Shown here: in pieces, positions 1 to 64,000 of the stretch | Layout of the letters: every line of letters starts with the position of its first letter | Numbering within the stretch: position 1 is the stretch's first letter | NCBI RefSeq assembly: GCF_019931145.1 | Contig: NZ_JAIOUV010000004.1 | Location: forward strand, 248,001 to 312,000 | Length of the DNA stretch: 64,000 bases | Source of the DNA: Marinicella meishanensis | GTDB lineage: Bacteria; Pseudomonadota; Gammaproteobacteria; Xanthomonadales; Marinicellaceae | Direction: 5' to 3' | The notes under the pieces: generated by a model | Told to the model about the DNA's origin: nothing | Databases searched by the model: none | What the model saw: only the letters and a program-made list of their open reading frames with translations | Made by a program: the position numbers and the translations under genes

Positions 1-202
1 CATATAGATTGGCAAAGCCCACATCCAGGCTGCCACCAGCGGCGGTTTCGCGGATGCGGAAGGGAAAATCCCCCACCCCATCGACCACAGCCCAACCACT
101 CCATGAGCGACTGGCGCAGTGTTCGGCATCGGTCTCAGGTTTCTGCGGTTGGGCGCAAGCCAACAGCAGCAACGCCCAAAGAACAATCAGCAATATTCGC
201 AT
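1..202 (-). CDS. Lipoprotein, C-terminus beyond the window (partial)
   Basis: The first 67 codons of a minus-strand gene are present. The N-terminus MRILLIVLWALLLLACAQ is a lipoprotein signal peptide with lipobox L-L-A-C, so Cys16 should be the lipidated residue. The mature part that can be seen (polar, one further Cys, several Trp) matches no family I know. An in-frame ATG six codons upstream (position 220) is possible, but the start at 202 puts the signal peptide right at the terminus. It lies downstream of the DegQ-type protease on the same strand, about 50 bp away, so the two may be cotranscribed. The product is likely anchored in an envelope membrane; function unknown. Confidence 0.6.
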   Translation of the reverse strand, partial: MRILLIVLWALLLLACAQPQKPETDAEHCASRSWSGWAVVDGVGDFPFRIRETAAGGSLDVGFANLY

Positions 203-254
203 GTTGGGGTGCCCGGTCATATGAAACCGTTCCACTTTACCACCATGCCCCTGA

Positions 255-1595
255 TTAATCTTCCAACAACAACAAATAATTGCGGCCGTTGCGGTAAATG
301 TTCAACAACGGGGTCTTGCTGGATTGTTCGATGCGCTGGGTCAGTTGTTTGAGGCTGGCAATCTCGGCCTTGTTCACTGCCGTGATCAAATCACCGGCCC
401 TCAGCCCCAGATCCCAAGCCACCGAACCGCGTTCAATTTCTTCCAACAACACGCCTTGGAAGCGATCGCGATACTGCACCGGCAAATTGCTCAATAAAGT
501 GCCTTTGAGCAAGGGGTGCAATTCTTGGCCTTTGAGCTCATTGCGATCGGCCTCGGTGATCAGGGTCAACACCTGTCGTTCGCGCTCATTGCGCAAAAAG
601 TCGATGGTCACCTGGCTGTCCAATTCAATCAGCCCTTCGTAGTTTTGGAATTGCTTTTGGCTGGCGATGCGGTCGCCGTTGAGGCGGGTGATGATGTCAC
701 CCACTTGTAAGCCGGCGCGATCGGCCGGTGATTCAGGGTCCACAGAAGTGACCAACACGCCTTGCCGCTGACCCACATCAAAGGCCCTGGCCAAGCGTTC
801 GGTGATGTCTTGCACCCCCATGCCCAAAGAGCCCCGGCGCACGGTGCCGAACTCCACCAATTGGCGCATCATGCGTTGGGCCAGGGAAGACGGGATGGCA
901 AATCCGATGCCCACGTTGCCACCGGAGGGCGAAAAAATGGCGGTGTTGATGCCGACCAAGGAACCATTGAGGTCGATCAGGGCGCCACCCGAGTTGCCGG
1001 GGTTGATCGAAGCATCGGTTTGGATGAAATTTTGATAACCCAGGCCACTCAAAGAGGTGCGGCCCAAGGCGCTGACAATGCCCGAAGTCACGGTCTGACC
1101 CAAACCAAAGGGGTTGCCCACCGCCACCACAAAATCGCCAACCCGCAGTTGCTCCGAATCGGCCAAAGGCAAGGCGGTGAGGTTATCGGCTTCGATTTGG
1201 ATCACCGCCACATCGGTGCCGTCATCCGAACCGATCAAGGTGGCGCTGAAGGTGCGGCCGTCGTGCAACACCACCGAAATGTCATCGGCATCATTCACCA
1301 CGTGGTGGTTGGTCAGGATGTAGCCTTGGATGGCATCGACAATCACCCCGGAACCCAAGGATTGGGTAACCCGTTCACGTGGGGTGTTGGGCAAGCCATA
1401 AAACCAATTGTAAAAATCACTGTTGCGCGAGCGCACATACTGCACCGATTTGGTGTTGATGTTAACCACCGCTGGGGTCACGCGCTCCAAAATGGGCGCC
1501 AAGGACGGTACCGGCTGGCCATTGACCGCCGCGGGTAAGGTGGCTTGGGCTGCAACGGCGCATGACAATAAAAACAACAAAGCTAACTTTTTCAT
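255..1595 (-). CDS. degQ: Periplasmic HtrA/DegQ-family serine protease
   Basis: This is a 446-residue envelope quality-control protease that would degrade misfolded periplasmic proteins. A cleavable signal peptide (residues 1-18) is followed by a trypsin-like domain whose catalytic triad is visible: His98 in TNHHVV, Asp128 in DDGTDVAV and Ser202 in NPGNSGG. Two PDZ domains follow (about 245-340 and 360-445). Length and order match DegP/DegQ/MucD. The Q-linker-rich segment that lengthens DegP in enterics is short here, which favours the DegQ or MucD type. It is transcribed divergently from pyrF. The family is certain; the exact orthologue (degQ, degP or mucD) is inferred. Confidence 0.94.
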   Translation of the reverse strand: MKKLALLFLLSCAVAAQATLPAAVNGQPVPSLAPILERVTPAVVNINTKSVQYVRSRNSDFYNWFYGLPNTPRERVTQSLGSGVIVDAIQGYILTNHHVVNDADDISVVLHDGRTFSATLIGSDDGTDVAVIQIEADNLTALPLADSEQLRVGDFVVAVGNPFGLGQTVTSGIVSALGRTSLSGLGYQNFIQTDASINPGNSGGALIDLNGSLVGINTAIFSPSGGNVGIGFAIPSSLAQRMMRQLVEFGTVRRGSLGMGVQDITERLARAFDVGQRQGVLVTSVDPESPADRAGLQVGDIITRLNGDRIASQKQFQNYEGLIELDSQVTIDFLRNERERQVLTLITEADRNELKGQELHPLLKGTLLSNLPVQYRDRFQGVLLEEIERGSVAWDLGLRAGDLITAVNKAEIASLKQLTQRIEQSSKTPLLNIYRNGRNYLLLLED

Positions 1596-1683
1596 GGTCT
1601 GTTCTGATTCTTGGGTTCAATCAAAGTTCCGTTCCTGTAAAATAGCCGCATTGTTTCAAATTTCAAGTCCCTTCAAATCGACC

Positions 1684-2487
1684 ATGTTTATCCAACAGTT
1701 AGCCCAAGCACAACGTCAAAACAACTCACTGGTCTGCGTCGGTTTGGACCCCAACCCGGCCAAAATCAACGCCATGGGTGTGGACTTGTTGAGCTGGCTG
1801 CAAGGCATCGTCGATGCCACCGCCGCACACGTTTGTGCCTTCAAACCGCAGATTGCCTATTTTGCCGCCATGGGGGCCGAGACTGAATTGCAACAAATCA
1901 TCCAATACATCCACCAACAGCACCCCACCATTCCGGTGATCCTGGATGCCAAACGCGGTGACATCGGCAGCACCGCCGAACAGTATGCCAATGAAGCCTT
2001 CATCCGCTACCAAGCCGATGCAGTCACGGTCAACCCTTACATGGGCGGCGACACCATCGAGCCCTACACCCAATTTGCAGACAAAGGTGTGGTGGTGCTG
2101 TGCAAAACGTCGAATGCCGGTTCTGGAGAATTGCAGAACCTGACGTTGGACTCCGGTGAAACCCTGTTCCAGCGGGTGGCGAAACAGGCCAGCGAACGCT
2201 GGAATCAGCACCACAATGTGTTGCTGGTGGTGGGCGCCACCTACCCCGAAGAACTGGCCCAAATCCGTGGCATCGTTGGCGACATGCCGCTGTTGATCCC
2301 CGGCATCGGTGCCCAAGGTGGCGACGTGGCTGCCACCCTCAAAGCCGGTTTGCGAACGGACGGCCTGGGGCTGATCATTTCCTCATCACGCGGCATCATT
2401 TACGCCGGCGACCGGGCGGAAAACTACGCGGCAGCGGCTCAAGACGCCTGCCTGACATTGAAAAACACCATCAACCAATACCGCTGA
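1684..2487 (+). CDS. pyrF: Orotidine 5'-phosphate decarboxylase
   Basis: This 267-residue cytoplasmic TIM-barrel enzyme converts OMP to UMP, the last step of de novo pyrimidine synthesis. The catalytic Asp-Lys-Asp array is in VILDAKRGDIGSTA (Asp88, Lys90, Asp93). VNPYMGGDTIEPY and the C-terminal GLIISSSRGI phosphate-binding region mark the longer 'type 2' form (about 270 residues, compared with about 230-245 for E. coli PyrF). The reading frame is open well upstream, but ATG at 1684 gives the family N-terminus. pyrC lies in the same window at 24-25 kb, unlinked to it. Monocistronic as far as can be seen. Confidence 0.95.
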   Translation: MFIQQLAQAQRQNNSLVCVGLDPNPAKINAMGVDLLSWLQGIVDATAAHVCAFKPQIAYFAAMGAETELQQIIQYIHQQHPTIPVILDAKRGDIGSTAEQYANEAFIRYQADAVTVNPYMGGDTIEPYTQFADKGVVVLCKTSNAGSGELQNLTLDSGETLFQRVAKQASERWNQHHNVLLVVGATYPEELAQIRGIVGDMPLLIPGIGAQGGDVAATLKAGLRTDGLGLIISSSRGIIYAGDRAENYAAAAQDACLTLKNTINQYR

Positions 2488-2594
2488 GCTGACGGCGGTC
2501 TTCTGAATCAGCACCACAAAAGTCAAATTCCTGCTTGACCCTGACGTTGTGTTACCCTTTACAGTGCGCCCCACTGTGATCCAAGAGACCCTTA

Positions 2595-3371
2595 ATGGCT
2601 TCATTCAAAATCAAAGAATTTGCCGCCATGCATGGTGTCAGTGTGCGCACCTTGCGCCATTACGACCAGTTGGGCCTGTTGATCCCAGCACACGTCAACC
2701 GCCACAACGGCTACCGTTATTATGGCGAGGAAAACCGGCTGACTTTGCAACTCATTGTATTTTATAAGGAGTTGGGCTTTGCCTTGGCAGAGATCAAAAC
2801 CCTGTTGCAAGCCGACCCGGCCAACCAACAGCAGGCCTTGCGCTTTCAACGCAACCTGTTGGCCATGAAACAACAGCGCTTGGGCAAGATGGTTGATTTC
2901 ATAGACGAACTGTTGAGTTCAAACCAACACGGAGCCACCGACATGAGTGAACAATTTTTAAACGCCACCAACCAGCAGGCCTTTGAGCAGGACAAAGCGG
3001 CCCACTTGGCCGAAGCCAAACAACGCTGGGGACAAACCCAGTCCTTCCAACAATCACAACAACGCTTGGCCAAATACAGCGATGCCGACGTGCAAGCCAT
3101 CAACCAACAACAGCAAGCCATCTACCAGCAACTGGCCGCTTTGATGCCACAGGGGGTGGCCGACCCCCAAGTGCAACAACAGGTCCATGCCGCCCGCATG
3201 CTGATCCATGACCATTGGTATGATTGTGGGGTGGCCCAATTTGCGGCCCTGGGACAGATGTATGTCACTGACCCCAAGTTCACGGCCCACCTGAACCATT
3301 ATGGTGCTGGATTTGCTGAGTTTTTGAGCCAGGCCATCGCCCACTATGCCCAGCAAGCCGAAGCCGGCTGA
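2595..3371 (+). CDS. MerR-family regulator with TipAS ligand-binding domain
   Basis: This is a 258-residue transcriptional regulator. The N-terminal winged helix-turn-helix (residues 2-70, with VSVRTLRHYDQLGLL) is typical of MerR proteins. A coiled-coil dimerisation helix (about 80-110) leads into an all-helical TipAS domain (about 125-250; HDHWYDCGVAQFAALGQMY). TipAS domains bind hydrophobic antibiotics or peptides and convert the protein into an activator of multidrug-resistance promoters. Its target is not evident. The nearby MarR-RND module (3.5-8.5 kb) could be under separate control, because a terminator-like hairpin lies between. The domain assignment is firm; the ligand and regulon are unknown. 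Confidence 0.9.
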   Translation: MASFKIKEFAAMHGVSVRTLRHYDQLGLLIPAHVNRHNGYRYYGEENRLTLQLIVFYKELGFALAEIKTLLQADPANQQQALRFQRNLLAMKQQRLGKMVDFIDELLSSNQHGATDMSEQFLNATNQQAFEQDKAAHLAEAKQRWGQTQSFQQSQQRLAKYSDADVQAINQQQQAIYQQLAALMPQGVADPQVQQQVHAARMLIHDHWYDCGVAQFAALGQMYVTDPKFTAHLNHYGAGFAEFLSQAIAHYAQQAEAG

Positions 3372-3400
3372 CCAACAGATTGAACTCGCCCCATGAAAGG

Positions 3401-3440
3401 CCTCACCACCATGTGTCCACATCGGTGGTGAGGTTTTGCT
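3401..3440 (+). terminator. Intrinsic terminator after the MerR-TipAS gene
   Basis: Ten-base arms cctcaccacc (3401-3410) and ggtggtgagg (3424-3433) form a strong stem. The loop region atgtg-tc-cacat extends the pairing, and TTTTGCTT follows. It lies 30 bp after the MerR stop codon and just before a good promoter, so it insulates the two regulators. Confidence 0.7.
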
Positions 3441-3479
3441 TGACAAGCGATTCATTTTACATATACTGCACTGGTAAAA
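3440..3479 (+). promoter_or_regulatory. Sigma-70-type promoter of the MarR-RND operon with a possible operator
   Basis: TTGACA (3440-3445), a 16-bp spacer and TATACT (3462-3467) make a near-consensus promoter 28 bp before the MarR start. The inverted pair ttttac (3455-3460) and gtaaaa (3474-3479) brackets the -10 element. This is where a MarR autorepressor would be expected to bind. The promoter boxes are seen directly; the operator role is inference. Confidence 0.55.
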
Positions 3480-3494
3480 CATAAGTGAAACATC

Positions 3495-3923
3495 ATGAAC
3501 CAACCCAATGCCAACACCCAAACCCTGATCCAATTGTGGACCCAAACCAACGCCTTGGTTCGTCAACTGGACGCCCACCTGGGCGCCGTGCATGGCCTCG
3601 GCTTTGCCGAATACATGGCCTTACATCACCTCAATGCCGCCCCCCAATTGATGCTGCGTCGCATCGATTTGGCCCGGGTCTTGTGTCGTTCGGCCTCGGG
3701 CGTCACCAAAATGCTGAACCCCATGGAAAAAGTGGGCTTGGTCAGCAAACAAGTCAACCCGCGCGATGCCCGGGTCAGTCTGGTCAAGCTGACCGCCGCC
3801 GGCTTGCGCAGTTACCAACAAGCCAACAACAGCTTGAATCAACTGTCGGCCGGTGTGTTTCAACACCTTGATACCGCCGATGCCGAACAACTGCATGGCC
3901 TGCTGTCTGGCCTCAGCACATGA
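3495..3923 (+). CDS. MarR-family transcriptional regulator
   Basis: This 142-residue winged-helix repressor is of MarR type. Residues about 35-105 hold the DNA-binding domain: a recognition-helix region (RRIDLARVLCRSASGVTKML) and the wing (NPRDARVSLVKLTAAG) with the Asp-x-Arg of the family. The flanking helices form the dimer interface. It is the first gene of a group that continues with an RND adaptor and an RND pump. MarR proteins commonly repress such efflux genes and release DNA on binding a phenolic or lipophilic ligand. The 208-bp gap before the adaptor means a separate efflux promoter is possible. Confidence 0.86.
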   Translation: MNQPNANTQTLIQLWTQTNALVRQLDAHLGAVHGLGFAEYMALHHLNAAPQLMLRRIDLARVLCRSASGVTKMLNPMEKVGLVSKQVNPRDARVSLVKLTAAGLRSYQQANNSLNQLSAGVFQHLDTADAEQLHGLLSGLST

Positions 3924-4001
3924 ATAACGAATTAATTCTTCAACCAATCAGCGCTGGTTCACGTCTGTTTAATCACAGGCTGGTTAAAATCGGGCCTAAT
4001 G

Positions 4002-4039
4002 GTCTATTTCCGATGGTCGACCCATCCGATAAAATAGAC
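4002..4039. other. Imperfect hairpin between the MarR gene and the efflux genes
   Basis: gtctattt (4002-4009) pairs with aaatagac (4032-4039), and inside it gatgg (4012-4016) pairs with ccatc (4022-4026). No T-run follows on the plus strand. It could be a regulator-binding palindrome or an mRNA structure upstream of the adaptor gene. Nothing else recognisable lies in the 3924-4131 gap. Confidence 0.3.
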
Positions 4040-4131
4040 TGTGAAGAGCACATCCAGATTCGAGCCATTGGTGGTCAAACAGTTGGGGGCCTGATGACCA
4101 ACCAAGAACCCATTATGAGAGCGTAAACACC

Positions 4132-5346
4132 ATGGAACAAATCAGCCACCAAGCCAAACCCATCCCATTCATCAAGCGCCTGTTGCCGATCCTGGCCGTA
4201 TTCTTGGTGGTGTTTGTGATCTTGTTTATCATGTCCGGCATGAAAGAAGAGCCGGCCAAAATCCCGGAAAAACCCAAGGGCTTTTTGGTGGAAACCACCA
4301 CCGTCAGCCCCACCGAATTGACCTTGACCATCAACTCCCAAGGCGTGTTACAGCCGAAACGGCAAATTGCCTTGTTGACCGAAGTCAGTGGCAAAGTCCA
4401 ATCCCTGTCCCCGACTTTCGTCGCTGGCGGCAGCTTTGCCGCGGGTGATGTGTTGGTGCAAATCGATCCGGCCGATTACCGGGTGGCGGTGGCCCGTGCC
4501 GAGGCCAACTTGGCCAGCGCCCAGGCCACGCTGGATTTGGAACAAGCCCGCTCGGACCAGGCGCGCAAGGACTGGAATTCATTCGGCAAGTCCGGCGAAC
4601 CCAGCGCCTTGTTGCTGAACATCCCCCAATTGGATGGCGCCAAGGCCAGCCTCAAGGCAGCCCAAGCCGACCTGCAAAAAGCCCGCCGGGACTTGGAAAA
4701 AACCACCATCGTGGCACCGTTTGCTGGCACCGTGTTGAGCAAATCGGTGGACCTGGGTCAATTCGTTGGCATGTCAGGGCAGCTGGGCAGCATCGCCGGT
4801 ACCGAGGTCGGTGAAGTGCGCTTGCCGCTGACCAATCAGGACCTCAACAAACTCAACCTCAAAGACCGCGATTTATCGAACCAACCCTTGGCGGTGCGCT
4901 TTGCCGATGACCAGGACCAAACCGTCACTTCAGGCCTGATCAAACGCCTGGAGGCCAGCAAAGATGCCCGCACCTTGATGAACTATGCGGTGGCCGAAAT
5001 CACCCAGCCGTTTGCCCATGACCTGTTGTTCAACACCTTCCTCAAAGCCGAAATCACCGGCGGCACCTATGCCAACGTGTTTGCCATCCCGTCTTCATGG
5101 ATGATGCCCAATGACCAACTGCCGGTGTATCAAGCCGATGACACCCTGGCCATCAAAGCAGTCAACGTGGTGCACAAAACCAACGAGCACTTCTATGTGG
5201 ACCAAGGTTTGAGCACCCAGGATGTGATCATCACCACCCCCATCCAGGCCCCAACTGTGGGCATGAAATTGCGCCTGCAAGCCGCGGCCACTGAGCCAGC
5301 CGAGGCGACCGACACGGCGGTGCAAACGGCCGGAGCCGAACAATGA
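4132..5346 (+). CDS. RND efflux periplasmic adaptor (HlyD/AcrA family)
   Basis: This 404-residue membrane-fusion protein links an inner-membrane RND pump to an outer-membrane channel. One transmembrane anchor (about residues 16-36) is followed by a biotinyl/lipoyl-like half (SQGVLQPKRQIALLTEVSG), a coiled-coil hairpin (about 115-185) and the second lipoyl half (KTTIVAPFAGTVLSKSVDLGQ). Beta-barrel and membrane-proximal domains complete the protein. It overlaps the pump gene by 4 bp (ATGA), so the two are translationally coupled. No outer-membrane channel gene is adjacent, so a TolC-like protein elsewhere would be needed. Substrate unknown. Confidence 0.92.
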   Translation: MEQISHQAKPIPFIKRLLPILAVFLVVFVILFIMSGMKEEPAKIPEKPKGFLVETTTVSPTELTLTINSQGVLQPKRQIALLTEVSGKVQSLSPTFVAGGSFAAGDVLVQIDPADYRVAVARAEANLASAQATLDLEQARSDQARKDWNSFGKSGEPSALLLNIPQLDGAKASLKAAQADLQKARRDLEKTTIVAPFAGTVLSKSVDLGQFVGMSGQLGSIAGTEVGEVRLPLTNQDLNKLNLKDRDLSNQPLAVRFADDQDQTVTSGLIKRLEASKDARTLMNYAVAEITQPFAHDLLFNTFLKAEITGGTYANVFAIPSSWMMPNDQLPVYQADDTLAIKAVNVVHKTNEHFYVDQGLSTQDVIITTPIQAPTVGMKLRLQAAATEPAEATDTAVQTAGAEQ

Positions 5347-8300
5347 AGAAACAATGGGACCAAGGCATCATCCATTGGTTTGCCAGCAATCCGGTGGCGG
5401 CCAATTTGTTGATGGTGGTGTTGATCATCGGTGGCTTGCGAGCGGCCTACACCCTGAAAAAAGAGATGTTTCCGGCCACTTCGGTGAACCAGGTGTTGGT
5501 GACCATGGCCTATCCGGGCGCGGCTCCGGATGAGGTGGAAAAAGGCATTTGTGTGAAAATCGAAGATGCGGTCACCGGCCTGGAAGGCATCGACAAAACC
5601 ACCTGTCTGGCCAATGAAGGGGCGGCCCGCACCAACATCGAGATCGGCAGTGACTACGACGTCAAAAACGTCATGGCCGAAATCAAGAACCGGGTTGATG
5701 GCATCAACTCCTTCCCCGGTGAAGCAGAAAAACCAATCATCAGTGAAATCCTGATACAGCAGCCGGTGCTGTTCCTGTCGGTCTATGGCAACGTGCCCGA
5801 AGACGACCTGCTGCAAGCCACCCGCGACGTGCGCGATGACTTGATTGACTTGCCTAATGTGTCGATGGCCTCTTTGGTTGGCGAACGCGATTATGAGATC
5901 GCCATTGAAATCAAAGAAGACACCCTGCGCCAATACCAAATCACCTTCGATGAAATCGCCGCGGTGTTGCGCGCGGCCTCGATTGATTTACCCGGTGGCT
6001 CGATCAAAACCGATCGCGGCGACGTGTTGCTCCGCTCGGTGGGTCAATCCTACACCGGCGCTGAATTCGCGCAAACCGTGATCCGCACCAACCCCGATGG
6101 CTCCCGCTTGTTGTTGTCCGATGTCGCCACCATCAAAGACGGTTTTGAAGAGACCGGTGAGATCGGCACCTTCGATGGCAAGCCGGCGATCAGCATCCAG
6201 GTCAATGCGGTGGAAAATGAATCGGTGTTGGTGATTTCTGATGAAGTCAATGCCTACGTGGCCCGCATGCAAGACAAGATGCCGCCAAACATGTCGGTGG
6301 CCACTTGGTCCGACACCTCGCATTACGTGCGCGGTCGTTTGGACATGATGGAACGCAACATGCTGCAAGGGGCGGTGTTGGTGTTGTTGACCCTGACCCT
6401 GTTCTTGCGCTTGAAGGTGGCTTTCTGGGTGATGTTGGGCTTGCCCGTGGCTTTCCTCGGCGCCTTCATGTTTTTGCCGCTGACCGGCATCAGCATCAAC
6501 ATGCTCAGCATGTTTGGCTTCATCTTGGTGCTGGGCATCGTGGTGGATGACGCCATTGTGATCGGTGAGAGTTCCTACTATGAAATCCAACACAAAGGCC
6601 ATTCCTTGAAGAACGTGGTGGTGGGCGCCCAACGGGTGGCCACCCCAGCAACCTTTGGGGTGTTGACCACCATCGCGGCGTTTGCACCGATGTTGTTTGT
6701 CGGCACTTTGTTTGGCTCGTTTTTCGAGGCCATCGGATGGGTGGTGATCCTGTGTTTGTTGTTCTCTTTGGTCGAATCCAAATTGATCCTGCCAGCGCAT
6801 TTGGCCCACATGCGTTCAGATGACATTGGCACCAAAAACCCCGGTCCCCTGCTGCGCTTGCAGCGCAAGGTCAACCATGGCCTGGAACACGTGATCAAGA
6901 ACCAATACCAGCCGACCATTGACAAAGCCATCCGCCGCCCCGGTTTGACGCTGTCGGTATTCATTGGCGTGTTCTTATTGAGCACTGGCTTGATCAACAA
7001 CGGTTTGGTGCGTTTTGTGATGATGCCGGATTTTGTGGCCGATTTCGTGCAGGCCGATTTCGCCATGGCCCAAGGCACCCCACAAGAACGCAGCAGCGAG
7101 GTGCTCAAGCACATCCAGGATTCACTGGAACGCTTGGATGCCGACGTCAGCCGCGAAGTGGGTCAGGACAGCGGTGCCGTGTTCACCCACCAGTTGTCGT
7201 TCCTGGATTCACAAATTTCGGGTCGGGTCATCGTCGAATTGGTCAAAGACGAGGACGCGGTGATCGACGGCAAAGAAATGCTCAATCGTTGGACTGAATA
7301 CATCGGTGAGATCCCCGGCGCCACGCACATCGGCACCATGTCCTTGACCGGTCCTGGACAAGGCCCGGACGTGAGCCTCAAATTGGTCGGCAGCGACACC
7401 GAAGAATTGCGCCTGGCGGCCGACATCCTGGCCGAACGCCTGAAGGCCTTCGAAGGCGTGTCTGATGTCAGGAACTCCATCGAAGCGGGCAAAGACGAAA
7501 TTGAATTGTCGATCAAACCCATCGGCCGCAACCTGGGCTTGAACCAAGCCGACCTCGGCCGTCAAATCCGCCAGGCCTACTACGGCGAAGAGGTGCAACG
7601 CCTGCAACGCGGCAACGACGAAATCAAGGTCATGCTGCGCTACGACCGCGCCACCCGGGAATCATTGAAGTCCTTGGATGAATTGCGCATCCGCACCGCC
7701 GCCGGCGATGAGTTGCCGTTGAGCACGGTGGCCGAAGTGAACCTGGGCAAAGCGGCCAATGCCATCGAACGGGTCAACCGCAAGCGGGCCGCCCGCATCA
7801 CCGCCATGGTCGACAAAGCCATTGGCGATCCGCAGGCCATTGTGGGTCAATTGATGCCAGCACCCGGTCAACCCATCGTGCCGGAATACCCCGAGATCAC
7901 TTACGACTTGGATGGCACCAGCAAAGAGATGACCGAACTCTTGAAAAACTTGGGCATCGGCATGTTGTCGGCCATTTTGTTGATTTATGTGTTGTTGGCC
8001 ATCCCGCTGAAATCTTACGCGCAGCCGATCATCATCATGTTGGTGATTCCCTTTGGCATCACCGGCGCCATCGTCGGGCATTTGTTGCTCGGCATGACCT
8101 TCAGCATGATGTCGATTTTTGGGGTCATCGCCCTGACCGGGGTGGTGGTCAATGATTCGCTGGTGATGGTTGATTACATCAACAAAGAACGGCGCCAGGG
8201 CGTCGACATCATCACGGCGGTGAAACACGCCGGCAGCAAGCGCTTCAGGGCCATTTTGTTGACCTCACTGACCACCTTTTTTGGTTTGTTGCCGATCATG

Positions 8301-8522
8301 TTTGAACAGTCATTACAAGCCAAGGTGATCATCCCCATGGCGGTGTCGCTGGCCTTTGGCATCTTGTTCGCCACGGTGATCACGCTGATCCTGATCCCGG
8401 CCTTGTACGCCATGTTGGAAAACCTCAAATATAAATTCATCCGCTTGGATGGTTACCAACGCAAAGGCGGCACCACCGCCCCAGTGCCACAACCAGGAGA
8501 TCAAGGTGAATTGCGCACCTGA
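5343..8522 (+). CDS. RND-family efflux transporter (AcrB/MexB-like permease)
   Basis: This 1059-residue inner-membrane proton-driven pump has the duplicated RND plan: TM1 near the N-terminus, a large periplasmic loop, TM2-6, a second loop and TM7-12. The proton-relay acidic pair lies in TM4 within LGIVVDDAIVIGE (Asp402, Asp403). The matching TM10 segment GVIALTGVVVNDSLVMVDYIN is also conserved. The length agrees with the family. The sequence resembles the broad 'efflux RND transporter permease' group more than the hydrophobe-specific AcrB core. It is coupled to the adaptor by a 4-bp overlap and ends 5 bp from the convergent rmuC. Confidence 0.95.
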   Translation: MKKQWDQGIIHWFASNPVAANLLMVVLIIGGLRAAYTLKKEMFPATSVNQVLVTMAYPGAAPDEVEKGICVKIEDAVTGLEGIDKTTCLANEGAARTNIEIGSDYDVKNVMAEIKNRVDGINSFPGEAEKPIISEILIQQPVLFLSVYGNVPEDDLLQATRDVRDDLIDLPNVSMASLVGERDYEIAIEIKEDTLRQYQITFDEIAAVLRAASIDLPGGSIKTDRGDVLLRSVGQSYTGAEFAQTVIRTNPDGSRLLLSDVATIKDGFEETGEIGTFDGKPAISIQVNAVENESVLVISDEVNAYVARMQDKMPPNMSVATWSDTSHYVRGRLDMMERNMLQGAVLVLLTLTLFLRLKVAFWVMLGLPVAFLGAFMFLPLTGISINMLSMFGFILVLGIVVDDAIVIGESSYYEIQHKGHSLKNVVVGAQRVATPATFGVLTTIAAFAPMLFVGTLFGSFFEAIGWVVILCLLFSLVESKLILPAHLAHMRSDDIGTKNPGPLLRLQRKVNHGLEHVIKNQYQPTIDKAIRRPGLTLSVFIGVFLLSTGLINNGLVRFVMMPDFVADFVQADFAMAQGTPQERSSEVLKHIQDSLERLDADVSREVGQDSGAVFTHQLSFLDSQISGRVIVELVKDEDAVIDGKEMLNRWTEYIGEIPGATHIGTMSLTGPGQGPDVSLKLVGSDTEELRLAADILAERLKAFEGVSDVRNSIEAGKDEIELSIKPIGRNLGLNQADLGRQIRQAYYGEEVQRLQRGNDEIKVMLRYDRATRESLKSLDELRIRTAAGDELPLSTVAEVNLGKAANAIERVNRKRAARITAMVDKAIGDPQAIVGQLMPAPGQPIVPEYPEITYDLDGTSKEMTELLKNLGIGMLSAILLIYVLLAIPLKSYAQPIIIMLVIPFGITGAIVGHLLLGMTFSMMSIFGVIALTGVVVNDSLVMVDYINKERRQGVDIITAVKHAGSKRFRAILLTSLTTFFGLLPIMFEQSLQAKVIIPMAVSLAFGILFATVITLILIPALYAMLENLKYKFIRLDGYQRKGGTTAPVPQPGDQGELRT

Positions 8523-8527
8523 TTGGA

Positions 8528-9958
8528 TCAATCAGACGATAAGTTCTTGCTGTTGCGGGCACCCAGTTGTTTCAGGGTGTCCGCTTGTCGCACCAGGTTG
8601 CCGCGACCACTTTTGAGTTTGTTCTCGGCCGCGTGCCAGGCATCATCGGCCTGATCCAGGCGCATTTTGATGTCATTCAGGTTGTCCACAAAACCGACGA
8701 ACTTGTCATACATTTTGCCGGCCTTGTCGGCTATGACTTGGGCATTTTTGTTTTGGTTCTCGTTCTGCCACAGCATCATCACCGTGCGCAAGGTGGCCAA
8801 CAGGTTGCTGGCCGATAGAATCAATACGTTCTTCTTATAAGCTTCTTCCAACAAGCCGGGTTGGGCATTGATGGCGGCCACAAAGGCCGCTTCCACCGGC
8901 ACGAACATCAACACAAAATCCACCGAATCAAGTTGTTCGATGTTTTGATAAGCCTTGTCTGATAAATTCTTGATGTGGGTTTGCATCGACTGCACATGCT
9001 GTTTCAGGTGGGCCTGGCGTTCACTGTCCTGTTCGGCATTGACGTATTGTTCAAAGGCTTTCAAGGACACCTTGGCGTCCACGATCAAGGCTTTTTGTTG
9101 CGGCAAATGAATCAGCACATCGGGGCGGAAGCGTTTGTGGTCGGCATTGGTGAAACTGACTTCGGTGTCATATTCCCGGCCCTGTTCCAAACCGGCCACC
9201 TCCAGCAAGCGGTGCAGCACCATTTCGCCCCAGTTGCCCTGGGTTTTGCTCTCGGCGGTCAGGGCTTTGGTCAGGTCTTCGGCTTTTTTGCTGAGCTCTT
9301 GGTTCAACTGATAGACCCGCTCGATTTCCATTTTCAAGGATTTTTGCTGCGCCAGGCCTTGGGTGCTGGTGTTGTGCACCAAGGCCTGGAAATCCTTCAA
9401 CTGTTGGTTCAACGGTTTGATCACCTGGTCCATTTGTTCTTTGTTTTGCGAACTGAATTTGGCCGACTTTTCTTCCAAAATCTTTTGTCCCAGGGTGTTG
9501 AAATGATCGGCCAACAAGGCCTTGGATTGCTCCAGGAATTCGTGTTGTTGTTGAAAGCGTTGTTGCTGGTGCTCGACTTCCGAGCGCATTTTGGTCAATT
9601 TGATTTCGGCCTCACCCAGTTCACTGCGCAACTGTTCGGCCAAATGGGCCTGCTGGCGGCTGTGTTTGAGTTGTTCATCCAATTGCACCGCCAATTTATT
9701 CAAGCGCAAAAGCTCGGCTTCGTGTTGCTCCAGTTCGGCCAACAACTCGGCATTGGTGGTTTTCAATTGGTCCACTTGCTGTTGCAACAGTTGTTCCATG
9801 CCGCGGTGTTTTTCGGCCGCAGCAAGCGACAGTTTTTGCTGGGCACGACGCCACAACAACCAGGCCACCAAGGCGCTCAACAACACCCCCAGCAAGCCGC
9901 TGATCAACAGGCTTGGCAGCGGGTTTTGGCTGACGGTGTGCAACAGGTTATTCATCAA
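8528..9958 (-). CDS. rmuC: DNA recombination protein RmuC
   Basis: This 476-residue protein has one N-terminal transmembrane segment (about 15-36), a long Gln/Glu/Leu-rich coiled coil (about 38-190) and the RmuC nuclease-like domain (about 200-440; GNWGEMVLHRLLE, RPDVLIHLPQQKALIVDAKVS). RmuC limits recombination at inverted repeats in E. coli and is linked to defence against foreign DNA in some hosts. The start is either TTG at 9958 or ATG at 9955. An AGGAG about 10 nt before the TTG slightly favours the TTG. It converges on the RND pump gene. Confidence 0.9.
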   Translation of the reverse strand: MMNNLLHTVSQNPLPSLLISGLLGVLLSALVAWLLWRRAQQKLSLAAAEKHRGMEQLLQQQVDQLKTTNAELLAELEQHEAELLRLNKLAVQLDEQLKHSRQQAHLAEQLRSELGEAEIKLTKMRSEVEHQQQRFQQQHEFLEQSKALLADHFNTLGQKILEEKSAKFSSQNKEQMDQVIKPLNQQLKDFQALVHNTSTQGLAQQKSLKMEIERVYQLNQELSKKAEDLTKALTAESKTQGNWGEMVLHRLLEVAGLEQGREYDTEVSFTNADHKRFRPDVLIHLPQQKALIVDAKVSLKAFEQYVNAEQDSERQAHLKQHVQSMQTHIKNLSDKAYQNIEQLDSVDFVLMFVPVEAAFVAAINAQPGLLEEAYKKNVLILSASNLLATLRTVMMLWQNENQNKNAQVIADKAGKMYDKFVGFVDNLNDIKMRLDQADDAWHAAENKLKSGRGNLVRQADTLKQLGARNSKNLSSD

Positions 9959-10104
9959 ATGACTTGGCTCCTTGGGTGTTCTTTCAGCAGAATACAGTGG
10001 CCTTCAAAGCCCAGTTGCGATGGTAAAATTTTCTGCAACCGATGCCCTGTGTCCAGGCATTAATATGCTATCATTTAAGCCCAACAAAACCCAGGGAATT
10101 TAAC

Positions 10105-11124
10105 ATGAGAGTTTTCAAGTATCTGTTTTTTGCGTTGTTGTTTCTGATCATTGCCTTTTTTGTTTATGGCTTTTTCTTTTTGCCAGACAAAGTGCAGGTC
10201 AGCCGTTCCATCACCATCGATCGGCCGGCGAAAATGGTGTTCAAAGCGGTCAACTCCATGCACACATTCAACGATTGGTCACCCTGGGCTGACACCGATC
10301 CCAATGCCCAGTATCAATTCACTGGACCGGCCACCGGCGTGGGTTCCAAGATGGCTTGGCAAGGCAATGACGAAGTCGGTTCTGGGCGCCAAACCATCAT
10401 CGAATCAGAGCCTTATTCGAGGGTCAAAACCGAATTGTATTTTGATGGCCAAGGCGACGACCCGGCATGGGCCACCTTGGCAATCAAGGACCTCGGTGAT
10501 TCCTCGGAATTGTCTTGGACTTTTGATGCCGACTTCAAAGGCAATGTCTTGGGCCGCTACTTTGGCTTGATGATGGATGACATGCTCGGTCCCAATTACG
10601 AAACCGGCTTGAGCAAACTCAAAGCCTTGGTTGAAGCCCAACCGGTGTACGATTTCTCTGGTTTCAGCATAGAAAATGTGGCACCTCAGAATGTTTTGTA
10701 CATCCCCACCTCAGCCAACACCGATGAGGACGGTGCGGTGGCGGCGGCTTTGGCCGAAGCGTATGGTCAGATCATGGTATTCATGCAGGCCAATGGGTTG
10801 GAAATGGCCGGCATGCCATTGGCCATCACCCGCAATTATGAAAACAGTGTGTGGGAAATGGACGCTGCCATTCCGGTCAACGTCGACAGTTTGGAAGGTG
10901 AAGTGGAAACCATCATGCTGGGACAAACCTATGGCGGCAAGGTGGTCAAATACATCCAAAAAGGCCCTTATGACCAAGGTGATGCCTCGATGGTGTTGAT
11001 GAATGCCTACCTGGCCGAGCATGAACTGGAAACCAATGGTGCGCAATGGGACGTGTATGCCAATGACCCCACCTTGGTGGCCGAATCAGAGATCGAAACC
11101 CACATCTACCAACCGATCAAATAA
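10105..11124 (+). CDS. SRPBCC (polyketide cyclase-like) plus GyrI-like effector-binding protein
   Basis: This 339-residue protein has one transmembrane anchor (residues 4-28) followed by two ligand-binding folds. Residues about 32-175 look like an SRPBCC/START-like cup (SRSITIDRPAKMVFKAV, FNDWSPWADTDP). Residues about 185-338 resemble the GyrI/BacR effector-binding domain. An AGGGA ribosome site supports ATG at 10105 rather than the longer frame. It is probably anchored to the inner membrane with the domains outside the cytoplasm. Proteins with this pair are common and mostly uncharacterised. A bidirectional terminator separates it from gpsA. Confidence 0.8.
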   Translation: MRVFKYLFFALLFLIIAFFVYGFFFLPDKVQVSRSITIDRPAKMVFKAVNSMHTFNDWSPWADTDPNAQYQFTGPATGVGSKMAWQGNDEVGSGRQTIIESEPYSRVKTELYFDGQGDDPAWATLAIKDLGDSSELSWTFDADFKGNVLGRYFGLMMDDMLGPNYETGLSKLKALVEAQPVYDFSGFSIENVAPQNVLYIPTSANTDEDGAVAAALAEAYGQIMVFMQANGLEMAGMPLAITRNYENSVWEMDAAIPVNVDSLEGEVETIMLGQTYGGKVVKYIQKGPYDQGDASMVLMNAYLAEHELETNGAQWDVYANDPTLVAESEIETHIYQPIK

Positions 11125-11142
11125 GCCACCTTCACCAGGCAT

Positions 11143-11174
11143 AAAAAAAGGAAGACCGCGGTCTTCCTTTTTTT
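11143..11174. terminator. Bidirectional intrinsic terminator
   Basis: The perfect palindrome ggaagaccgcggtcttcc (11150-11167) is flanked by seven A on the left and seven T on the right, so it can stop transcription from both sides. It separates the SRPBCC gene from the convergent end of gpsA. Confidence 0.87.
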
Positions 11175-11200
11175 ATTGGCGAGTGATTGATGGTCGCTGA

Positions 11201-12229
11201 TCAATCACTGAATTCGGGCCGAATGTCTCGGTCCATCAGGGCCGACAAGGCCTCAATGGTGGTCATTTGGCCGTGCACCACTTTCCACACATGCTCGGTG
11301 ATCGGCATGTCGACGCCGTGTTTTTGGGCCAAGCGCATCACTTCATCGGTGGTGCCGATGCCTTCGACCACTTGGCCGATGGTTTGTTGTGCTTGTTCGA
11401 TGGAAATGCCTTTGCCCAACGCCAGACCCATGCGGCGGTTGCGTGACAAATCGCCGGTGGAGGTCAACACCAAATCGCCCAGACCTGACAAACCCATCAA
11501 AGTTTCGGGTTTGCAGCCCAAGGCTTCGCCCAAACGCATCATCTCGGCCATGCCCCGGGTCATCAAGGCGGCCCGGGTGTTGTCACCCAAGGCCATGCCA
11601 TCGGCAATACCGGTGGCCAGGGCCAGCACGTTTTTCACCGCCCCACCCAATTCGGCCCCGATCACATCGGTGGAAATGTAGGCGCGGAATTTGTCGGTGT
11701 GCAGGGCTTTGCTGACCTGCATCGCAAAGTCGGCGTGGTTGGAAGCCACGGTCACCAAAGTGGGTTTATTCATGGCCACGTCTTTGGCAAATGACGGACC
11801 GGTGACCAGGGCCATGGGCACCTGGGTGCCAATGATTTCCTCGGCCACCTGATGCAAAAACCGGCCGGTGCCGGGTTCAAAGCCTTTGCTGGCCCAAGCC
11901 AATGGCCGTTCACCCAACAACGGTTTGATTTGTTGCAAGATGTCACTGAAGGCGTGTGACGGACAGACCACCAACACCGCCTCGCATTGGGCGATGGCAG
12001 TGGCCAAATCGGGTTCGATGATCAGTTTCTCGGGAAACTGGATGCCTGGCAAATACTGTTCATTGCTGCGGCTTTGCTGCATGGCTTGCATGGCGGTGCG
12101 GTTGCGACCCCAGAGGATGGTGTCACCGGTGCGTGCCAATTGCATGGCCAGGGCGGTGCCCCAGGATCCGGCGCCCAATACCGCAAACTTCAGCAGTTGG
12201 GTGTCAGCGGTGCTGCCAGGCGTGGTCAT
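11201..12229 (-). CDS. gpsA: NAD(P)-dependent glycerol-3-phosphate dehydrogenase
   Basis: This 342-residue cytoplasmic enzyme reduces dihydroxyacetone phosphate to sn-glycerol 3-phosphate, the backbone for phospholipids. The N-terminal Rossmann motif AVLGAGSWGTALA, the catalytic-lysine region GGAVKNVLALATGIADG and SGLGDLVLT are all present, and the length matches E. coli GpsA. Its ATG overlaps the secB stop codon by one base, so it is translationally coupled to secB. The same secB-gpsA order occurs in E. coli. Confidence 0.96.
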   Translation of the reverse strand: MTTPGSTADTQLLKFAVLGAGSWGTALAMQLARTGDTILWGRNRTAMQAMQQSRSNEQYLPGIQFPEKLIIEPDLATAIAQCEAVLVVCPSHAFSDILQQIKPLLGERPLAWASKGFEPGTGRFLHQVAEEIIGTQVPMALVTGPSFAKDVAMNKPTLVTVASNHADFAMQVSKALHTDKFRAYISTDVIGAELGGAVKNVLALATGIADGMALGDNTRAALMTRGMAEMMRLGEALGCKPETLMGLSGLGDLVLTSTGDLSRNRRMGLALGKGISIEQAQQTIGQVVEGIGTTDEVMRLAQKHGVDMPITEHVWKVVHGQMTTIEALSALMDRDIRPEFSD

Positions 12230-12714
12230 TATTGCTTGGTGCTGGAGGCTGCTTGCTCTTGAGCTTGTTGCATTTGTTGGGCATACATTTGCTCAAAATT
12301 AACCGGTTGCAGCATCAGCGGCTGGAAGCCACCGGCCATCACCATGTCACTGACTTGTTGTCTGACATACGGGAACAACACGTTCGGGCAGTACACACCC
12401 AAAGTTTGGTGCAAGGCTTGTTCGCTGAAGTTGCTCATGCTGAAAATGCCGGCGGTGCACACTTCAACCAAGTAGGCGGTTTTTTCCACCACGGTACAAG
12501 TCACGGTGGCGGTCAAAGCCACTTCATAGGTGTTGTCATCCAACTTGGTGACTTTTTGGTTCATGTTCAATTTGATTTCAGGCTGACCCTGCTCATTGAA
12601 AATGTGGGGCGCATTGGGTGCTTCGAATGAGACGTCTTTGGTGTAAATTTTTTGCAAAGACATGGTTGGTCCTTGGTTTTCAGCATTCGCTGCGGCTTGT
12701 TTTTCTTCTGTCAT
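12229..12714 (-). CDS. secB: Protein-export chaperone SecB
   Basis: This 161-residue tetrameric chaperone keeps preproteins unfolded and delivers them to SecA. It has the core family sequences (QKIYTKDVSFEAPNAP, VCTAGIFSMSNF, LFPYVRQQVSDMV, GGFQPLMLQPVNF) and the acidic/Gln-rich ends. It lies between the rhodanese gene and gpsA as in E. coli, but the grxC glutaredoxin gene usually found between the rhodanese gene and secB is missing from the 54-bp gap. Confidence 0.96.
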   Translation of the reverse strand: MTEEKQAAANAENQGPTMSLQKIYTKDVSFEAPNAPHIFNEQGQPEIKLNMNQKVTKLDDNTYEVALTATVTCTVVEKTAYLVEVCTAGIFSMSNFSEQALHQTLGVYCPNVLFPYVRQQVSDMVMAGGFQPLMLQPVNFEQMYAQQMQQAQEQAASSTKQ

Positions 12715-12768
12715 GATAGCTTCCTAAAAATTTCACGAATCCAGTGATTCGTCTAAAAAAATGAGGGG

Positions 12769-13194
12769 TCAGGCTTTGCTCAAAGGCAATTTGTCCGAGA
12801 TCCAGGCGTTGATGCCGCCTTGTAAGTTGAAGACCTGTTCGAAACCGGCTTCGCTCAACTTCTGGCTGGCGGTCATGGAAGTGCGGCCCATTTGGCAACA
12901 CACCACCACGGGCTTTTTCTTTAATTTATCCAACTTGATTTTGCCGGCACTGATGTCTTCCAACGGCACATTGATGGCATTCACGATGTGTCCCTGGGCG
13001 AACGCGTCTTTCGGTCTGACATCAATCACCTGGGCATTTTGCTGGTTGACCAAACGGGTCAGTTGATCGACATTAACGCTCTGGTAAGCTTTGCTTTTGT
13101 CCTGATACAGGGCGCGCAAATACAGAATCAGCACGATGATGAAAAGTGACGACATGAACGGATGGTTGCCGACAAATTCGACCAATTGAGACAT
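12769..13194 (-). CDS. Membrane-anchored single-domain rhodanese (YibN-like)
   Basis: This is a 141-residue protein with one N-terminal transmembrane helix (about 12-30) and a cytoplasmic rhodanese domain (about 40-140). The active-site loop is CQMGRTS with Cys100 as the probable sulfur carrier. DVRPKDAFAQGHI is the usual upstream motif. It has the position and architecture of E. coli yibN, upstream of secB. Start at 13194 is chosen because it opens directly into the membrane helix; the frame remains open 16 codons upstream. Natural substrate unknown. Confidence 0.85.
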   Translation of the reverse strand: MSQLVEFVGNHPFMSSLFIIVLILYLRALYQDKSKAYQSVNVDQLTRLVNQQNAQVIDVRPKDAFAQGHIVNAINVPLEDISAGKIKLDKLKKKPVVVCCQMGRTSMTASQKLSEAGFEQVFNLQGGINAWISDKLPLSKA

Positions 13195-13340
13195 TGCGTG
13201 ACCGCCTAAAAATGGAAAAGGGACAATATAAGGTATCACCACAAAAAATCAAGTCAAATCCCGCAAAAACTCAGCATATGCCAAGCTTTCAAACAGAATC
13301 TTCGGCAAAACAGTTTTTTCTGCGCAATGAGTTTGATAAC

Positions 13341-14519
13341 ATGAGCCGCTGTTGTCTTGCGATGATTTGCCGTTTGCCCATGCGTTTGCTGTTCTTGTTG
13401 TTGCTGCTGGTGTCATGCACCGCCCCACTGCTGGCACAAGAAGACACCGATGAAGCCGCCATTGCGGCTCAACTGGAAGACATCAAAACACGCCTGGAAA
13501 CCCTCAAAGACCAACTCAACCAGGCCACCGGCGAAGAAGCCAAGCTGCTGCAAGAGCTGGAAGCGCAGGATCAAATGATCAACCAGCAAGGACGCCAGAT
13601 CAGAGACACCCAAGCCAAGATCACCACCGCCGAACAACAAATCGAGGTGTTGGGCCGAGAAATTCAATTGAAAAACGACAGCATCAGTGAGCAAAAGCAG
13701 CAGATGGCCGAATTGTTGCGCTTGCACATCTTCATCAACCACGACCGCATCTTAAAAATGATGCTGCTCAATCCCAGCACGCGCCACGCCGAGGTCACCC
13801 AACACCAAATCAAATACCTGCAACACAAACTGTATGAGTTGATCGAAAACATCGCGGTACAAATCAAACAGCTGGAACAATACCAACAACAAATCACCGA
13901 CCAAAAAACCGCTCTGGAACAAGAGCAACAAAAACTCAATGCCGAACAAGACGCCATGGTGGCCCAGAAACAACAACGCGCTTTGGTGCTGGCCTCCTTG
14001 CGCGACACCATCCAAGCCTATCAGGATGAAAACCAAATCCTGGAGGCCGACAGCCAGCGCCTCAATCAGTTGTTGTTACAAATCACCCAATACCTCGACG
14101 ACCTGCCGGAAAACCTCGGCGAAAACACCTCATTTGCGCGTTTGAAAGGACAGCTGCAACAACCACTGGACGGCAACATCATCCGCTCATACCGCTCCTT
14201 GCGGGCAGGCTACAGCCGCTGGGATGGCGTGGTGATTGGCAATGAGGCAGGCACCGAAGTCACCGCCACCGCCTATGGTCGGGTGGCCTTTGCCGATTGG
14301 CTGCGCGGCTATGGCTTGTTGATCGTGATTGACCACGGTGATGATTACATGACCTTGTATGGGCACAACGAAAGCCTGTTGGCCGAAGTCGGTGACTGGG
14401 TGCAAGCCGACCAGGTGATCGCCACCGCCGGCAATTCCGGCAACATCGATCCGGCCGGGGTGTATTTTGAGATCCGTCAGGCCGCCGACCCCACCAACCC
14501 CGTGCCCTGGTTCAAGTGA
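13341..14519 (+). CDS. envC: EnvC-like murein hydrolase activator (degenerate LytM/M23)
   Basis: This is a periplasmic protein of about 392 residues. After a signal peptide come long coiled coils (about 40-260) and a C-terminal LytM/M23 fold (about 285-392). The zinc ligands of active M23 enzymes are not intact: the usual H-x3-D region is replaced (SYRSLRAGYSRWDG) and the final HLHFE motif reads VYFEIR. This is the expected state for EnvC, which activates amidases at the division septum rather than cutting peptidoglycan. Starts at 13341, 13362 and 13380 are possible; none has a clear ribosome site. It is divergent from the rhodanese gene, as near yibN/envC in enterics. Confidence 0.84.
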   Translation: MSRCCLAMICRLPMRLLFLLLLLVSCTAPLLAQEDTDEAAIAAQLEDIKTRLETLKDQLNQATGEEAKLLQELEAQDQMINQQGRQIRDTQAKITTAEQQIEVLGREIQLKNDSISEQKQQMAELLRLHIFINHDRILKMMLLNPSTRHAEVTQHQIKYLQHKLYELIENIAVQIKQLEQYQQQITDQKTALEQEQQKLNAEQDAMVAQKQQRALVLASLRDTIQAYQDENQILEADSQRLNQLLLQITQYLDDLPENLGENTSFARLKGQLQQPLDGNIIRSYRSLRAGYSRWDGVVIGNEAGTEVTATAYGRVAFADWLRGYGLLIVIDHGDDYMTLYGHNESLLAEVGDWVQADQVIATAGNSGNIDPAGVYFEIRQAADPTNPVPWFK

Positions 14520-14525
14520 ATTTTA

Positions 14526-14791
14526 GGGCCTGTTAACACCCACTGAAAGGCGACTGCTGGATCGTATTTTTCAGCCATTAAGGCATCAGTCGTGAGGTGT
14601 GGTCACTCCACATGAGCGAGTGAATAACGCTGAGGGATGAAAAATACGACCCAGCCCCATGGGTTCAGCCTACAAAGGCCACACCCGGCGTTGCTCATCG
14701 CTCGATTGGAGTGACCAAACCACGCTTTTCGCGCCTTGATTGTGACCTTTGTAACCTGAACAGTGGTCATTCAGTGGGTGTTAACAGGCCC
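14526..14791. mobile_element. MITE-like non-coding element, copy 1
   Basis: This is a 266-bp unit bounded by perfect 22-bp terminal inverted repeats (14526-14547 and 14770-14791; core cctgttaacacccactgaa). It begins 6 bp after the envC stop. Three further internal complementary pairs are visible: 14562-14576 with 14635-14649, 14601-14618 with 14699-14716, and 14664-14678 with 14746-14760. There is no transposase and no convincing coding frame. It is 94-95% identical to the next unit in the same orientation. No clear target-site duplication can be read because the copies abut. Confidence 0.77.
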
Positions 14792-14792
14792 C

Positions 14793-15055
14793 GGCCTTAA
14801 CACCCACTGAAAGGCGACTGCTGGATCGTATTTTTCAGCCATTAAGGCATCAGTCGTGAGGTGTGCCCACTCCACATGAGCGAGTGAATAACGCTGAGGG
14901 ATGAAAAATACGACCCAGCCCCATGGGTTCAGACTGCAAAGGCCACACCCGGCGTTGCTTACCGCTCGATTGGAGTGACCAAACCACGCGATTCGCGCCT
15001 TGATTGTGACCTTTGCAGCCTGCACAGTGGTCTTGCAGTGGGTGTTAACAGGCCC
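14793..15055. mobile_element. MITE-like non-coding element, copy 2
   Basis: This is the second direct copy, with 13 substitutions from copy 1 and a 2-bp deletion (missing GT) inside the left terminal repeat (14793-14812). The right terminal repeat (about 15035-15055) is intact. Several differences fall in the internal stems, and one pair is compensatory: tacaaagg/cctttgta in copy 1 becomes tgcaaagg/cctttgca here. It ends 3 bp before the stop codon of the convergent membrane-protein gene. Confidence 0.77.
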
Positions 15056-15058
15056 CAG

Positions 15059-15823
15059 TCAGCCAACCAATTCATTGGGCTCATCGGCTTCCGCCTGATC
15101 ACCTGGGGGTTCATCATCGGCACCGCCGCGCAATGCTTCATAGGCATGCGACAACAAGGCCACTTCGAAAATGATCACCAGCACCGAGATCAACTCCACC
15201 AGCAGCATCAAGGCCAACGACTCGGTGTTGATTTGTTGGAAGATGCGGTTGGTGATGTATGGCACCAAAACCACCAAGAAAAACACAAAAAACTTGTGGT
15301 GGCGGGTCATCTCGAAAGACTCACTCAAAGACAGGCGGTGACCCGCTGCGGTGGCCGGAAACACCATGGCCAGTCGTGAAAACACAATGCCCATGATGAT
15401 CAGTGCCAGTAAAAACAACCACACCGCAGAGCCGCCCCCAACGCCGGCTGCTGGCGCCATGGGCGGCGCGATTTTGAACAACACAAAGATCACCGCCGCC
15501 AATGACAGCAACACCGCCACAATCCAGCCAATGAATTGGACCTCCACCAGGCGCCATTGCAATAGGTGCTCCAGGCCCTTTTCATCCAACAACACCAAGC
15601 GATGCACCATGATCGCCAACTTGGCATAAACGATCAGCATCAACACCATGATCACAAAGAACAGGGCGGGGCCAAACAGCAAGGCCAAATAACCCCCCAA
15701 CAAGCCCACCACAAAGGCCAAGCCAATGAACAGCGCGGCCAGTCCCGCCAAATAACCAAAGTGGTCTTTGAAGGTGTTGTTGGTCAATTCGAAAATGCGA
15801 CCGATGGAAATGGGTTCTGACAT
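15059..15823 (-). CDS. Polytopic membrane protein of unknown function
   Basis: This 254-residue protein has about six transmembrane helices (around 22-50, 52-75, 98-122, 135-160, 178-198 and 205-230). A cytosolic-looking amphipathic start (ISIGRIFELTNNTFKDHFG) resembles the start of glycerophosphoryl-diester-phosphodiesterase-type or YciC-like membrane proteins. The tail is acidic (DDEPPGDQAEADEPNE). I cannot assign a family with confidence. Its stop codon lies immediately beside the right end of the MITE-like element. Confidence 0.74.
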   Translation of the reverse strand: MSEPISIGRIFELTNNTFKDHFGYLAGLAALFIGLAFVVGLLGGYLALLFGPALFFVIMVLMLIVYAKLAIMVHRLVLLDEKGLEHLLQWRLVEVQFIGWIVAVLLSLAAVIFVLFKIAPPMAPAAGVGGGSAVWLFLLALIIMGIVFSRLAMVFPATAAGHRLSLSESFEMTRHHKFFVFFLVVLVPYITNRIFQQINTESLALMLLVELISVLVIIFEVALLSHAYEALRGGADDEPPGDQAEADEPNELVG

Positions 15824-16009
15824 GGTAAATCCTTTTAATGTGAAGAAGCCCCCATTGTATACCCAGCCAGCCAGCAGTCACAAGCCGGTCACACTTCAGC
15901 GGGTCAGATCAATTGTTGGGGTCTGGTTCACACTACATTCAGTTTCGTAGATGTAACATATCAAAGACTGGCTATGAATACTGTACAATTGAACCATCAG
16001 GAGCAGCAC

Positions 16010-16426
16010 ATGAAAAAAATCACCATCCCCTTAATTATCCTCTTTACTGGCATCCTCATCTCTGGCAGCGCGCTGGCTTTTAAATTTGCTTCGCCCAGCG
16101 ACCCCTCGGCCAAGGTGGTGATGAACCACTCCAACAGCGCCAAACAACTGTTTCCGGTGAAACTGTTGATGGTCAACGGTGAAAACGTGCCGGTTCGCGG
16201 CGATGCTGTGTGGTTGCAGCCGGGTGAATATGAACTGCGCTTCAGCACCCAGATCAACAGCAATTACACCAAACAAATCATGGGCTTGAAACAGCGACGC
16301 GGCCTGGAAAGCCTCAAAAACACGCTGAAAATCAATGTCGAAGCCGAAAAGTCATATTACGTGGCTTATGATGCCTCCAGCAACAACACCGATGATTGGC
16401 AACCGGTGGTTTACAAAGTCAAGTAA
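16010..16426 (+). CDS. Small secreted protein, unknown
   Basis: This is a 138-residue protein. MKKITIPLIILFTGILISGS plus ALA is a clear Sec signal peptide, and an AGGAGC ribosome site 7 bp upstream fixes the start at 16010 rather than the upstream in-frame ATG. The mature part is basic and beta-rich, with a segment (MVNGENVPVRGDAVWLQPGEYEL) resembling the PEGA-like or DUF2057-type envelope proteins that begin by stating an adaptable value and end in a single beta domain. Function unknown, probably periplasmic. Confidence 0.7.
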   Translation: MKKITIPLIILFTGILISGSALAFKFASPSDPSAKVVMNHSNSAKQLFPVKLLMVNGENVPVRGDAVWLQPGEYELRFSTQINSNYTKQIMGLKQRRGLESLKNTLKINVEAEKSYYVAYDASSNNTDDWQPVVYKVK

Positions 16427-16451
16427 GCCAACCCGCCTTTTTACCTCGTTG

Positions 16452-16486
16452 AAGGCTGTGCTGTGAGATTCACACGCAGCCTTTTT
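16452..16486 (+). terminator. Intrinsic terminator after the small secreted protein
   Basis: aaggctg (16452-16458) pairs with cagcctt (16477-16483), with partial extra pairing inside (tgtg/cacac), followed by TTTTT. It is 25 bp after the stop at 16426 and just before the convergent isoaspartyl-peptidase gene. Confidence 0.55.
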
Positions 16487-16516
16487 GGTGGGCCGCATCA
16501 GTCATTAAGCCGTGCC

Positions 16517-17524
16517 TCAATCCTCGTCGTCGTAGATCGCCACCACCGATTGTTGTGGGGTTTTGTAGCCACGATACATTCCCGGGGTGTTGAACACCAT
16601 CACCGGTTGCCCGGCCGGGTCCATGCCGATGATGCCACCGGAGCCACCGACTTTTTTCAGTTCACCCATGATCACCGCATCGGCCGCTTGTTGCAGTGAT
16701 ACATTTTGATACCGCACCCGGGCACAGATGTCGTGGGCCACGGCATAGCGGATGAAAAACTCCCCATGGCCGGTGGCTGAGATGCCACAACTGCGGTTGT
16801 CGGCATAAGTGCCGGCGCCAATCACCGGCGAATCGCCAATGCGGCCCCAAGCCTTGTAGGTCATGCCCCCGGTTGAAGTGCCAGCCGCCAAATCGCCGTT
16901 TTGATCGACCGCCACCGCGCCCACCGTGCCGAATTTGAATTCGGCATCCAACACGTCTTTGGCAGCGGCTTGTTCTTGTTGTTTGGCTTTGGTCTTGGCA
17001 TCCACTTCTTGCCATGCTTTGAACCGGGCTTCGGTGTCAAAATAATCATTGGTCACTTGTGCCAGTCCCTTGGCCTTGGAAAAGGTGTCGGCACCGGTCC
17101 CGGCCAGCATCACATGGGGCGAATGCAACATCACTTGTTCGGCCGCCAGTATCGGGTTCTTGGTGAACGAGACCCCGGCCACGGCACCGGCCTCGAGGTC
17201 ACTGCCGCGCATGATCGAGGCATCCAACTCATGTTTGCCGGGTTTGGTGTACACCGCCCCTTTGCCGGCGTTGAAGTGCGGCGAATCTTCCATCAATTGG
17301 ATGGCGGCGATGATCGCTTGGGTGGAATCCCCGCCGGCTGCCAGCACCGCATATCCGGCATCCAAGGCGGCTTGTAAATCAGTGCGGATGCTTTGTTCCT
17401 GTGCGGCACTGAGTTGATCCCGTTTGATGGTCCCGGCACCCCCATGAATCACGATGCCGATGTTGTGTTCTGTAGCCATGGCCAATCCTCCGCAAAAAAT
17501 CATCAATACACATAACTTTTTCAT
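16517..17524 (-). CDS. Isoaspartyl peptidase / plant-type L-asparaginase (Ntn hydrolase), exported
   Basis: This 335-residue proenzyme would cleave isoaspartyl dipeptides and asparagine. The N-terminus (MKKLCVLMIFCGGLAMA) is a signal peptide, so unlike cytosolic IaaA it should act in the periplasm. VIHGGAGTI is the family start. FGTVGAVAVDQNGDLAAGTS holds the autoproteolysis site before the catalytic Thr of GTVGA, and TGGMTYKAWGRIGDSP and GTGADTF/GAGTYADN are further family motifs. The frame extends 72 codons upstream, but the signal peptide supports 17524. It is divergent from the large kinase-aminotransferase fusion. Confidence 0.9.
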   Translation of the reverse strand: MKKLCVLMIFCGGLAMATEHNIGIVIHGGAGTIKRDQLSAAQEQSIRTDLQAALDAGYAVLAAGGDSTQAIIAAIQLMEDSPHFNAGKGAVYTKPGKHELDASIMRGSDLEAGAVAGVSFTKNPILAAEQVMLHSPHVMLAGTGADTFSKAKGLAQVTNDYFDTEARFKAWQEVDAKTKAKQQEQAAAKDVLDAEFKFGTVGAVAVDQNGDLAAGTSTGGMTYKAWGRIGDSPVIGAGTYADNRSCGISATGHGEFFIRYAVAHDICARVRYQNVSLQQAADAVIMGELKKVGGSGGIIGMDPAGQPVMVFNTPGMYRGYKTPQQSVVAIYDDED

Positions 17525-17594
17525 ATAAGCTCCCGCCTGATTCTGGACTTGCTCTACAATACCAAAAAATCCACCGCTTTGCCGGACAGATTGC

Positions 17595-20500
17595 ATGAAA
17601 CAAGCCGCCCCCATCAGCAGCACACAAGTGGCCCACTGGCTGCAGCAACACCACCAGCTCAGTGGTGAACTGACCACCCTGGTTGGCGATGTCGATGCCA
17701 ACTTCAAACTGACCACACCACAACAGGCCTTCACGGTCAAAATCAGCCGGCTTGCAGCGCTGGATGATCTGGCCTTTGAAGCGGACTTGATGCACCACCT
17801 GGCCAGCCACCAACAAACCGACCTGGCCTGGCCGCAACCGGTGTTGGATCAACAAGGCCAGTGGTTGACGGTGTTGGAGCCAGGTTCTGAGGGGGCCTTG
17901 GTGATGCGGCTGTTGACTTGGGTGCACGGTGATTTGATGTCCGGCTTTCAGCCACACAGCCCGGCCATGCTGCACCATTTGGGACAACAAGCCGCGCACT
18001 TGAACCAGGCCTTACAAGACTTGCAACACCCCCAAGCACAACGGACATTCAGCTGGGACTTGGCCCAGTGCCTGTGGGTCAAACAACACCGCGCGTTGTT
18101 CAGCGGTGAACAACGCGCTTGCTGGCAACATTTCATCGAACTGTTCGAACAAAACCAATCCAGCCATGCCCAATTGCGACAACAAATCATTCACAACGAC
18201 TTGAATGACAACAACGTGCTGGTGGCCCAGGATCAAGTCACCGGCATCATTGATTTTGGTGATGCCATCCTCAGCCAATTGATTCATGAGCTGGCGATTG
18301 TTTGTGCCTACGCCTTGATGCACAAACCCGACCCATTGACCGCCGCCGCGCACATCGTGCGTGGCTACCACCAAGTCCTGCCGCTGCTCGAACAAGAGTT
18401 GGCTCATTTGTATCATTTGATCGGCATGCGCCTGGTGGTCAGTGTCACCCAGGCCGCCCTGGCCCGGCAGACCGACCCGGACAATGCCTACAAAACCATC
18501 AGCGAACAACCGGCTTGGGCCTTGTTACATGCCTGGCAAGCGGTGCCGGCACAATTGGCCCACAGCACCTTTCGCCAGGTGTGTGGCCACAGCGCGCACC
18601 CTCAATCCAAGGCACTCAAACTACACCTGCAAGCACAGCGCATGCCTTTGTCCCAAGTGTTTCCCGAGCATGCAAATAAAACCCGCATACAAGTGGTCGA
18701 CTTGGGGGTGGCCAGCACCCTGCTGGGCGGCGCCGGTGACTATGAAAACCACCCCTTGCAACACTTCAAAATGACTCAAGCACAAGCCGCCGATCCCGAG
18801 GCATTTTTGGCCGGTGGCTATCTGGAAGCCCGCTCTTTTTATGCCGCCGATGCCTTCAGCTTTGCCGGCAATCAAGGCAAAGAATACCGCACCATACACT
18901 TGGGTTTGGACGTTTGGTTACCGGCCATGACCGCGGTGCATGCGCCCTTGGCCGGTCGGGTGGTCGGTTTGCGCGACAACCACCAACGCCGAGACTACGG
19001 GCCCACTGTGATCCTGCAACACGACTTTCCTGGCGGGGTGTTTTATTCCTTGTATGGCCACCTGAGTCGGTGCACCTTGGACCACCTGCAATTGGGTGAT
19101 GAGGTGGCGGCCGGGGCTTTGTTGGCTTGGGTCGGTGAGCCCCATGAAAATGGTGGCTGGAGTCCCCACCTGCATTTTCAGCTGATGCTCGACATGTTGG
19201 GCCATGAACACGATTTTCCAGGCGCTTGCCGGCCCAAGCAACAAGCAGTGATGGCCGATCTGTGTCCGGATCCCATGACATTGTTTCAAACCGATGATGC
19301 CCAACCACAACCACCGGCCAACAACCAAGACCTGATCCAGTTCCGACACCAGCATTTGGGCAAATCTTTGAGCCTGTCCTATTCTGAACCCATCCAAATG
19401 TTGCGCGGTGACGACGTTTACCTGATCGACCAATGGGGTCAAAAATACCTGGATACCTGCAACAACGTGGCCCATGTGGGGCACGAAAACCCCCGGGTGG
19501 TGGCAGCTGGCCAAGCCCAAATGGCGGTGCTCAACACCAACAGCCGCTACTTGCACCCGGCGATCAACGAGTTCACCGCTGCCTTGCTGGCCACCTTGCC
19601 GGATGAACTGTCGGTGGTGCATTTGGTCAACTCCGGTTCCGAAGCCAATGAATTGGCGCTGCGCATGGCCCGGGCTTATTCAGGTGGGGTCGATGTGATT
19701 GCCTTGGAATCCGGTTACCACGGCAACAGCCAGGCCACCATTGACATCAGTTCCTACAAATTCGATGGTTCAGGTGGTCAGGGTGCGCCCAAGCACACCC
19801 ACATCGTGCCTTTGCCAGACGCCTTTCGCGGTCGCCACCGGGGGGCTGACACAGGGCCAGTCTATGCGGCCTATGTGCAACAACAGCTTGATCGACTGCA
19901 AGCTGCTGGCCAACAAATTTCGGCATTCATCGCCGAAAGTATCGTGTCATGTGGTGGCCAAATCGAGTTGCCTGCAGGCTATTTGGCCCAAGCCTATGCC
20001 GCGGTCCGCGCCGCCGGCGGTGTGTGCATCGCCGATGAAGTGCAGGTCGGTTGTGGTCGCATTGGCAGTCATTTTTGGGCTTTTGAACCCCACGGCGTGG
20101 TGCCCGATATCCTGACCATTGGCAAACCCATCGGCAATGGCCACCCCTTGGCGGTGGTGGTTTGTACCCGCGAAGTGGCCGACCGCTTCGCCAATGGCAT
20201 GGAGTATTTCAACACCTTTGGCGGCAACCCCGTTTCAGCCACGGTGGGCTTGGCGGTGTTGCGTGAAATCAAAGACCGCCAATTACAACACAATGCACTG
20301 ACCACCGGCACCCATCTGAAGCAACATTTGCAGGCCTTAATGGCCGACCATCCCATCATCAAAGATGTCCGCGGCCAGGGCTTATTTTTGGGTTTTGAAT
20401 TGGGTGACGACGCCTTGAACCCACTGCCCGAACAGGCCACCTATTTGGCCAATCGACTGCGCGACATGGGAATTTTGATCAGCACCGATGGACCCGACCA

Positions 20501-20609
20501 CAATGTGATCAAAATCAAACCGCCGATCACTTTTCAAACGCCGCATGCCGATGAATTGTTGCAGCGGCTGCAGACCGTGCTGATGGAAAATGCCATGCAA
20601 CGGGTCTGA
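17595..20609 (+). CDS. Trifunctional fusion: APH-type kinase, M23 peptidase, class III PLP phospho-lyase/aminotransferase
   Basis: This 1004-residue protein has three intact domains. Residues about 10-320 form an aminoglycoside-phosphotransferase-like kinase (HNDLNDNN at 200-207, DFGD at 220-223). Residues about 425-550 form an M23 metallopeptidase with all ligands (His435, Asp439, His489, His525, His527). Residues about 580-1000 form a class III PLP enzyme (GSEAN 681-685, Asp814, Lys844 in [10 protein letters not shown]). The kinase resembles hydroxylysine kinase and the PLP part resembles ethanolamine-phosphate and phosphohydroxylysine phospho-lyases. Kinase plus phospho-lyase would phosphorylate an amino alcohol and then eliminate phosphate. 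No signal peptide, so the M23 part is puzzling. Substrate unknown. Confidence 0.9.
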
Positions 20610-20729
20610 GGTGGCACAAAAGTCCAGCGCAATCGGTTTAAATCGTTGGGTTTGTCCCCATATACGATTTTCATGCCGATGAAATCGGTTCGATCGGATC
20701 GGCACAACCCAAACAAAACAGGAATCAAC

Positions 20730-21191
20730 ATGCAAATTAAAAACGATTGTGTGGTGGCCATGCACTACACCCTGAAAGACGACGAAGGCAATGTTTTGGA
20801 CTCATCGGAAGGCCGTGATCCACTGAAATTCTTGCAAGGTGCGCACAACATCATCATCGGATTGGAAAAAGCGATGGAAGGCAAAGCCAAAGGCGACTCT
20901 TTTGAAGTTTCCATTGAACCCGAAGAAGCCTATGGCGTGCGCCACGAACAAATGATCCAAAAAGTGCCCCGCTCGGCTTTTCAAGGCGTTGATGCAATCA
21001 AAGTCGGCATGCAATTCCAAGCCGAAACCGAACAAGGTCCTGTGCCTGTGACCATCACCGAAGTGGTTGATGACGTGGTCACCGTTGACGGCAACCACGC
21101 CCTGGCTGGCCAACGCCTGCATTTCTCGGTATCCATCGAAGACGTGCGCCAAGCCACCGAAGAAGAAAAAGCCCACAAACACGCGCACTGA
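20730..21191 (+). CDS. slyD: FKBP-type peptidyl-prolyl cis-trans isomerase, SlyD family
   Basis: This is a 153-residue cytoplasmic prolyl isomerase and chaperone. The FKBP half (VVAMHYTLKDDEGNVLDSS, FLQGAHNIIIGLEKAMEGK) is interrupted by an insert-in-flap domain and closed by the family signature NHALAGQRLHFSVSIEDVR. The His/Cys-rich metal-binding tail of E. coli SlyD is reduced here to KAHKHAH, so nickel delivery is doubtful. The start at 20730 has an AGGA ribosome site; a longer frame exists upstream but does not fit the family. A terminator follows. Confidence 0.92.
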   Translation: MQIKNDCVVAMHYTLKDDEGNVLDSSEGRDPLKFLQGAHNIIIGLEKAMEGKAKGDSFEVSIEPEEAYGVRHEQMIQKVPRSAFQGVDAIKVGMQFQAETEQGPVPVTITEVVDDVVTVDGNHALAGQRLHFSVSIEDVRQATEEEKAHKHAH

Positions 21192-21214
21192 TTGATCCAA
21201 TCAAGCACAGTCAC

Positions 21215-21242
21215 AAGGCTTGCCATTCGGCAGGCCTTTTTT
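21215..21242 (+). terminator. Intrinsic terminator of slyD
   Basis: aaggcttgcc (21215-21224) pairs with ggcaggcctt (21229-21238), with a four-base loop and one G-T wobble, followed by a T run to 21242. It lies 24 bp after the slyD stop. Confidence 0.72.
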
Positions 21243-21280
21243 GTGGGCAGTCATACCGCGACAAAGCAAACGGTATAGAC

Positions 21281-21885
21281 CACTGAGCCCGTCGAAGTGT
21301 GTCCGATCTCAAGACCGGCTTCGACAGGCTCAGCCACCTTGGGTTGGGTGATGGCTGCGGCCAAAGCCTGGCCATGTCGTCGACTGAGGTCGACGCTCCA
21401 AGCTTTAATTCAAAGCCCACTGAGCCCGTCGAAGTGATCCCAACAGTTGCCAAGGACTTCGCAATCTTCAACCACTAATTACACACACCCTTGGAGTGCC
21501 GGCTTCAGTCGGCGTTGAGGCGATTATCAGCATGAAGAATCAATAACACCGACAGTCACCATCCATCACTTGAGCACCCAACCAGCCCATGATGGATGTG
21601 GCCAAAGCCTGGCCATGTCGTCGACTGAGGTCGACGCTCCAAGCTTTAATTCAAAGCCCACTGAGCCCGTCGAAGTGATCCCAACAGTTGCCAAGGACTT
21701 CGCTATCTTCAACCACTAATTACACACACCCTTGGAGCGCCGACTTCAGTCGGCATTGGGCGTGATTAATAGCATGAAGTATCATTAACACTGACGGTCA
21801 CCATCCATCACTTGAGCACCCAACCAGCCCATGATGGCTGCGGCCAAAGCCTGGCCATGTCATCGACTGAGGTCGACGCTCCAAT
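21281..21885. repeat. Tandem array of a 241-bp intergenic repeat, about 2.2 units
   Basis: The segment ggccaaagcctggccatg recurs at 21359, 21600 and 21842, giving 241-242 bp periods. Each unit carries three short palindromic modules: gtcgactgaggtcgacgctcca, cactgagcccgtcgaagtg, and ggagcgccgacttcagtcgg. The first unit is preceded by an inverted copy of the second module (cttcgacaggctcag near 21319). It fills most of the gap between slyD and the SGNH hydrolase and has no coding capacity. Related arrays lie at 25.26 and 27.7 kb. Confidence 0.85.
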
Positions 21886-21945
21886 GAATTGTCCGGACTG
21901 CTGGCGGCTCGCCGGCACACCACTGTGAATTTATTTAAAAAGAAT

Positions 21946-21962
21946 GCCAGCGGGCCGCTGGC
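21946..21962. repeat. Short GC-rich palindrome followed by gatcc
   Basis: gccagcgggccgctggc is a 7-bp-arm palindrome followed by gatcc. The same layout, gccggcgggccgccggc plus gatcc, occurs at 44550. The rest of 21886-22128 shows no gene or promoter that I can support. Confidence 0.4.
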
Positions 21963-22128
21963 GATCCGTAACTTTGTTCTGTGAATCCAGGTAAATTCTC
22001 CGCGTCGAATTCAGTCCATTTTCGTAACCACCGTCCATTCACCCCATTGAACAAAAAGAACTTTACCGAAGGTTTTTTTTCATGGGCCTCGGTATCTTGG
22101 TGAACACTGATGAACCGGAGAACCGAAC

Positions 22129-22782
22129 ATGAATCTGCGATTATGGGTACTGGCCTGTTGTTTGACTTGGCTGGGCACCGCCGTGGCAACCAAGCCCCAT
22201 ACGAAAGTACAGCAAGCTTACAACGTGCTGTTTGTCGGCAACAGCCTGACCCAGGGCAACGACCTGCCCAAGCTGGTGAAACAGGATGCGGCGCGCCGCG
22301 GCATCACCGTCAACACCGCGGTGGTGGCCAAGGGTGGCTATGCCATTGTCGACCATTGGGCAGAGGGACGGGTGCAGCAACTGGTGCGTTCCACCCGCTT
22401 TGATTTTGTGGTGATCCAACAAGGCCCGTCATCACAACTGGATGGTTATCAGATGTTGGTCAATGGCGGGGCCGACTACGCCCGCTTGTGCCAAGAGAAC
22501 GGCTGCCGCCTGGCCTATTTCATGGTGTGGCCGTCCATCGCCTGGTTTCACACCTTCCCCGGGGTGATCCGCAATTACACCGCCGGGGCTGAGGCCAACA
22601 ACGCCATTTTGATCCCGGTGGGTCAGGTGTGGAAAGACCACATTGAAGCAACCGGCGATTACTCTTATTATGGCTCAGATGGTTTTCATCCCTCCCGCGC
22701 TGGCAGTGAAAAGGCGGCAGAGGTGATTGTGAACACCTTGTTTCAACCGCAAACCTGTGGTTGTGCTGCCAAGATCAAGTGA
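22129..22782 (+). CDS. Secreted SGNH/GDSL-type hydrolase
   Basis: This 217-residue protein has a signal peptide (residues 1-20, ending TAVA). The SGNH blocks are visible: block I VLFVGNSLTQG with nucleophile Ser39, and block V SDGFHPS with Asp184 and His187. Block II and III glycine/asparagine positions are less clear. Such enzymes are esterases or lipases, often acting on acyl or acetyl groups of lipids or polysaccharides. There are several Cys near the end (CGCAAK). Substrate unknown. It stands alone on the plus strand between a repeat block and minus-strand genes. Confidence 0.85.
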   Translation: MNLRLWVLACCLTWLGTAVATKPHTKVQQAYNVLFVGNSLTQGNDLPKLVKQDAARRGITVNTAVVAKGGYAIVDHWAEGRVQQLVRSTRFDFVVIQQGPSSQLDGYQMLVNGGADYARLCQENGCRLAYFMVWPSIAWFHTFPGVIRNYTAGAEANNAILIPVGQVWKDHIEATGDYSYYGSDGFHPSRAGSEKAAEVIVNTLFQPQTCGCAAKIK

Positions 22783-22795
22783 ATCAATGGGCACC

Positions 22796-23215
22796 TCATG
22801 GCATGATTGACTTCACGTAGACTGCAGGCAAGCCCAGACGGGTCGCCACTTGGGTCAGTTGCTTGGCATAAGCGGGGTTGCTGCCAGCCATCAGTTGTTC
22901 CGGCAACACATAAACCACAGCATCAGTTTGGCCACCGGCTGCCAAGTTGACCACCGACCATTGCGGTACATATTCGCGGACGCTGGGCTCGCTGTACAGT
23001 TGTTTCAACTCGGTTGCGGGCAGCTCCATCACCAAGCCCCAGACCTCGGCCTCCGCTTGCGGTCGCAAACTGGCCCGTTGGCCGATCACCAATTGGTGGC
23101 CGGGTAAACTGGCCAGGCGTGGGTTGCTCGGGTGTAAACCCTGTTGGCGCAACAAATCAGGGTCCATAAACAAACCGTAGAAAAAAACCGTATGTGGGCG
23201 CTTATTTCGACTCAT
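22796..23215 (-). CDS. Gamma-glutamylcyclotransferase-like (AIG2/GGCT fold) protein
   Basis: This is a 139-residue protein. The start HTVFFYGLFMDPDLL matches the YG-x-x-M glycine-rich loop of the GGCT/AIG2 fold. RLASLPGHQLVIGQRASLRP and the AEVWGLVMELPATELKQL segment, which contains candidate acidic residues, continue the pattern. Members open gamma-glutamyl amines or have unknown activity. It is 3 bp downstream of an unrecognised gene on the same strand, so the two are probably one operon. The fold is likely; the activity is unproven. Confidence 0.72.
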   Translation of the reverse strand: MSRNKRPHTVFFYGLFMDPDLLRQQGLHPSNPRLASLPGHQLVIGQRASLRPQAEAEVWGLVMELPATELKQLYSEPSVREYVPQWSVVNLAAGGQTDAVVYVLPEQLMAGSNPAYAKQLTQVATRLGLPAVYVKSIMP

Positions 23216-23218
23216 GAC

Positions 23219-23677
23219 TCAATCCCAAGACAATGAATATACCACACAGTTAGCCGGCGGTTTTGGTGACATGGGGTGTTCTCCATACGGCCAACCCAAC
23301 AACACCGCGTCAACTTGTAAGCCTGCGCTCCACTGCTCAACTTCTGACTGGCTGGCTGATGTGATGATGTGAATGTTCTCTCCTCCTGGCCACCAAGTGG
23401 GTTGATCCAAAGCCTCATCCCAACAGGTATGCATCCCCACCAACACACAATTCACTTCAGGTCGGTTTTCAATGGCTTTGAGTTGTTGATACATGGTTTT
23501 TAACGATGGGCGGCCATAACCCCATAGGTTGGGGGCGATGGACTGCTCTTCAGCATTGCCTTGAAAAAACCAATCCAAAGGCACGGTGGGAGGTGCTTCA
23601 ACATCCACATCTGGTAACCGAATCAGCTCATTAATCAAACGTGAGCGGTGGTCAAGCATGACGATTTGTTGCTCCAC
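23219..23677 (-). CDS. Hypothetical protein
   Basis: This is a 152-residue soluble protein that I do not recognise. It has no signal peptide or membrane helix. It is rich in Trp and His (CVLVGMHTCWDEALDQPTWW, LLGWPYGEHPMSPKPP). The alternation of beta-like hydrophobic strands suggests an alpha/beta fold. It is followed after 3 bp by the GGCT-like gene, which suggests a shared transcript. Confidence 0.6.
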   Translation of the reverse strand: MEQQIVMLDHRSRLINELIRLPDVDVEAPPTVPLDWFFQGNAEEQSIAPNLWGYGRPSLKTMYQQLKAIENRPEVNCVLVGMHTCWDEALDQPTWWPGGENIHIITSASQSEVEQWSAGLQVDAVLLGWPYGEHPMSPKPPANCVVYSLSWD

Positions 23678-23719
23678 CGATCAAAAGAACTGAATGATTA
23701 TTTGATTGGATGCCCATGA

Positions 23720-24151
23720 TCAGTTCACCCGTTGTGTCTCTGAAAAATTGACCCCCAACAGCGGCAGGTGTTTGAGTTGGTGGTAAAGCAAGGCCAAGTC
23801 AAAACACAAACGCAAGTCTGCCACAGGCAATGCTCCCGTCAGCGACAGCTTGATGGCACGATTGCCGTGGTAAGACAATTCGGGCAACAGCTCACGAAAA
23901 GTGCTGACCAGGCGGGTGTTGCAATTGAAGTAAACGCCCAGCTCATCTGGATTGGCGGCTTTCCAAGCGAATCTGATGGGGCTGCCTTTGGGGCTTTGGT
24001 AACTGGGTTCGCCCCACTTCAAGGATTCCTGGATTTCTGTGATGTCGCAGGCGGTTTGGTGGAGCATTTCCCGCAGCTGCAAAAACCGTTGCCGGGCTGC
24101 TGTGGGATAGCCGTCAATGAGATTGGCCACTCCGGCGTGCATGGGATTCAC
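23720..24151 (-). CDS. DUF1801 (YdhG/YjbR-like) protein
   Basis: This 143-residue soluble protein has the DUF1801 pattern: an N-terminal helix pair (YPTAARQRFLQLREMLHQTA), then EIQESLKWGEPSYQSP, a beta strand containing IRFAWK, and a C-terminal helix set. Members share the frataxin-like YdhG fold and have no agreed function. Its first codons overlap the end of pyrC by 4 bp (ATGA), so it is translated from the pyrC message. Confidence 0.82.
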   Translation of the reverse strand: MNPMHAGVANLIDGYPTAARQRFLQLREMLHQTACDITEIQESLKWGEPSYQSPKGSPIRFAWKAANPDELGVYFNCNTRLVSTFRELLPELSYHGNRAIKLSLTGALPVADLRLCFDLALLYHQLKHLPLLGVNFSETQRVN

Positions 24152-25191
24152 TCTCCTTGCAGTTGCCAGACCAGCGTTTGACCTGATCGGTACGGCACCA
24201 CCGTCAATGGCCCTTGGCCCATGCGTTCGGGCACCACCTGCTTGGCTTTGCTCAAAGTGACTTTTTTGTCATTCACCGGTAAGCCATAGAAGGCAGGGCC
24301 GTATAAAGAGGCAAACCCTTCGAAGCGGTCCAACGCCCCCTCTTCTTCAAACACCTGCAGGTAGTTTTCCAAGGCTTGTGGGGCACTGAAAATGCCGGCA
24401 CAGCCACAGGCGCTTTCTTTGTCGCCGATGGCATGCGGCGCGGTGTCGGTGCCGAGGAAGAATTTGCCGGAGCCTGAAGTGGCGGCGCGTCTGAGTGCTT
24501 GGCGGTGCAGCTCACGCTTGGCAATGGGCAAGCAATACAGGTGGGGTTTGATGCCACCGACCAGCATGTCATTGCGGTTGATTTGCAGGTGGTGCACGGT
24601 GATGGTGGCGGCCAAGTGCTCATCACCGGCGGTCACGAAATCGGCCGCGTCTTGGGTGGTGATGTGTTCAAACACCACTTTCAATTCCGGCAAGTCTTTG
24701 AGCAAGGGCTGCATCACTTGATCAATGAAAGCCGCTTCGCGGTCAAACACATCGATGGCATCATTGACCACCTCGCCATGCACCAACAAGGGCATGCCCA
24801 TGCGCTGCATGGCTTCCAGCACCGCATAGATTTTCTTCACATCGGTGACCCCGGCCGCCGAATTGGTGGTGGCATTGGCCGGATACAATTTGGCCGCGGT
24901 GAACACGCCATCAGCATGGCCCCGCACGATTTCTTCGGGATCCATGTCATCGGTCAAATAAGCCGTCATCAGCGGCTCAAAGTCCGGGTAATCAGCCGTC
25001 GCTGCCTTGATCCGGTCGCGATAAGCCGCGGCCATGGCGGCAGTGGTCACTGGTGGGGTCAAATTCGGCATGATGATGGCCCGGCCAAACTGACGGGCGG
25101 TGTACCCAGCCACTTGTTGCAACATGGCACCGTCGCGCAGGTGCACATGCCAGTCATCGGGTTGGGTGATGGTGATGGATTGGATCGCCAT
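24148..25191 (-). CDS. pyrC: Dihydroorotase
   Basis: This 347-residue cytoplasmic zinc enzyme closes carbamoyl-aspartate to dihydroorotate in pyrimidine synthesis. All metal-site residues can be placed: His15 and His17 in DDWHVHLRDG, carboxylated Lys101 in KLYPANATTNS, His138 in LVHGE, His176 in FEHITT, and Asp249 in FLGTDTAPH. Length and motifs match the type II dihydroorotase of E. coli. The downstream DUF1801 gene is coupled by ATGA. Upstream is a repeat block. Confidence 0.97.
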   Translation of the reverse strand: MAIQSITITQPDDWHVHLRDGAMLQQVAGYTARQFGRAIIMPNLTPPVTTAAMAAAYRDRIKAATADYPDFEPLMTAYLTDDMDPEEIVRGHADGVFTAAKLYPANATTNSAAGVTDVKKIYAVLEAMQRMGMPLLVHGEVVNDAIDVFDREAAFIDQVMQPLLKDLPELKVVFEHITTQDAADFVTAGDEHLAATITVHHLQINRNDMLVGGIKPHLYCLPIAKRELHRQALRRAATSGSGKFFLGTDTAPHAIGDKESACGCAGIFSAPQALENYLQVFEEEGALDRFEGFASLYGPAFYGLPVNDKKVTLSKAKQVVPERMGQGPLTVVPYRSGQTLVWQLQGE

Positions 25192-25256
25192 GGTTCATGT
25201 GTTTGTTGGAATGGAGGCATTATAAATGATTCTGCACCCAACTTGGACCGAAGTCC

Positions 25257-25519
25257 ACACCCATCCCTTGGAGCGCCGACTTCAGTCGGCGCTGGTGGTG
25301 ATCTTTGGCTTTACGAATCAAAAACACCAACGGTCACCATCCATCACCTGAGCACCCAACCAGCCCATGATGGCTGCGGCTTCAAGCCTGGCCATGTCGT
25401 CGACTGAAGTCGACGCTCCAACCTATTATTAAAAGCTCACTGAGCCTGTCAAAGTGATCCTGCACATGAAGGCTGCGGCTTTTCGCCTGGCCATGCCGTC
25501 AACTGCAGTCGACGCGCCA
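25257..25519. repeat. Single diverged unit of the 241-bp repeat family
   Basis: The unit contains ttggagcgccgacttcagtcgg, the conserved stretch ccatcacctgagcacccaac...catgatggctgcggc, gtcgactgaagtcgacgctcca, and cactgagcctgtcaaagtg. A second truncated copy of the middle module (gtcaactgcagtcgacgcgcca) ends at 25519. It fills the gap 25192-25600 between pyrC and the DUF885 gene; no gene is present here. Confidence 0.8.
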
Positions 25520-25600
25520 AAGGATCTTCTGAACCACCGCCTGAGCTGCCCGAGCCCACCAAATCTGCTATATTATGTGCACCTCATTATGGGACCCAAC

Positions 25601-27238
25601 ATGTCACCAAAAGCCCTCCTCTTTACCCTGCTGCTCTCTACCGGCGTCAAAGCCAACACCGATTTTGCCCAATTGGAACAACTGTTCCAGGAATGGCGGG
25701 CCTTTGAGGTGCCGCCCCTGCACCAAGGCGCGCCGGATTACCGGGCGGCGACTTTCAAACAACGCCGACCCCAATGGGCTGAATTCAAGAGTCGATTGTT
25801 GGCCTTTGACCGCAGCGACTGGAGCATCCCGGAGCAGATTGACTGGTTTGTGGTGTTGGCCGAGCTCAATGGCTATGATTTCAACGAGCGGGTATTGCAG
25901 CCCTGGCAGCGCGATCCGGCGTTTTACAAACAGGTCTGGACCTACCAAAGCGATGTGCCGGACCATGAAGGACCCACACCCCATTTTGTGACCGAACTGT
26001 GGACCTATGAGTTTCCATTGAGTGAATCCGAGCAAGATCGGCTGAACAGTGATTTGTCACGCATTGCCCCATTCCAACAACAAGCCCGCGAAAACCTCAC
26101 CGGCAATGCCAAAGAGCTGTGGGTGGCCGGCATCCGCGACATCAAACGCCAGCACCAGGTTTTGCTGGGTTTGCAGGATGCCGTGGCTGCAACCAGGCAC
26201 CCAGCATTGATCGAAACTTTGGCCCAGGCCACCACATCAACCGCCGCATTTGCCGACTGGCTGACCGAGCAAAGCGCGAACAAAACCGGACCTTCCGGCC
26301 TCGGTAAAGACCCGTACAGCTGGTACCAACAACACGTTCACCTGGTGCCGCTGGACTGGGCCGATGAAGAGCGCTTGTTGCGGCGGGAGTTGGACCGCGC
26401 CTGGGCGGCCTTGAAATTGGAAGAACACCGCAACCGCGGTTTACCCGAATTGGTCGCGGTTAAAAACCAGGCCGAATACGAGGCATTGGCCAACCGTTCA
26501 GCGGCGCATTTCTTGGGCTGGTTGGATGAACAAGAGGTGGTCACCGTGGCCGATTACTTCAAGCCCGCTTTGGAACGGCACAAGGGCCAGTTTGTGCCTG
26601 AGGCCACCCGCCATTTCTTTTACATCGGTTCACACCTGGACCCCACTCCGCTGTTCTCCCACTTTTACCATTGGTTTGAGTTGGCCATCATGGAACACGA
26701 TCCCAACCCCCGACTGATCCGCCAAGACGCCTTGTTGTACAACATCTTTGACAGCCGCAATGAAGGCACCGCCACAGCAGTGGAAGAAACGTTCATGCAC
26801 GCCGGCCTGTATGACCACAATCCCAGGGGCCGGGAAATTGTTTACATCATGTTGGCCCAACGGGCGGCCAGGGGCCTGGGTTCCCTGTATGCCCATGCCA
26901 ATGAAATGACCATGGAAAAAGCCGGTGAAATCCACATGGACTACACCCCACGTGGTTGGATGAAAACCGAGGAAGAGCTGCTAATTTTTGAACAACACCT
27001 GTACCTGCGCCAACCCGGATACGGCACCAGCTATGTGACTGGCAAAGCCCTGCTGGATCACGCCATGGCGCTCAAAGCCAAACAAGACGAAGCGCCGGGG
27101 CGCGAATTCAAACTCAAAGACTTTTTTGATCAGCTCAATGCCATCGGCGCCATACCCATTGCTTTGGGCACCTGGGAAATGACCGGCATCAAACCGGCGT
27201 TTCTGGATCTAGTGGAAGCCGAAGCCCGCGGACAGTGA
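25601..27238 (+). CDS. Secreted DUF885 family protein (putative metallopeptidase-like)
   Basis: This 545-residue protein has a signal peptide (about 1-18, SPKALLFTLLLSTGVKA). The body has the helical DUF885 layout. The C-terminal third carries the signature region with acidic and histidine residues (FNIFDSRNEGTATAVEETFMHAG-type segment at about 385-407, ARGLGSLYAHANEMT). DUF885 proteins are thought to be distant relatives of M2/M3-like helical peptidases, but the HExxH motif is not evident here, so activity is uncertain. Start 25601 is chosen because upstream in-frame codons come from the repeat block. Confidence 0.83.
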   Translation: MSPKALLFTLLLSTGVKANTDFAQLEQLFQEWRAFEVPPLHQGAPDYRAATFKQRRPQWAEFKSRLLAFDRSDWSIPEQIDWFVVLAELNGYDFNERVLQPWQRDPAFYKQVWTYQSDVPDHEGPTPHFVTELWTYEFPLSESEQDRLNSDLSRIAPFQQQARENLTGNAKELWVAGIRDIKRQHQVLLGLQDAVAATRHPALIETLAQATTSTAAFADWLTEQSANKTGPSGLGKDPYSWYQQHVHLVPLDWADEERLLRRELDRAWAALKLEEHRNRGLPELVAVKNQAEYEALANRSAAHFLGWLDEQEVVTVADYFKPALERHKGQFVPEATRHFFYIGSHLDPTPLFSHFYHWFELAIMEHDPNPRLIRQDALLYNIFDSRNEGTATAVEETFMHAGLYDHNPRGREIVYIMLAQRAARGLGSLYAHANEMTMEKAGEIHMDYTPRGWMKTEEELLIFEQHLYLRQPGYGTSYVTGKALLDHAMALKAKQDEAPGREFKLKDFFDQLNAIGAIPIALGTWEMTGIKPAFLDLVEAEARGQ

Positions 27239-27241
27239 GGC

Positions 27242-27265
27242 ACAAATAAGGCGGCCTGAGCCGCC
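27242..27265 (-). terminator. Probable terminator of the small secreted protein gene
   Basis: Read on the minus strand, ggcggc-tcag-gccgcc is a strong 6-bp stem followed by TTATTTGT. It lies 22 bp downstream of the stop codon at 27287. On the plus strand no T run follows, so it works mainly for the minus-strand gene. Confidence 0.55.
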
Positions 27266-27286
27266 TCGGAAATGGGGTTGGTGATT

Positions 27287-27595
27287 TCAGCTGAGTTTCA
27301 ACACCGAAGTGCCTGAACCTTTCCGCTGCATGCAGGTCCATTCGGTGTAATTGGCGTCACACTGAGCCGGTTTGGCTGATCGACGGTAGCACAAGCGGTC
27401 TTCACCACTGACGGTAAAGCCTTTGCTCACATTGGTGTACGTGTGCACCAATTGATTGGGGCGATTTTGCCCGGTGGTGACCTGAACTTGACAGATGTGC
27501 TCCAATTTGGGTGATTCCAGTTTAACCGTACCGGCCATGGCCGATGCACCCATCATCAGGGTGGTGGCCGCTAACATCATTTTGAATTTTTCCAT
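27287..27595 (-). CDS. Small secreted cysteine-containing protein, unknown
   Basis: This is a 102-residue product. MEKFKMMLAATTLMMGASAMA is a signal peptide, and AGGAGA 6-8 nt upstream fixes the start at 27595 although the frame is open 69 codons further upstream. The mature domain (about 80 residues) has Cys at four conserved-looking places (HICQV, RLCYRR, AQCDAN, WTCMQR), which suggests two disulfides in the periplasm. No family recognised. The upstream side is a repeat block. Confidence 0.68.
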   Translation of the reverse strand: MEKFKMMLAATTLMMGASAMAGTVKLESPKLEHICQVQVTTGQNRPNQLVHTYTNVSKGFTVSGEDRLCYRRSAKPAQCDANYTEWTCMQRKGSGTSVLKLS

Positions 27596-27732
27596 ACTTT
27601 GTCTCCTTGGTAGTGATTGTGATTGTTCAAATTCAGAACCCGCTGACCCAACAAAGTTCGAACTTTCTTGGGTGTTTACTTTCCCGCAGCACCGATTGGC
27701 CGCATTCACCCACTGAACACCCGCCGGTATAT

Positions 27733-28329
27733 GATGGCTGCGGCTCATGCCTGGCCATGCCATCGACTGAAGTCGATGCTCCAATGCAATCTGTGTGATC
27801 AATTAATACATTAAGCTCACTGAGCTTGTCGAAGTGACTTAAATACTTGGAGATGCTTCGACAGGCTCAGCCATCTTGTTTATTAAGATCACAATCAGTG
27901 GCGCCGACTTCAGTCGGCGTGGGGTTGGTATAAATACAGATAAGATGACAGCCATTCAGCGTTCCAAACCATCACCTGAACACCATACCAGCGTGAGATG
28001 GCTGCGGCTCATGCCTGGCCATGCCATCGACTGAAGTCGATGCTCCAATGCAACCTGTGTAATCAATTAATACATAAAGCTCACTGAGCTTATCGAAGTG
28101 ACATAAATACTTGGAGATGCTTCGACAGGCTCAGCCATCTTGTTTATTAAGATCACAATCAGTGGCGCCGACTTCAGTCGGCGTGGGGTTGGTTTAAATC
28201 TCTAAAGAAAATTCACAATGTATAGGTGTAGATGATCAACTTGGATTACCGATCGGGGTCGGGAATGACGTGGCTTGTTTATCATGATGGCTGCGGCTCA
28301 TGCCTGGCCATGTCGTCGACTGAAGTCAT
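27733..28329. repeat. Tandem array of the dispersed intergenic repeat, longer variant
   Basis: gatggctgcggctcatgcctggccatg starts at 27733, 27997 and 28286, giving periods of 264 and 289 bp. Each unit has catcgactgaagtcgatgctcca, ctcactgagctt-tcgaagtgac, gcttcgacaggctcagcc and ggcgccgacttcagtcggcg. These are the same modules as the array at 21.3 kb, in diverged form. The last unit runs into the end of the membrane-protein gene at 28330. No gene is visible between 27596 and 28329. Confidence 0.85.
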
Positions 28330-28617
28330 CTATTTAGACTGCTGCGATTTGAGCAACAGCCGATACCACACATAACAAGCCACCAAGGTCAGCACACAAG
28401 CAACTTTCAGCAGCAACAATTCGACCGGATGCCACCAGGCACCGGTTTGTGCTTCAATCAGATCCGACACACCAAACAACAAAAATGCCAAGGCCGTCAC
28501 CACGGTGACTTTAAAGAATCGGTTGTTTCGACCCTGGCGCCAAGCTTGCACGCTCAAGATGAGGGCCAAAGCAAACCACAACAAAGACTCCAACTGATTG
28601 AACAGGGCCAGTGACAC
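28330..28617 (-). CDS. Small three-helix membrane protein, unknown
   Basis: This is a 95-residue hydrophobic protein with about three transmembrane helices (around 8-26, 38-55 and 65-86) and a basic C-terminus (RLLLKSQQSK). No family recognised. It is 3 bp downstream of the CPBP protease gene, so it is probably cotranscribed. The end of a repeat unit supplies part of its last codons. Confidence 0.65.
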   Translation of the reverse strand: MSLALFNQLESLLWFALALILSVQAWRQGRNNRFFKVTVVTALAFLLFGVSDLIEAQTGAWWHPVELLLLKVACVLTLVACYVWYRLLLKSQQSK

Positions 28618-28620
28618 GAC

Positions 28621-29277
28621 TCAAGCCCTTTGCGACTGGCGGTGACCCAACCAAGCCGCCATCAGGTCATAAACCACATGGGCCATCATCGCCATGGCCA
28701 AGCCCCCACTGAACCAAACCAGCCCTTGCATCGAAAGGGCAAACAAAACGCCCGAAGCGGCCGCTCGTCGACCTCCACTGAGGTGCGCCAAGCCAAATGC
28801 CATGGCACTGATCAATGCCGCGGCCCACCATTCCAGATGAATCATCAACAAGCCGGTGAGCAATCCCCGATAAACGAACTCTTCAACCAAACCCGCATAC
28901 AATGTGGTGCCAACCCACCATGGATTCTTGGCGGTGATTTTTCTGAGTGCCAAGCGCCATTGTTGGTCTGCAGGCACTGGTCTGCTGGCTTCCCACCATG
29001 CCAACAACAAAAACACCCCAACTGCCAGTGCGGCAAGCAACCAAGCGTTCAGGCCAAAATGACTGCCCCAGGACAAAGTGAAATTCGTACCCAGCCAAGC
29101 AAGCAAGCCCAACAGCGCCACCACACTTTGCAGCACCCAGATTTGCCCCATCATTGCCGATGGACTCGGCAAGACAGCGGCTTGCGATGTGGGTTTTAGA
29201 CTTTGGCGCCAACTGGCCCAACCCAACAGGGGCAAAACCAATAACAGCACCATCAACAAAGGCCACGACCAAATCAT
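28621..29277 (-). CDS. CPBP-family intramembrane metalloprotease (CAAX/Abi type)
   Basis: This is a 218-residue polytopic inner-membrane protein with the Rce1/CPBP active-site set: Glu132-Glu133 and Arg137 in VEEFVYRGLL, His165 in FGLAHLS, and His200 with Asp204 in HVVYDL. Bacterial members are linked to bacteriocin self-immunity and membrane-protein processing; most have no known substrate. It is followed 3 bp later by a small membrane protein. Confidence 0.9.
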   Translation of the reverse strand: MIWSWPLLMVLLLVLPLLGWASWRQSLKPTSQAAVLPSPSAMMGQIWVLQSVVALLGLLAWLGTNFTLSWGSHFGLNAWLLAALAVGVFLLLAWWEASRPVPADQQWRLALRKITAKNPWWVGTTLYAGLVEEFVYRGLLTGLLMIHLEWWAAALISAMAFGLAHLSGGRRAAASGVLFALSMQGLVWFSGGLAMAMMAHVVYDLMAAWLGHRQSQRA

Positions 29278-29432
29278 GCGGTCAAGTATAAGAGATCAAG
29301 ACAGGGAATTGAAAGCTTGCTGGGTCCCAGCTGCCATGATGACCGCGGTACAGGTTGTGGCGACTGACTTATCTTGTGCACCGCCAAGCAAGACATTTTA
29401 AACTGAATCATTTGCTTACTGTTGCCAAACGC

Positions 29433-29996
29433 CTATTTGGCTTTCACCCGGTATCGTTCCTGCAAAAAGTCATTGGCAAACACTTTGGCCTGGGTCTGCT
29501 GCAATTCGATGGGCTCGGTCAACTCGCCGAATAAGCGGATGCCACGGCCCAACAACACCGGGGCACGGGTGATGGTCATTTCATCAATCATGCCCAAGCG
29601 CAAGAAAGAAGTGATGGTGGCACCACCATCGATGTAAGCATGCCGATGTCCCGCCTGGGCCAACGACTCAAGCAAATTGCTGATGTCACCGGCATGGATC
29701 GTGACCGGTCCAGGCAAGGTCGCTGGTGGGGTGGTGACCGATTGACTCAACACCACCACCTTCAAATGTCCATAGGGCCATTGTTCGGCGCTCAGTTGCA
29801 TGCCGGCCAACACCTCCATACAACCGCGTCCCATGATCATGCAGTCCACCGATTGGATGTAGTCCTCAAAGCCCATGTCGGCTTCAGCCCCCAAATCGGC
29901 GTCTTGTTGACCCACTTGGTACAACCAGTCGACCGCCCCATCTTCGGTGGCAATGAAGCCGTCCAAACTGCTGGCGATGAACACAGAACATTTCAT
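29433..29996 (-). CDS. Dihydrofolate reductase-like (RibD C-terminal domain) protein
   Basis: This 187-residue cytoplasmic protein has the DHFR/RibD-C fold. MKCSVFIASSLDGFIATEDG is the usual start, DCMIMGRGCMEVL and HAYIDGGATITSFLRLGMIDEM hold the NADPH-binding pattern, and PVLLGRGIRLFGE is the final motif. It resembles YyaP/YwjB-type proteins, whose substrate is unknown, rather than FolA. Monocistronic. Confidence 0.9.
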   Translation of the reverse strand: MKCSVFIASSLDGFIATEDGAVDWLYQVGQQDADLGAEADMGFEDYIQSVDCMIMGRGCMEVLAGMQLSAEQWPYGHLKVVVLSQSVTTPPATLPGPVTIHAGDISNLLESLAQAGHRHAYIDGGATITSFLRLGMIDEMTITRAPVLLGRGIRLFGELTEPIELQQTQAKVFANDFLQERYRVKAK

Positions 29997-30024
29997 GGCG
30001 TGACTCGTTGGCTGGTGGTCATAC

Positions 30025-31068
30025 TCATAAGTACTCCCGGGTGCGTTTTAAATGGTATTGATACCAAGATTTTTTCTTGAAGTAAATTTCTTTTTCCTCA
30101 TCCCATGCGGTGCCCAGTTGTTGCAAAATCCAGGCAAAGGTCGGGTAATCCTCGGCCAGCATGGCACAATACCCATACAGGTGCAAGACATGCCTGGAAT
30201 GTCCAAATATTTTGAACAAATCTTCGAACCCGGCTTTGACCCTTGGCCAAGAGTATGAGCCACCGGCCGGCTTGAACACCTGCCCGGTGAAAAAGGTGTG
30301 GTTTGAGACCAACATGGCATACATGCCGTCACCATAAATCGCTTGGGTGTCTGCACCCGCCTGTTCAATGAAGCGTTTCAACTCGAAATCAGATCCCAAC
30401 CAAATGCGCTGCAAATAAACCCGCATTTTGGCATACAAAGGGATGTAGCCGGGATCAATGGTCTGACACTGGTGGAACTGGGCTTTGGCCCTGGATTTGC
30501 TCTTGAACAAAACAAACATCAATTCGGTTCTTACCGTGCACAATTCGGCATCCAGTGGGCCTTTGTTGGTGGCCTGTTCGGCCGCTTCCCAGGCTTTTTG
30601 CAAGTATTCCTCAAAACCTTCGAACTGTTCATCACTGACATAGGAACGGTAGCCATGGCCGCGGATTTCCCAGGCCTGGGCCAGGTGTGCGCGGGCGGCC
30701 AAAATGTCTGGGACGTTGCTGGCCGGATCATGAGCCCGCCATTCATTGATGAAGGCATGGATGGCGGGAAAGTCCGGTAAAGCGAAGGCCATGCCGTTGT
30801 ACAGATCTTGCAACACCGGCACGGTGGTGGTGAACTGGGGTTTGTCAATCCGCACTTCAGCCACCATCGCTTGCAAGCGGCTGAAATTCCGCACCACGAC
30901 ATGCTGTTCGATCACATCGCGGATCTGGGTGCGCTCATACCATTGACCTGCATTGTTCACCACCGGGCCAGGCGGCTCAAATGGCACCCGTTGATAAGCA
31001 GGCGAGCCTTGCCATTTTAACAACCACAGTATTGCCGCCACAATCAGAACAAACCACAAGACTTTCAT
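30025..31068 (-). CDS. Hypothetical membrane-anchored protein with a helical repeat-like body
   Basis: This is a 347-residue protein with one N-terminal transmembrane helix (about 3-20) and then a helical body. Segments such as LAARAHLAQAWEIRGHGY and AELCTVRTELMFVLFKSKSRAKA have the spacing of TPR-like helices. The tail is basic (YFKKKSWYQYHLKRTREYL). It may belong to the DUF4034 group, but I cannot confirm this. Probably faces the periplasm. Confidence 0.72.
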   Translation of the reverse strand: MKVLWFVLIVAAILWLLKWQGSPAYQRVPFEPPGPVVNNAGQWYERTQIRDVIEQHVVVRNFSRLQAMVAEVRIDKPQFTTTVPVLQDLYNGMAFALPDFPAIHAFINEWRAHDPASNVPDILAARAHLAQAWEIRGHGYRSYVSDEQFEGFEEYLQKAWEAAEQATNKGPLDAELCTVRTELMFVLFKSKSRAKAQFHQCQTIDPGYIPLYAKMRVYLQRIWLGSDFELKRFIEQAGADTQAIYGDGMYAMLVSNHTFFTGQVFKPAGGSYSWPRVKAGFEDLFKIFGHSRHVLHLYGYCAMLAEDYPTFAWILQQLGTAWDEEKEIYFKKKSWYQYHLKRTREYL

Positions 31069-31169
31069 GATTCACGCCTCGGGTGTGCCCAATGCCCCAA
31101 CAGGACTTGGTCGGTTGTTTGGGGCTGGGGTGCTTCCATCATCGGCTGTAATGGTGTCGGTTGCTGCCG

Positions 31170-31377
31170 TCAAAAGCAGCCAGATTGCAGGCAGCAATTC
31201 TTGAACCGTCGACCTGAACCACAAGGGCACGGGTCTTGGCGGCCCAGTTTTTCCAGCAGCTCTTTGTCACCATGGACCACCCGGTGTCCTTTTTTGACCT
31301 GAGTTTCAGAGGGATATCCCCGGCGCCGTTTGCTGGTGACTTCGAAAGCTCGCTGGGTCTGCGTATTTGGATTTCAT
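31170..31377 (-). pseudogene. Small SEC-C zinc-motif protein gene with an apparent +1 base after the start codon
   Basis: A good ribosome site (aaggag) and ATG (31377) begin the gene, but the start frame reads only about 23 codons. The frame that continues to the stop at 31170 encodes a 68-residue SEC-C protein: ...[18 protein letters not shown]...[18 protein letters not shown]...CF. Removing one A from the AAA after the ATG gives an uninterrupted protein starting MNPNTQTQ. The zinc site CPCGSG-x5-CC is intact. So this is a recent frameshift, a sequence error in an A run, or a frameshifted start. SEC-C motifs bind zinc and often nucleic acid or SecB-type partners. Confidence 0.65.
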
Positions 31378-31488
31378 GATGACACTCCTTTTTATCATGG
31401 CCTGGGTTTTGGTTGGGCCTCAGGCTTGGCCTTGGGCTGCATGGCCCAATTGGTTCAGCCAGCATTCTACAACAAAATCCGGCCAAAC

Positions 31489-32376
31489 TCACCCCATGGC
31501 TGAAGATTTGACTGGCAACACTTCGGCCACCTCGGCATCGAGCATGTCCAGGACGCTGTGAAACCCATGTTGCGGCTGCCAATGCAACACCGCTTGGGCT
31601 TGGCTTGAGTCATACACCCGATCCAGGCTTGCGGGCAATGACCAACCGCGTTGAGCAAAAGCCTGCACCAAATCAGGCGCCACCGCTGCCAACACCGTCG
31701 GGGCATCATCCCACAAACCTTGGCACATGGATGGGGTGAATGGGCTGGCACCCGAGACGATGCAGCGCTTGAATCCAGGCGGCCGCACATGTACCGCTGC
31801 GGTATGGGCACTGGCCACATCCCGCGCATCGACCCCTCGATGCAAACGGTACACCGCCATCAAGTCTGCCGGTTCGGGAAAACAGCGCGACATTTGCAAC
31901 ACCGTCACTGGCCACTGGTGGGCCAGCGCCAGTGCTTCCAGCAGCTGCTCGGCTTGAATTTTACTGCGGTGATAGATCGTTTTCGGTTGTGGTAACACCG
32001 ACTCATCAACCCAACCGGCGATCCCATCGGGTGTTGACGCATGGCCATACAAAGCCGTGGTGCTGGTGAAAATAAAATGTTTCACCCCCATGGCCAAGCC
32101 CATTTGGGCCAGCTGTTCGGTGGCTTGCACATTGATCGAGTCAAATTCAGCATCTGGCACCAATCCCACATGCGGGGCATGCAAGGCGGCGGTGTGGATG
32201 ATCACATCGACCCCGGCCAATGCCTGTTGCATCATGCTTTGATCACGGATGTCTCCCACGTATTGGGCTGTGGAACACGGCGTGCGATCCACCCCCACCA
32301 CCTCATGTTGTTGCATCAACTTGATGTGGATGGCCCGCCCGACCCGACCGGCTGTACCTGTAACCATGATTTTCAT
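31489..32376 (-). CDS. NAD-dependent epimerase/dehydratase (extended SDR)
   Basis: This 295-residue cytoplasmic enzyme has an N-terminal Rossmann motif VTGTAGRVG (residues 5-13), Asp30 for the ribose, and the YxxxK active site at Tyr135-Lys139 (TIYHRSKIQAE) with Ser/Thr in FIFTSTTALYG. It acts on a nucleotide-sugar or related carbonyl substrate, which cannot be told from sequence. Same strand as its neighbours; 13 bp before the next gene. Confidence 0.92.
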   Translation of the reverse strand: MKIMVTGTAGRVGRAIHIKLMQQHEVVGVDRTPCSTAQYVGDIRDQSMMQQALAGVDVIIHTAALHAPHVGLVPDAEFDSINVQATEQLAQMGLAMGVKHFIFTSTTALYGHASTPDGIAGWVDESVLPQPKTIYHRSKIQAEQLLEALALAHQWPVTVLQMSRCFPEPADLMAVYRLHRGVDARDVASAHTAAVHVRPPGFKRCIVSGASPFTPSMCQGLWDDAPTVLAAVAPDLVQAFAQRGWSLPASLDRVYDSSQAQAVLHWQPQHGFHSVLDMLDAEVAEVLPVKSSAMG

Positions 32377-32389
32377 GGCCCGATCTTGG

Positions 32390-32758
32390 TCATTGCTTTT
32401 TCTTGCGGAAGGACCACTTTAATTGCAGCAAACGCCCGTCCTTGAACAACAAAGTGGCATCATGGAATTTAGTGCCCAGTTGGGCATGGGGAAAATGGTG
32501 CACCTCATCGGCCATTTCCCCGGTCATCGCCCTCAGTTGTTGGTTGCTGATTTTCTGGCGGGCCATTTGCGCTTGATCAAGCAATGGCATGAACAATTCA
32601 CCCACCTGCGTCTTGTTGCTGCCGGTGAGGGTCAAGGTGTCTTTGCCGGTCAAGTCAATGGCCACACTGTATGGGTGATAAGCCACTTCGGTGGATTCGT
32701 CCAAGGGGTCTGAACCACCCAACAACAGGGCAAGAAATAGAATCATCATCGGGGACAT
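32390..32758 (-). CDS. Small exported protein, unknown
   Basis: This 122-residue protein starts with a short hydrophobic segment (MSPMMILFLALLLGGS) that is probably a signal peptide or anchor. The rest is polar and ends in a basic stretch (KWSFRKKKQ). No family recognised. It lies between the epimerase gene and another small exported protein, all on the minus strand with short gaps. Confidence 0.6.
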   Translation of the reverse strand: MSPMMILFLALLLGGSDPLDESTEVAYHPYSVAIDLTGKDTLTLTGSNKTQVGELFMPLLDQAQMARQKISNQQLRAMTGEMADEVHHFPHAQLGTKFHDATLLFKDGRLLQLKWSFRKKKQ

Positions 32759-32793
32759 GGCACGCCAGCTTCAATCAATGCCAATCATTGTGA

Positions 32794-33171
32794 TCAAAAG
32801 GCCGTGGTTTGACAAGTTTTCTCACCACCCATTTGCCAGGTCATGGCGTTGCCCTCGGTGGCCACCCATTGATACGACCGCTGCTGGGCACCGGCGAACG
32901 CTTCTTCCAAGTGCAAGGTAAAACCGGTCGATGTGATGCGTGGCTTGGCCCAAGTGGACATCACCACTGCGTTTTTTTCATACCGCGCCCAACGCATTTC
33001 ATCGTGGCCATAAAATTGGAAGAAATCATAGGAACCATCGGCTTCGATGCATTTGAACTTCACGGCATCACCACTGGCCCGGGCCGCATTGACATGTTGC
33101 AACAAATCAAAAGACTCGGCCAGGCTCAAATGGCTCAGCAGCAAACCAAGCCATACCAAACATTTTTTCAT
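32794..33171 (-). CDS. Small exported protein, unknown
   Basis: This is a 125-residue protein with a signal peptide (MKKCLVWLGLLLSHLSLA) and a short mature domain with two Cys (KFKCIEADGSYDFFQFYG, GGEKTCQTTAF) that could form one disulfide. No family recognised. It ends a run of two small exported genes and starts 8 bp after the VOC gene upstream, so it may be read from the SoxR-controlled promoter further up. Confidence 0.6.
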   Translation of the reverse strand: MKKCLVWLGLLLSHLSLAESFDLLQHVNAARASGDAVKFKCIEADGSYDFFQFYGHDEMRWARYEKNAVVMSTWAKPRITSTGFTLHLEEAFAGAQQRSYQWVATEGNAMTWQMGGEKTCQTTAF

Positions 33172-33178
33172 CGGGATC

Positions 33179-33643
33179 TCATTTCATCAAGTTATAAGGA
33201 CTGTCGCTGATGTGATGATACCACTTTTTATCGGGTCCTTTGGCCTGGTTATGATTTTGGGACACCCGCCATGGCGGATTCTTGCGGTGGTGGCCAGCGC
33301 TGTAGATTTTGATCGGATGACCATCGGGATCCTGCAACAACGATTCACGCCACAGCCAGGGTTGGTCTTGGGGCTGGATCAAAAAGGGGATGCCGTGATC
33401 CACCAGCCGCCGATGGGTGCGGTCCACATCGGCCACCTCAAAGTACAACACCGTGCCGGCAGCCTCACACCCGGCTTGGGCCGCTTCGCTGTGGCTGATG
33501 GAAAAGGTGCTGTCGCCGCTGGGGCAGGCCAAGCGCACATAGCGGGGGCTGGCATCCACAATTAACTGCAAACCCAACATTTGGTAGAAAGCCATGGCCC
33601 GGTTGACATCGGGCGACAGGATGGTGATTTGATTCAAATTCAT
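33179..33643 (-). CDS. VOC-superfamily (glyoxalase/dioxygenase fold) protein, second gene of the SoxR-box operon
   Basis: This 154-residue protein has one VOC domain: NLNQITILSPDVNRAMAFYQMLGL, TVLYFEVADVDRTHRRLVDHG, LLQDPDGHPIKIYSAG. A basic C-terminal tail of about 35 residues is unusual. VOC proteins bind a metal and act as glyoxalases, dioxygenases or antibiotic-binding proteins; the role here is unknown. It is 12 bp downstream of another VOC gene and shares its promoter, which carries a sox box. Confidence 0.88.
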   Translation of the reverse strand: MNLNQITILSPDVNRAMAFYQMLGLQLIVDASPRYVRLACPSGDSTFSISHSEAAQAGCEAAGTVLYFEVADVDRTHRRLVDHGIPFLIQPQDQPWLWRESLLQDPDGHPIKIYSAGHHRKNPPWRVSQNHNQAKGPDKKWYHHISDSPYNLMK

Positions 33644-33655
33644 GCGGGTACCCTC

Positions 33656-34069
33656 CTAGGCATTGCGTTCGGCTGGGATGTCGGTCAGGTATTCGGTGAA
33701 CTCCACTTCAAAACCATCGGGATCCTCAAAGTAAATGTTTTTCCGGAACGGTGAATCGGCGCCGGGTTTGAACACCGGATAGCCGGCTGCAGTCAAGCGC
33801 TTGATCATGGCATCGAGGTTGTCCACCGCAAAAGCAAAATGGGCCAAACCCACCTGGTGCCCGGTCAGATCGCGGTTCTCACCTTCACCAAAATCACTGA
33901 TTGCCAAATATTGGTAATCATCGCCAAAATGGATCCAGCGACGGGGTTTGCCATACCATTCACCCGTGCCTTCAGCCCGTATGGACCAATGGGGAAAAGC
34001 GGCGCGGTAAAAATGCAAACTCTGGTCGATGTCTTTACCGACGATGTTGATGTGTTCAATGCGTATCAT
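33656..34069 (-). CDS. VOC-superfamily protein, first gene of the SoxR-box operon
   Basis: This is a 137-residue VOC-domain protein (MIRIEHINIVGKDIDQSLHFYRAAF, HFGDDYQYLAISDFGEG, NIYFEDPDGFEVEFTEYL). It has metal-ligand-type His and Glu at the ends of the two beta-alpha-beta modules. An AGGAG site 7 bp before ATG 34069 supports the start. The promoter upstream has the 19-bp spacer and 18-bp palindrome that SoxR recognises, so expression should respond to redox-active compounds. A role in handling a redox-cycling compound or a reactive carbonyl is inferred. Confidence 0.9.
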   Translation of the reverse strand: MIRIEHINIVGKDIDQSLHFYRAAFPHWSIRAEGTGEWYGKPRRWIHFGDDYQYLAISDFGEGENRDLTGHQVGLAHFAFAVDNLDAMIKRLTAAGYPVFKPGADSPFRKNIYFEDPDGFEVEFTEYLTDIPAERNA

Positions 34070-34082
34070 GGCGGTCTCCTGT

Positions 34083-34111
34083 TTGACGGTTGTGATGATG
34101 GCCGCTATGAT
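34083..34111 (+). promoter_or_regulatory. Probable soxR promoter
   Basis: TTGACG (34083-34088), a 17-bp spacer and TATGAT (34106-34111) read toward soxR. Transcription would begin near 34118, inside the sox box, so bound SoxR should limit its own synthesis. The -10 overlaps, on the other strand, the -10 of the VOC promoter. Confidence 0.65.
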
Positions 34112-34137
34112 AAAACCTCAAGTTAACTTGAGGTCAA
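34107..34137 (-). promoter_or_regulatory. SoxR-activated promoter with sox box
   Basis: CCTCAAGTTAACTTGAGG (34116-34133) is a perfect 18-bp palindrome identical to the core of the E. coli soxS promoter site. On the minus strand it sits between TTGACC (34132-34137) and TATCAT (34107-34112), a spacer of exactly 19 bp. Overlong 19-bp spacers are the hallmark of promoters that MerR-type activators untwist. It drives the two VOC genes leftwards. Confidence 0.88.
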
Positions 34138-34142
34138 GTACG

Positions 34143-34643
34143 ATGCACAAAAACAACCCAAAAAATCCAGGGCGCAGCAAAATCAGACCGGCCAACATGG
34201 CGGTTGGCGAAGTGGCCAACAGAAGCGGGGTCAAGGTTTCTACCTTGCATTTTTATGAAAGCAAAAACCTGATTCACTCGGTGCGCAACGCCGGCAACCA
34301 GCGCCGCTACCACCGGGATGTGCTGCGCCGCATCTCAGTGATCAAAGCCGCCCAGAAAGTCGGCATCAGCCTCAAGGAAGTTCAGCAAGCCATGGCCTTT
34401 TTGCCGATCAGTCACGCCCCCAGAAAACAAGATTGGGAAAAGTTGTCGAAACAATGGCACCAGGCCCTGGAACAAAAAATCCGTGCACTGACGGCTTTGC
34501 GGGATAACTTGACCCACTGCATCGGCTGCGGCTGCTTGTCACTGAAAGCTTGCCCTTTATACAACCCAGAGGATGAATTGGGTCAGGCCCAAACGGGGGC
34601 GGTGTTGCTGGACAGGCGATCCAAAGCAAACAACCAAGCCTGA
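34143..34643 (+). CDS. soxR: Redox-sensitive transcriptional activator SoxR
   Basis: This 166-residue MerR-family protein has a winged helix-turn-helix (VGEVANRSGVKVSTLHFYE, about residues 21-90), a dimerisation helix and a [2Fe-2S] cluster loop with Cys126, Cys129, Cys131 and Cys137 (CX2CXCX5C), exactly as in E. coli SoxR. Oxidation of the cluster by redox-cycling compounds switches it to activation. ATG 34143 is 9 bp after the sox box; the longer frame upstream would run through the promoter and is rejected. It is the only plus-strand gene between 27.3 and 50.3 kb, and no soxS is nearby. Confidence 0.93.
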   Translation: MHKNNPKNPGRSKIRPANMAVGEVANRSGVKVSTLHFYESKNLIHSVRNAGNQRRYHRDVLRRISVIKAAQKVGISLKEVQQAMAFLPISHAPRKQDWEKLSKQWHQALEQKIRALTALRDNLTHCIGCGCLSLKACPLYNPEDELGQAQTGAVLLDRRSKANNQA

Positions 34644-34670
34644 CCAAGCGTTTACTTGGCACTCAATGGC

Positions 34671-35501
34671 TCATTGTTTGATGGCCACCAGTTGCACCGG
34701 GGCGATGAATCCGGCTTTGAGGTTGTTCACCATGTTGCCAATTTTTATCGGCGTGGTTTGTTGCATCAATACATGCAAACCCAATGGTGGCGGCCCACCC
34801 TGAGTGTCATGCTGGGCTTGTACCCGGGCGAAAAAGTCCAGTGCAAATGCCCGGCGATTTTCTTCTCGGATGACCCGCAACCCGGCCGCTTCCAAGGCTT
34901 GTTTGTATGTTTCTGCTGAAGCCAAATGACTGGTCTCTGCCGTCGAGGCCCAGGGCACGGGATAAGTCAACTCGCCGGCATCACAACGCATGATGTCATA
35001 GACCCCAAAACTAGCACCTGATTTGAGCACCCGACTCACTTCTTGGAACAAGGCAACTTTATGCTCAATGTTCATCCCCACATGTAACTGATAGGCCCCT
35101 GAATAAGTGGCATCCTCAAAAGGCATGTCGGTGGCACTGCCTTGAATCAAATCAACCTGTTGGTTCAAACCCACCCAGTGGTTCAAGGCCGAACCGACCT
35201 GGACATATTCCTCGCACAGATCGATGCCGGTGACTTGGACATTGAACTGCTGAGCGGCAAAGCGGGCGGCGCCACCCAAACCACAGCCCACATCCAGAAT
35301 CCTTTGCTCTGCGGTCATGCGCAAATTATTGAACAAATGCTGGGTGGCCTCTCGACCACCGATGTGGAACTCATCCACCGGGGCCAAATCTTCAATGGCA
35401 ACGGTTGCCGGGGTCAGACCCATTTCAGCCAGCGCTTGCTCTATGGCCGCCAAAAGGTGGCCATGCCGATAATGGGCAGTGGTTTTTTGCTCATGATTCA
35501 C
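34671..35501 (-). CDS. SAM-dependent methyltransferase (class I)
   Basis: This 276-residue cytoplasmic protein has a Rossmann methyltransferase domain: motif I ILDVGCGLGGAARF (Asp70-Gly76), an acidic ribose-binding Asp in VTGIDLCEEYV, and motif II/III GAYQLHVGMNIEH. It resembles the small-molecule (sarcosine/ubiquinone-like) methyltransferase group. Substrate cannot be assigned. Convergent with soxR, 27 bp away. Confidence 0.9.
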   Translation of the reverse strand: MNHEQKTTAHYRHGHLLAAIEQALAEMGLTPATVAIEDLAPVDEFHIGGREATQHLFNNLRMTAEQRILDVGCGLGGAARFAAQQFNVQVTGIDLCEEYVQVGSALNHWVGLNQQVDLIQGSATDMPFEDATYSGAYQLHVGMNIEHKVALFQEVSRVLKSGASFGVYDIMRCDAGELTYPVPWASTAETSHLASAETYKQALEAAGLRVIREENRRAFALDFFARVQAQHDTQGGPPPLGLHVLMQQTTPIKIGNMVNNLKAGFIAPVQLVAIKQ

Positions 35502-35589
35502 AATTGAATACGCCTCCAGATGAATTTTGGGTTACTGTTAGAATTTGCGTGTATCATCACATTTCATATTCAACATGCAGGGGTGCCGC

Positions 35590-36708
35590 TCACTTGCCAT
35601 CGAGTACAATTTTCATGATGGCCTTGGTTTTGCTCTGGCAAGCGCCAGATCCAAAATTAGACAAGCACACAAATGCCTGATTTCGATCAGGCAATCTGAT
35701 CAGGTAAGTGGAAACACCGTAATCTCCTCCTTCATACCAGATTGTTGGCTCACCTTGAAATGTGCCGTGCACCAAGCCAAATGCATCATTGTTTTTCGGG
35801 TGATTAAACGATTGGGTCGCCAACATGATGGTGCTGAATTCCGTACCCAAGGCATGATCTATAAACAATGCATTGTGCCATCGAATCAAATCATTGAGGC
35901 TGGAATACATGCCACTGCCCCCATAATGCGGTGACAAACGAAGAGCCTCCTGCCAAGCCGAATCGGTGTCGTTACGCACATATGATGTCACCCGATTTGC
36001 ACGACTTGTATCTATCGGCGCGTCGATCCAACTGCTGTTCATTGCCAGGGGTTGGAAAATGTTCCGCTGACTGAACTCGGAAAAAGACTGGCCTGACTTG
36101 AGTGCCACCAGCTGAGCCAAAAATTGATAATTGATGTTGGAATAAGACCATCGAGTGCCTGGCAAAAACTCCAATTCACCCGCTTGAATCACGGTCTGGA
36201 TGGCATCATCAACCGTGAACCCATCACTGGCAGACCAACCACCCTTAGGTGATTCCAATGTGTAGTACTCTGGTAAACCACTCGTCATGTAGACCAAATG
36301 AGAGATTTTAATGGGGTGCATGAATTCTGGCAGTCCCGGCCAATGCTTGCTGAGCGGATCATCCAATTCAATCACCCCCCGCTGTATTAAAATAGCCACA
36401 GTGGCCGCGGTGAATTGTTTTGACAAAGAAGCCAAATTAAAGGCCGAATCGGGTGTGATTGGTGTGCCGTTGGACAAATCCGCCATACCGTAACCCTCGG
36501 CATGCACCACTTGATCACCGATCATCCAGCCAATGGAATAACCGGGTGAGACCGATGTGCTAAGGTGGCTGAATAATGCATCAATTTTTTGGGAGTTTAT
36601 TTCAGTCTCAGATGCCGAAGCCAAGACCCCACTTACCAAGACCGCCAAAATCACCCATGGATAGGTCCAACCGAATGTTTTTCGCCTCAATATTCTCACC
36701 TGATTCAT
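35590..36708 (-). CDS. Exported serine hydrolase of the class C beta-lactamase/esterase fold
   Basis: This 372-residue protein has an N-terminal signal anchor or signal peptide (about 14-32) and the penicillin-binding fold: SxxK at Ser94-Lys97 (SLSKQF), YxN at Tyr189-Asn191 (YSN), and a C-terminal GGDYG in place of the K-T-G box. Members are esterases, D-aminopeptidases or peptidoglycan-active; true beta-lactamase activity is unlikely. It is separated from the methyltransferase by an 88-bp gap that probably holds that gene's promoter. Confidence 0.92.
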   Translation of the reverse strand: MNQVRILRRKTFGWTYPWVILAVLVSGVLASASETEINSQKIDALFSHLSTSVSPGYSIGWMIGDQVVHAEGYGMADLSNGTPITPDSAFNLASLSKQFTAATVAILIQRGVIELDDPLSKHWPGLPEFMHPIKISHLVYMTSGLPEYYTLESPKGGWSASDGFTVDDAIQTVIQAGELEFLPGTRWSYSNINYQFLAQLVALKSGQSFSEFSQRNIFQPLAMNSSWIDAPIDTSRANRVTSYVRNDTDSAWQEALRLSPHYGGSGMYSSLNDLIRWHNALFIDHALGTEFSTIMLATQSFNHPKNNDAFGLVHGTFQGEPTIWYEGGDYGVSTYLIRLPDRNQAFVCLSNFGSGACQSKTKAIMKIVLDGK

Positions 36709-36736
36709 ACCTCCTTACGCTGATGGCATTTGCTCA

Positions 36737-37090
36737 TCAACATTCCAAAATGGCTTGAAAACCACCATAAATCAACCGCTTGCCATCAAATGGCATGGGG
36801 TTTTCCTCACCTTGCATGCGCGGATCGGCCATGATCTTTTCCCAACCGGCTTGCCGCGCTTGTTTGGATGGCCAGGTGACCCAGGAAAACACCACCGTTT
36901 CATCGGCTTGGCATTTCACCGCCATCGGCAGCGAAGTCACTTCACCATCGGGCACGTCGTCGCCCCAGGTTTCAACGATCTGCAGCGCCCCGTGGTCTTT
37001 GAACACCTCGGCCGCGATGGTCGCATGTTTGAGATACCGGTCTTTGTTTTTATTGGGCACGGCGGCCACAAAACCATCCACATAATACAT
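36737..37090 (-). CDS. DUF1428 (YbaA-like) family protein
   Basis: This 117-residue protein matches the family throughout: MYYVDGFVAAVPNKNKDRYL, ALQIVETWGDDVPDGE, VVFSWVTWPSKQARQAGWEK and MPFDGKRLIYGGFQ. It has a dimeric alpha-beta barrel (ferredoxin-like) fold, and no enzymatic function is established. Monocistronic; 28 bp downstream of the serine-hydrolase start. Confidence 0.87.
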   Translation of the reverse strand: MYYVDGFVAAVPNKNKDRYLKHATIAAEVFKDHGALQIVETWGDDVPDGEVTSLPMAVKCQADETVVFSWVTWPSKQARQAGWEKIMADPRMQGEENPMPFDGKRLIYGGFQAILEC

Positions 37091-37155
37091 GATGAGCTCC
37101 TCTGGTTATTGCTGTGTGTGATTCGATTATAAACAATCCATCATTTGCATGGCGA

Positions 37156-37488
37156 TCACCAGGGCCAGCGACCTTGAATCACCCGCAACTGCCGCGTGTC
37201 GATTGATAATGCAGCCAAGGAAAAATCCTTCTTGTTGTTAACTTTTTCAATGAATGGGATGAACCAGGCCACTTGTTCACGGAAAGCTGGGTTGAAATAC
37301 CCGTGGTAATGCTGCAATGCACCGGCGGCGTCGGTCGGCCAACTGCCGTCGTAGTCACCGCAGATGCGAAAGGGTTTTTCGAGGTTGCTGGGACAAAACA
37401 CCAGGCCTTCGGCTTTGCCATACAACACCACGATGAAATCAATGCCCTGCGCCAAGGCTTCGGTGTGCCAAGTTGGGTTTGACGCCAT
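37156..37488 (-). CDS. Hypothetical protein
   Basis: This is a 110-residue protein, soluble, with no recognised family. It has several aromatic residues and two Cys (FCPSNLEKPFRICGDYDG) and a helical end. The start at 37488 lies 2 bp after the stop of the upstream gene (TGA-CC-ATG), which indicates cotranscription and probably coupling. An upstream in-frame ATG exists but would overlap that gene. Some members of such pairs are exported by their partner; there is no sign of a signal peptide in this one. Confidence 0.55.
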   Translation of the reverse strand: MASNPTWHTEALAQGIDFIVVLYGKAEGLVFCPSNLEKPFRICGDYDGSWPTDAAGALQHYHGYFNPAFREQVAWFIPFIEKVNNKKDFSLAALSIDTRQLRVIQGRWPW

Positions 37489-37490
37489 GG

Positions 37491-38105
37491 TCAATGCCCC
37501 ACAGACATCTGTTGTGCCACCCAATCATTCACCGCCTGCCACGCCGGTGGCAATTCACCTGGGCTCCAAATCCACACCACCAACAACACCAAGCCCCGGC
37601 GGTACACATGGGTGCGGTCCAGCCGGTTGTTGTGGGCCCAAATCTCCCGCAGAGCCTGTTCCCGTTGATCGGCCACCGATGCATTGGCAGCCGTCAAGCC
37701 ATAAAAGCCAATGTCGCTGACCCCGTCGGTGTACCGCGCGTACAAAGCCGCTTGCATGTCGGTCCCAGCCAAGCGCCCTTGCGAGCCGCCGCGGGCCGTG
37801 GCGTTGACAACTTTGGGATCACTCGACAACTGCGGGTTGATCGAAAAATCAATGCCGGCAGGTAAGTTCTTGATGGTGTCAGGTGGGTGGTTGATCAATG
37901 TTGGGTGCAGCTGTGCTCCATCAACCAACAAAGACGCCAAGTTGAATGTCGGATCCTGTTGGGGGTGCTGTTGGTTGGACGGCTCGGATTCCAGCCATTG
38001 GGCAGCGGCAGAACCAGCCAGCCACTGACAGATCAACAACACCGCCCATTGTCTGATGCGCCATGGTGTGCCTGAGGACTGGGTTGGGTTGGGTGGTTTG
38101 CTCAT
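37491..38105 (-). CDS. Exported hypothetical protein
   Basis: This is a 204-residue protein. After a polar Pro-rich start comes a hydrophobic core ending in AGSAAAQ (about residues 18-36), probably a signal peptide. The mature part has a TARGGSQGRLAGTDMQAALYARYTDG segment and a Trp-rich end (WIWSPGELPPAWQAVNDW). No family recognised. It follows a larger exported protein (17 bp) and precedes the hypothetical gene at 37156, so the three form a likely operon. Confidence 0.6.
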   Translation of the reverse strand: MSKPPNPTQSSGTPWRIRQWAVLLICQWLAGSAAAQWLESEPSNQQHPQQDPTFNLASLLVDGAQLHPTLINHPPDTIKNLPAGIDFSINPQLSSDPKVVNATARGGSQGRLAGTDMQAALYARYTDGVSDIGFYGLTAANASVADQREQALREIWAHNNRLDRTHVYRRGLVLLVVWIWSPGELPPAWQAVNDWVAQQMSVGH

Positions 38106-38122
38106 GGGATTGGGCCTGTGGT

Positions 38123-39010
38123 TTAAGGTTGGGTGGCTGCTGGGCAGGTGAAGTCCTTGTGTGGGTAGACAAAATCGCCGGTGCACACCGCCAATACGGG
38201 CGAAAAATCCGCGCCATTGAATTCATGTAAGGAAAAAATCATGCCTTCCGGCTGTTCTTCATGGGCACTGATTTCATAGCGACCGTTGCCGTTGATGTCG
38301 GTGATTTGTTGGATGGACTGACAAGGGGGTGGCGGGTTGCCATCACATTCACAATAGGCCGAGGTGAGCACCAAATCGGTGTCCAGCAACACCCGACTGA
38401 CGCCGTCCAGAGTGAGGGTGCGGCGGTACATTTGCCCCATCACAAAGTCCTGACCCATGCTGGGAAACGGCTTGACCTGGGCCACCACACTGAAGCATTG
38501 TTCCAACAACGCCGCATCACCGCCCAAGGGCCATTGCCGGGAGACCGACTGAAACCGCGGCTTGAAACCACCTGCCCGCACGGCCGCATAAAATGACCTG
38601 AGGTTGGCATCGTATTGGGTGTGTTTGGTCAATTGCTGTGGATAGAGCTGGATACCGGCAGCCAAATAAGCCTGGTTTTCCGGCGACGCTGACGGCAGAG
38701 CGACTGAGTCTGCTTCGATCGTTGGCAGCCCAGTGCACGCGCCTGGGTAAGCCAGCTTGAACCAGGGTCGGTTGGGCATTGCCTCAACGGTCACTGGGGT
38801 GATGCCATCAACCGCCTGTTGTGGTCCGTTGTGATTCAAAGTGTATTGGGTGTTTTCATAACACAGGGTGGACATGGACTGGCCCGCTTTGAGTTGGGCT
38901 TGATCGCCAAAAATGATGACGAAGTTTTTGTCTGACCCATTGGCATCGGCAGACCAACTGGCCCCAAAGATCAGCATTGAAGTGGTGGCGATGAGGCTTG
39001 TGAGTTTCAT
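38123..39010 (-). CDS. Exported hypothetical protein, Cys-rich
   Basis: This 295-residue protein has a signal peptide (MKLTSLIATTSMLIFGASWS) and an Asp/Gly/Asn loop (TDINGNGRYEIS) that could bind calcium. Several Cys could form disulfides (STLCYEN, YPGACTG, CECDGNPPPPCQS, AVCTGDF, FTCPA). No family recognised. First gene of the likely three-gene group 38123-37156. Start at 39010 is chosen at the signal peptide; 21 codons remain open upstream. Confidence 0.68.
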   Translation of the reverse strand: MKLTSLIATTSMLIFGASWSADANGSDKNFVIIFGDQAQLKAGQSMSTLCYENTQYTLNHNGPQQAVDGITPVTVEAMPNRPWFKLAYPGACTGLPTIEADSVALPSASPENQAYLAAGIQLYPQQLTKHTQYDANLRSFYAAVRAGGFKPRFQSVSRQWPLGGDAALLEQCFSVVAQVKPFPSMGQDFVMGQMYRRTLTLDGVSRVLLDTDLVLTSAYCECDGNPPPPCQSIQQITDINGNGRYEISAHEEQPEGMIFSLHEFNGADFSPVLAVCTGDFVYPHKDFTCPAATQP

Positions 39011-39158
39011 GGTTTCATCAGTTCGTGGTGGTGAGGTGGTCCAAGGACTGGCCGGCTCCTGCGGTTGGATCATTTGGTTCGACCGGGCACAGGCCTTTTG
39101 GTTTCATTTTAATCGGCCACTTCCACTGGCTGAGATCAATCGCTGATTAACGGCTTGA

Positions 39159-39464
39159 TCAGGTGTCTTTTGGCTGAAACACATGTTCATCGAACCAGTA
39201 TTCTGAATGCACACCAGATTGTGCCGCTTGGATCATTTGTTTGATGCAAGAAATGGGAACTTGAACGAGTTTGCCACGGCTCTCGATTTCCATGTATTGT
39301 TCTTCGGTTTGCTCATCGGCATAAATTTTAAACAAGGGATATGCGATCGGATCACCGGCTTTGGTGTAGCTGACTTTGGTATGCAGCTCCAATGTCATTC
39401 CAAAGTCTGACACCCATGTCATGCCCATGTCTTGTTGTTCTAATCTCAAAGTTTTCATATTCAA
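39159..39464 (-). CDS. Hypothetical small protein
   Basis: This is a 101-residue soluble protein that I cannot assign. It begins MNMKTLRLEQQDMGMTWVSDF and ends VHSEYWFDEHVFQPKDT. The even mix of strands suggests a compact alpha/beta domain. It lies alone between an exported protein gene (149 bp away) and the DUF6940 gene. Confidence 0.6.
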   Translation of the reverse strand: MNMKTLRLEQQDMGMTWVSDFGMTLELHTKVSYTKAGDPIAYPLFKIYADEQTEEQYMEIESRGKLVQVPISCIKQMIQAAQSGVHSEYWFDEHVFQPKDT

Positions 39465-39499
39465 TGATTTGTTGATCCAGTCCCAATTTGGGTGTGTTG

Positions 39500-40093
39500 T
39501 TATGATCTCGCTGGCTGTTTGTATTCTGCAAAATGGTAATACTTTGGCCGGGTATCAAAACGCACGTGCAACCAAGCCACACCGCCTCCGGCGGTGCTGA
39601 GCCACAAGGGTTGGTCAGAGACCAATTCAAGACCCAGTGACCCAACCAACTGCCACAAAGCTTGTTGTTGATCGAGCGGTGCGGTGCGGGTAAATGAAGC
39701 CAGGTGGCAATAGTTGGCACTTGGGTCCAGATTCGAAGGAACCACCAGATGCGCATCCTTCCCCAAACTGGGAAAAGCCACCACCGACTTGGTGGCATCA
39801 GATATATACGCCTGAAATGGGCGTGGATTGGCCTGTCTTTCCAGCCACCTGTCAGCCAACACCACAAACTCAAATGTTTGGTCCAAGGTGGTCTCGGTAT
39901 AAGCCGGTGTTTCCCAGCGGAATGCTTGCTGCGGCATGTCCTTCAAGACATGGATGAAAAAATCACGGAAGGCCTCATCTTTGCTGAGTGCTTCCAGCAC
40001 CGCACGGTAACTCATGGCCGCATCGCCCTGCTCAATGCAGCAACGACAGCCCTGGTCCAAGATTGATTGTGTTAAGCGCCAATGCATGTTCAT
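39500..40093 (-). CDS. DUF6940-like protein
   Basis: This 197-residue soluble protein has the features of the DUF6940 group: FRDFFIHVLKDMPQQAFRWE, DQTFEFVVLAD, VVAFPSLGKDAHLVVPS, and the closing LWLSTAGGGVAWLHVRFDTRPKYYHF. Function unknown. The family is recalled from memory and could be confirmed by a profile search. N-terminus includes two Cys (CRCCIEQG). Confidence 0.74.
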   Translation of the reverse strand: MNMHWRLTQSILDQGCRCCIEQGDAAMSYRAVLEALSKDEAFRDFFIHVLKDMPQQAFRWETPAYTETTLDQTFEFVVLADRWLERQANPRPFQAYISDATKSVVAFPSLGKDAHLVVPSNLDPSANYCHLASFTRTAPLDQQQALWQLVGSLGLELVSDQPLWLSTAGGGVAWLHVRFDTRPKYYHFAEYKQPARS

Positions 40094-40161
40094 TCACCTG
40101 TCTACTGAAATTCGGAACCACCCAATTGCCGTATAAACCACGGATCTGGTGTTGTTTGGGT

Positions 40162-40467
40162 TCAAGGCTTTGTTTTCAGGTCTGTGACACCCTGGGCCCC
40201 AGCCGCATCCGGGTGCAACCCCATGATGGCATCGTGGTGTATCCGACAAACCAAGCCAGACTCTGAACCCGAGTGCGTGCCCCGGTGTTCATGGTCTTCG
40301 ACACATTCGGCCAATTCAAATTGGGCCCTGAACTCATCCAATGGCAACACGGCGTTGAAATACACCCATTCACGACAATTTTTTGACCACGGTTGACCGC
40401 GATAAGTCACCTCCATGCCGGCATCAATGAGGGCTTGTTCCAACTTGATCAAGTGTTCACAGGTCAT
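40162..40467 (-). CDS. Conserved hypothetical protein
   Basis: This is a 101-residue soluble protein with the recurring pattern EHLIKLEQALIDAGMEVTYRGQPWSKNCREWVYF and a Cys/His-containing loop (CVEDHEHRG, LVCRIHHDAIMGL) that could hold a metal. I recall homologues with the same WSxNCREWVYF block but no function. It sits 23 bp downstream of the amidohydrolase gene. Confidence 0.68.
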   Translation of the reverse strand: MTCEHLIKLEQALIDAGMEVTYRGQPWSKNCREWVYFNAVLPLDEFRAQFELAECVEDHEHRGTHSGSESGLVCRIHHDAIMGLHPDAAGAQGVTDLKTKP

Positions 40468-40490
40468 GATTCAATTCTCTCATGGATTGG

Positions 40491-41927
40491 TCATTTTGCC
40501 TGAAATACCACTTCTTGACCAGCCAAGAACACCCGCTGTATGGTCAGCGTGTTGTTGATGTCAACAGTGGGGTCTGCAGCCAGCACCACCAAATCGGCCT
40601 GTTTGCCCACGGTGATTGTGCCCACTTGATCAAGGATCCCCAAGGCCTCTGCGCCGTTGCGGGTTGCCATGGTCAGTATTTCAAGTGGCGGGATGCCGGC
40701 CTGTTGGTAAAGGCTCAACTCGTGATGGTACACAAAGCCGGGGGTCATCCAGGCATTGCCGACATCGGTCCCCACCCCAATCCGCACGCCCCGATCATGA
40801 TGGGCTTTCAAGATGTTCAGCACCGCCGGAAAATAAATCGACGCCAACAATTCAGCCTCTTCCTCACTGTCCGGATCATACTGGGGATGGCGTTCGCGCC
40901 AACCAGCGCCCCACCAATTGTCCACCTCGGCATCGGGGGCCAAATGCACTTTGAATTGGGGCAGCAGTGACGCGTCTTTGCCCAACCCTGAAGCCTGGGT
41001 GATCGATAGGGTCGGCACCACCGTGACCTCATGCTTGATCAAAGCCGCCACCTGTGCGGCAAAACGCTCACCATTGGGTGCATCGGCATAACCCCGGTAC
41101 CAGGCTGCATCGGTCGCCTCGATGGGGTTGGCCAAATTAACGATTTCATCCATTGGCGTGCCCCAACCTGAATGCACCAACATGTTGATCCCCGCATTGG
41201 CGGCTGCGGTCCAAGTGGTCTCGCCCATGTGCCCCACCACCGGCAACCCCGATTGCTCAGCAGCCGCCACGCCAGCCGCCACCAAATCAGGCGGCAGCCT
41301 TCGATAAAGCTTGATGAAATCCACCCCCGCTTTGGCTTGGGCATTGATGGCTTCCCGCATCTCATCTGCGGTGCTCACCAGCACAGATCCACCTGCAGAT
41401 CTGCCATCAGTTGGCCGAAGGTTGATGCTGGCACCCGCGGTCAGCAGGCGTGGTCCCGTTAATTTTCCACGGCTGATTTGCTCACGCAGTTCAACCCCTG
41501 CCCCTGGTCGCGCCCCAGGATTCAACACCGTGGTGATGCCGTATTCCAACAGCCGATTGAGCATGGGCTGATGCACCGAAACGTACTCGGGAAAGTGCAC
41601 ATGCAAATCCACCAAGCCCGGCATCACATAATGGCCAGCCAGGTCGATGGTGGTTGCCTGGTCAGGTACTTGAATTTGATCGACGGGGCCCAATTGCTTG
41701 ATGGTCCTGCCTTCAATGATCAAGGTTTGATTGGGTTTGGCCGGAGCACCGGTGCCATCGATGAGGGTGATGTTTTGTAACACCAAGGGCTCTTTGGCAT
41801 TAACCACATTGATTGACACACCCAAGATCAAAACCAACAGCACATACAGGTTAATGCTGGGCTGACTGTAAGCTTTCACCCGGGTCAAGCCCTGCCCTAT
41901 TTGCACGAATAAGCAATTCATGATCAT
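40491..41927 (-). CDS. Exported amidohydrolase (imidazolonepropionase-like)
   Basis: This 478-residue metal-dependent hydrolase has a hydrophobic N-terminal signal (about 27-44, ending VVNA), the metal motif GLVDLHVHF (His109, His111), a Lys in FIKLYRR that may be carboxylated, VVGHMGE and LVHSGWG histidines, GVGTDVGNAW for the catalytic Asp, and the C-terminal TVGKQADLVVL. Exported amidohydrolases of this group cleave dipeptides or cyclic amides. Substrate not assignable. Confidence 0.93.
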   Translation of the reverse strand: MIMNCLFVQIGQGLTRVKAYSQPSINLYVLLVLILGVSINVVNAKEPLVLQNITLIDGTGAPAKPNQTLIIEGRTIKQLGPVDQIQVPDQATTIDLAGHYVMPGLVDLHVHFPEYVSVHQPMLNRLLEYGITTVLNPGARPGAGVELREQISRGKLTGPRLLTAGASINLRPTDGRSAGGSVLVSTADEMREAINAQAKAGVDFIKLYRRLPPDLVAAGVAAAEQSGLPVVGHMGETTWTAAANAGINMLVHSGWGTPMDEIVNLANPIEATDAAWYRGYADAPNGERFAAQVAALIKHEVTVVPTLSITQASGLGKDASLLPQFKVHLAPDAEVDNWWGAGWRERHPQYDPDSEEEAELLASIYFPAVLNILKAHHDRGVRIGVGTDVGNAWMTPGFVYHHELSLYQQAGIPPLEILTMATRNGAEALGILDQVGTITVGKQADLVVLAADPTVDINNTLTIQRVFLAGQEVVFQAK

Positions 41928-42024
41928 TTCAGATTGGTTCCGCCAAGCACCTGTCTATTGTTCCACAAAATGGCCCAGTGTTCACATCTAGGACATCAAA
42001 CCCTCACGGTTAACAGTGCATTCA

Positions 42025-42363
42025 TTATACGTTTTCTGGTGCGGGTCCGATGCATTTGGCATGGCGCTCGCCATCTTCCAGCCAAAAGAACTGTTCATCG
42101 GCACTGTTTATCGACAGGGCCCGGGTTGGGCCACCGGAGCTTGACCAGCCATTGGCTCGAGCCCAGCGAATGGCTTTTGCGACGTATTTGGGACCCATTT
42201 CTGCGACCCACGGAAATGGATCAATGAACAACACAAAGGGCTTACCGGCCTTGCCAGCTGTGAACACGTCATCACTGCACCAAGGGCAATGGGCATCGTA
42301 ATGCCACAAAAACGCTTCATTATCGACCACAATTTTTCGGGTGCCTTTTTTGGGCCAAGCCAT
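42025..42363 (-). CDS. Small conserved hypothetical protein
   Basis: This 112-residue protein begins WPKKGTRKIVVDNEAFLWHYD and has a CPWC pair (HCPWCSD), which suggests a redox or zinc site. ARANGWSSSGGPTR and a C-terminal HAKCIG follow. It resembles the gene at 42974 in its N-terminal 16 residues (K-K-x2-R-K-I-x-V-x4-F-x-W), so the two are probably diverged relatives flanking a VOC gene. Confidence 0.65.
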   Translation of the reverse strand: MAWPKKGTRKIVVDNEAFLWHYDAHCPWCSDDVFTAGKAGKPFVLFIDPFPWVAEMGPKYVAKAIRWARANGWSSSGGPTRALSINSADEQFFWLEDGERHAKCIGPAPENV

Positions 42364-42434
42364 GCCATGCTCCTAAATTAAAATGATGTATCCTGGTACT
42401 TTTCTGATGCAAGACACTCGATGGATTAAATTGG

Positions 42435-42851
42435 TTACCTGTTGGCCATCGGGTGATTGGGGTTTAATTGCAACAGGTCCCATAAGTTGCCATACAGGTC
42501 TGCAAACACGGCCACTGTACCATAATCTTGTTCCTGAGGCCCTCGCACGAAACGAATGCCATCAGCCTTCATGCGCTCGAAGTCACGCCAAAAGTCGTCG
42601 GTATTTAAGAACAGAAACACACGCCCACCGGCTTGATTGCCAATGAATTCCTGCTGCTCTGGCTTCGAAGCTTTGGCGAGTAACAGCGTGGCACCATGAG
42701 AATTTGGTGGGGCAACCACCACCCATCGCTTGTCATTTTCAGGTTGATGGGTGTCCTCAATCAGCTCAAATTTGAGTTTATTGACGTAAAAATCTATGGC
42801 TTCATCATAGTCTTTCACCACCAGTGCAATGTGGACAATGTTCTGTTTCAT
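42435..42851 (-). CDS. VOC-superfamily (glyoxalase-like) protein
   Basis: This 138-residue protein has a single VOC domain: NIVHIALVVKDYDEAIDFYVNKL, GATLLLAKASKP, FVRGPQEQDYGTVAVFADLYGNLWDLLQ. This is a typical extradiol-type pattern with a C-terminal metal Glu/His position. Start at 42851 is chosen; the frame extends 14 codons upstream without a site. It lies between two related small hypothetical genes. Confidence 0.88.
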   Translation of the reverse strand: MKQNIVHIALVVKDYDEAIDFYVNKLKFELIEDTHQPENDKRWVVVAPPNSHGATLLLAKASKPEQQEFIGNQAGGRVFLFLNTDDFWRDFERMKADGIRFVRGPQEQDYGTVAVFADLYGNLWDLLQLNPNHPMANR

Positions 42852-42973
42852 GGTTTGCCACCAACGTTTGATTCTTGAAAAAATTTCATTCAATAAGACC
42901 CTGCCACCAAGGCACTATAATTAATTCTCTGTCGAAGTTGAGCAACCCAAGAAAATACCCTGATTTAATGCAT

Positions 42974-43321
42974 TTATTTTGCGTTGATTCCGCCCCGAAC
43001 GGCGTTTTCGACATCATAAAATTCTTCAATGTGTCCCACATCAATCTGACCGTGATTATTAAGCAGGACTTCAACCCCGGTATGCAGGATCAATGCCCGA
43101 ATCATTCTGTTCGTCACAACCAACTGACTTCGTGATGAATAATGGCCTTCACTGACCCGATAAAAATCATGGTGGTAACCAACACTCGCAACCGCCCGGG
43201 AATCTTCATTGGTGATCGGCCAAACGACCACGGTGATCCAACCATCATTGCCCGATGCTCGCCAACGAAAATCGTGACCTTCGACAGCAATCTTCCTGCT
43301 GTTTTTTTTATTGATCGCCAT
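42974..43321 (-). CDS. Small hypothetical protein, possible paralogue of the 42025 gene
   Basis: This is a 115-residue soluble protein with KKNSRKIAVEGHDFRWRASG at the start, similar to the gene at 42025. The rest (ITVVVWPITNEDSRAVASVGYHHDF, NRMIRALILHTGVEVLL) is unlike it. Base composition around it is more AT-rich than the surrounding genes. No function known. Confidence 0.62.
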   Translation of the reverse strand: MAINKKNSRKIAVEGHDFRWRASGNDGWITVVVWPITNEDSRAVASVGYHHDFYRVSEGHYSSRSQLVVTNRMIRALILHTGVEVLLNNHGQIDVGHIEEFYDVENAVRGGINAK

Positions 43322-43432
43322 AGTATTTTATATGTACATTAATCAATGGGGTCTGAACAGTTGATTTTGCATGCCAATAACCACCGTATGAAATCAATTA
43401 TTCTGAACCCTTTGATTTTTGCGTAATGCTTC

Positions 43433-44077
43433 TTAACTTCGTTCTGTTAGAGCAAGCTTGATACCAAACGAAACAAAAACCCCACCAATAAGCCTATTTA
43501 ACCATAATGCTACAGATTCACTGGCCTGTATGCGTTTACTGGCAAATGCTGAAGATATGGCCAAAAGATGGCACCACAACATGCCATTAAAGTTGAAGAT
43601 GCATCCAAGCATGATGAAAGCAAGGGCCTTATTGTTGGAGTCGGGAGAAATGAACTGAGGAACGAAAGCAAGAAAAAAAACTGCAACTTTTGGATTGAGG
43701 ATGTTGGTTAAAAACCCTTGAATGAAAATACGCCTGTGTGACAAAAATTTTTGAGTACCAAGGTTTTTTTCAGTGTTTCTTGTTCGCTGCTTTTTACTCA
43801 GGATCAGACTGATACCAATATAAAGCAGATAAGCTGCCCCTAAAATTTTAATTACTGCAAATGCTGTACCAGAAGTAGCAAGAACTGCAGATAATCCTAT
43901 TGCTGCCGCAAAAACATGTACAAAGGTTCCACAACCAATACCGAGAGCTGCTGCAGAACCTGCCCGCCAGCCTTGAGAAGCACTGCGGGCCATGATAAGT
44001 ACTGAATCAGGGCCAGGAACCATATTCAACAATAGCCCCGAAATAATAAATAACCAAATATCATGAGTTCCAAACAT
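43433..44077 (-). CDS. LysE/RhtB-family amino-acid exporter
   Basis: This 214-residue inner-membrane protein has about six helices and the LysE signature at the start (LLLNMVPGPDSVLIMARSASQGWRAG) and in the middle (FLTNILNPKVAVFFLAFVPQF). It exports an amino acid or related metabolite. The gene is markedly more AT-rich and uses different codons from most neighbours, which suggests recent transfer. No LysR-type regulator is adjacent. Confidence 0.9.
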   Translation of the reverse strand: MFGTHDIWLFIISGLLLNMVPGPDSVLIMARSASQGWRAGSAAALGIGCGTFVHVFAAAIGLSAVLATSGTAFAVIKILGAAYLLYIGISLILSKKQRTRNTEKNLGTQKFLSHRRIFIQGFLTNILNPKVAVFFLAFVPQFISPDSNNKALAFIMLGCIFNFNGMLWCHLLAISSAFASKRIQASESVALWLNRLIGGVFVSFGIKLALTERS

Positions 44078-44130
44078 TACCGCAATGCTCCAAGAAATTA
44101 TTAATCTAATAACCTGAGGACAGGCACTTC

Positions 44131-44508
44131 CTAGAAGTGAAGTTCATATTCAAACTTCAACCCAACTTTATCATAATTTGCTTTCGTGTCTCTCAGTATG
44201 GATTCAAGAATTTCAAACCCTTTTTCATCCGCAGACTGAAACAAGGCACACCCAGTAAATTTTAAGACCAGGGGAAATTTGAACTTCGGGCTGGCTCCCC
44301 AAATCCCCCCGCTTTCGAGACAGCTTAAACTGTCTGCCAATGCATCCCAATTCAGTCCCCAACCTTTGCCCGAATTCAGTGCCCTGACATGATGATTTCC
44401 ATCAATGCCGCCCAAACAAAATCCCTGACCTAAAAGGAACAGCAATTCATCTGATCTTTCAATGCCAGACAAATCAATTGACTTCTTTCCTCCCGCCACT
44501 ATGTTCAT
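44131..44508 (-). CDS. Barstar-like (ribonuclease inhibitor family) protein
   Basis: This is a 125-residue protein. The C-terminal half has the barstar-type core: KGWGLNWDALADSLSCLE, then PLVLKFTGCALFQSADEKGF and an amphipathic helix ILESILRDTKANYDK. Barstar-fold proteins inhibit barnase-type RNases and often act as toxin immunity or regulatory factors. No barnase-like gene is visible nearby. The start is uncertain: 44508 (MNIVAGG, with a GAGGAG directly before) or 44538. Family call is moderate. Confidence 0.72.
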   Translation of the reverse strand: MNIVAGGKKSIDLSGIERSDELLFLLGQGFCLGGIDGNHHVRALNSGKGWGLNWDALADSLSCLESGGIWGASPKFKFPLVLKFTGCALFQSADEKGFEILESILRDTKANYDKVGLKFEYELHF

Positions 44509-44549
44509 CTCCTCACCATGTTGACTGTCTGAACCCATTTGAGCATTGA

Positions 44550-44566
44550 GCCGGCGGGCCGCCGGC
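44550..44566. repeat. Short GC-rich palindrome followed by gatcc
   Basis: gccggcgggccgccggc plus gatcc repeats the layout seen at 21946-21962. It lies between the barstar-like gene and the double-VOC gene. Confidence 0.4.
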
Positions 44567-44585
44567 GATCCATGGATTCTGAAAC

Positions 44586-45371
44586 TCACCCCTGCGCCAA
44601 GGCCACATAAGCGCCGACCGGGTCCTGGATCACGGCCATGGTGGTTTGGCCGGCGTTGTTTTGGTAGGTTTTGATCAACTTGCCGTCTTTTTGTTCTACC
44701 CATTTGAGGCTGGCGTCCAGATCGCCGACCGGTAGGTAGATCAGCCACACCGGTGGCAGCGTTTGGTTGCTGCCGCTGGCGTGGCACACACCACCGCAGG
44801 CTTGGCCGTCACTGCCCAACATGTTGTAATCGGCATAGGCCTGGTCACCGTCCTGCATCGGCACATCCTCAGCCTGGCTGCCAATCACTGCTTGGTAAAA
44901 ATCGCGGGTGGTCTCGGCGTTGGGCACGGTCAAATCGAGCCAGGCAATGTGACCATATGGGGCTGATTCGTCCTGGGCATAATCCGGCACCATGGCCTCT
45001 GACACCACCGGAATCAAACCAAACACCGCCCCATTGTGGTCCTGGATCACGGCCCATTGGCTCATGCCCGCATCGTCTTTGCCGTGCATCAATTCGGTGC
45101 CACCCAGCTTCACGGCTTGGTGGGCGCTTTGCGCCACATCAGCCACTTGAAAATGCGGCATCCACTGCACCGGCAGCCCAGCATAATCCGGGCTTTGTGG
45201 GCCCAGACCGATGACCGGGGTGCCCTGGTTGTTCATCAAGTCGGCTTGCCACAAGGGTTCCTCTCCGGTGGTCAAGATCTGCGCGTAGAACTGCACCATC
45301 TCGGCATGGCGGGGAATGGCGATGTCAGCACTCATCACGGCGCCGATGCGGGGTTTGAATGGGTGGTTCAC
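44586..45371 (-). CDS. Double-domain VOC protein (CFP30B-like)
   Basis: This 261-residue protein consists of two VOC domains (about 8-122 and 135-260). The first has RIGAVMSADIAIPRHAEMVQFY and QWAVIQDHNGAVFGLI; the second has AWLDLTVPNAETTRDFYQAVIG and MAVIQDPVGAYVAL. This layout matches tandem-VOC proteins of the CFP30B type, whose role is unknown. Metal ligands are incompletely conserved. Confidence 0.9.
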   Translation of the reverse strand: MNHPFKPRIGAVMSADIAIPRHAEMVQFYAQILTTGEEPLWQADLMNNQGTPVIGLGPQSPDYAGLPVQWMPHFQVADVAQSAHQAVKLGGTELMHGKDDAGMSQWAVIQDHNGAVFGLIPVVSEAMVPDYAQDESAPYGHIAWLDLTVPNAETTRDFYQAVIGSQAEDVPMQDGDQAYADYNMLGSDGQACGGVCHASGSNQTLPPVWLIYLPVGDLDASLKWVEQKDGKLIKTYQNNAGQTTMAVIQDPVGAYVALAQG

Positions 45372-45442
45372 GCGGTACTCCGGTTCATGACTTCAACCAT
45401 TTTAGCAAACACCGGGTTCAAGCTCAGGCTTTTGTTGACCGC

Positions 45443-45964
45443 TCAGTCCAGACGGATCTTCAAGCCCAATACATTTTTCATGTGCAGCAGGGCTTCGGCA
45501 TTGCCCAGGGCGTCATCGACGGGGTGGTGGCTGTGTTCGGTTTTCCGAAGGTGCTTGAAATTTTTGAAGGTGTCTTGCACCAGGCCTTTGTACAAGGAGC
45601 CCAGGTTACTGGAACTGAAGCCAAAGGGGTTGTCACCGACAAAGTGATGAAAATACCAGTTGATGAATTGCCAGTCAAAACCGTTGTTGTCACTGAAAAA
45701 CAACGGTCTGCCATTGCTGTTGCTGTGCAGCCAGTCGGCAAATTCTTGCATCACTGTTTTGGGCTCTGGAAAGGCCATGGTTTCTTCTCGCGTGTGACCG
45801 GAAACCGCCAAGGCATCGGGCAACCACAGGTCGCTGATCGGCCGCAACTGGCCATAAAATGTTTTGTCCAACCGCTCATCGACCACCACGGCGCCGAAGG
45901 AAACCATCGAATAATCGCCCGGAATCGGGCCATCGCTTTCAATATCCACCATGATCACAGACAT
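45443..45964 (-). CDS. DEDDh-type 3'-5' exonuclease domain protein
   Basis: This 173-residue protein has the exonuclease pattern: VDIESDGP (Asp7, Glu9) as Exo I, SDNNGFDWQFINWYFHHF as Exo II, and HHPVDDALGNAEAL as Exo III with His and Asp. It resembles the Rv2179c/RNase T-like group that trims RNA or DNA 3' ends. Start at 45964 has an AGGAAC ribosome site; a GTG directly before it is rejected. Confidence 0.86.
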   Translation of the reverse strand: MSVIMVDIESDGPIPGDYSMVSFGAVVVDERLDKTFYGQLRPISDLWLPDALAVSGHTREETMAFPEPKTVMQEFADWLHSNSNGRPLFFSDNNGFDWQFINWYFHHFVGDNPFGFSSSNLGSLYKGLVQDTFKNFKHLRKTEHSHHPVDDALGNAEALLHMKNVLGLKIRLD

Positions 45965-46030
45965 CACAGTTCCTCAAATGTTGGCATTTTTGTCTCGAAA
46001 CATGTGTTGGCATTTATGAAATCAATATCA

Positions 46031-46345
46031 TCACTTGTTGTGTGATGCCGACTTAAACGCGGTCTTGAATGGCCACAATTGTGCCTTCATCACCTGGTGT
46101 TTGACGGCGGGGTCTTGTTGCATGATCAACAGGGCTTCGGCTTCGCTGTTGGCTTCCAGCAGCACGATGCCAAAGGTCTCTGGGCTGGTGTCTTGGGTGC
46201 GGCCGGCCAACTGTACGGTGCCTTGTTGGGCCAGCTCAGCCAAATACCGCCCGTGTTCCTCCAGCACAACGGCTTCCTCGGTCGTCGGTCCTGCGACCAG
46301 GATGTCTGGTCGATTCAGCTGTAAGCGGTAAATGAATTCAGGCAT
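46031..46345 (-). CDS. YciI-family protein
   Basis: This 104-residue protein has the YciI dimeric ferredoxin-like fold: MPEFIYRLQLNRPDIL, then EEHGRYLAELAQQGTVQLAGRTQD, then FGIVLLEANSEAEALLIMQQDPAVK. The conserved His in EEHGRYL and the Asp in QQDPA are in place. Function is unknown; some members act on chlorocatechols or dehydrate muconolactone-like rings. It is 20 bp from the DUF3291 gene. Confidence 0.88.
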   Translation of the reverse strand: MPEFIYRLQLNRPDILVAGPTTEEAVVLEEHGRYLAELAQQGTVQLAGRTQDTSPETFGIVLLEANSEAEALLIMQQDPAVKHQVMKAQLWPFKTAFKSASHNK

Positions 46346-46365
46346 GACCCGTCCCCATCATCGGC

Positions 46366-46848
46366 TCAAGCACATTCGTCTTTGAATGGATTCAACAGCT
46401 CACCGGTCGGTGGCGCGAAAGGTTGTTTGAAGGTGAAGGCGGCGTAGGTGGGGCCATTGCGGCGCAGCAGTTCCAAGCGGATTTTGGCTTCGTCCAAAGA
46501 GGGAATGCGACCCGCTTCGATCCACCACAACACCATATGGAAGTCCAACTTATCAAACCACTCTTTGCGGCGGCGCATGATCTGCTTATGCTCATCATTG
46601 CGGTAGACAAATTTGACCAGCGATTGAATGTCGGTCCAGACCGACAAGTTCACCGCAATCAGCGGATCGGCAAAGGCCTGCACATCCAGTGCGTCATTGC
46701 CCTCACCGGTGAAACGCCAGACGAAACCCGGCTGGGACTCAGCGATGGCATTGACCCGGTCCAGGTTGTTGACGAAATCGGCATTGGCCGGGTGTTCTTG
46801 GGGCAGTCGGAATTGAGCGATGTTGAGTTGAGCCAGTTGGTATTGCAT
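46366..46848 (-). CDS. DUF3291 family protein
   Basis: This 160-residue protein has the typical ABM-like dimeric-barrel pattern: YQLAQLNIAQFRLPQEHPANADFV, SQPGFVWRFTGEGNDALDVQ, DPLIAVNLSVWTDIQSL, and FHMVLWWIEAGRIPSLDEAK. Function unknown; the fold is that of antibiotic-monooxygenase-like proteins. Start at 46848 is chosen because it fits the family; the longer frame adds 23 residues with no support. Confidence 0.86.
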   Translation of the reverse strand: MQYQLAQLNIAQFRLPQEHPANADFVNNLDRVNAIAESQPGFVWRFTGEGNDALDVQAFADPLIAVNLSVWTDIQSLVKFVYRNDEHKQIMRRRKEWFDKLDFHMVLWWIEAGRIPSLDEAKIRLELLRRNGPTYAAFTFKQPFAPPTGELLNPFKDECA

Positions 46849-46929
46849 GGTGGTTCCTGATGGGTTCATGCATTGATCATACCCACAAGGGTGTGGCGCC
46901 GTCAAAACAAAAGCCATTTGAATGCGACA

Positions 46930-47418
46930 TCAGGTCTGAACCACACGTTGAACCGCACAATTGAAGCAGCCCGGCATGGCATTGTGCAGGTGCAGGTATT
47001 GGACCGCTGGGTTGTGCCATTGACGGTGGATGGTTTGGGCCAATTCAACCCCTTCAATCACCGTTGCTGCGATCATCATGTGGGACGCGTCATAGGCCCG
47101 CACCGACAACAAACGGTGCCGCAACATGGCCGGTATTTCATTGATCTCAGGCTGGGCTTGAACCGCCTGTTGCCGCACAAAGATGGGCCCCGAAGCCCGG
47201 TACGGTGAGGTCACGTCGTGGTGGGTGTAAGGCAAAGCCAACACCTGTTCACCCAGCTGAGCATCTGTCAAGGACACCCGACAGGGGTAACCGGGCGAGG
47301 CCTCAGCGGTCAACCAGCGGGCCCCACGCTGCCGCAGCTCGTCGGGGTTCAAGTCGAACCAGGGCAGGAATGGATCAATCGGTAAGGCCTGGATTTGGAA
47401 GTCTGTGATCATGGTCAA
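46930..47418 (-). CDS. DUF1203 family protein
   Basis: This is a 162-residue protein with the family blocks FQIQALPIDPFLPWFDLNPDELRQRGARWL, PGYPCRVSLTDAQLGEQVLALPYTHHDV, SPYRASGPIFVRQ and a closing Cys pair (PGCFNCAVQRV). No function is established. It is 82 bp upstream of the DUF3291 gene on the same strand. The start could be 47418 or 47412. Confidence 0.82.
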   Translation of the reverse strand: MTMITDFQIQALPIDPFLPWFDLNPDELRQRGARWLTAEASPGYPCRVSLTDAQLGEQVLALPYTHHDVTSPYRASGPIFVRQQAVQAQPEINEIPAMLRHRLLSVRAYDASHMMIAATVIEGVELAQTIHRQWHNPAVQYLHLHNAMPGCFNCAVQRVVQT

Positions 47419-47649
47419 TTAGGCTGTTAAAAACACCATGATACAGATGGACGCCGGCCAAGCTGGCCAGATTCGGCAACTTGGTTTTCAGTCTGGGCCA
47501 AGAGCTGATTAAGTTCAAACGGTCGATCAGACGCGGTGTGTTTTGATCAACGCAAGACAAAACTCATGTCACAACAAGCCACAGGTGTTGGTTCATTGGC
47601 CAGACAATCCCCTTATTCAACGGGCCCTTTGAATGTTCGAAGCCATGCA

Positions 47650-48030
47650 TCACGGGTCAAATTTCCAAGTGCGCTCACTCACACAAATGGCATTGATGCC
47701 TTTTTTGTGGCAGGCTCGAACCACATCAGGGCTGTCATCAAACATCAATGCAACTTGTTGTTCCAGACAAACGGTTGATTTCCAACCCGGAACATCAACG
47801 ATCCACTCGTCCGGACAGCAAAATATTTTCAAGGTATCGGGTGAGCGATGTAAACACTCACAGGCTTCAGCTGTCGTCAAATCATCATTAACAGTAACAA
47901 TGATGACCCGCTCAAATCGCTCAGCCAAAACTTTGAAAGCCAACGGATAGTCACTGGTGGTTTCTTCCCAGTCCAAGGCCAGAACTGACTGCGTTGAAAT
48001 CGCTTGATTTCTTGGATATTCAAAATACAT
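47650..48030 (-). CDS. Hypothetical HAD-like small protein
   Basis: This is a 126-residue protein with a HAD-type end: LMFDDSPDVVRACHKKGINAICV resembles the last HAD motif (acidic pair, Gly/Asp loop). An early LDWEET stretch may be the first. It is shorter than standard HAD phosphatases, so it may be a degenerate or specialised form. The gap before it on the right (48031-48226) holds nothing I can support. Confidence 0.58.
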   Translation of the reverse strand: MYFEYPRNQAISTQSVLALDWEETTSDYPLAFKVLAERFERVIIVTVNDDLTTAEACECLHRSPDTLKIFCCPDEWIVDVPGWKSTVCLEQQVALMFDDSPDVVRACHKKGINAICVSERTWKFDP

Positions 48031-48226
48031 GACTCAATTCTTTCGATTCACCAGCAATTATTATAGACCACCGGCGTGGGGCCCACCCATTAAGCCATGT
48101 TTCATCAATCACTTGCCCCCTCGATCAACCTGAACTCATGGTTGGAATCTAAATTTATAAGTCAATGATCACCCTGAAGCAGCGGTCAATGAATGATGCG
48201 GTTCGTCGCCGTTGATGACATGAATT

Positions 48227-49228
48227 TCAATGGTTGTCCCAATAATAAGCCACTTGTGAAAAATCCAGGTTGGCCAAGTCTTGTCGCCGAATGAAGAAGG
48301 TGGCCGTACCGCCATCACCCCACATGATGTCTTCATTGCCGACCGAGGCACTTTCGATGTTCAACAACACCAACCAGTCTTCATCCAACATGTCCATGGT
48401 TCTGGGGTCTTCCTGCACAAAGCGACCATAGCCACCGATCTTAGCCACCGCATCAGGCATCAAGTACCGATAAAAAGCATCCAACACCTCCCAGCCCAAG
48501 TCCTCGTGTTGGTCATAGAATTCATCATCAGTTTGGCCCACAAATTGCGCAAATCGGTAATCCTCGGCATTGACCCATTCAGTCGCCAACTCAAAATGCA
48601 GTTTCATGGGGCCGGTGATGGGCATGTCATCGCCCCGGTAAGCTGACTGGGCATCACTGACTGGACCATTCACCAATTCATGTGGGAAATACAGGACTTT
48701 GAAATAATCTTGGCGGTGCAGTGACTGGAAATAAGCGGCCTGCTCAAATGGCCGTCCACGGTAACTGTTCATGCCCCACACGTGGTGTTGATTGATGCCT
48801 GGGTCGATGTGAATTTGCAGAATGCCTTGGCTGGGGTAGCCTGGTAAGCTGGGCATGTCAGCCCAGTTGATCTGGGCCAACAAGGCCAAGCGTTCGCCAT
48901 CCTTGTTCAAGGGATGTTCATGGCCGGCCGGTAAAAATGCTTGGCCGCGGAATTTGCTGTCGGTGGGTTGAAGATCGGTGGCGATTTCAGGGATCACCTT
49001 GACATAATTGCGTTCTGAGCGGGCCAATGAGTCGCGGTATTGATTGAATTCGGGGGGCAGCTCGACGGCTTTGACCGGTTGCTTTACCGTGACAGGGCTG
49101 GTCGGCGGTTCATTGATGTCATTTGTCCCATCATCACAGGCAGCCAAACCCATTAACATGAGAGCCACGATCACCCGGTGGATGGATGCTGACAACTTTG
49201 TACTCAGAATCAACCAATTGAATTTCAT
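48227..49228 (-). CDS. DUF1963 (YwqG-like) lipoprotein
   Basis: This 333-residue protein has lipobox L-M-G-L-A-A-C (Cys31) and so is a probable lipoprotein. The body has the DUF1963 pattern: KFRGQAFLPAGHEHPL, LALLAQINWADMPSLPGYPSQGILQIHI, LHFELATEWVNAED, HKIGGY-like AKIGGYGRFVQEDPR, and WLVLLNIES...MWGDGGTATFFIR. DUF1963 proteins have unknown function, and an envelope-anchored member is a variation. Confidence 0.8.
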   Translation of the reverse strand: MKFNWLILSTKLSASIHRVIVALMLMGLAACDDGTNDINEPPTSPVTVKQPVKAVELPPEFNQYRDSLARSERNYVKVIPEIATDLQPTDSKFRGQAFLPAGHEHPLNKDGERLALLAQINWADMPSLPGYPSQGILQIHIDPGINQHHVWGMNSYRGRPFEQAAYFQSLHRQDYFKVLYFPHELVNGPVSDAQSAYRGDDMPITGPMKLHFELATEWVNAEDYRFAQFVGQTDDEFYDQHEDLGWEVLDAFYRYLMPDAVAKIGGYGRFVQEDPRTMDMLDEDWLVLLNIESASVGNEDIMWGDGGTATFFIRRQDLANLDFSQVAYYWDNH

Positions 49229-49246
49229 GGTGTGTGATCCTGCAAA

Positions 49247-49648
49247 TCACACCGAGCCCAAAGGACAGCCGATGCGAAAGCGGTTGTCATCCAGGTCTGC
49301 AACCAGCATCTCGCGCATGCCCCATGAGTAATCTTCAGGACCTTCGATGATGTTGGCTCCTGACTTTTTGTATTCTTCATGGATGGCCTCAAAATCGGCC
49401 ATGTTCTCTACATTCAAAAACATCCAGGCACCGGGTTTGCCTTGGTCTTGTTCACAGAGAAACACACTGACATGTCCGCGGCAGACGCAAGCGAATGTCG
49501 GGTGGTCAGGTTGTTCAAAAGAAGTTTCATCTGACCAAGACCAGGAGACCTCAAAACCCAGCACTTGCTCATAGTGCTTGAGACTGTTGGCCACGTTGTC
49601 TACGCACAGGATGGGCGTGACCCAATTGAATCCGACGGACTCTTTCAT
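49247..49648 (-). CDS. VOC-superfamily protein (bleomycin-resistance type)
   Basis: This is a 133-residue single VOC domain: NWVTPILCVDNVANSLKHYEQVLGF, FACVCRGHVSVFLCEQDQG and MFLNVENMADFEAIHEEYK with a closing ADLDDNRFRIG. The Cys in FACVCRGHV is unusual. It is 18 bp from the DUF1963 lipoprotein gene, so it is probably cotranscribed with it. Confidence 0.86.
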   Translation of the reverse strand: MKESVGFNWVTPILCVDNVANSLKHYEQVLGFEVSWSWSDETSFEQPDHPTFACVCRGHVSVFLCEQDQGKPGAWMFLNVENMADFEAIHEEYKKSGANIIEGPEDYSWGMREMLVADLDDNRFRIGCPLGSV

Positions 49649-49676
49649 GTTTAATTCCAGCTTTGGCTCACAGCCA

Positions 49677-50228
49677 TCATATCACCGATTGCCCCGTTTT
49701 CAGTTTCACCAATTTCTGCATGAAACGCGCCAAATGCGGATCGGTGTCATCCGGCAGTGCCGAGTGGTGAAACCATTGATACCCCAAAAACTCGCTGTGA
49801 TCAAGGCGCAGTGCCAGCGACCGATCCCCTTTGAGGGCATACCAGATGGAGACATCGGTGTGACCGGCCGTGAGGCCCACTGTCTCGGTCTGGGTCAACA
49901 ACACCGGTTGCTCTGTGATGAATTCGGCGGTGATGCCCAACTCTTCTTGGGCCTCTCGCCGGGCCGTGGTGCGGGGGTGTTCACCGGGCTCCACATGACC
50001 CCCGGTTGGCAGCCACTTTTGTGCATTGATGTGATCCACCAACAACACATACTCGCCATCCACCACCGGAAAATAAGCCACCAAATGGACCGGCGGGGTC
50101 GCCGGCTTTTGCAGCCGACACAATTCAGCACCTGAATCGATCCAGGCCAAAACACCTACGATGGTTTTATGTTCCAGTACATCCAACGGCTCAATGGCGG
50201 CGATTTCCTGTCGAATTTGCTTTTTCAT
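49677..50228 (-). CDS. NUDIX hydrolase
   Basis: This 183-residue protein has a full Nudix box from Gly77 to Ile99 (GHVEPGEHPRTTARREAQEE and following LGI), with Arg91, Glu92, Glu95, Glu96 and Gly98 all in place. It hydrolyses a nucleoside diphosphate linked to another moiety. The N-terminal 45 residues are an added helical part. Substrate cannot be inferred. Confidence 0.92.
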   Translation of the reverse strand: MKKQIRQEIAAIEPLDVLEHKTIVGVLAWIDSGAELCRLQKPATPPVHLVAYFPVVDGEYVLLVDHINAQKWLPTGGHVEPGEHPRTTARREAQEELGITAEFITEQPVLLTQTETVGLTAGHTDVSIWYALKGDRSLALRLDHSEFLGYQWFHHSALPDDTDPHLARFMQKLVKLKTGQSVI

Positions 50229-50381
50229 GCGCTGGTTTTGTGAGAACGAGTTGAGGTGAGATTAAGCATGGATGTCATTGAACCATGCTCCCAATGATCA
50301 ATCAATGGCCAAGTCGATCATAAGCAAAATTTAACAGGGTTCTGATATGATGTAACTGCTTGGACTTACTTATCATCAAAC

Positions 50382-51002
50382 ATGGAAACAGTCGCACCAA
50401 AGTTACTATGGCTCCTGATCCTGCTGTTCCAGGGTCAATTGGCAGAAGCACACAACAATTCAGAGGCCTTCCTGAGCTTGGAAATCACTTCCAGGGAGTT
50501 TGCCGATGGCATCGCTCCAGATGAAAGCGGAACACTGAATATTCACATCACCAATCAGGGCTCTGCTCCAAATGAAGGTCAGATTTTTATTTCGATTGGA
50601 CACAACGTAACTCATGATCTGCAGGTTTTGTATCAAGTTTTAATGGGTTCCACCCCTGACCCCAGTTGTCAAATTTACTGGCCTCATATTGACCCGAGGC
50701 CACCAGTTGATGACATAATGATTTTGCACTTTTTTACTGTGGACGCAGGAATTGGCGTGGGCGAAACCTATTCATGTGGCATCGACATCACTTTTACCGA
50801 CCCTGGCATGATTGAAACCGTTTGGTTCATCCATAATCTGACTCCCGATGGTTGGGTTACACAAGAAGTGCCCTTTGTATTTCGCGGACAACCAATAGCC
50901 GTACCTTTAACACTGACAGGAATCATGCTGTTGGTCGTGCTGATAGGGGTGTTTGGAATGATCAGTCACCAGAGGAAAAATTGCCTTGAGTTTGGTACCT
51001 GA
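50382..51002 (+). CDS. Exported protein with a C-terminal sorting-like transmembrane tail
   Basis: This is a 206-residue protein with a signal peptide (about 1-23, ending AEA), a beta-rich domain (residues 25-165), then VPLTLTGIMLLVVLIGVFG and HQRK. That end (a Pro-Leu-Thr motif, one transmembrane helix, basic cap) resembles the IPTL-CTERM type sorting signals of Gram-negative surface proteins, but the motif is altered, so this is a suggestion only. Expression is divergent from the NUDIX gene. Confidence 0.58.
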   Translation: METVAPKLLWLLILLFQGQLAEAHNNSEAFLSLEITSREFADGIAPDESGTLNIHITNQGSAPNEGQIFISIGHNVTHDLQVLYQVLMGSTPDPSCQIYWPHIDPRPPVDDIMILHFFTVDAGIGVGETYSCGIDITFTDPGMIETVWFIHNLTPDGWVTQEVPFVFRGQPIAVPLTLTGIMLLVVLIGVFGMISHQRKNCLEFGT

Positions 51003-51071
51003 TCAAAGGAGAAACAGTTCTGATTGCTAAACAGTCAATCAATACCTATTGATGTCTGCCGATTTCTCTAA

Positions 51072-51112
51072 GCAACCTGAATAGTGGTCACTCTTTTGGT
51101 GTTAACAGGCCC
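51072..51112. repeat. Solo right end of the MITE-like element
   Basis: 41 bp ending ggtgttaacaggccc match the right end of the 14.5-kb elements at 35 of 41 positions (g-aacctgaa-agtggtca-tc pattern included). No left end or internal body is present. It stops 8 bp before the convergent stop codon of the SRPBCC gene, as the other copies do at their genes. Confidence 0.65.
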
Positions 51113-51120
51113 TAATTTGA

Positions 51121-51666
51121 CTATTTTTGTTCTGATTCTTGAGGCCGCTCCTGTTGTTCCAAGGCTTGTTTGAGTTGCGCCATGGAAAATTCATTGGCCG
51201 GCTTGAAAAATGAACGCATTTGTTTCGATTGTTCCGAATCGGTGTAACCCAAGCCGACAATGGTGATTTGGGTTTCGGTTGCAGAAATTGGGTTGAAATA
51301 AAAAATCGACCAGGTCTCCCGAGCCGCTTCCTCGTAAGCAAAGCCTGCCGGAAATCCGGTTGCTTTGATCGATAACATGCGCATGGGGTCATAACTGAGG
51401 ATGGTGTTGACAACGGTTGATTCATCTCCCAACGTGCCATTGAGGTTGTAATTGGCACGCCATTTTCCGCCAACCTTCAACTCAATGTCAGCCAGAGGGG
51501 CAACCCATGATTGCAAGCCTGCTGAAGTGGTGAAGGCATCCCACACGGCGTTGATGTTGGCTTTGACCGTGAATTCATCTACAACCCTGCCCTCATCCGC
51601 AATGGCAAAGTGCGACGCCAATAGGAGCCAGCTGAAAAGGCTGTGCTTGATGCTTGAATTTATCAT
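51121..51666 (-). CDS. Exported SRPBCC-domain (AHSA1-like) protein
   Basis: This 181-residue protein has a signal peptide (about 1-22) and a START-like cup: VVDEFTVKANINAVWDAFTTSAGLQSWVAP, LKVGGKWRANYNLNG, IFYFNPISATETQITIVGLGY, and a closing amphipathic helix. AHSA1-type members bind hydrophobic ligands; the exported form is less usual. It is just upstream of (and divergent from) the arsR region, probably unrelated. Confidence 0.8.
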   Translation of the reverse strand: MINSSIKHSLFSWLLLASHFAIADEGRVVDEFTVKANINAVWDAFTTSAGLQSWVAPLADIELKVGGKWRANYNLNGTLGDESTVVNTILSYDPMRMLSIKATGFPAGFAYEEAARETWSIFYFNPISATETQITIVGLGYTDSEQSKQMRSFFKPANEFSMAQLKQALEQQERPQESEQK

Positions 51667-51797
51667 GATATATCCAGAGAAAAATACCAAGCATAAGACA
51701 TTTGAGAATCAAAGGATTGAAAAATATTAACCCATTTAGAGGTTGATCTGACTTGGACTCAAAGCCCACCTGGAATGAGCAATCATCATTTTACTTT

Positions 51798-51821
51798 GCA
51801 TATTCGCATAAACGGATATAC
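51798..51821 (+). promoter_or_regulatory. Candidate ArsR operator
   Basis: gcatattcg (51798-51806) and cggatatac (51813-51821) form an inverted pair with 7 of 9 positions complementary, ending 11 bp before the arsR start. It resembles the A/T-rich ArsR-type operators. Direct evidence is the palindrome and position; binding is inferred. Confidence 0.55.
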
Positions 51822-51832
51822 AATTGTAAACC

Positions 51833-52171
51833 ATGTTAAGTGCCACTGAATTTTTCAAAACCTTGAGCGATGCCACGCGTTTGCGGTGTTTGTATTTGTT
51901 GTCACAATGCAAAAGCTTGTGCGTCTGCGACTTCATGGCGATCTTGGAGGCGCCGCAGTCGCGCATTTCCCGCCATTTCAAATATTTGCGGGATGCGGGC
52001 TTGGTGTTGGATGAGCGCAAGGATCAGTGGGTGCACTACCAATTGAACCCTGATCTGGCCGAACAATGGCGGGATTTGTTGTTGCAGAACATGCAGCAAG
52101 TGGCCACACAGGAGCCGTTTGTGACCGATTTTGAGCGGCTGAAAACTTATCAGAAAACGGGGTGTTGTTGA
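51833..52171 (+). CDS. arsR: ArsR/SmtB-family arsenic-responsive repressor
   Basis: This 112-residue winged-helix repressor has an As(III)-binding Cys cluster in the alpha-3 helix (CKSLCVCDF: Cys26, Cys30, Cys32). The DNA-binding helix is SRISRHFKYLRDAGLVLDERKDQWVHY, and a C-terminal Cys pair closes the protein. It should repress arsC-acr3-arsH until arsenite binds. First gene of the cluster, preceded by a plausible operator. Confidence 0.92.
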   Translation: MLSATEFFKTLSDATRLRCLYLLSQCKSLCVCDFMAILEAPQSRISRHFKYLRDAGLVLDERKDQWVHYQLNPDLAEQWRDLLLQNMQQVATQEPFVTDFERLKTYQKTGCC

Positions 52172-52335
52172 GCCACATGGTATTGATCAATGACAGTTGG
52201 TTGTCATAGGTGAATTAGAAACATTTGAAATATGGGTCCCCGGACGAAGTTTGAGGCCATTGCTGTCATGATTGAAGTTTGACGCATGGCTGTGTGAGGT
52301 GGCATTCATTTTGACCTTAGCCTTCTGCACAACAG

Positions 52336-52354
52336 GGCTTCGACAGGCTCAGCC
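52336..52354. repeat. Copy of the 'cttcgacaggctcag' repeat between arsR and arsC
   Basis: ggcttcgacaggctcagcc is the same module as in the arrays at 21.3, 27.7 and 58.9 kb. It occupies the gap 52172-52390, which holds no other gene. Confidence 0.7.
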
Positions 52355-52390
52355 ACCTTGATAACGACGAAATTTTAGGCTTTTGCGGCT

Positions 52391-52813
52391 ATGAAAAAGA
52401 ACATTTTATTTTTATGCACAGGCAATGCTTGCCGATCGCAGATGGCGGAAGGCTGGTTGCGGCACCTCAAGGGTGATCAATACCACGTGTTCTCGGCAGG
52501 CATCGAGACCCATGCCTTGAATCCCAACGCGGTCAAAGTGATGGCCGAAGTTGGGGTGGACATCTCGGGACATCACTCACAGCTGTTGTCTGAATTCGAT
52601 GCACAAGCCTTGGATTATGTGTTCACCGTGTGTGGGCATGCACACGAAAACTGCCCGGTGTTTTTGGGCAAAGCCAAAGTGATTCATGTGGGCTTTGATG
52701 ACCCACCCAAGCTGGCTTTGGCAGTGGCAGGCGATGAGGCCAAAATGGACTGCTACCGGCAGGTGCGGGATGAGATTCGAGATTTTGTTGAGCGGATTGA
52801 ACATTTTTTATGA
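52391..52813 (+). CDS. arsC: Arsenate reductase, thioredoxin-coupled (low-MW phosphatase type)
   Basis: This 140-residue enzyme reduces arsenate to arsenite. FLCTGNACRS is the P-loop with catalytic Cys9 (and Cys14). Cys81 and Cys88 in VCGHAHENC are the relay cysteines as in Staphylococcus aureus pI258 ArsC. It couples to thioredoxin, unlike the glutaredoxin-type E. coli ArsC. Arsenite is then exported by the following ACR3 gene. Confidence 0.94.
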   Translation: MKKNILFLCTGNACRSQMAEGWLRHLKGDQYHVFSAGIETHALNPNAVKVMAEVGVDISGHHSQLLSEFDAQALDYVFTVCGHAHENCPVFLGKAKVIHVGFDDPPKLALAVAGDEAKMDCYRQVRDEIRDFVERIEHFL

Positions 52814-52925
52814 ATGACCTGGGACTAGATGAGTTTCATCCACATACGGGATTTGAAGCACATTTGAATTGAAATGTGTTGCAGTGACTTTATAGGAGCA
52901 TTCGGCACAATACACCATGAAGTTC

Positions 52926-52997
52926 ACTGAGCTTGTCGAAGTGCCTTGATGGAAGTGATGTTGTATCGGTACGGATACAGACTTCGACAAGCTCAGT
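52926..52997. repeat. Palindromic repeat (actgagcttgtcgaagt pair) between arsC and acr3
   Basis: actgagcttgtcgaagt (52926-52942) and its exact reverse complement (52981-52997) flank a 38-bp spacer, giving a hairpin. It is a member of the 'ctgagcctgtcgaag' family found throughout the window, and it fills the gap before the acr3 start. Confidence 0.75.
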
Positions 52998-53035
52998 CAG
53001 CTTGTGTAATAGGAATTAAAAAAAAAGAGTAAACA

Positions 53036-54046
53036 ATGGGTATATTTGAACGGTATTTATCGGTGTGGGTGGGCTTGTGCATTGTTGCTGGTGTGGTGTT
53101 GGGCAACTATTTTCCGACCTTGTTTCAGCACATTGCAGCCTTGGAGTATGCCCATGTGAACTGGGTGGTGGCGGCGCTGATTTGGGTGATGATTTACCCG
53201 ATGATGGTGCAAGTCGATTTTTCTGCGGTCAAAGATTCGGGCAAAAATCCACGTGGTTTGATTTTGACTTTGGTCATCAACTGGCTGATCAAACCTTTTA
53301 CCATGGCGGCATTGGGCTACCTCTTTTTCAAGGTGTTTTTTGCCGGCTGGGTCGACCCCCAGACCGCCAATGAATACATCGCCGGCATGATCCTGCTGGG
53401 CGTGGCGCCGTGCACCGCCATGGTGTTTGTCTGGAGTCAACTGACCAAAGGCAACCCCAATTACACCCTGGTGCAGGTGTCGGTCAACGACGTGATCATG
53501 ATTTTTGCTTTCGCTCCAATTGCGGCCTTTTTGTTGGGCATCAACGACATCGAAATTCCCTGGGAAACCTTGGTGTTGTCGGTGGTGTTGTATGTGTTGT
53601 TGCCATTGATCGCTGGGGCTTTGACCCGAAAACTGTTGTCGGGCCGCATCGAGGGCTTGCTCAGCACCTTAAAACCTTGGTCGATCATCGGCCTGTTGGC
53701 CACTGTGGTGTTGTTGTTTGGTTTCCAAGCGGAAAAAATCATCGGCAACCCGACGGCCATTGTTTTGATTGCCATCCCCCTGTTGATCCAAACCTATGGC
53801 ATTTTTTTCATCGCTTATTTCATCGCCAAACGACTGCGCTTGACGCATGACATCGCCGCGCCGGCTTGCATGATCGGCACTTCGAACTTCTTTGAGTTGG
53901 CCGTGGCGGTGGCGATATCCCTGTTCGGCCTGAACTCAGGGGCGGCCCTGGCCACCGTGGTTGGGGTGCTGGTGGAAGTACCGGTGATGCTGTCATTGGT
54001 GGCTTTTGCCAACCGCACCCGGCATTGGTTTGAGCCGCAAGGATGA
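53036..54046 (+). CDS. acr3: ACR3-family arsenite efflux permease
   Basis: This 336-residue inner-membrane protein has about ten helices. The motif [13 protein letters not shown] carries the essential Cys126, and the end region [22 protein letters not shown]-type ([13 protein letters not shown]) is conserved. It exports arsenite using proton-motive force and would be named arsB in older nomenclature. Placed after arsC and before arsH. Confidence 0.94.
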
Positions 54047-54080
54047 CTACTCAAATAGATGACTTATTTAAAAGAGTTGA

Positions 54081-54196
54081 CGTCATTCCGCGGCTTGACC
54101 GAGGAATCCAGGCAGACAGTTTGTCAGTTCAGTTTGCCAAGAAAAAACGTGAAAGTACAAACCACCTGGATCCTCCGGTCAAGCCGCAGGATGACG
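54081..54196. repeat. Inverted repeat between acr3 and arsH
   Basis: The arms 54081-54112 (cgtcattccgcggcttgacc...) and 54165-54196 (...ggtcaagccgcaggatgacg) are largely complementary over about 32 bp, with a few mismatches. This is a widely distributed proteobacterial palindrome type ('cattccgcggcttgacc'). No terminator or gene is otherwise in the 54047-54215 gap. Confidence 0.75.
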
Positions 54197-54215
54197 GAAT
54201 AACAGAGAATAATTT

Positions 54216-54932
54216 ATGTTAACAGATTTACCCAACATCGATGCCGAGAGCATCCAAGCGATTGATCAGGACACCCTGTTCAACAACCGCATATCGGACC
54301 ACCCGCCACGCATTTTACTGTTGTACGGTTCATTGCGAGAACGGTCTTTCAGCCGCCTGGCCACCGAAGAGGCGGCGCGCCTCTTGCGTTATTTTGGTGC
54401 CGAAACCAAAACTTTTGACCCCGCTGGCTTGCCGCAGCCGGACACCAACGATGGCAGCCATCCCAAAGTCCAAGAGCTGCACCAACTGGTGCAATGGTCC
54501 GAAGGCATGGTTTGGTGTTCCCCCGAACGCCATGGCGCCATGACCGGCATCATGAAATCACAAATCGACTGGATCCCATTGTCGGTGGGATCGGTGCGCC
54601 CAACCCAAGGCAAAACCCTGGCGGTGATGCAGGTCAACGGCGGCTCCCAATCGTTCAACACCGTCAATCAACTCAGGGTGCTGGGCCGTTGGATGCGCCT
54701 GTTGACCATCCCCAACCAATCTTCCGTGCCCAAAGCCTGGCTGGAGTTTGACGATGATAACCGCATGAAGCCTTCATCCTTGTATGATCGCATCGTCGAC
54801 GTGATGGAAGAGCTGGTCAAATTCACCCTGCTGACCCGCGACATCAAGGACCACCTGGTCGACCGCTATTCGGAACGCAAAGAAGATTTGGTGGCATTCA
54901 AAAAACGCATCAGTCAACGCAGCACCGATTGA
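54216..54932 (+). CDS. arsH: ArsH-family NADPH-dependent FMN reductase
   Basis: This is a 238-residue flavoprotein. [23 protein letters not shown] is the FMN-phosphate loop, and [25 protein letters not shown] is the classic ArsH motif. Members oxidise trivalent organoarsenicals or reduce quinones. It follows the acr3 gene and completes a standard ars set. Confidence 0.94.
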
Positions 54933-54940
54933 GCTAATAT

Positions 54941-55351
54941 ATGGGCATGCGCTGTCAACTTTGTGAACAATCGGGTTTAAGCCGGTGGCAAAAACCTTTG
55001 ATCATGTTTGCCTATCCGTTGGTTTGTCGGTTTTGTGGGGCTAGACACCAAAGGCGCCCTTGGAACTTTCGCTTGCCGGGGCCGGTGCGCTGGGTTTTCG
55101 AATTCATTCACGACCTGTTGGCCATGGTGGCATACATTCCCTTGTTGGTGTTGTTGGCTTGGTTGATTTATCAATTTCCATTTGAGGTTTCGGCCTGGTG
55201 GCTCAGCGGGGTCATCATTGTGCTGGTTTACGCCATTGGTTTGACCTTGCCTTATGAGTTGAATGAAATGGACCCGACCAATGAACGGGTCCAGCGCATT
55301 CATGAAAAGAAATCTAAACAGGACTCAACGGATGCCGACCCGGAGGCGTAA
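54941..55351 (+). CDS. Small zinc-ribbon membrane protein, unknown
   Basis: This is a 136-residue protein. CX2C pairs at Cys5-Cys8 and Cys29-Cys32 form a probable zinc ribbon, followed by two transmembrane helices (about 60-80 and 88-108) and a charged tail. It starts 9 bp after arsH, so it may be part of that message. It overlaps the convergent ceramidase-like gene by 27 bp. Function unknown. Confidence 0.7.
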   Translation: MGMRCQLCEQSGLSRWQKPLIMFAYPLVCRFCGARHQRRPWNFRLPGPVRWVFEFIHDLLAMVAYIPLLVLLAWLIYQFPFEVSAWWLSGVIIVLVYAIGLTLPYELNEMDPTNERVQRIHEKKSKQDSTDADPEA

Positions 55352-56074
55352 ATAACGCCAATACAAATAGATGCCAAAAGCGGCGGCGATGTGTTTCAGG
55401 CTGTGGCCACTGATCACCTGCAGGCCGGAGAAGATCGTTTGGTCGAAATGTTCCAGCAGTTTGGCCACCACATACATGCCCAAAAACCACCACAACAAAT
55501 GGCTGTGGGTGAATTTTTGTGGGTAAGCCAGAAAAATCACCGGAATCATCAGCAACGGCAAAAACTGCACCAGACCATACCAACGCAAGTCACCGGCACC
55601 GATCGATTCAGAATATTGCCAATACACGATGCTGGCAAAACCCAAGATGATCAATGGCCACAACAGGCTTTTGCCCAGGCCGGCATTGACGTGTTCAGCC
55701 AGGACCACGCTGAAAAAGGCCATGAAGGCCACGGTCATCGGCAAGCGGTCCCAAACCAGGGTTTCGTTGTTGGGGTTTAAGTGATACCAACTGGAGCCCA
55801 AACCAACAAACAACACGCCGATGAAAAACACCCAATAGAACACCCGGTAATCGGCCGCCACGCGCAGCTTGCCCTGCTGCAGTGACCACAGGCCCATCAC
55901 CCCGACCAACAAAAACGGCAGATTGGACATCACATTCCAAAAATGGTTGACCCCTAAAAAGGTGAGGTTGTCGGCAAACAGGTGGTAATTCAGGTCCTGT
56001 GGAATGGGGTCCACCCACAACCACACGGCCAGGATGATCAACACAGCAATGACCAAGGTGATGACATATTTCAT
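55325..56074 (-). CDS. Ceramidase-family (CREST superfamily) membrane protein
   Basis: This is a 249-residue polytopic protein with seven or so helices and the alkaline-ceramidase/CREST residues: SNLPFLLVGVMGLW, GSSWYHLNPNNETLVWDRLPMTVAFM (His and Asp), and SGHSLKHIAAAF (two His). Members are metal-dependent lipid hydrolases; whether this one acts on ceramide is unknown. Start at 56074 is chosen at the first membrane helix. Confidence 0.85.
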   Translation of the reverse strand: MKYVITLVIAVLIILAVWLWVDPIPQDLNYHLFADNLTFLGVNHFWNVMSNLPFLLVGVMGLWSLQQGKLRVAADYRVFYWVFFIGVLFVGLGSSWYHLNPNNETLVWDRLPMTVAFMAFFSVVLAEHVNAGLGKSLLWPLIILGFASIVYWQYSESIGAGDLRWYGLVQFLPLLMIPVIFLAYPQKFTHSHLLWWFLGMYVVAKLLEHFDQTIFSGLQVISGHSLKHIAAAFGIYLYWRYLRLRVGIR

Positions 56075-56214
56075 AACGAATTTCCTCTCTAAGCAACGGC
56101 GCCAGCTTAACCCATTGTAACCCGGCACAGCCAGCGGCGGATAAATGAGCCCGCCGGGTGCAACATCAGTGGCACCTTGTGCTACCATAGACACATTGAT
56201 CTTGTTGAACCGCG

Positions 56215-56637
56215 ATGAGCAAAGTCACCATCTTAAAACCCCAGGGCAATTACACCAACATCCCCTTTTATGCCGGCAAAGTATCGGCCGGATTTCCCGG
56301 GGTGGTGGAAGAATATTTGGAAGATTCGCTGAGCTTGGATCAACTGTTGATCAAAAACCGGGAAAGCACGTTTTTTGCCCGTGTCGAAGGCGACTCAATG
56401 ATTGGTGCCGGGGTGTTTCAAAACGACGTGCTGGTGATTGACCGGTCCTTGGTGGCGGCCGACAAAGACATCGTGGTGGCCTTGGTCAACAATGAATTCA
56501 CCGTCAAACGACTGTGCACCCGCAATGGCCTGAAACTGCAAGCCGAAAACCCCCATTACAGTGACATCGTCATCACCGGCGAGACCGAACTGGTGATTTG
56601 GGGTGTGGTCACTGGGGTGGCGCGGTCACTGAAATAA
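56215..56637 (+). CDS. UmuD-like S24 family peptidase
   Basis: This 140-residue protein has the LexA/UmuD fold: a possible self-cleavage site Ala25-Gly26 in SAGFPGVVEEYLE, the nucleophile Ser61 in EGDSMIGAG and Lys98 in FTVKRL, as in UmuD (Ser60/Lys97). Residue order and length match UmuD. No umuC follows; instead a pepsin-type protease gene starts 20 bp later, and I see no LexA box upstream. So the role may differ from SOS mutagenesis. Confidence 0.86.
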   Translation: MSKVTILKPQGNYTNIPFYAGKVSAGFPGVVEEYLEDSLSLDQLLIKNRESTFFARVEGDSMIGAGVFQNDVLVIDRSLVAADKDIVVALVNNEFTVKRLCTRNGLKLQAENPHYSDIVITGETELVIWGVVTGVARSLK

Positions 56638-56656
56638 CCCCTGAGCGCCAATCCCC

Positions 56657-57902
56657 GTGCCCAAGTCGGTCATCATTCCCATCACCAACGTCTATGCCAG
56701 AGGCGGCTACACCGCAACTGTCCAACATCGGCAGCCAAGGGGCCCAAGCCAACCTGATCCTCGATTCGGGTTCCAGCGCCCTGGTGATTCAAGGTGAAGA
56801 CTATCAGCCTGGCGAAGATGATTCCCTGACCACCACTTGTTTTGCCCAGAACCGCACCTATGGCATGGGTGGCTGGTTTGGTCCGGTGGTGAAAACCCGC
56901 ATCCATATGGGCCGTGGGCCATTCTCTGTCAGCTTGGAAGAAACCCATGTGGCGGTGACCCGCAAAGAACAGCAAAACAGTTTTGCCGAAGCCGATGGCA
57001 TCATGGGTTTGGCTTATTATGAATTGAATCGGGCCTATGATTTGACCGATTACCTGACCGACAACAACGTCAGCCCGGCCGCCACCTACCCCTGGTTTTT
57101 GGCGGACGAACAACAAGATGACACGGTGCGCGAGTTCAAAGGTTTTCTGAAAACCTACCCCAAATCATACCTCACCCCTTATTTTACTCAGCTGGAACAA
57201 CAGGGCGTGGTGGGCAACCAATTTGGCTTCGTGATTCACCGCTCCAGCATCTACCAAACCAGTCAACAACGCAGCCAGGAAGCGCTGCGCAAACACCCCT
57301 TGAATCGGGGCTTTTTTGTGCTGGGAAAACCGAAAATCCACACCAGCCTGTTCCAGGGTAAATTCAAAAAAGTGAAGGTGTTGGACGACAAATACCACAA
57401 CGTGCACGTGCGCTCCATGCGGGTGGGTAACAGCGAACCCATCGCCGCCCCAGAGTTGGATGAAGCTGACCGCAACCACCGCACCAACGGCATCATTGAC
57501 AGCGGTGCTTCATTCATCGTCTTGCCACAGCTGTTGTTCGATCATTTGCTCGAAGCGTTGATCAAAGTGAATGCCGATTGCGAGGCTTTGTTGGACCCAT
57601 ACCGGTCATTCACCGGGGTTGAAATGGGGGTGGATCTGGCGCAGATCGACTTGGCCGCATGGCCCAGCATCTACTTTGTGTTCGATGGGGCCGAGGAAGA
57701 CGAAGTTGAATTGGAATTGAAACCCAAAGATTATTGGCAAGTCCACGCCCCGGCACCCAATCAAGCGTCTTTTCAGTTCACGGTGTTGGCTGGCTGGCCC
57801 AATCAATGCATCTTGGGATTGCCGTTGATGGCCAGTTACTTCACCATTTTCGATCGGGCGGCCCAGCCCCATGGGGTGATTCAGTTTGCCGACAAGGCCT
57901 AA
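56657..57902 (+). CDS. Pepsin-family (A1) aspartic protease homologue, with one apparent extra base near the start
   Basis: About 414 residues once frame-corrected. Both A1 catalytic motifs are present: DSGSS (Asp36) and DSGAS (Asp281), the flap TYGMGG (Tyr68), DGIMGL, and the closing CILGLPLMASYFTIFDRA. Bacterial pepsins of this kind are known but rare (shewasin A type), and this one has no signal peptide, so cytoplasmic action is likely. From GTG 56657 the frame reads PKSVIIPITNVYARGGYTATV and then joins NIGSQGAQ only if one C is removed at 56722-56723. Otherwise the ORF starts at 56694 and lacks that beta strand. It follows the UmuD-like gene. Confidence 0.75.
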
Positions 57903-58690
57903 AGCCGATGGCCAATGCGCTTGAGGCCCTGCCAAAAATCATCGGGCCGCCAATGCATCCACACAAACTGCGCTTTACCGACGATGTTTTGTTCCGGAAT
58001 CAAGCCAAACACCCGGCTGTCGACACTGAAATCGCGGTTGTCACCCATGCCAAAATAATGCCCTTCGGGCACCACCAAATCGGTGTGCGGATAACTGCGA
58101 CGCACCACATCTGACAACAGCACCACGTGTGAAGCTGCGCCGGTGGTTGCTTGGTTTTGACGCAAACCGGTGCCTGGAATCTCATCCAAAAAGCCCTGGT
58201 AAAACCCATCCCCTTGTAAGGCCAGGGGTGCACCATTGAGCCACACTTGTTTGCTGCGCTCATCATAACGGATGTGATCACCGGGGACGCCAATCACGCG
58301 TTTGATCACATCCACCGCTGGGTCTTCCACCGAACGGAACACGAACACATCGCCACGCTGAGGGTGGCCGGTTTCGATCAAGGTGTTGTGAAACACCGGC
58401 ATTTTCAGGCCATAAGCGGTTTTGTCGACATAGATGAAATCACCGGTCAACAAAGTCGGCATCATGGATGAGGACGGGATGCGAAACGGTTCAAAGGCAA
58501 AGGAGCGCACCGACAGCACCAAAAACAGAATGGGGAAGAAACTGCCCACTGCCGCCGTGCGGCTCAGCCAGGTTGCTTTGTTGGCTTGCTTGGATCGGTG
58601 TTTCTTGAACTTGGCCAACAGCCAAGCGCCCAAGGTCAACAACGTGGCCAAAAACAAAAACACTTCATAATCCCAATGAAAGTCATGCAT
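57899..58690 (-). CDS. lepB: Signal peptidase I
   Basis: This 263-residue inner-membrane serine protease removes Sec and Tat signal peptides. Two N-terminal transmembrane segments (about 8-27 and 47-64) precede the catalytic Ser75 in IPSSSMMPTLL, the Lys130 of VIKRVIGVPGD, and GDNRDFSVDSR. An AGAGGAG site 7 bp upstream fixes the start at 58690. It overlaps the pepsin-homologue stop by 4 bp on the other strand. Confidence 0.94.
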   Translation of the reverse strand: MHDFHWDYEVFLFLATLLTLGAWLLAKFKKHRSKQANKATWLSRTAAVGSFFPILFLVLSVRSFAFEPFRIPSSSMMPTLLTGDFIYVDKTAYGLKMPVFHNTLIETGHPQRGDVFVFRSVEDPAVDVIKRVIGVPGDHIRYDERSKQVWLNGAPLALQGDGFYQGFLDEIPGTGLRQNQATTGAASHVVLLSDVVRRSYPHTDLVVPEGHYFGMGDNRDFSVDSRVFGLIPEQNIVGKAQFVWMHWRPDDFWQGLKRIGHRL

Positions 58691-58860
58691 CGCGGTCTCC
58701 TCTTTCTGAATGATTCGAATATAGAATCCCAACCACACCAGAGGTTCACAGAAATGTCCATTTGACGGCAAAAAACTGACTTATGGCCTACATGGACGTG
58801 GGTCCGCCACGGAGGCAGGCAGGAATGGTTCCCGACCATTCTCTGCATTCACCCCATCCT

Positions 58861-59256
58861 GGGATCGACGCCGGCAGCGGTGGTACCCAGTTTCCTCGGG
58901 GCGCCGACGGCTCGCCGGCAATCCCTGTGGTACCAACCGCAGCAACCTTGAAATTAAGATCACTGAGCCTGTCGAAGTGCCTTTCACCTTGTGTAGAACC
59001 TCCCATCCCCCAAGCAACCTTCGACAAGCTCAGGCAGCTTAAACGAAAAATCACCTCCCAATGAAGCGCCGACTTCATTCGGGGACTTGGCCAGGCGCCA
59101 GCCGCCGCCATCAACCAATCACCCTTCGACAAGCTCAGGGAACTTAAGTTTGTAATTTTCAGTTACCGTGCTGGTTTAAGTCGAAACCAGCCTGTCGAAA
59201 TACCCAGTCCCCCGCTACCAGGCTCCAAGCCCACTGAGCCTGTCGAAGTGCCCCTG
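58861..59256. repeat. Cluster of dispersed intergenic repeats
   Basis: Contains cactgagcctgtcgaagtg (58961 and 59229), cttcgacaagctcagg (59020 and 59123), gcgccgacttcattcgggg (about 59067) and a ggcgccgacggctcgccggc block (about 58898). These are the same modules as elsewhere in the window, in a degenerate and scrambled order, within the gap 58691-59301 between lepB and the NlpC/P60 gene. No gene or terminator seen in this gap. Confidence 0.75.
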
Positions 59257-59301
59257 AGCTCAAGTCAAACCTATATGCCAGGCAATGATTCAGTCGTTGT
59301 G

Positions 59302-59784
59302 TCAGGGCAACACCCGAACCGCTTTCCAAAAATTATCCGACCAATAATCGGCTTGCAAATTGGAAATCATCACACCGCGGGAAGTGGAGGCGTGTAAAAA
59401 TTGGTCGTCATGCAAATAAATGCCGACGTGATACATGGCGCCTTGTTTGGGGATTTTGAAAAACACCAAGTCACCGGTGCGCAACCAAGATTCGGGAATT
59501 TCGGCATCGATTTGCGCCTGATCGCGGGTCGAACGAGGTAATTGGACATCGAACAATTCGGCAAAAGTCAAAGCCACAAAACCCGAACAATCAATGCCTT
59601 GGCGGTCATAGCCACCCAGTTCATAAGGCGTGCCCTGCCATTGTTCATGGCGGTCATACAAGGCATCCAGCATCACCGCCGGGTGGTTGGCACCGACTGA
59701 GTGACTGCAACCCACCAAGCCGCACAGCAGCAATGGCAGACCAATGAATGTGATCACGCTTTTTTGACTTTTCTGACAATTCAT
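59302..59784 (-). CDS. NlpC/P60-family lipoprotein (peptidoglycan hydrolase)
   Basis: This 160-residue lipoprotein has lipobox L-V-G-C (Cys26) and an NlpC/P60 domain with Cys66 in DCSGFV, His119 in MYHVGIYL and His131 in FLHAS. It resembles the Spr/NlpC endopeptidases that cut cross-links in peptidoglycan. It overlaps the upstream gene by 4 bp, so the two are coupled. Confidence 0.92.
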   Translation of the reverse strand: MNCQKSQKSVITFIGLPLLLCGLVGCSHSVGANHPAVMLDALYDRHEQWQGTPYELGGYDRQGIDCSGFVALTFAELFDVQLPRSTRDQAQIDAEIPESWLRTGDLVFFKIPKQGAMYHVGIYLHDDQFLHASTSRGVMISNLQADYWSDNFWKAVRVLP

Positions 59785-60260
59785 TTTAGGTATGTCATCT
59801 CACCATTCACCCTATTAAAATCTTGATCTTCAATCCAAAGCTCTGAACCATCCTCACTCAGGACTCCTTTGACTTCATAGTAAAAATTGGCTTCTGGAAG
59901 AAATTCAAAAATGGCCTCAATGTTTAAGTCATCTTTAAACAAAGCTTGTCCATCTGTTGCGTAGTGAATGTATCCAGCAATGTGTAACTTGGTTTTTTGG
60001 ATGGGAAATTTTCTAAATTCTAGGACTGGATTGAGATCAAAGCCCCTGCCTCTGTTTCGAATCCGTGTCGTCGTGCCACTCTCTGCAATGGTCAAGCCAT
60101 TGACTTTCTTGACAATAAAAAAGTGTGCCGATGATTTTTCCAAATGACTGTACGAATCAGAAATTATGGCCAACTTTCCTGTATAGCCTTCTGGCACAGG
60201 ATTGTGATTCATGACACAACCCGACAAAATTAACAATACTGAACAAAAATATTTTTTCAT
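59781..60260 (-). CDS. Lipoprotein of unknown function
   Basis: This is a 159-residue protein with lipobox I-L-S-G-C (Cys15) and a beta-rich mature domain (HFFIVKKVNGLTIAESGTTTRI). No recognised family. AT-richer than most of the window. Coupled by ATGA to the NlpC/P60 gene, so a link to cell-wall processing is possible. Confidence 0.72.
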   Translation of the reverse strand: MKKYFCSVLLILSGCVMNHNPVPEGYTGKLAIISDSYSHLEKSSAHFFIVKKVNGLTIAESGTTTRIRNRGRGFDLNPVLEFRKFPIQKTKLHIAGYIHYATDGQALFKDDLNIEAIFEFLPEANFYYEVKGVLSEDGSELWIEDQDFNRVNGEMTYLK

Positions 60261-60364
60261 AACTTAATTGAAAACCACATTGGTCGATTCATTCATTAAA
60301 CCAATCCATGACCATGATTACCATAAAAAATATCTTTATGGCTGTATTTACATTACATATTTTG

Positions 60365-60393
60365 TTGACAAAGTTTTCAAACCTGCCTAACAT
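60365..60393 (+). promoter_or_regulatory. his operon promoter
   Basis: TTGACA (60365-60370), a 17-bp spacer and TAACAT (60388-60393) make a near-consensus sigma-70 promoter. Transcription would start at about 60400-60401, that is on or next to the first leader ATG. No other gene is in 60261-60364. Confidence 0.67.
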
Positions 60394-60400
60394 GCGAACC

Positions 60401-60466
60401 ATGAAAACCATTTTCGCCCATACCCATCACCATGCGTTGTCTGCAACGGGGTGGCTTGGTGCCTGA
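60401..60466 (+). CDS. hisL: His leader peptide 1
   Basis: 21 codons starting MKTIFAHTHHH contain four His codons in a run of five (positions 7, 9, 10 and 11), the mark of a his attenuator leader. The start is at or within one base of the predicted mRNA 5' end, so it may be a leaderless start with no ribosome site. The leader RNA's acgggg (60446-60451) can pair with ccccgt (60497-60502) as an antiterminator; otherwise the terminator at 60489 forms. Confidence 0.72.
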   Translation: MKTIFAHTHHHALSATGWLGA

Positions 60467-60488
60467 AGACTTTTCTCGATAAGAATTC

Positions 60489-60526
60489 AAAAAAAGCCCC
60501 GTGAATACCAACGGGGCTTTTTTTTT
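60489..60526 (+). terminator. Attenuator terminator 1
   Basis: aagccccgt (60494-60502) pairs with acggggctt (60511-60519) over a short loop (gaatacca), flanked by A7 and a T run of nine to 60526. The alternative upstream pairing by acgggg (60446-60451) would prevent it when ribosomes stall on leader 1 His codons. Confidence 0.82.
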
Positions 60527-60555
60527 GACTGAATGAAATCAACCACAGCGAATCA

Positions 60556-60624
60556 ATGAACAACATGACACAAGCAAACAACCACCATCATCACCCGACC
60601 GACACATCCGGACGGCGCTGCTGA
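60556..60624 (+). CDS. His leader peptide 2
   Basis: 22 codons from ATG 60556 (or 60565) reading MNNMTQANNHHHHPTDTSG and ending in RRC have four consecutive His codons (CAC CAT CAT CAC, 60583-60594). This resembles E. coli hisL more closely than leader 1 does (MT...HHHHP). No clear ribosome site. It lies after terminator 1 and before terminator 2, so it is a second attenuation unit in the same leader. Confidence 0.68.
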   Translation: MNNMTQANNHHHHPTDTSGRRC

Positions 60625-60645
60625 GATTCGCATTTAATTCACCAA

Positions 60646-60673
60646 GCCCCGTCAATAATACGGGGTTTTTTTT
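60646..60673 (+). terminator. Attenuator terminator 2
   Basis: ccccgt (60647-60652) pairs with acgggg (60660-60665) over a seven-base loop (caataat), followed by eight T. The preceding nine-base arm aagccccgt (60644-60652) is identical to that of terminator 1, so each attenuator's downstream arm could also pair across the two units. Confidence 0.78.
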
Positions 60674-60720
60674 GGCCAAAACAACGGCCTGAACCACACA
60701 ACAAAACACAGAGAAACGAC

Positions 60721-61569
60721 ATGAAAATAAAAATGGCCATCCCCAAAGGCAAACTGCAAGTGGAAATCCTCAGACTGTTGTCCGACATTGGCATCAACAT
60801 CATGGGCGATGAACGCAATTACCGCCCCAGTTGTTCGGATCCACGCTTTGAGATCAAATTACTCAAAGGACAAAACATCCCCTCCTTGGTGGAATTGGGT
60901 CAGCACGACATCGGTTTTGCCGGCATGGATTGGATCGCCGAGCAAGGGGCCCATGTGGAAATCATCAAACCGCTGGGCTTCAATCCGGTGGAAATCGTCG
61001 CCTGCATCCCAGAGGACTGGGATTATGCCGAACTGAAACAACGCAGGATCATTGTCGCCACCGAATACATGAATTTGGCCGAACAGTTCCTCGAAGACCA
61101 AGGCTTTGATGCCCAGTTGATCCGTTCCTATGGGGCCACCGAAGTGTTTCCGCCGGAAGACGCCGACATGGTGATTGACAACACCAGCACCGGCAGCACC
61201 ATCAAAGCCAACCGCTTGAAAATCTGCGATGTGGTGTACACCAGCGCCACCCAGTTTTTTGCCAACAAAGACGCCCTGCAAGACCCCGAGAAAAAAGCCG
61301 TGATCGACGACATGCTGTTGTTGATCAATGGCGTGATGAACGCCCGCCAACGGGTGTTGTTGGAAATGAACTGTCAGGATGTGGACATCGAAAAGATCGT
61401 CACCTTGCTGCCGGCCATGCGGGCACCGACGGTGAGTAAATTGTTCAACTCGGATGCCTATTCGGTGCGCGCAGCGATTCCCAAAGGCGCGGCCAAAGAC
61501 CTGATTCCCAAATTGAAACAAGCCGGTGCCACCGACATTCTGGAACTGCCGATCCGCAAAGTGGTGTGA
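60721..61569 (+). CDS. hisG: ATP phosphoribosyltransferase, long form
   Basis: This 282-residue cytoplasmic enzyme catalyses the first step of histidine synthesis. AIPKGKLQVEILRLLSDIGI, the PRPP-binding DADMVIDNTSTGSTIKAN, and a C-terminal regulatory domain (from about 215) are present, so it is the long, histidine-feedback-inhibited form (HisG_L). It has only a weak ribosome site after the double attenuator. First enzyme gene of the operon; hisC-HAD follows 4 bp later. Confidence 0.96.
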   Translation: MKIKMAIPKGKLQVEILRLLSDIGINIMGDERNYRPSCSDPRFEIKLLKGQNIPSLVELGQHDIGFAGMDWIAEQGAHVEIIKPLGFNPVEIVACIPEDWDYAELKQRRIIVATEYMNLAEQFLEDQGFDAQLIRSYGATEVFPPEDADMVIDNTSTGSTIKANRLKICDVVYTSATQFFANKDALQDPEKKAVIDDMLLLINGVMNARQRVLLEMNCQDVDIEKIVTLLPAMRAPTVSKLFNSDAYSVRAAIPKGAAKDLIPKLKQAGATDILELPIRKVV

Positions 61570-61573
61570 TGAC

Positions 61574-63208
61574 ATGACTGCCAAGACCCTCAAACTGGAT
61601 TTCAATGAACGGGCCGATTCCCAACCGGCCTGGCTGCAATCTTTTCAGTTGTCCGTCGATGATTTGTGGCGCTACCCCAACCGCCAGGCGTTGGAACAAC
61701 GCATCGCCACCGATATGGGCCTGTCGGCCGGTTCGGTGTTGTTGACCAATGGCGGCGATGAATCCATTGAACTGTTGTATAAAAACTGCAAACTCAAAGA
61801 TGAAGCCTTGTTGGTGCCTGAACCCTGTTTCAGCCAATACACCCACAACCAGCAGGTGTGGCAAAACCAAACCACATTCGTTCCAGCACGCGATGATTTG
61901 ACCATCGACACCGAGGGTTTGGCCGCCCAACTGCAAGCCAATCAGTGGCTGATCCTGACCCGGCCGAACAACCCCACTGGCGAATACCTGGCCGCCGAGG
62001 TGCTGGTCGATTTGATCCAGCGTGCGGCAGAACAAGGGGCTTGGGTGTTTTTGGACGAGGCTTACGTCGAGTTTGCCAATGAAGCCGAACCCATTGATTA
62101 CGCCGCCTTTGACAACCTGGTGACCCTGCGCACCTTTTCCAAAGCCTTCGGTCTGGCCGGCGCCCGCATTGGCTATTTGTTCGGTCAAGCAGCCATGATC
62201 GAACGGTTTCGCGCATTGGCCATGCCGTTCAACGTGTCGCGGGCCAACCTGCAATTGGCCGCCGCCGCTTGGCAAGCCCGCGATGAGATCACAGGCTACT
62301 GTCAAACCATAGCCGACAATCGGGCGCAGGTGGTGCGCCTGTTGCAAGACCACGGCATCCAACCCTGTCCCAGCCGGGGCAACTTTGTGCTGTTCGAAAC
62401 CAATCCAGCGCAAAAAACCTTGTTTTCGCGGGTGATGCAAAAACGGGGCATCCAAATCAAAACCGAATTGGGCGGCTTGCCCAACGCGGTGCGTTTGACC
62501 ATCCCTGAAAACATGGACCAGTTCGAGCAGGCCTTGCGCCTGATTCTCAAACCCGAACTGTTGGCCTTTGACATGGACGGGGTGTTGATTGACACCTCAC
62601 AAAGTTATGACCAATGCATCATCCAGACCGTGGCCCAACTGAGCGGACAAACCGTGACCCAGGGAGACATTGAACGCACCCGCGCCCAAGGCGGTTTCAA
62701 CAACGATTGGGTGTTGGCGGCTGAGTTGATTCAACAACAAGGCGTACAAGTCCCCTACCAACAGGTGGTGGACACATTCCAAGCCTTGTATCTGGGTGAT
62801 GCACAACAAATCGGGTTGGTTGCCCAGGAGCGGGACTTGTTGCAAAATCCTTTGAAACAAACGGTATTCAGTCCCGCCAACACCACCGCCATCGTCACCG
62901 GTCGGCCCCGGGCTGAAGCCGCACAAGGCGTCAAACAATTGGGCATTGAGCCAAACCACGTGATCAGTGCCGATGACGTGACGGCACAAAAGCCAGACCC
63001 TGAGGGTTTGCAACGGGTGATGCAACAAAGCGGTGCCAGCCGTGCCTGGTTTTGTGGCGACACCGTCGATGACATGCAAGCCGGCACCCAAGCCGGTTGT
63101 GTGTGCATTGGCATTGGTGCGCGCACCGCAGCCGAACAAGACAACTTATACCGAGCCGGGGCCGATGTGGTCCTGGAGCACATCAACCAATTGGAGTTTT
63201 TATTGTGA
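61574..63208 (+). CDS. hisC: Histidinol-phosphate aminotransferase fused to a HAD phosphatase
   Basis: This 544-residue protein has an N-terminal class I/II aminotransferase (residues 1-326; RPNNPTGEYL, DEAYVEF, PLP Lys190 in FSKAFGLAGARIG) that makes histidinol phosphate. The C-terminal HAD domain (about 328-544) has DMDGVLIDTS (Asp333, Asp335), IVTGRPRAEA and a final CGDTVDDMQAGTQAG. The HAD half is of the type seen fused to his enzymes elsewhere and is a good candidate for histidinol-phosphatase, because the following HisB has no phosphatase domain. hisD, usually between hisG and hisC, is missing here. Confidence 0.92.
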   Translation: MTAKTLKLDFNERADSQPAWLQSFQLSVDDLWRYPNRQALEQRIATDMGLSAGSVLLTNGGDESIELLYKNCKLKDEALLVPEPCFSQYTHNQQVWQNQTTFVPARDDLTIDTEGLAAQLQANQWLILTRPNNPTGEYLAAEVLVDLIQRAAEQGAWVFLDEAYVEFANEAEPIDYAAFDNLVTLRTFSKAFGLAGARIGYLFGQAAMIERFRALAMPFNVSRANLQLAAAAWQARDEITGYCQTIADNRAQVVRLLQDHGIQPCPSRGNFVLFETNPAQKTLFSRVMQKRGIQIKTELGGLPNAVRLTIPENMDQFEQALRLILKPELLAFDMDGVLIDTSQSYDQCIIQTVAQLSGQTVTQGDIERTRAQGGFNNDWVLAAELIQQQGVQVPYQQVVDTFQALYLGDAQQIGLVAQERDLLQNPLKQTVFSPANTTAIVTGRPRAEAAQGVKQLGIEPNHVISADDVTAQKPDPEGLQRVMQQSGASRAWFCGDTVDDMQAGTQAGCVCIGIGARTAAEQDNLYRAGADVVLEHINQLEFLL

Positions 63209-63777
63209 TTAAAGTAGCCAGAGCCACCAAAGAGACCCAAATCAAATTGTCGCTGGACATCAACGGCGATCCCAGTGCCAAAAACATCGACACCAGCTTG
63301 CCGTTTTTCGATCACATGTTGGACCAACTGGCCTCACATGCCGGCTGGTATTTGGACTTGCAAGTCACCGCCGACCTGGAAGTCGACGACCACCATGGCA
63401 TTGAGGATGTGGCGATTTGTTTGGGTGAGGCTTTGTACCAAGCCTGGCAAGCGGCCAAACCCAACCAGCGTTATGGCCAACGGCTGTTGCCAATGGATGA
63501 GGCTTTGACGATGTGCGCGGTGGATTTGTGCGGGCGGCCCTATGCGGTGATTGACCTGCCCTTTTCCCAACCCATGCTGGGCGGCATCAACACCGAGATG
63601 TGGGAACACTTTTTTTACACCCTGAGCATCAACAGCAAAATCTGTTTGCACTTGAAGAATCAATATTTTCGCAACAACCACCACCTGGTGGAAAGCGCCT
63701 TCAAAGCCCTGGCTTATGCCTTGAAAGAAGCCTTACAGCCGGTAGCAGGTGAGCGCTCGACCAAGGGGGTTTTATGA
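63205..63777 (+). CDS. hisB: Imidazoleglycerol-phosphate dehydratase (monofunctional)
   Basis: This 190-residue enzyme converts IGP to imidazole acetol phosphate. Mn-ligand histidines are in FFDHMLDQLASHAG, DHHGIEDVA and NNHHLVESAFKALA. It is the short, monofunctional form, whereas E. coli HisB carries an N-terminal phosphatase. Start is GTG at 63205, overlapping the hisC-HAD stop by 4 bp (GTGA); its stop overlaps hisH by 4 bp (ATGA). Confidence 0.95.
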   Translation: MIKVARATKETQIKLSLDINGDPSAKNIDTSLPFFDHMLDQLASHAGWYLDLQVTADLEVDDHHGIEDVAICLGEALYQAWQAAKPNQRYGQRLLPMDEALTMCAVDLCGRPYAVIDLPFSQPMLGGINTEMWEHFFYTLSINSKICLHLKNQYFRNNHHLVESAFKALAYALKEALQPVAGERSTKGVL

Positions 63778-64000
63778 ATGCCGAGTTGAACAAACCGAAA
63801 ACCCAGGTCGGGGTGATCGACCTCAATTCGGGTAATTTATTGAGCATGCAAACCGCGATCACCGCCGCGGGTTGTGAATTACACACCCTGCAACAACCCC
63901 GAGCCAGTTTGCTGAAACAATTGGACGTGCTGGTGATGCCGGGTCAAGGTCGTTTTGCGTACGTCATGAATCAAATCGATCGGCATGGTTGGCGCGATTT
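63774..64000 (+). CDS. hisH: Imidazole glycerol phosphate synthase subunit HisH (5' part, runs off the window)
   Basis: This is the first 75 codons of the glutaminase subunit of IGP synthase. VGVIDLNSGNLLSMQTAI and LVMPGQGRFAYVMNQIDRHG match the N-terminus of the HisH class I glutamine amidotransferase; the catalytic Cys lies past the end of the window. Coupled to hisB by ATGA. HisF is expected downstream. Confidence 0.93.
   Translation, partial: MNAELNKPKTQVGVIDLNSGNLLSMQTAITAAGCELHTLQQPRASLLKQLDVLVMPGQGRFAYVMNQIDRHGWRD

Follow-up and report, generated by a model that had tools for sequence, protein, structure and literature searches.

Two predicted histidine attenuators in series ahead of hisG in Marinicella and Kangiella

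Layout of the leader region

The window (the whole stretch of 64,000 nucleotides that was analysed; genome G000) carries in 5' to 3' order a promoter, a first leader with its putative antiterminator and terminator T1, a second leader with its putative antiterminator and terminator T2, and the hisG gene (Table 1). An earlier note on this DNA had described two His-rich leader peptides and two terminators before hisG, and a direct reading of the sequence agrees with it in both coordinates and counts. The start codon of leader 1 lies 7 nt after the -10 box, and by sequence each of the two units places an intrinsic terminator between its leader and hisG.

Table 1. Features of the leader region and the first gene of the operon in the window
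Feature	Position	Strand	Description
Sigma-70-type promoter	60365..60393	+	-35 TTGACA at 60365-60370, 17 nt spacer, -10 TAACAT at 60388-60393
Leader peptide 1	60401..60466	+	MKTIFAHTHHHALSATGWLGA (then stop); 21 codons, 4 His in 5; predicted leaderless
Putative antiterminator arm 1	60446..60457	+	ACGGGGTGGCTT; partner is the 5' arm of T1
Terminator 1 with U-tract	60489..60526	+	core AAGCCCCGT...ACGGGGCTT; hairpin about 60489-60524
Leader peptide 2	60556..60624	+	MNNMTQANNHHHHPTDTSGRRC (then stop); 22 codons, 4 consecutive His; another in-frame ATG at 60565
Putative antiterminator arm 2	60611..60619	+	GACGGCGCT; partner is the 5' arm of T2
Terminator 2 with U-tract	60644..60673	+	AAGCCCCGTC...ACGGGGTTTTTTTT; hairpin 60644-60668, U-tract to 60673
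hisG, ATP phosphoribosyltransferase	60721..61569	+	PF01634 and PF08029; first gene of the operon presumably controlled

The classical his attenuator is that of hisL in Escherichia coli and Salmonella, and ribosome-mediated attenuation is taught as a matter of a single leader, a single terminator and one amino acid. The locus resembles hisL in having a leader ORF with His codons, an antiterminator arm behind these codons, an intrinsic terminator and hisG as the first gene, and it differs from hisL in that two complete units stand serially and that leader 1 is predicted to be leaderless.

Downstream of hisG lies an aminotransferase gene (PF00155) fused to a HAD domain, followed by hisB (PF00475). 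By position, the aminotransferase is taken to be hisC and the gene after hisB to be hisH, whose frame is cut at the end of the window and has no Pfam match. The hisC-HAD hydrolase fusion (61526-63208) encodes 560 amino acids, and the part of the operon after hisG that lies in the window contains no hisD. Directly behind the U-tract of T2, a small hairpin GGCC-AAAACAAC-GGCC occupies positions 60674-60689; similar hairpins were seen by eye in several relatives, those of L040 and L041 showing the compensated form GGCT...AGCC. Inspection by eye of loci L046, L048, L049 and L050 also revealed that the T2 loop GTCGCCATTG has a complement of 8-10 nt, CAATGGCGAC, before hisG, which could lock the read-through RNA or influence hisG translation. 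Elsewhere in the window, a gene at 56598-57902 encodes a eukaryotic-type aspartyl protease domain (PF00026) in this bacterial host.

Occurrence in relatives

Taken alone, the window makes a weak case: a consensus scan gave 3 terminator-like sites where 1.2 ± 1.2 are expected and 2 promoter-like sites where 2.2 ± 1.4 are expected, and the antiterminator duplex compared with shuffled sequences reached p = 0.08 for unit 1 and p = 0.02 for unit 2. The layout recurs in 33 further loci (one truncated at the end of its contig), and it is this conservation that excludes chance, the statistics of the window itself being modest. An assembly artefact is unlikely because several named strains carry the pair, namely M. 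litoralis, M. sediminis, M. marina, M. pacifica, M. gelatinilytica and Kangiella aquimarina.

The genus-mates of the window genome belong to Marinicella (Marinicellaceae, Lysobacterales), with HisG identities of up to 90%. A hisG match was obtained in 17 of the 18 genomes of the genus (G000-G017), of which 12 carry both units and 5 a single one; unit 2 is accordingly kept in 11 of the 16 other genus genomes with hisG, as expected from the earlier note, which had let its reading depend on the presence of the second unit in close relatives. Nine leader regions were readable in the sister genus g3, two of them tandem, six single and one (L052) cut by the contig edge. The latter was counted as tandem, since the contig holds unit 2 and the end of a terminator while leader 1 would lie beyond the edge. 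Kangiella and its near kin have the tandem form in all 19 loci. Together with the window this gives 34 tandem loci in Marinicellaceae and Kangiella, and His runs are found in both leaders of all 33 complete ones.

Two His leaders were found in none of the 22 loci of the sister clade (Aliikangiella and others). The order of Kangiella includes 44 genomes with a distant, E. coli-type HisG; all 21 loci read among these have a single His leader, some of them with nested start codons. In the 11 single Marinicellaceae loci, the leader resembles by eye unit 1 of the relatives. The class-wide search with PF01634 concerned 148 of 185 genomes, and locus L064 was treated as G023. A second leader called automatically in L015 was rejected by eye as false, and further corrections by eye concerned L075, which has no ATG-started leader, and L125 and L128, which show only scattered HQTHRH. 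Tandem his attenuators may also exist outside the surveyed groups. The single his leaders of L075 and L076 end in RRQRR or VRRW and resemble unit 2 of Kangiella, so the tandem might stem from a fusion of two older leader types, a suggestion qualified by the long branches and unsure tree placement of these loci.

Promoter and translation starts

Promoter scores, built on frequency tables, exceeded the shuffled 95% level in 39 of the 44 regions upstream of unit 1. Only one of the 34 regions upstream of unit 2 (L035) did so, with about 1.7 expected; the scan thus gives no sign of a promoter between the units, in line with the single promoter of the earlier note. A reading with two promoters, each serving one attenuator under different conditions, could appeal to the TTGACT found in the window and in L035 (candidate score in L035, 9.8), which overlaps the end of the T1 U-tract. 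We consider this reading highly improbable: L035 is the one locus of 34 above the shuffled 95% level, the spacing of the unit-2 candidates to the start codon is scattered over the 34 loci, and the candidate in the window has a -10 box of GCGAAT and a score of 6.2, near the shuffle median of 5.9.

By score, 43 of 44 loci have their best -10 box 6-8 nt before the start of leader 1, and the 44th locus, L116, shows the same spacing by eye with a corrected start codon, without rescoring. Because the start codon follows the -10 box at this distance in 44 of 44 loci, leader 1 is probably leaderless, with the RNA 5' end at or adjoining the ATG. A gap of 6-8 nt occurs in none of the 21 E. coli-type his leaders; in 20 of them, the best promoter is found 25-50 nt upstream of the start codon. 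In the sister clade, the gap is 6-7 nt in 12 of the 15 loci scored (out of 22), several of these promoters scoring below the shuffled 95% level. A leaderless his leader may mark the whole Kangiella/Aliikangiella/Marinicella hisG clade, beyond the tandem loci.

Leader 2 starts with ATG in 33 of 34 loci and with GTG in one, and the nearest ATG is open and in frame in 33 of 34. The same holds for leader 1 in 44 of 44 loci, counting ATGs only from the chosen start onward. In the aligned Marinicella leaders (17 of unit 1 and 12 of unit 2), three consecutive His codons show no variation at their first two positions, and the third position varies among the 12 leader 2 sequences. Inspected by eye, the 12 nt before the start of leader 2 lack GAG, AGG and GGA in all 12 tandem loci of the genus, and such a Shine-Dalgarno-like motif is present in 14 of the 34 loci overall. 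Its conserved frame and His codons suggest that leader 2 may be translated, a point on which the earlier note had also let its reading depend; the missing Shine-Dalgarno motif in Marinicella speaks against it.

Predicted ribosome-dependent switch

The switch was modelled on the nascent RNA, folded just before the 3' arm of the terminator emerges and in different ribosome states. The Kangiella loci L071, L098, L100-L106, L108, L109 and L116 were left out of the folding and coevolution sets. The antiterminator duplex was significant against shuffles (p ≤ 0.05) in 51 of 57 units (32/35 for unit 1 and 19/22 for unit 2); unit 2 of L052 was among those that were not (p = 0.30). Median antiterminator occupancy was 0.95 with a stalled ribosome and 0.08 with a ribosome at the stop codon in unit 1 (n = 35), and 0.80 and 0.10, respectively, in unit 2 (n = 22); the corresponding values for the window were 0.98 vs 0.15 and 0.80 vs 0.24. 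The stalled and the stop state differed by at least 0.3 in 53 of the 57 units; the corresponding share was 26% among 1140 shuffled versions, and 11 of the 21 E. coli-type leaders reached this difference. The prediction for both units is thus that stalling promotes the antiterminator, whereas a ribosome that has reached the stop codon prevents its formation. Folding models and coevolution (see below) together point to mutually exclusive antiterminator and terminator structures, the former being blocked once the ribosome sits at the stop codon, except in unit 2 of L053 and L058, where the stop codon of leader 2 lies beyond the antiterminator and the model gives no block (0.99).

Equilibrium folding with masked ribosome footprints did not separate the states and was discarded as a test of the switch, as the complete terminator mostly wins (medians of 0.98-1.00 in most states, 21 loci); over the full transcript, terminator formation was lower in L039, L040 and L042. 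The predicted switch therefore rests on the co-transcriptional order of folding. When no ribosome was placed, antiterminator occupancy ranged from 0.02 to 1.00 across units, and for an untranslated unit 1 the model often gave read-through (median 0.41; 0.78 in the window), unlike in classical his control.

Coevolution of the arms and cross-talk between the units

Coevolution was assessed in 18 of 21 loci, leaving out the near copies L054, L058 and L059, by comparing the stability of each pair with that of pairs swapped between species. Own partners were favoured for antiterminator 1 with T1 (p = 0.008) and, most strongly of all pairs, for antiterminator 2 with T2 (0 of 5000 permutations), and the cross pairs showed no coevolution (p = 0.89 and 0.88). 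Antiterminator 2 preferred its own terminator in 17 of 18 loci and antiterminator 1 in 10 of 18. Within the 12 Marinicella loci, the signal for antiterminator 2 with T2 was still significant (0 of 5000), and that for antiterminator 1 with T1 was absent (p = 0.47).

Over 37 aligned units, pairing amounts to 94.6% for the central five base pairs of the antiterminator helix, three of which have changed on both sides, and the covariation of the helix (0.235) exceeds the shuffled mean of 0.151, with none of 500 shuffles as high and slid versions at 0.196 or below. The subgroup of the window has AACGG in unit 1 and GACGG in unit 2. In L044, antiterminator and terminator are both unlike those of the relatives and still match over 12 bp.

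The earlier note had also proposed that, through their shared arms, elements of one unit can pair with those of the other. As a designed pairing of the T1 3' arm with the T2 5' arm this did not hold and was rejected, the model giving a median occupancy of 0.00 in each of four ribosome states (21 loci; nascent-RNA model), with the exceptions of L044 (up to 0.43) and L065 (0.73). The likeness of the AAGCCCCG arms in T1 and T2 is more simply put down to a common terminator sequence combined with common descent.

The other cross pair, antiterminator 1 with T2, is predicted to be strong in seven loci. In the state with ribosome 1 stalled, ribosome 2 at the stop codon and T1 refolded (at least 0.99 in each of the seven), arm 1 occupies the T2 5' arm to 0.92-1.00 in all seven, namely the window and the six tandem loci most closely related to it, and in these the duplex of antiterminator 1 with T2 is more stable than that with T1 (window, -20.7 vs -15.3 kcal/mol). 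This would fit a relay in which the stalled ribosome 1 opens T1, T1 refolds behind the polymerase and arm 1 then exchanges to the T2 5' arm and opens T2, so that T2 would mainly catch leaks past T1 that occur with no ribosome stalled. Unit 2 would then be a proofreading gate against leaks, costless under starvation, and the two checks would use two initiation modes, a leaderless one at leader 1 and an internal, Shine-Dalgarno-poor one at leader 2. We regard such a relay as unlikely, since no coevolution supports the pairing of antiterminator 1 with T2, be it in the seven loci (p = 0.31), the 12 Marinicella loci (0.66) or all 18 (0.89). Moreover, L038, L041 and L061, which lack T2, have likewise retained AGTGCC at the end of the unit-1 segment. 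Outside Kangiella, the seven remaining tandem loci modelled gave occupancies of 0.22-0.63, and in Kangiella the exchange was absent in five of the seven loci modelled (0.00-0.03) and moderate in two (0.76 and 0.59), in a model that ignores timing.

Evolutionary history of the second unit

On a tree of 67 HisG proteins, from which the too short L064 is absent, the tandem label requires 6 changes compared with 22.5 in shuffles. Kangiella and Marinicellaceae are joined with a support of 91/69, and this grouping fits one gain and about five losses of unit 2. By sequence comparison, both units share a common ancestry across the tandem loci, and the tree suggests that unit 2 was already present in the ancestor shared by the Kangiella and Marinicella operons and has been kept from then on. 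Since genera g2 and g4 of the window's family have a different hisG (26-36% identity) and no His leader was found in their loci (L031-L034), the operon with its leader has probably moved between the Kangiella and Marinicella lineages.

The clearest loss is that of L041, in which unit 2 has been cleanly deleted between the two terminators and whose sister L040 keeps both units. The sequence behind the L041 terminator matches that behind T2 of L040 with a score of 25.5, against a maximum of 7.5 in 500 shuffles and a score of -1.5 for the sequence behind T1 of L040, and the loop of the L041 terminator resembles that of T1 of L040. This junction was obtained by local comparison, as MAFFT gave no alignment across the deletion; no clear junction was seen in L038, L061 and L043. 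The L041 junction indicates that the shared terminator arms can act as repeats that delete unit 2, which most lineages nonetheless retain.

Having been lost about five times, unit 2 appears dispensable. Along with the clean removal in L041, the unit-1-like leader kept by the single Marinicellaceae loci and the want of a Shine-Dalgarno motif before leader 2 in Marinicella, these losses are what one would expect if unit 2 were a decaying or inert duplicate and unit 1 the sole regulator. However, unit 2 is retained in 34 loci with its His runs and reading frame conserved, and the coevolution of antiterminator 2 with T2 is the strongest observed and extends to L044, so that an inert unit 2 seems quite improbable to us.

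Proposed mechanism and relation to known systems

The arrangement is very probably one of two complete, autonomous ribosome-mediated His attenuators in series on one transcript ahead of hisG, as judged from sequence and folding models. RNA polymerase would start at the single promoter, and translation of leader 1 would begin at a start codon that forms or adjoins the RNA 5' end. When charged His-tRNA is plentiful, the ribosome would reach the stop codon of leader 1 and cover arm 1, and T1 would form; should it be held up at the His codons, arm 1 would pair with the 5' arm of T1 and the polymerase would continue. A second ribosome would initiate internally at leader 2, where the same choice would be repeated at T2. 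The signal is presumably histidine. Transcripts leaking past T1 would be caught at T2, which would multiply repression; multiplied repression or a graded response, as the earlier note had envisaged, may be the benefit. The same His sensor thus appears to be used twice in series and to have been retained in Kangiella and Marinicella, so that histidine availability may be tested two times before the biosynthetic enzymes are made.

The nearest precedent is the Salmonella mgtCBR leader, whose tandem attenuators have ORFs that sense ATP and proline and stem-loops unlike intrinsic terminators (Lee and Groisman, 2012; PMC3641672). Two short ORFs and two attenuators share one leader RNA there, as is predicted for the locus studied here with its single promoter by scan. 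The signals differ between the two mgtCBR units, whereas here both units have His codons and intrinsic terminators. For tandem T-boxes and other riboswitches with the same ligand, a digital, pseudo-cooperative response is expected (PMC12452182). Like these, the two units would be independent sensors of one signal in series; the riboswitches treated in that source sense through their own aptamers, whereas here the sensors would be ribosomes on leader ORFs. A leaderless attenuator peptide, with the RNA beginning at its ATG, is described for trpL of Sinorhizobium meliloti (PMC7298713), which is a trp leader and, from that account, apparently a single one, whereas the leaderless unit predicted here is the first of two and is rich in His. 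The rimP-leader of several Gammaproteobacteria resembles the locus in having a second terminator in tandem and a potential antiterminator at the upstream one (PMC2965389); it is defined there by its terminators, the description of the motif mentioning no leader-peptide pair, whereas two leaders are present here. A double attenuator for one amino acid was not found in the open-access literature searched, which is weak evidence of absence.

Natural one-unit relatives exist beside two-unit ones, such as L041 beside L040, and their comparison could show what is gained from serial attenuation, be it a lower leak, a steeper response or the relay. With its probably leaderless leader 1, the locus also offers a natural system in Gammaproteobacteria in which attenuation would need leaderless initiation.

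RNA family searches

The Rfam family His_leader (RF00514) has no match in the window at the gathering score of 49 bits. Below this threshold, unit 1 of the window scores 28.5 bits and unit 1 of L053 27.9 bits; unit 2 gives no RF00514 match up to E = 10. No T-box RNA match was obtained in the window at the gathering score, nor up to E = 10 at 60300-60800. With a covariance model of one unit (R1; 37 of 54 units aligned), the two units of the window score 84.9 and 68.9 bits, and the best other genome reaches 38.8 bits among the matches listed from 368 genomes of the class (stricter filters, nine candidates per genome). Most weak R1 matches look like generic terminators, some covering the terminator end of the model only, and R1 therefore tells little about tandem his leaders whose sequence differs. 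Upstream of the Kangiella his leader in L053, on the opposite (minus) strand, positions 2335-2472 match the Rfam family TwoAYGGAY with 44.9 bits against a gathering score of 43 bits.
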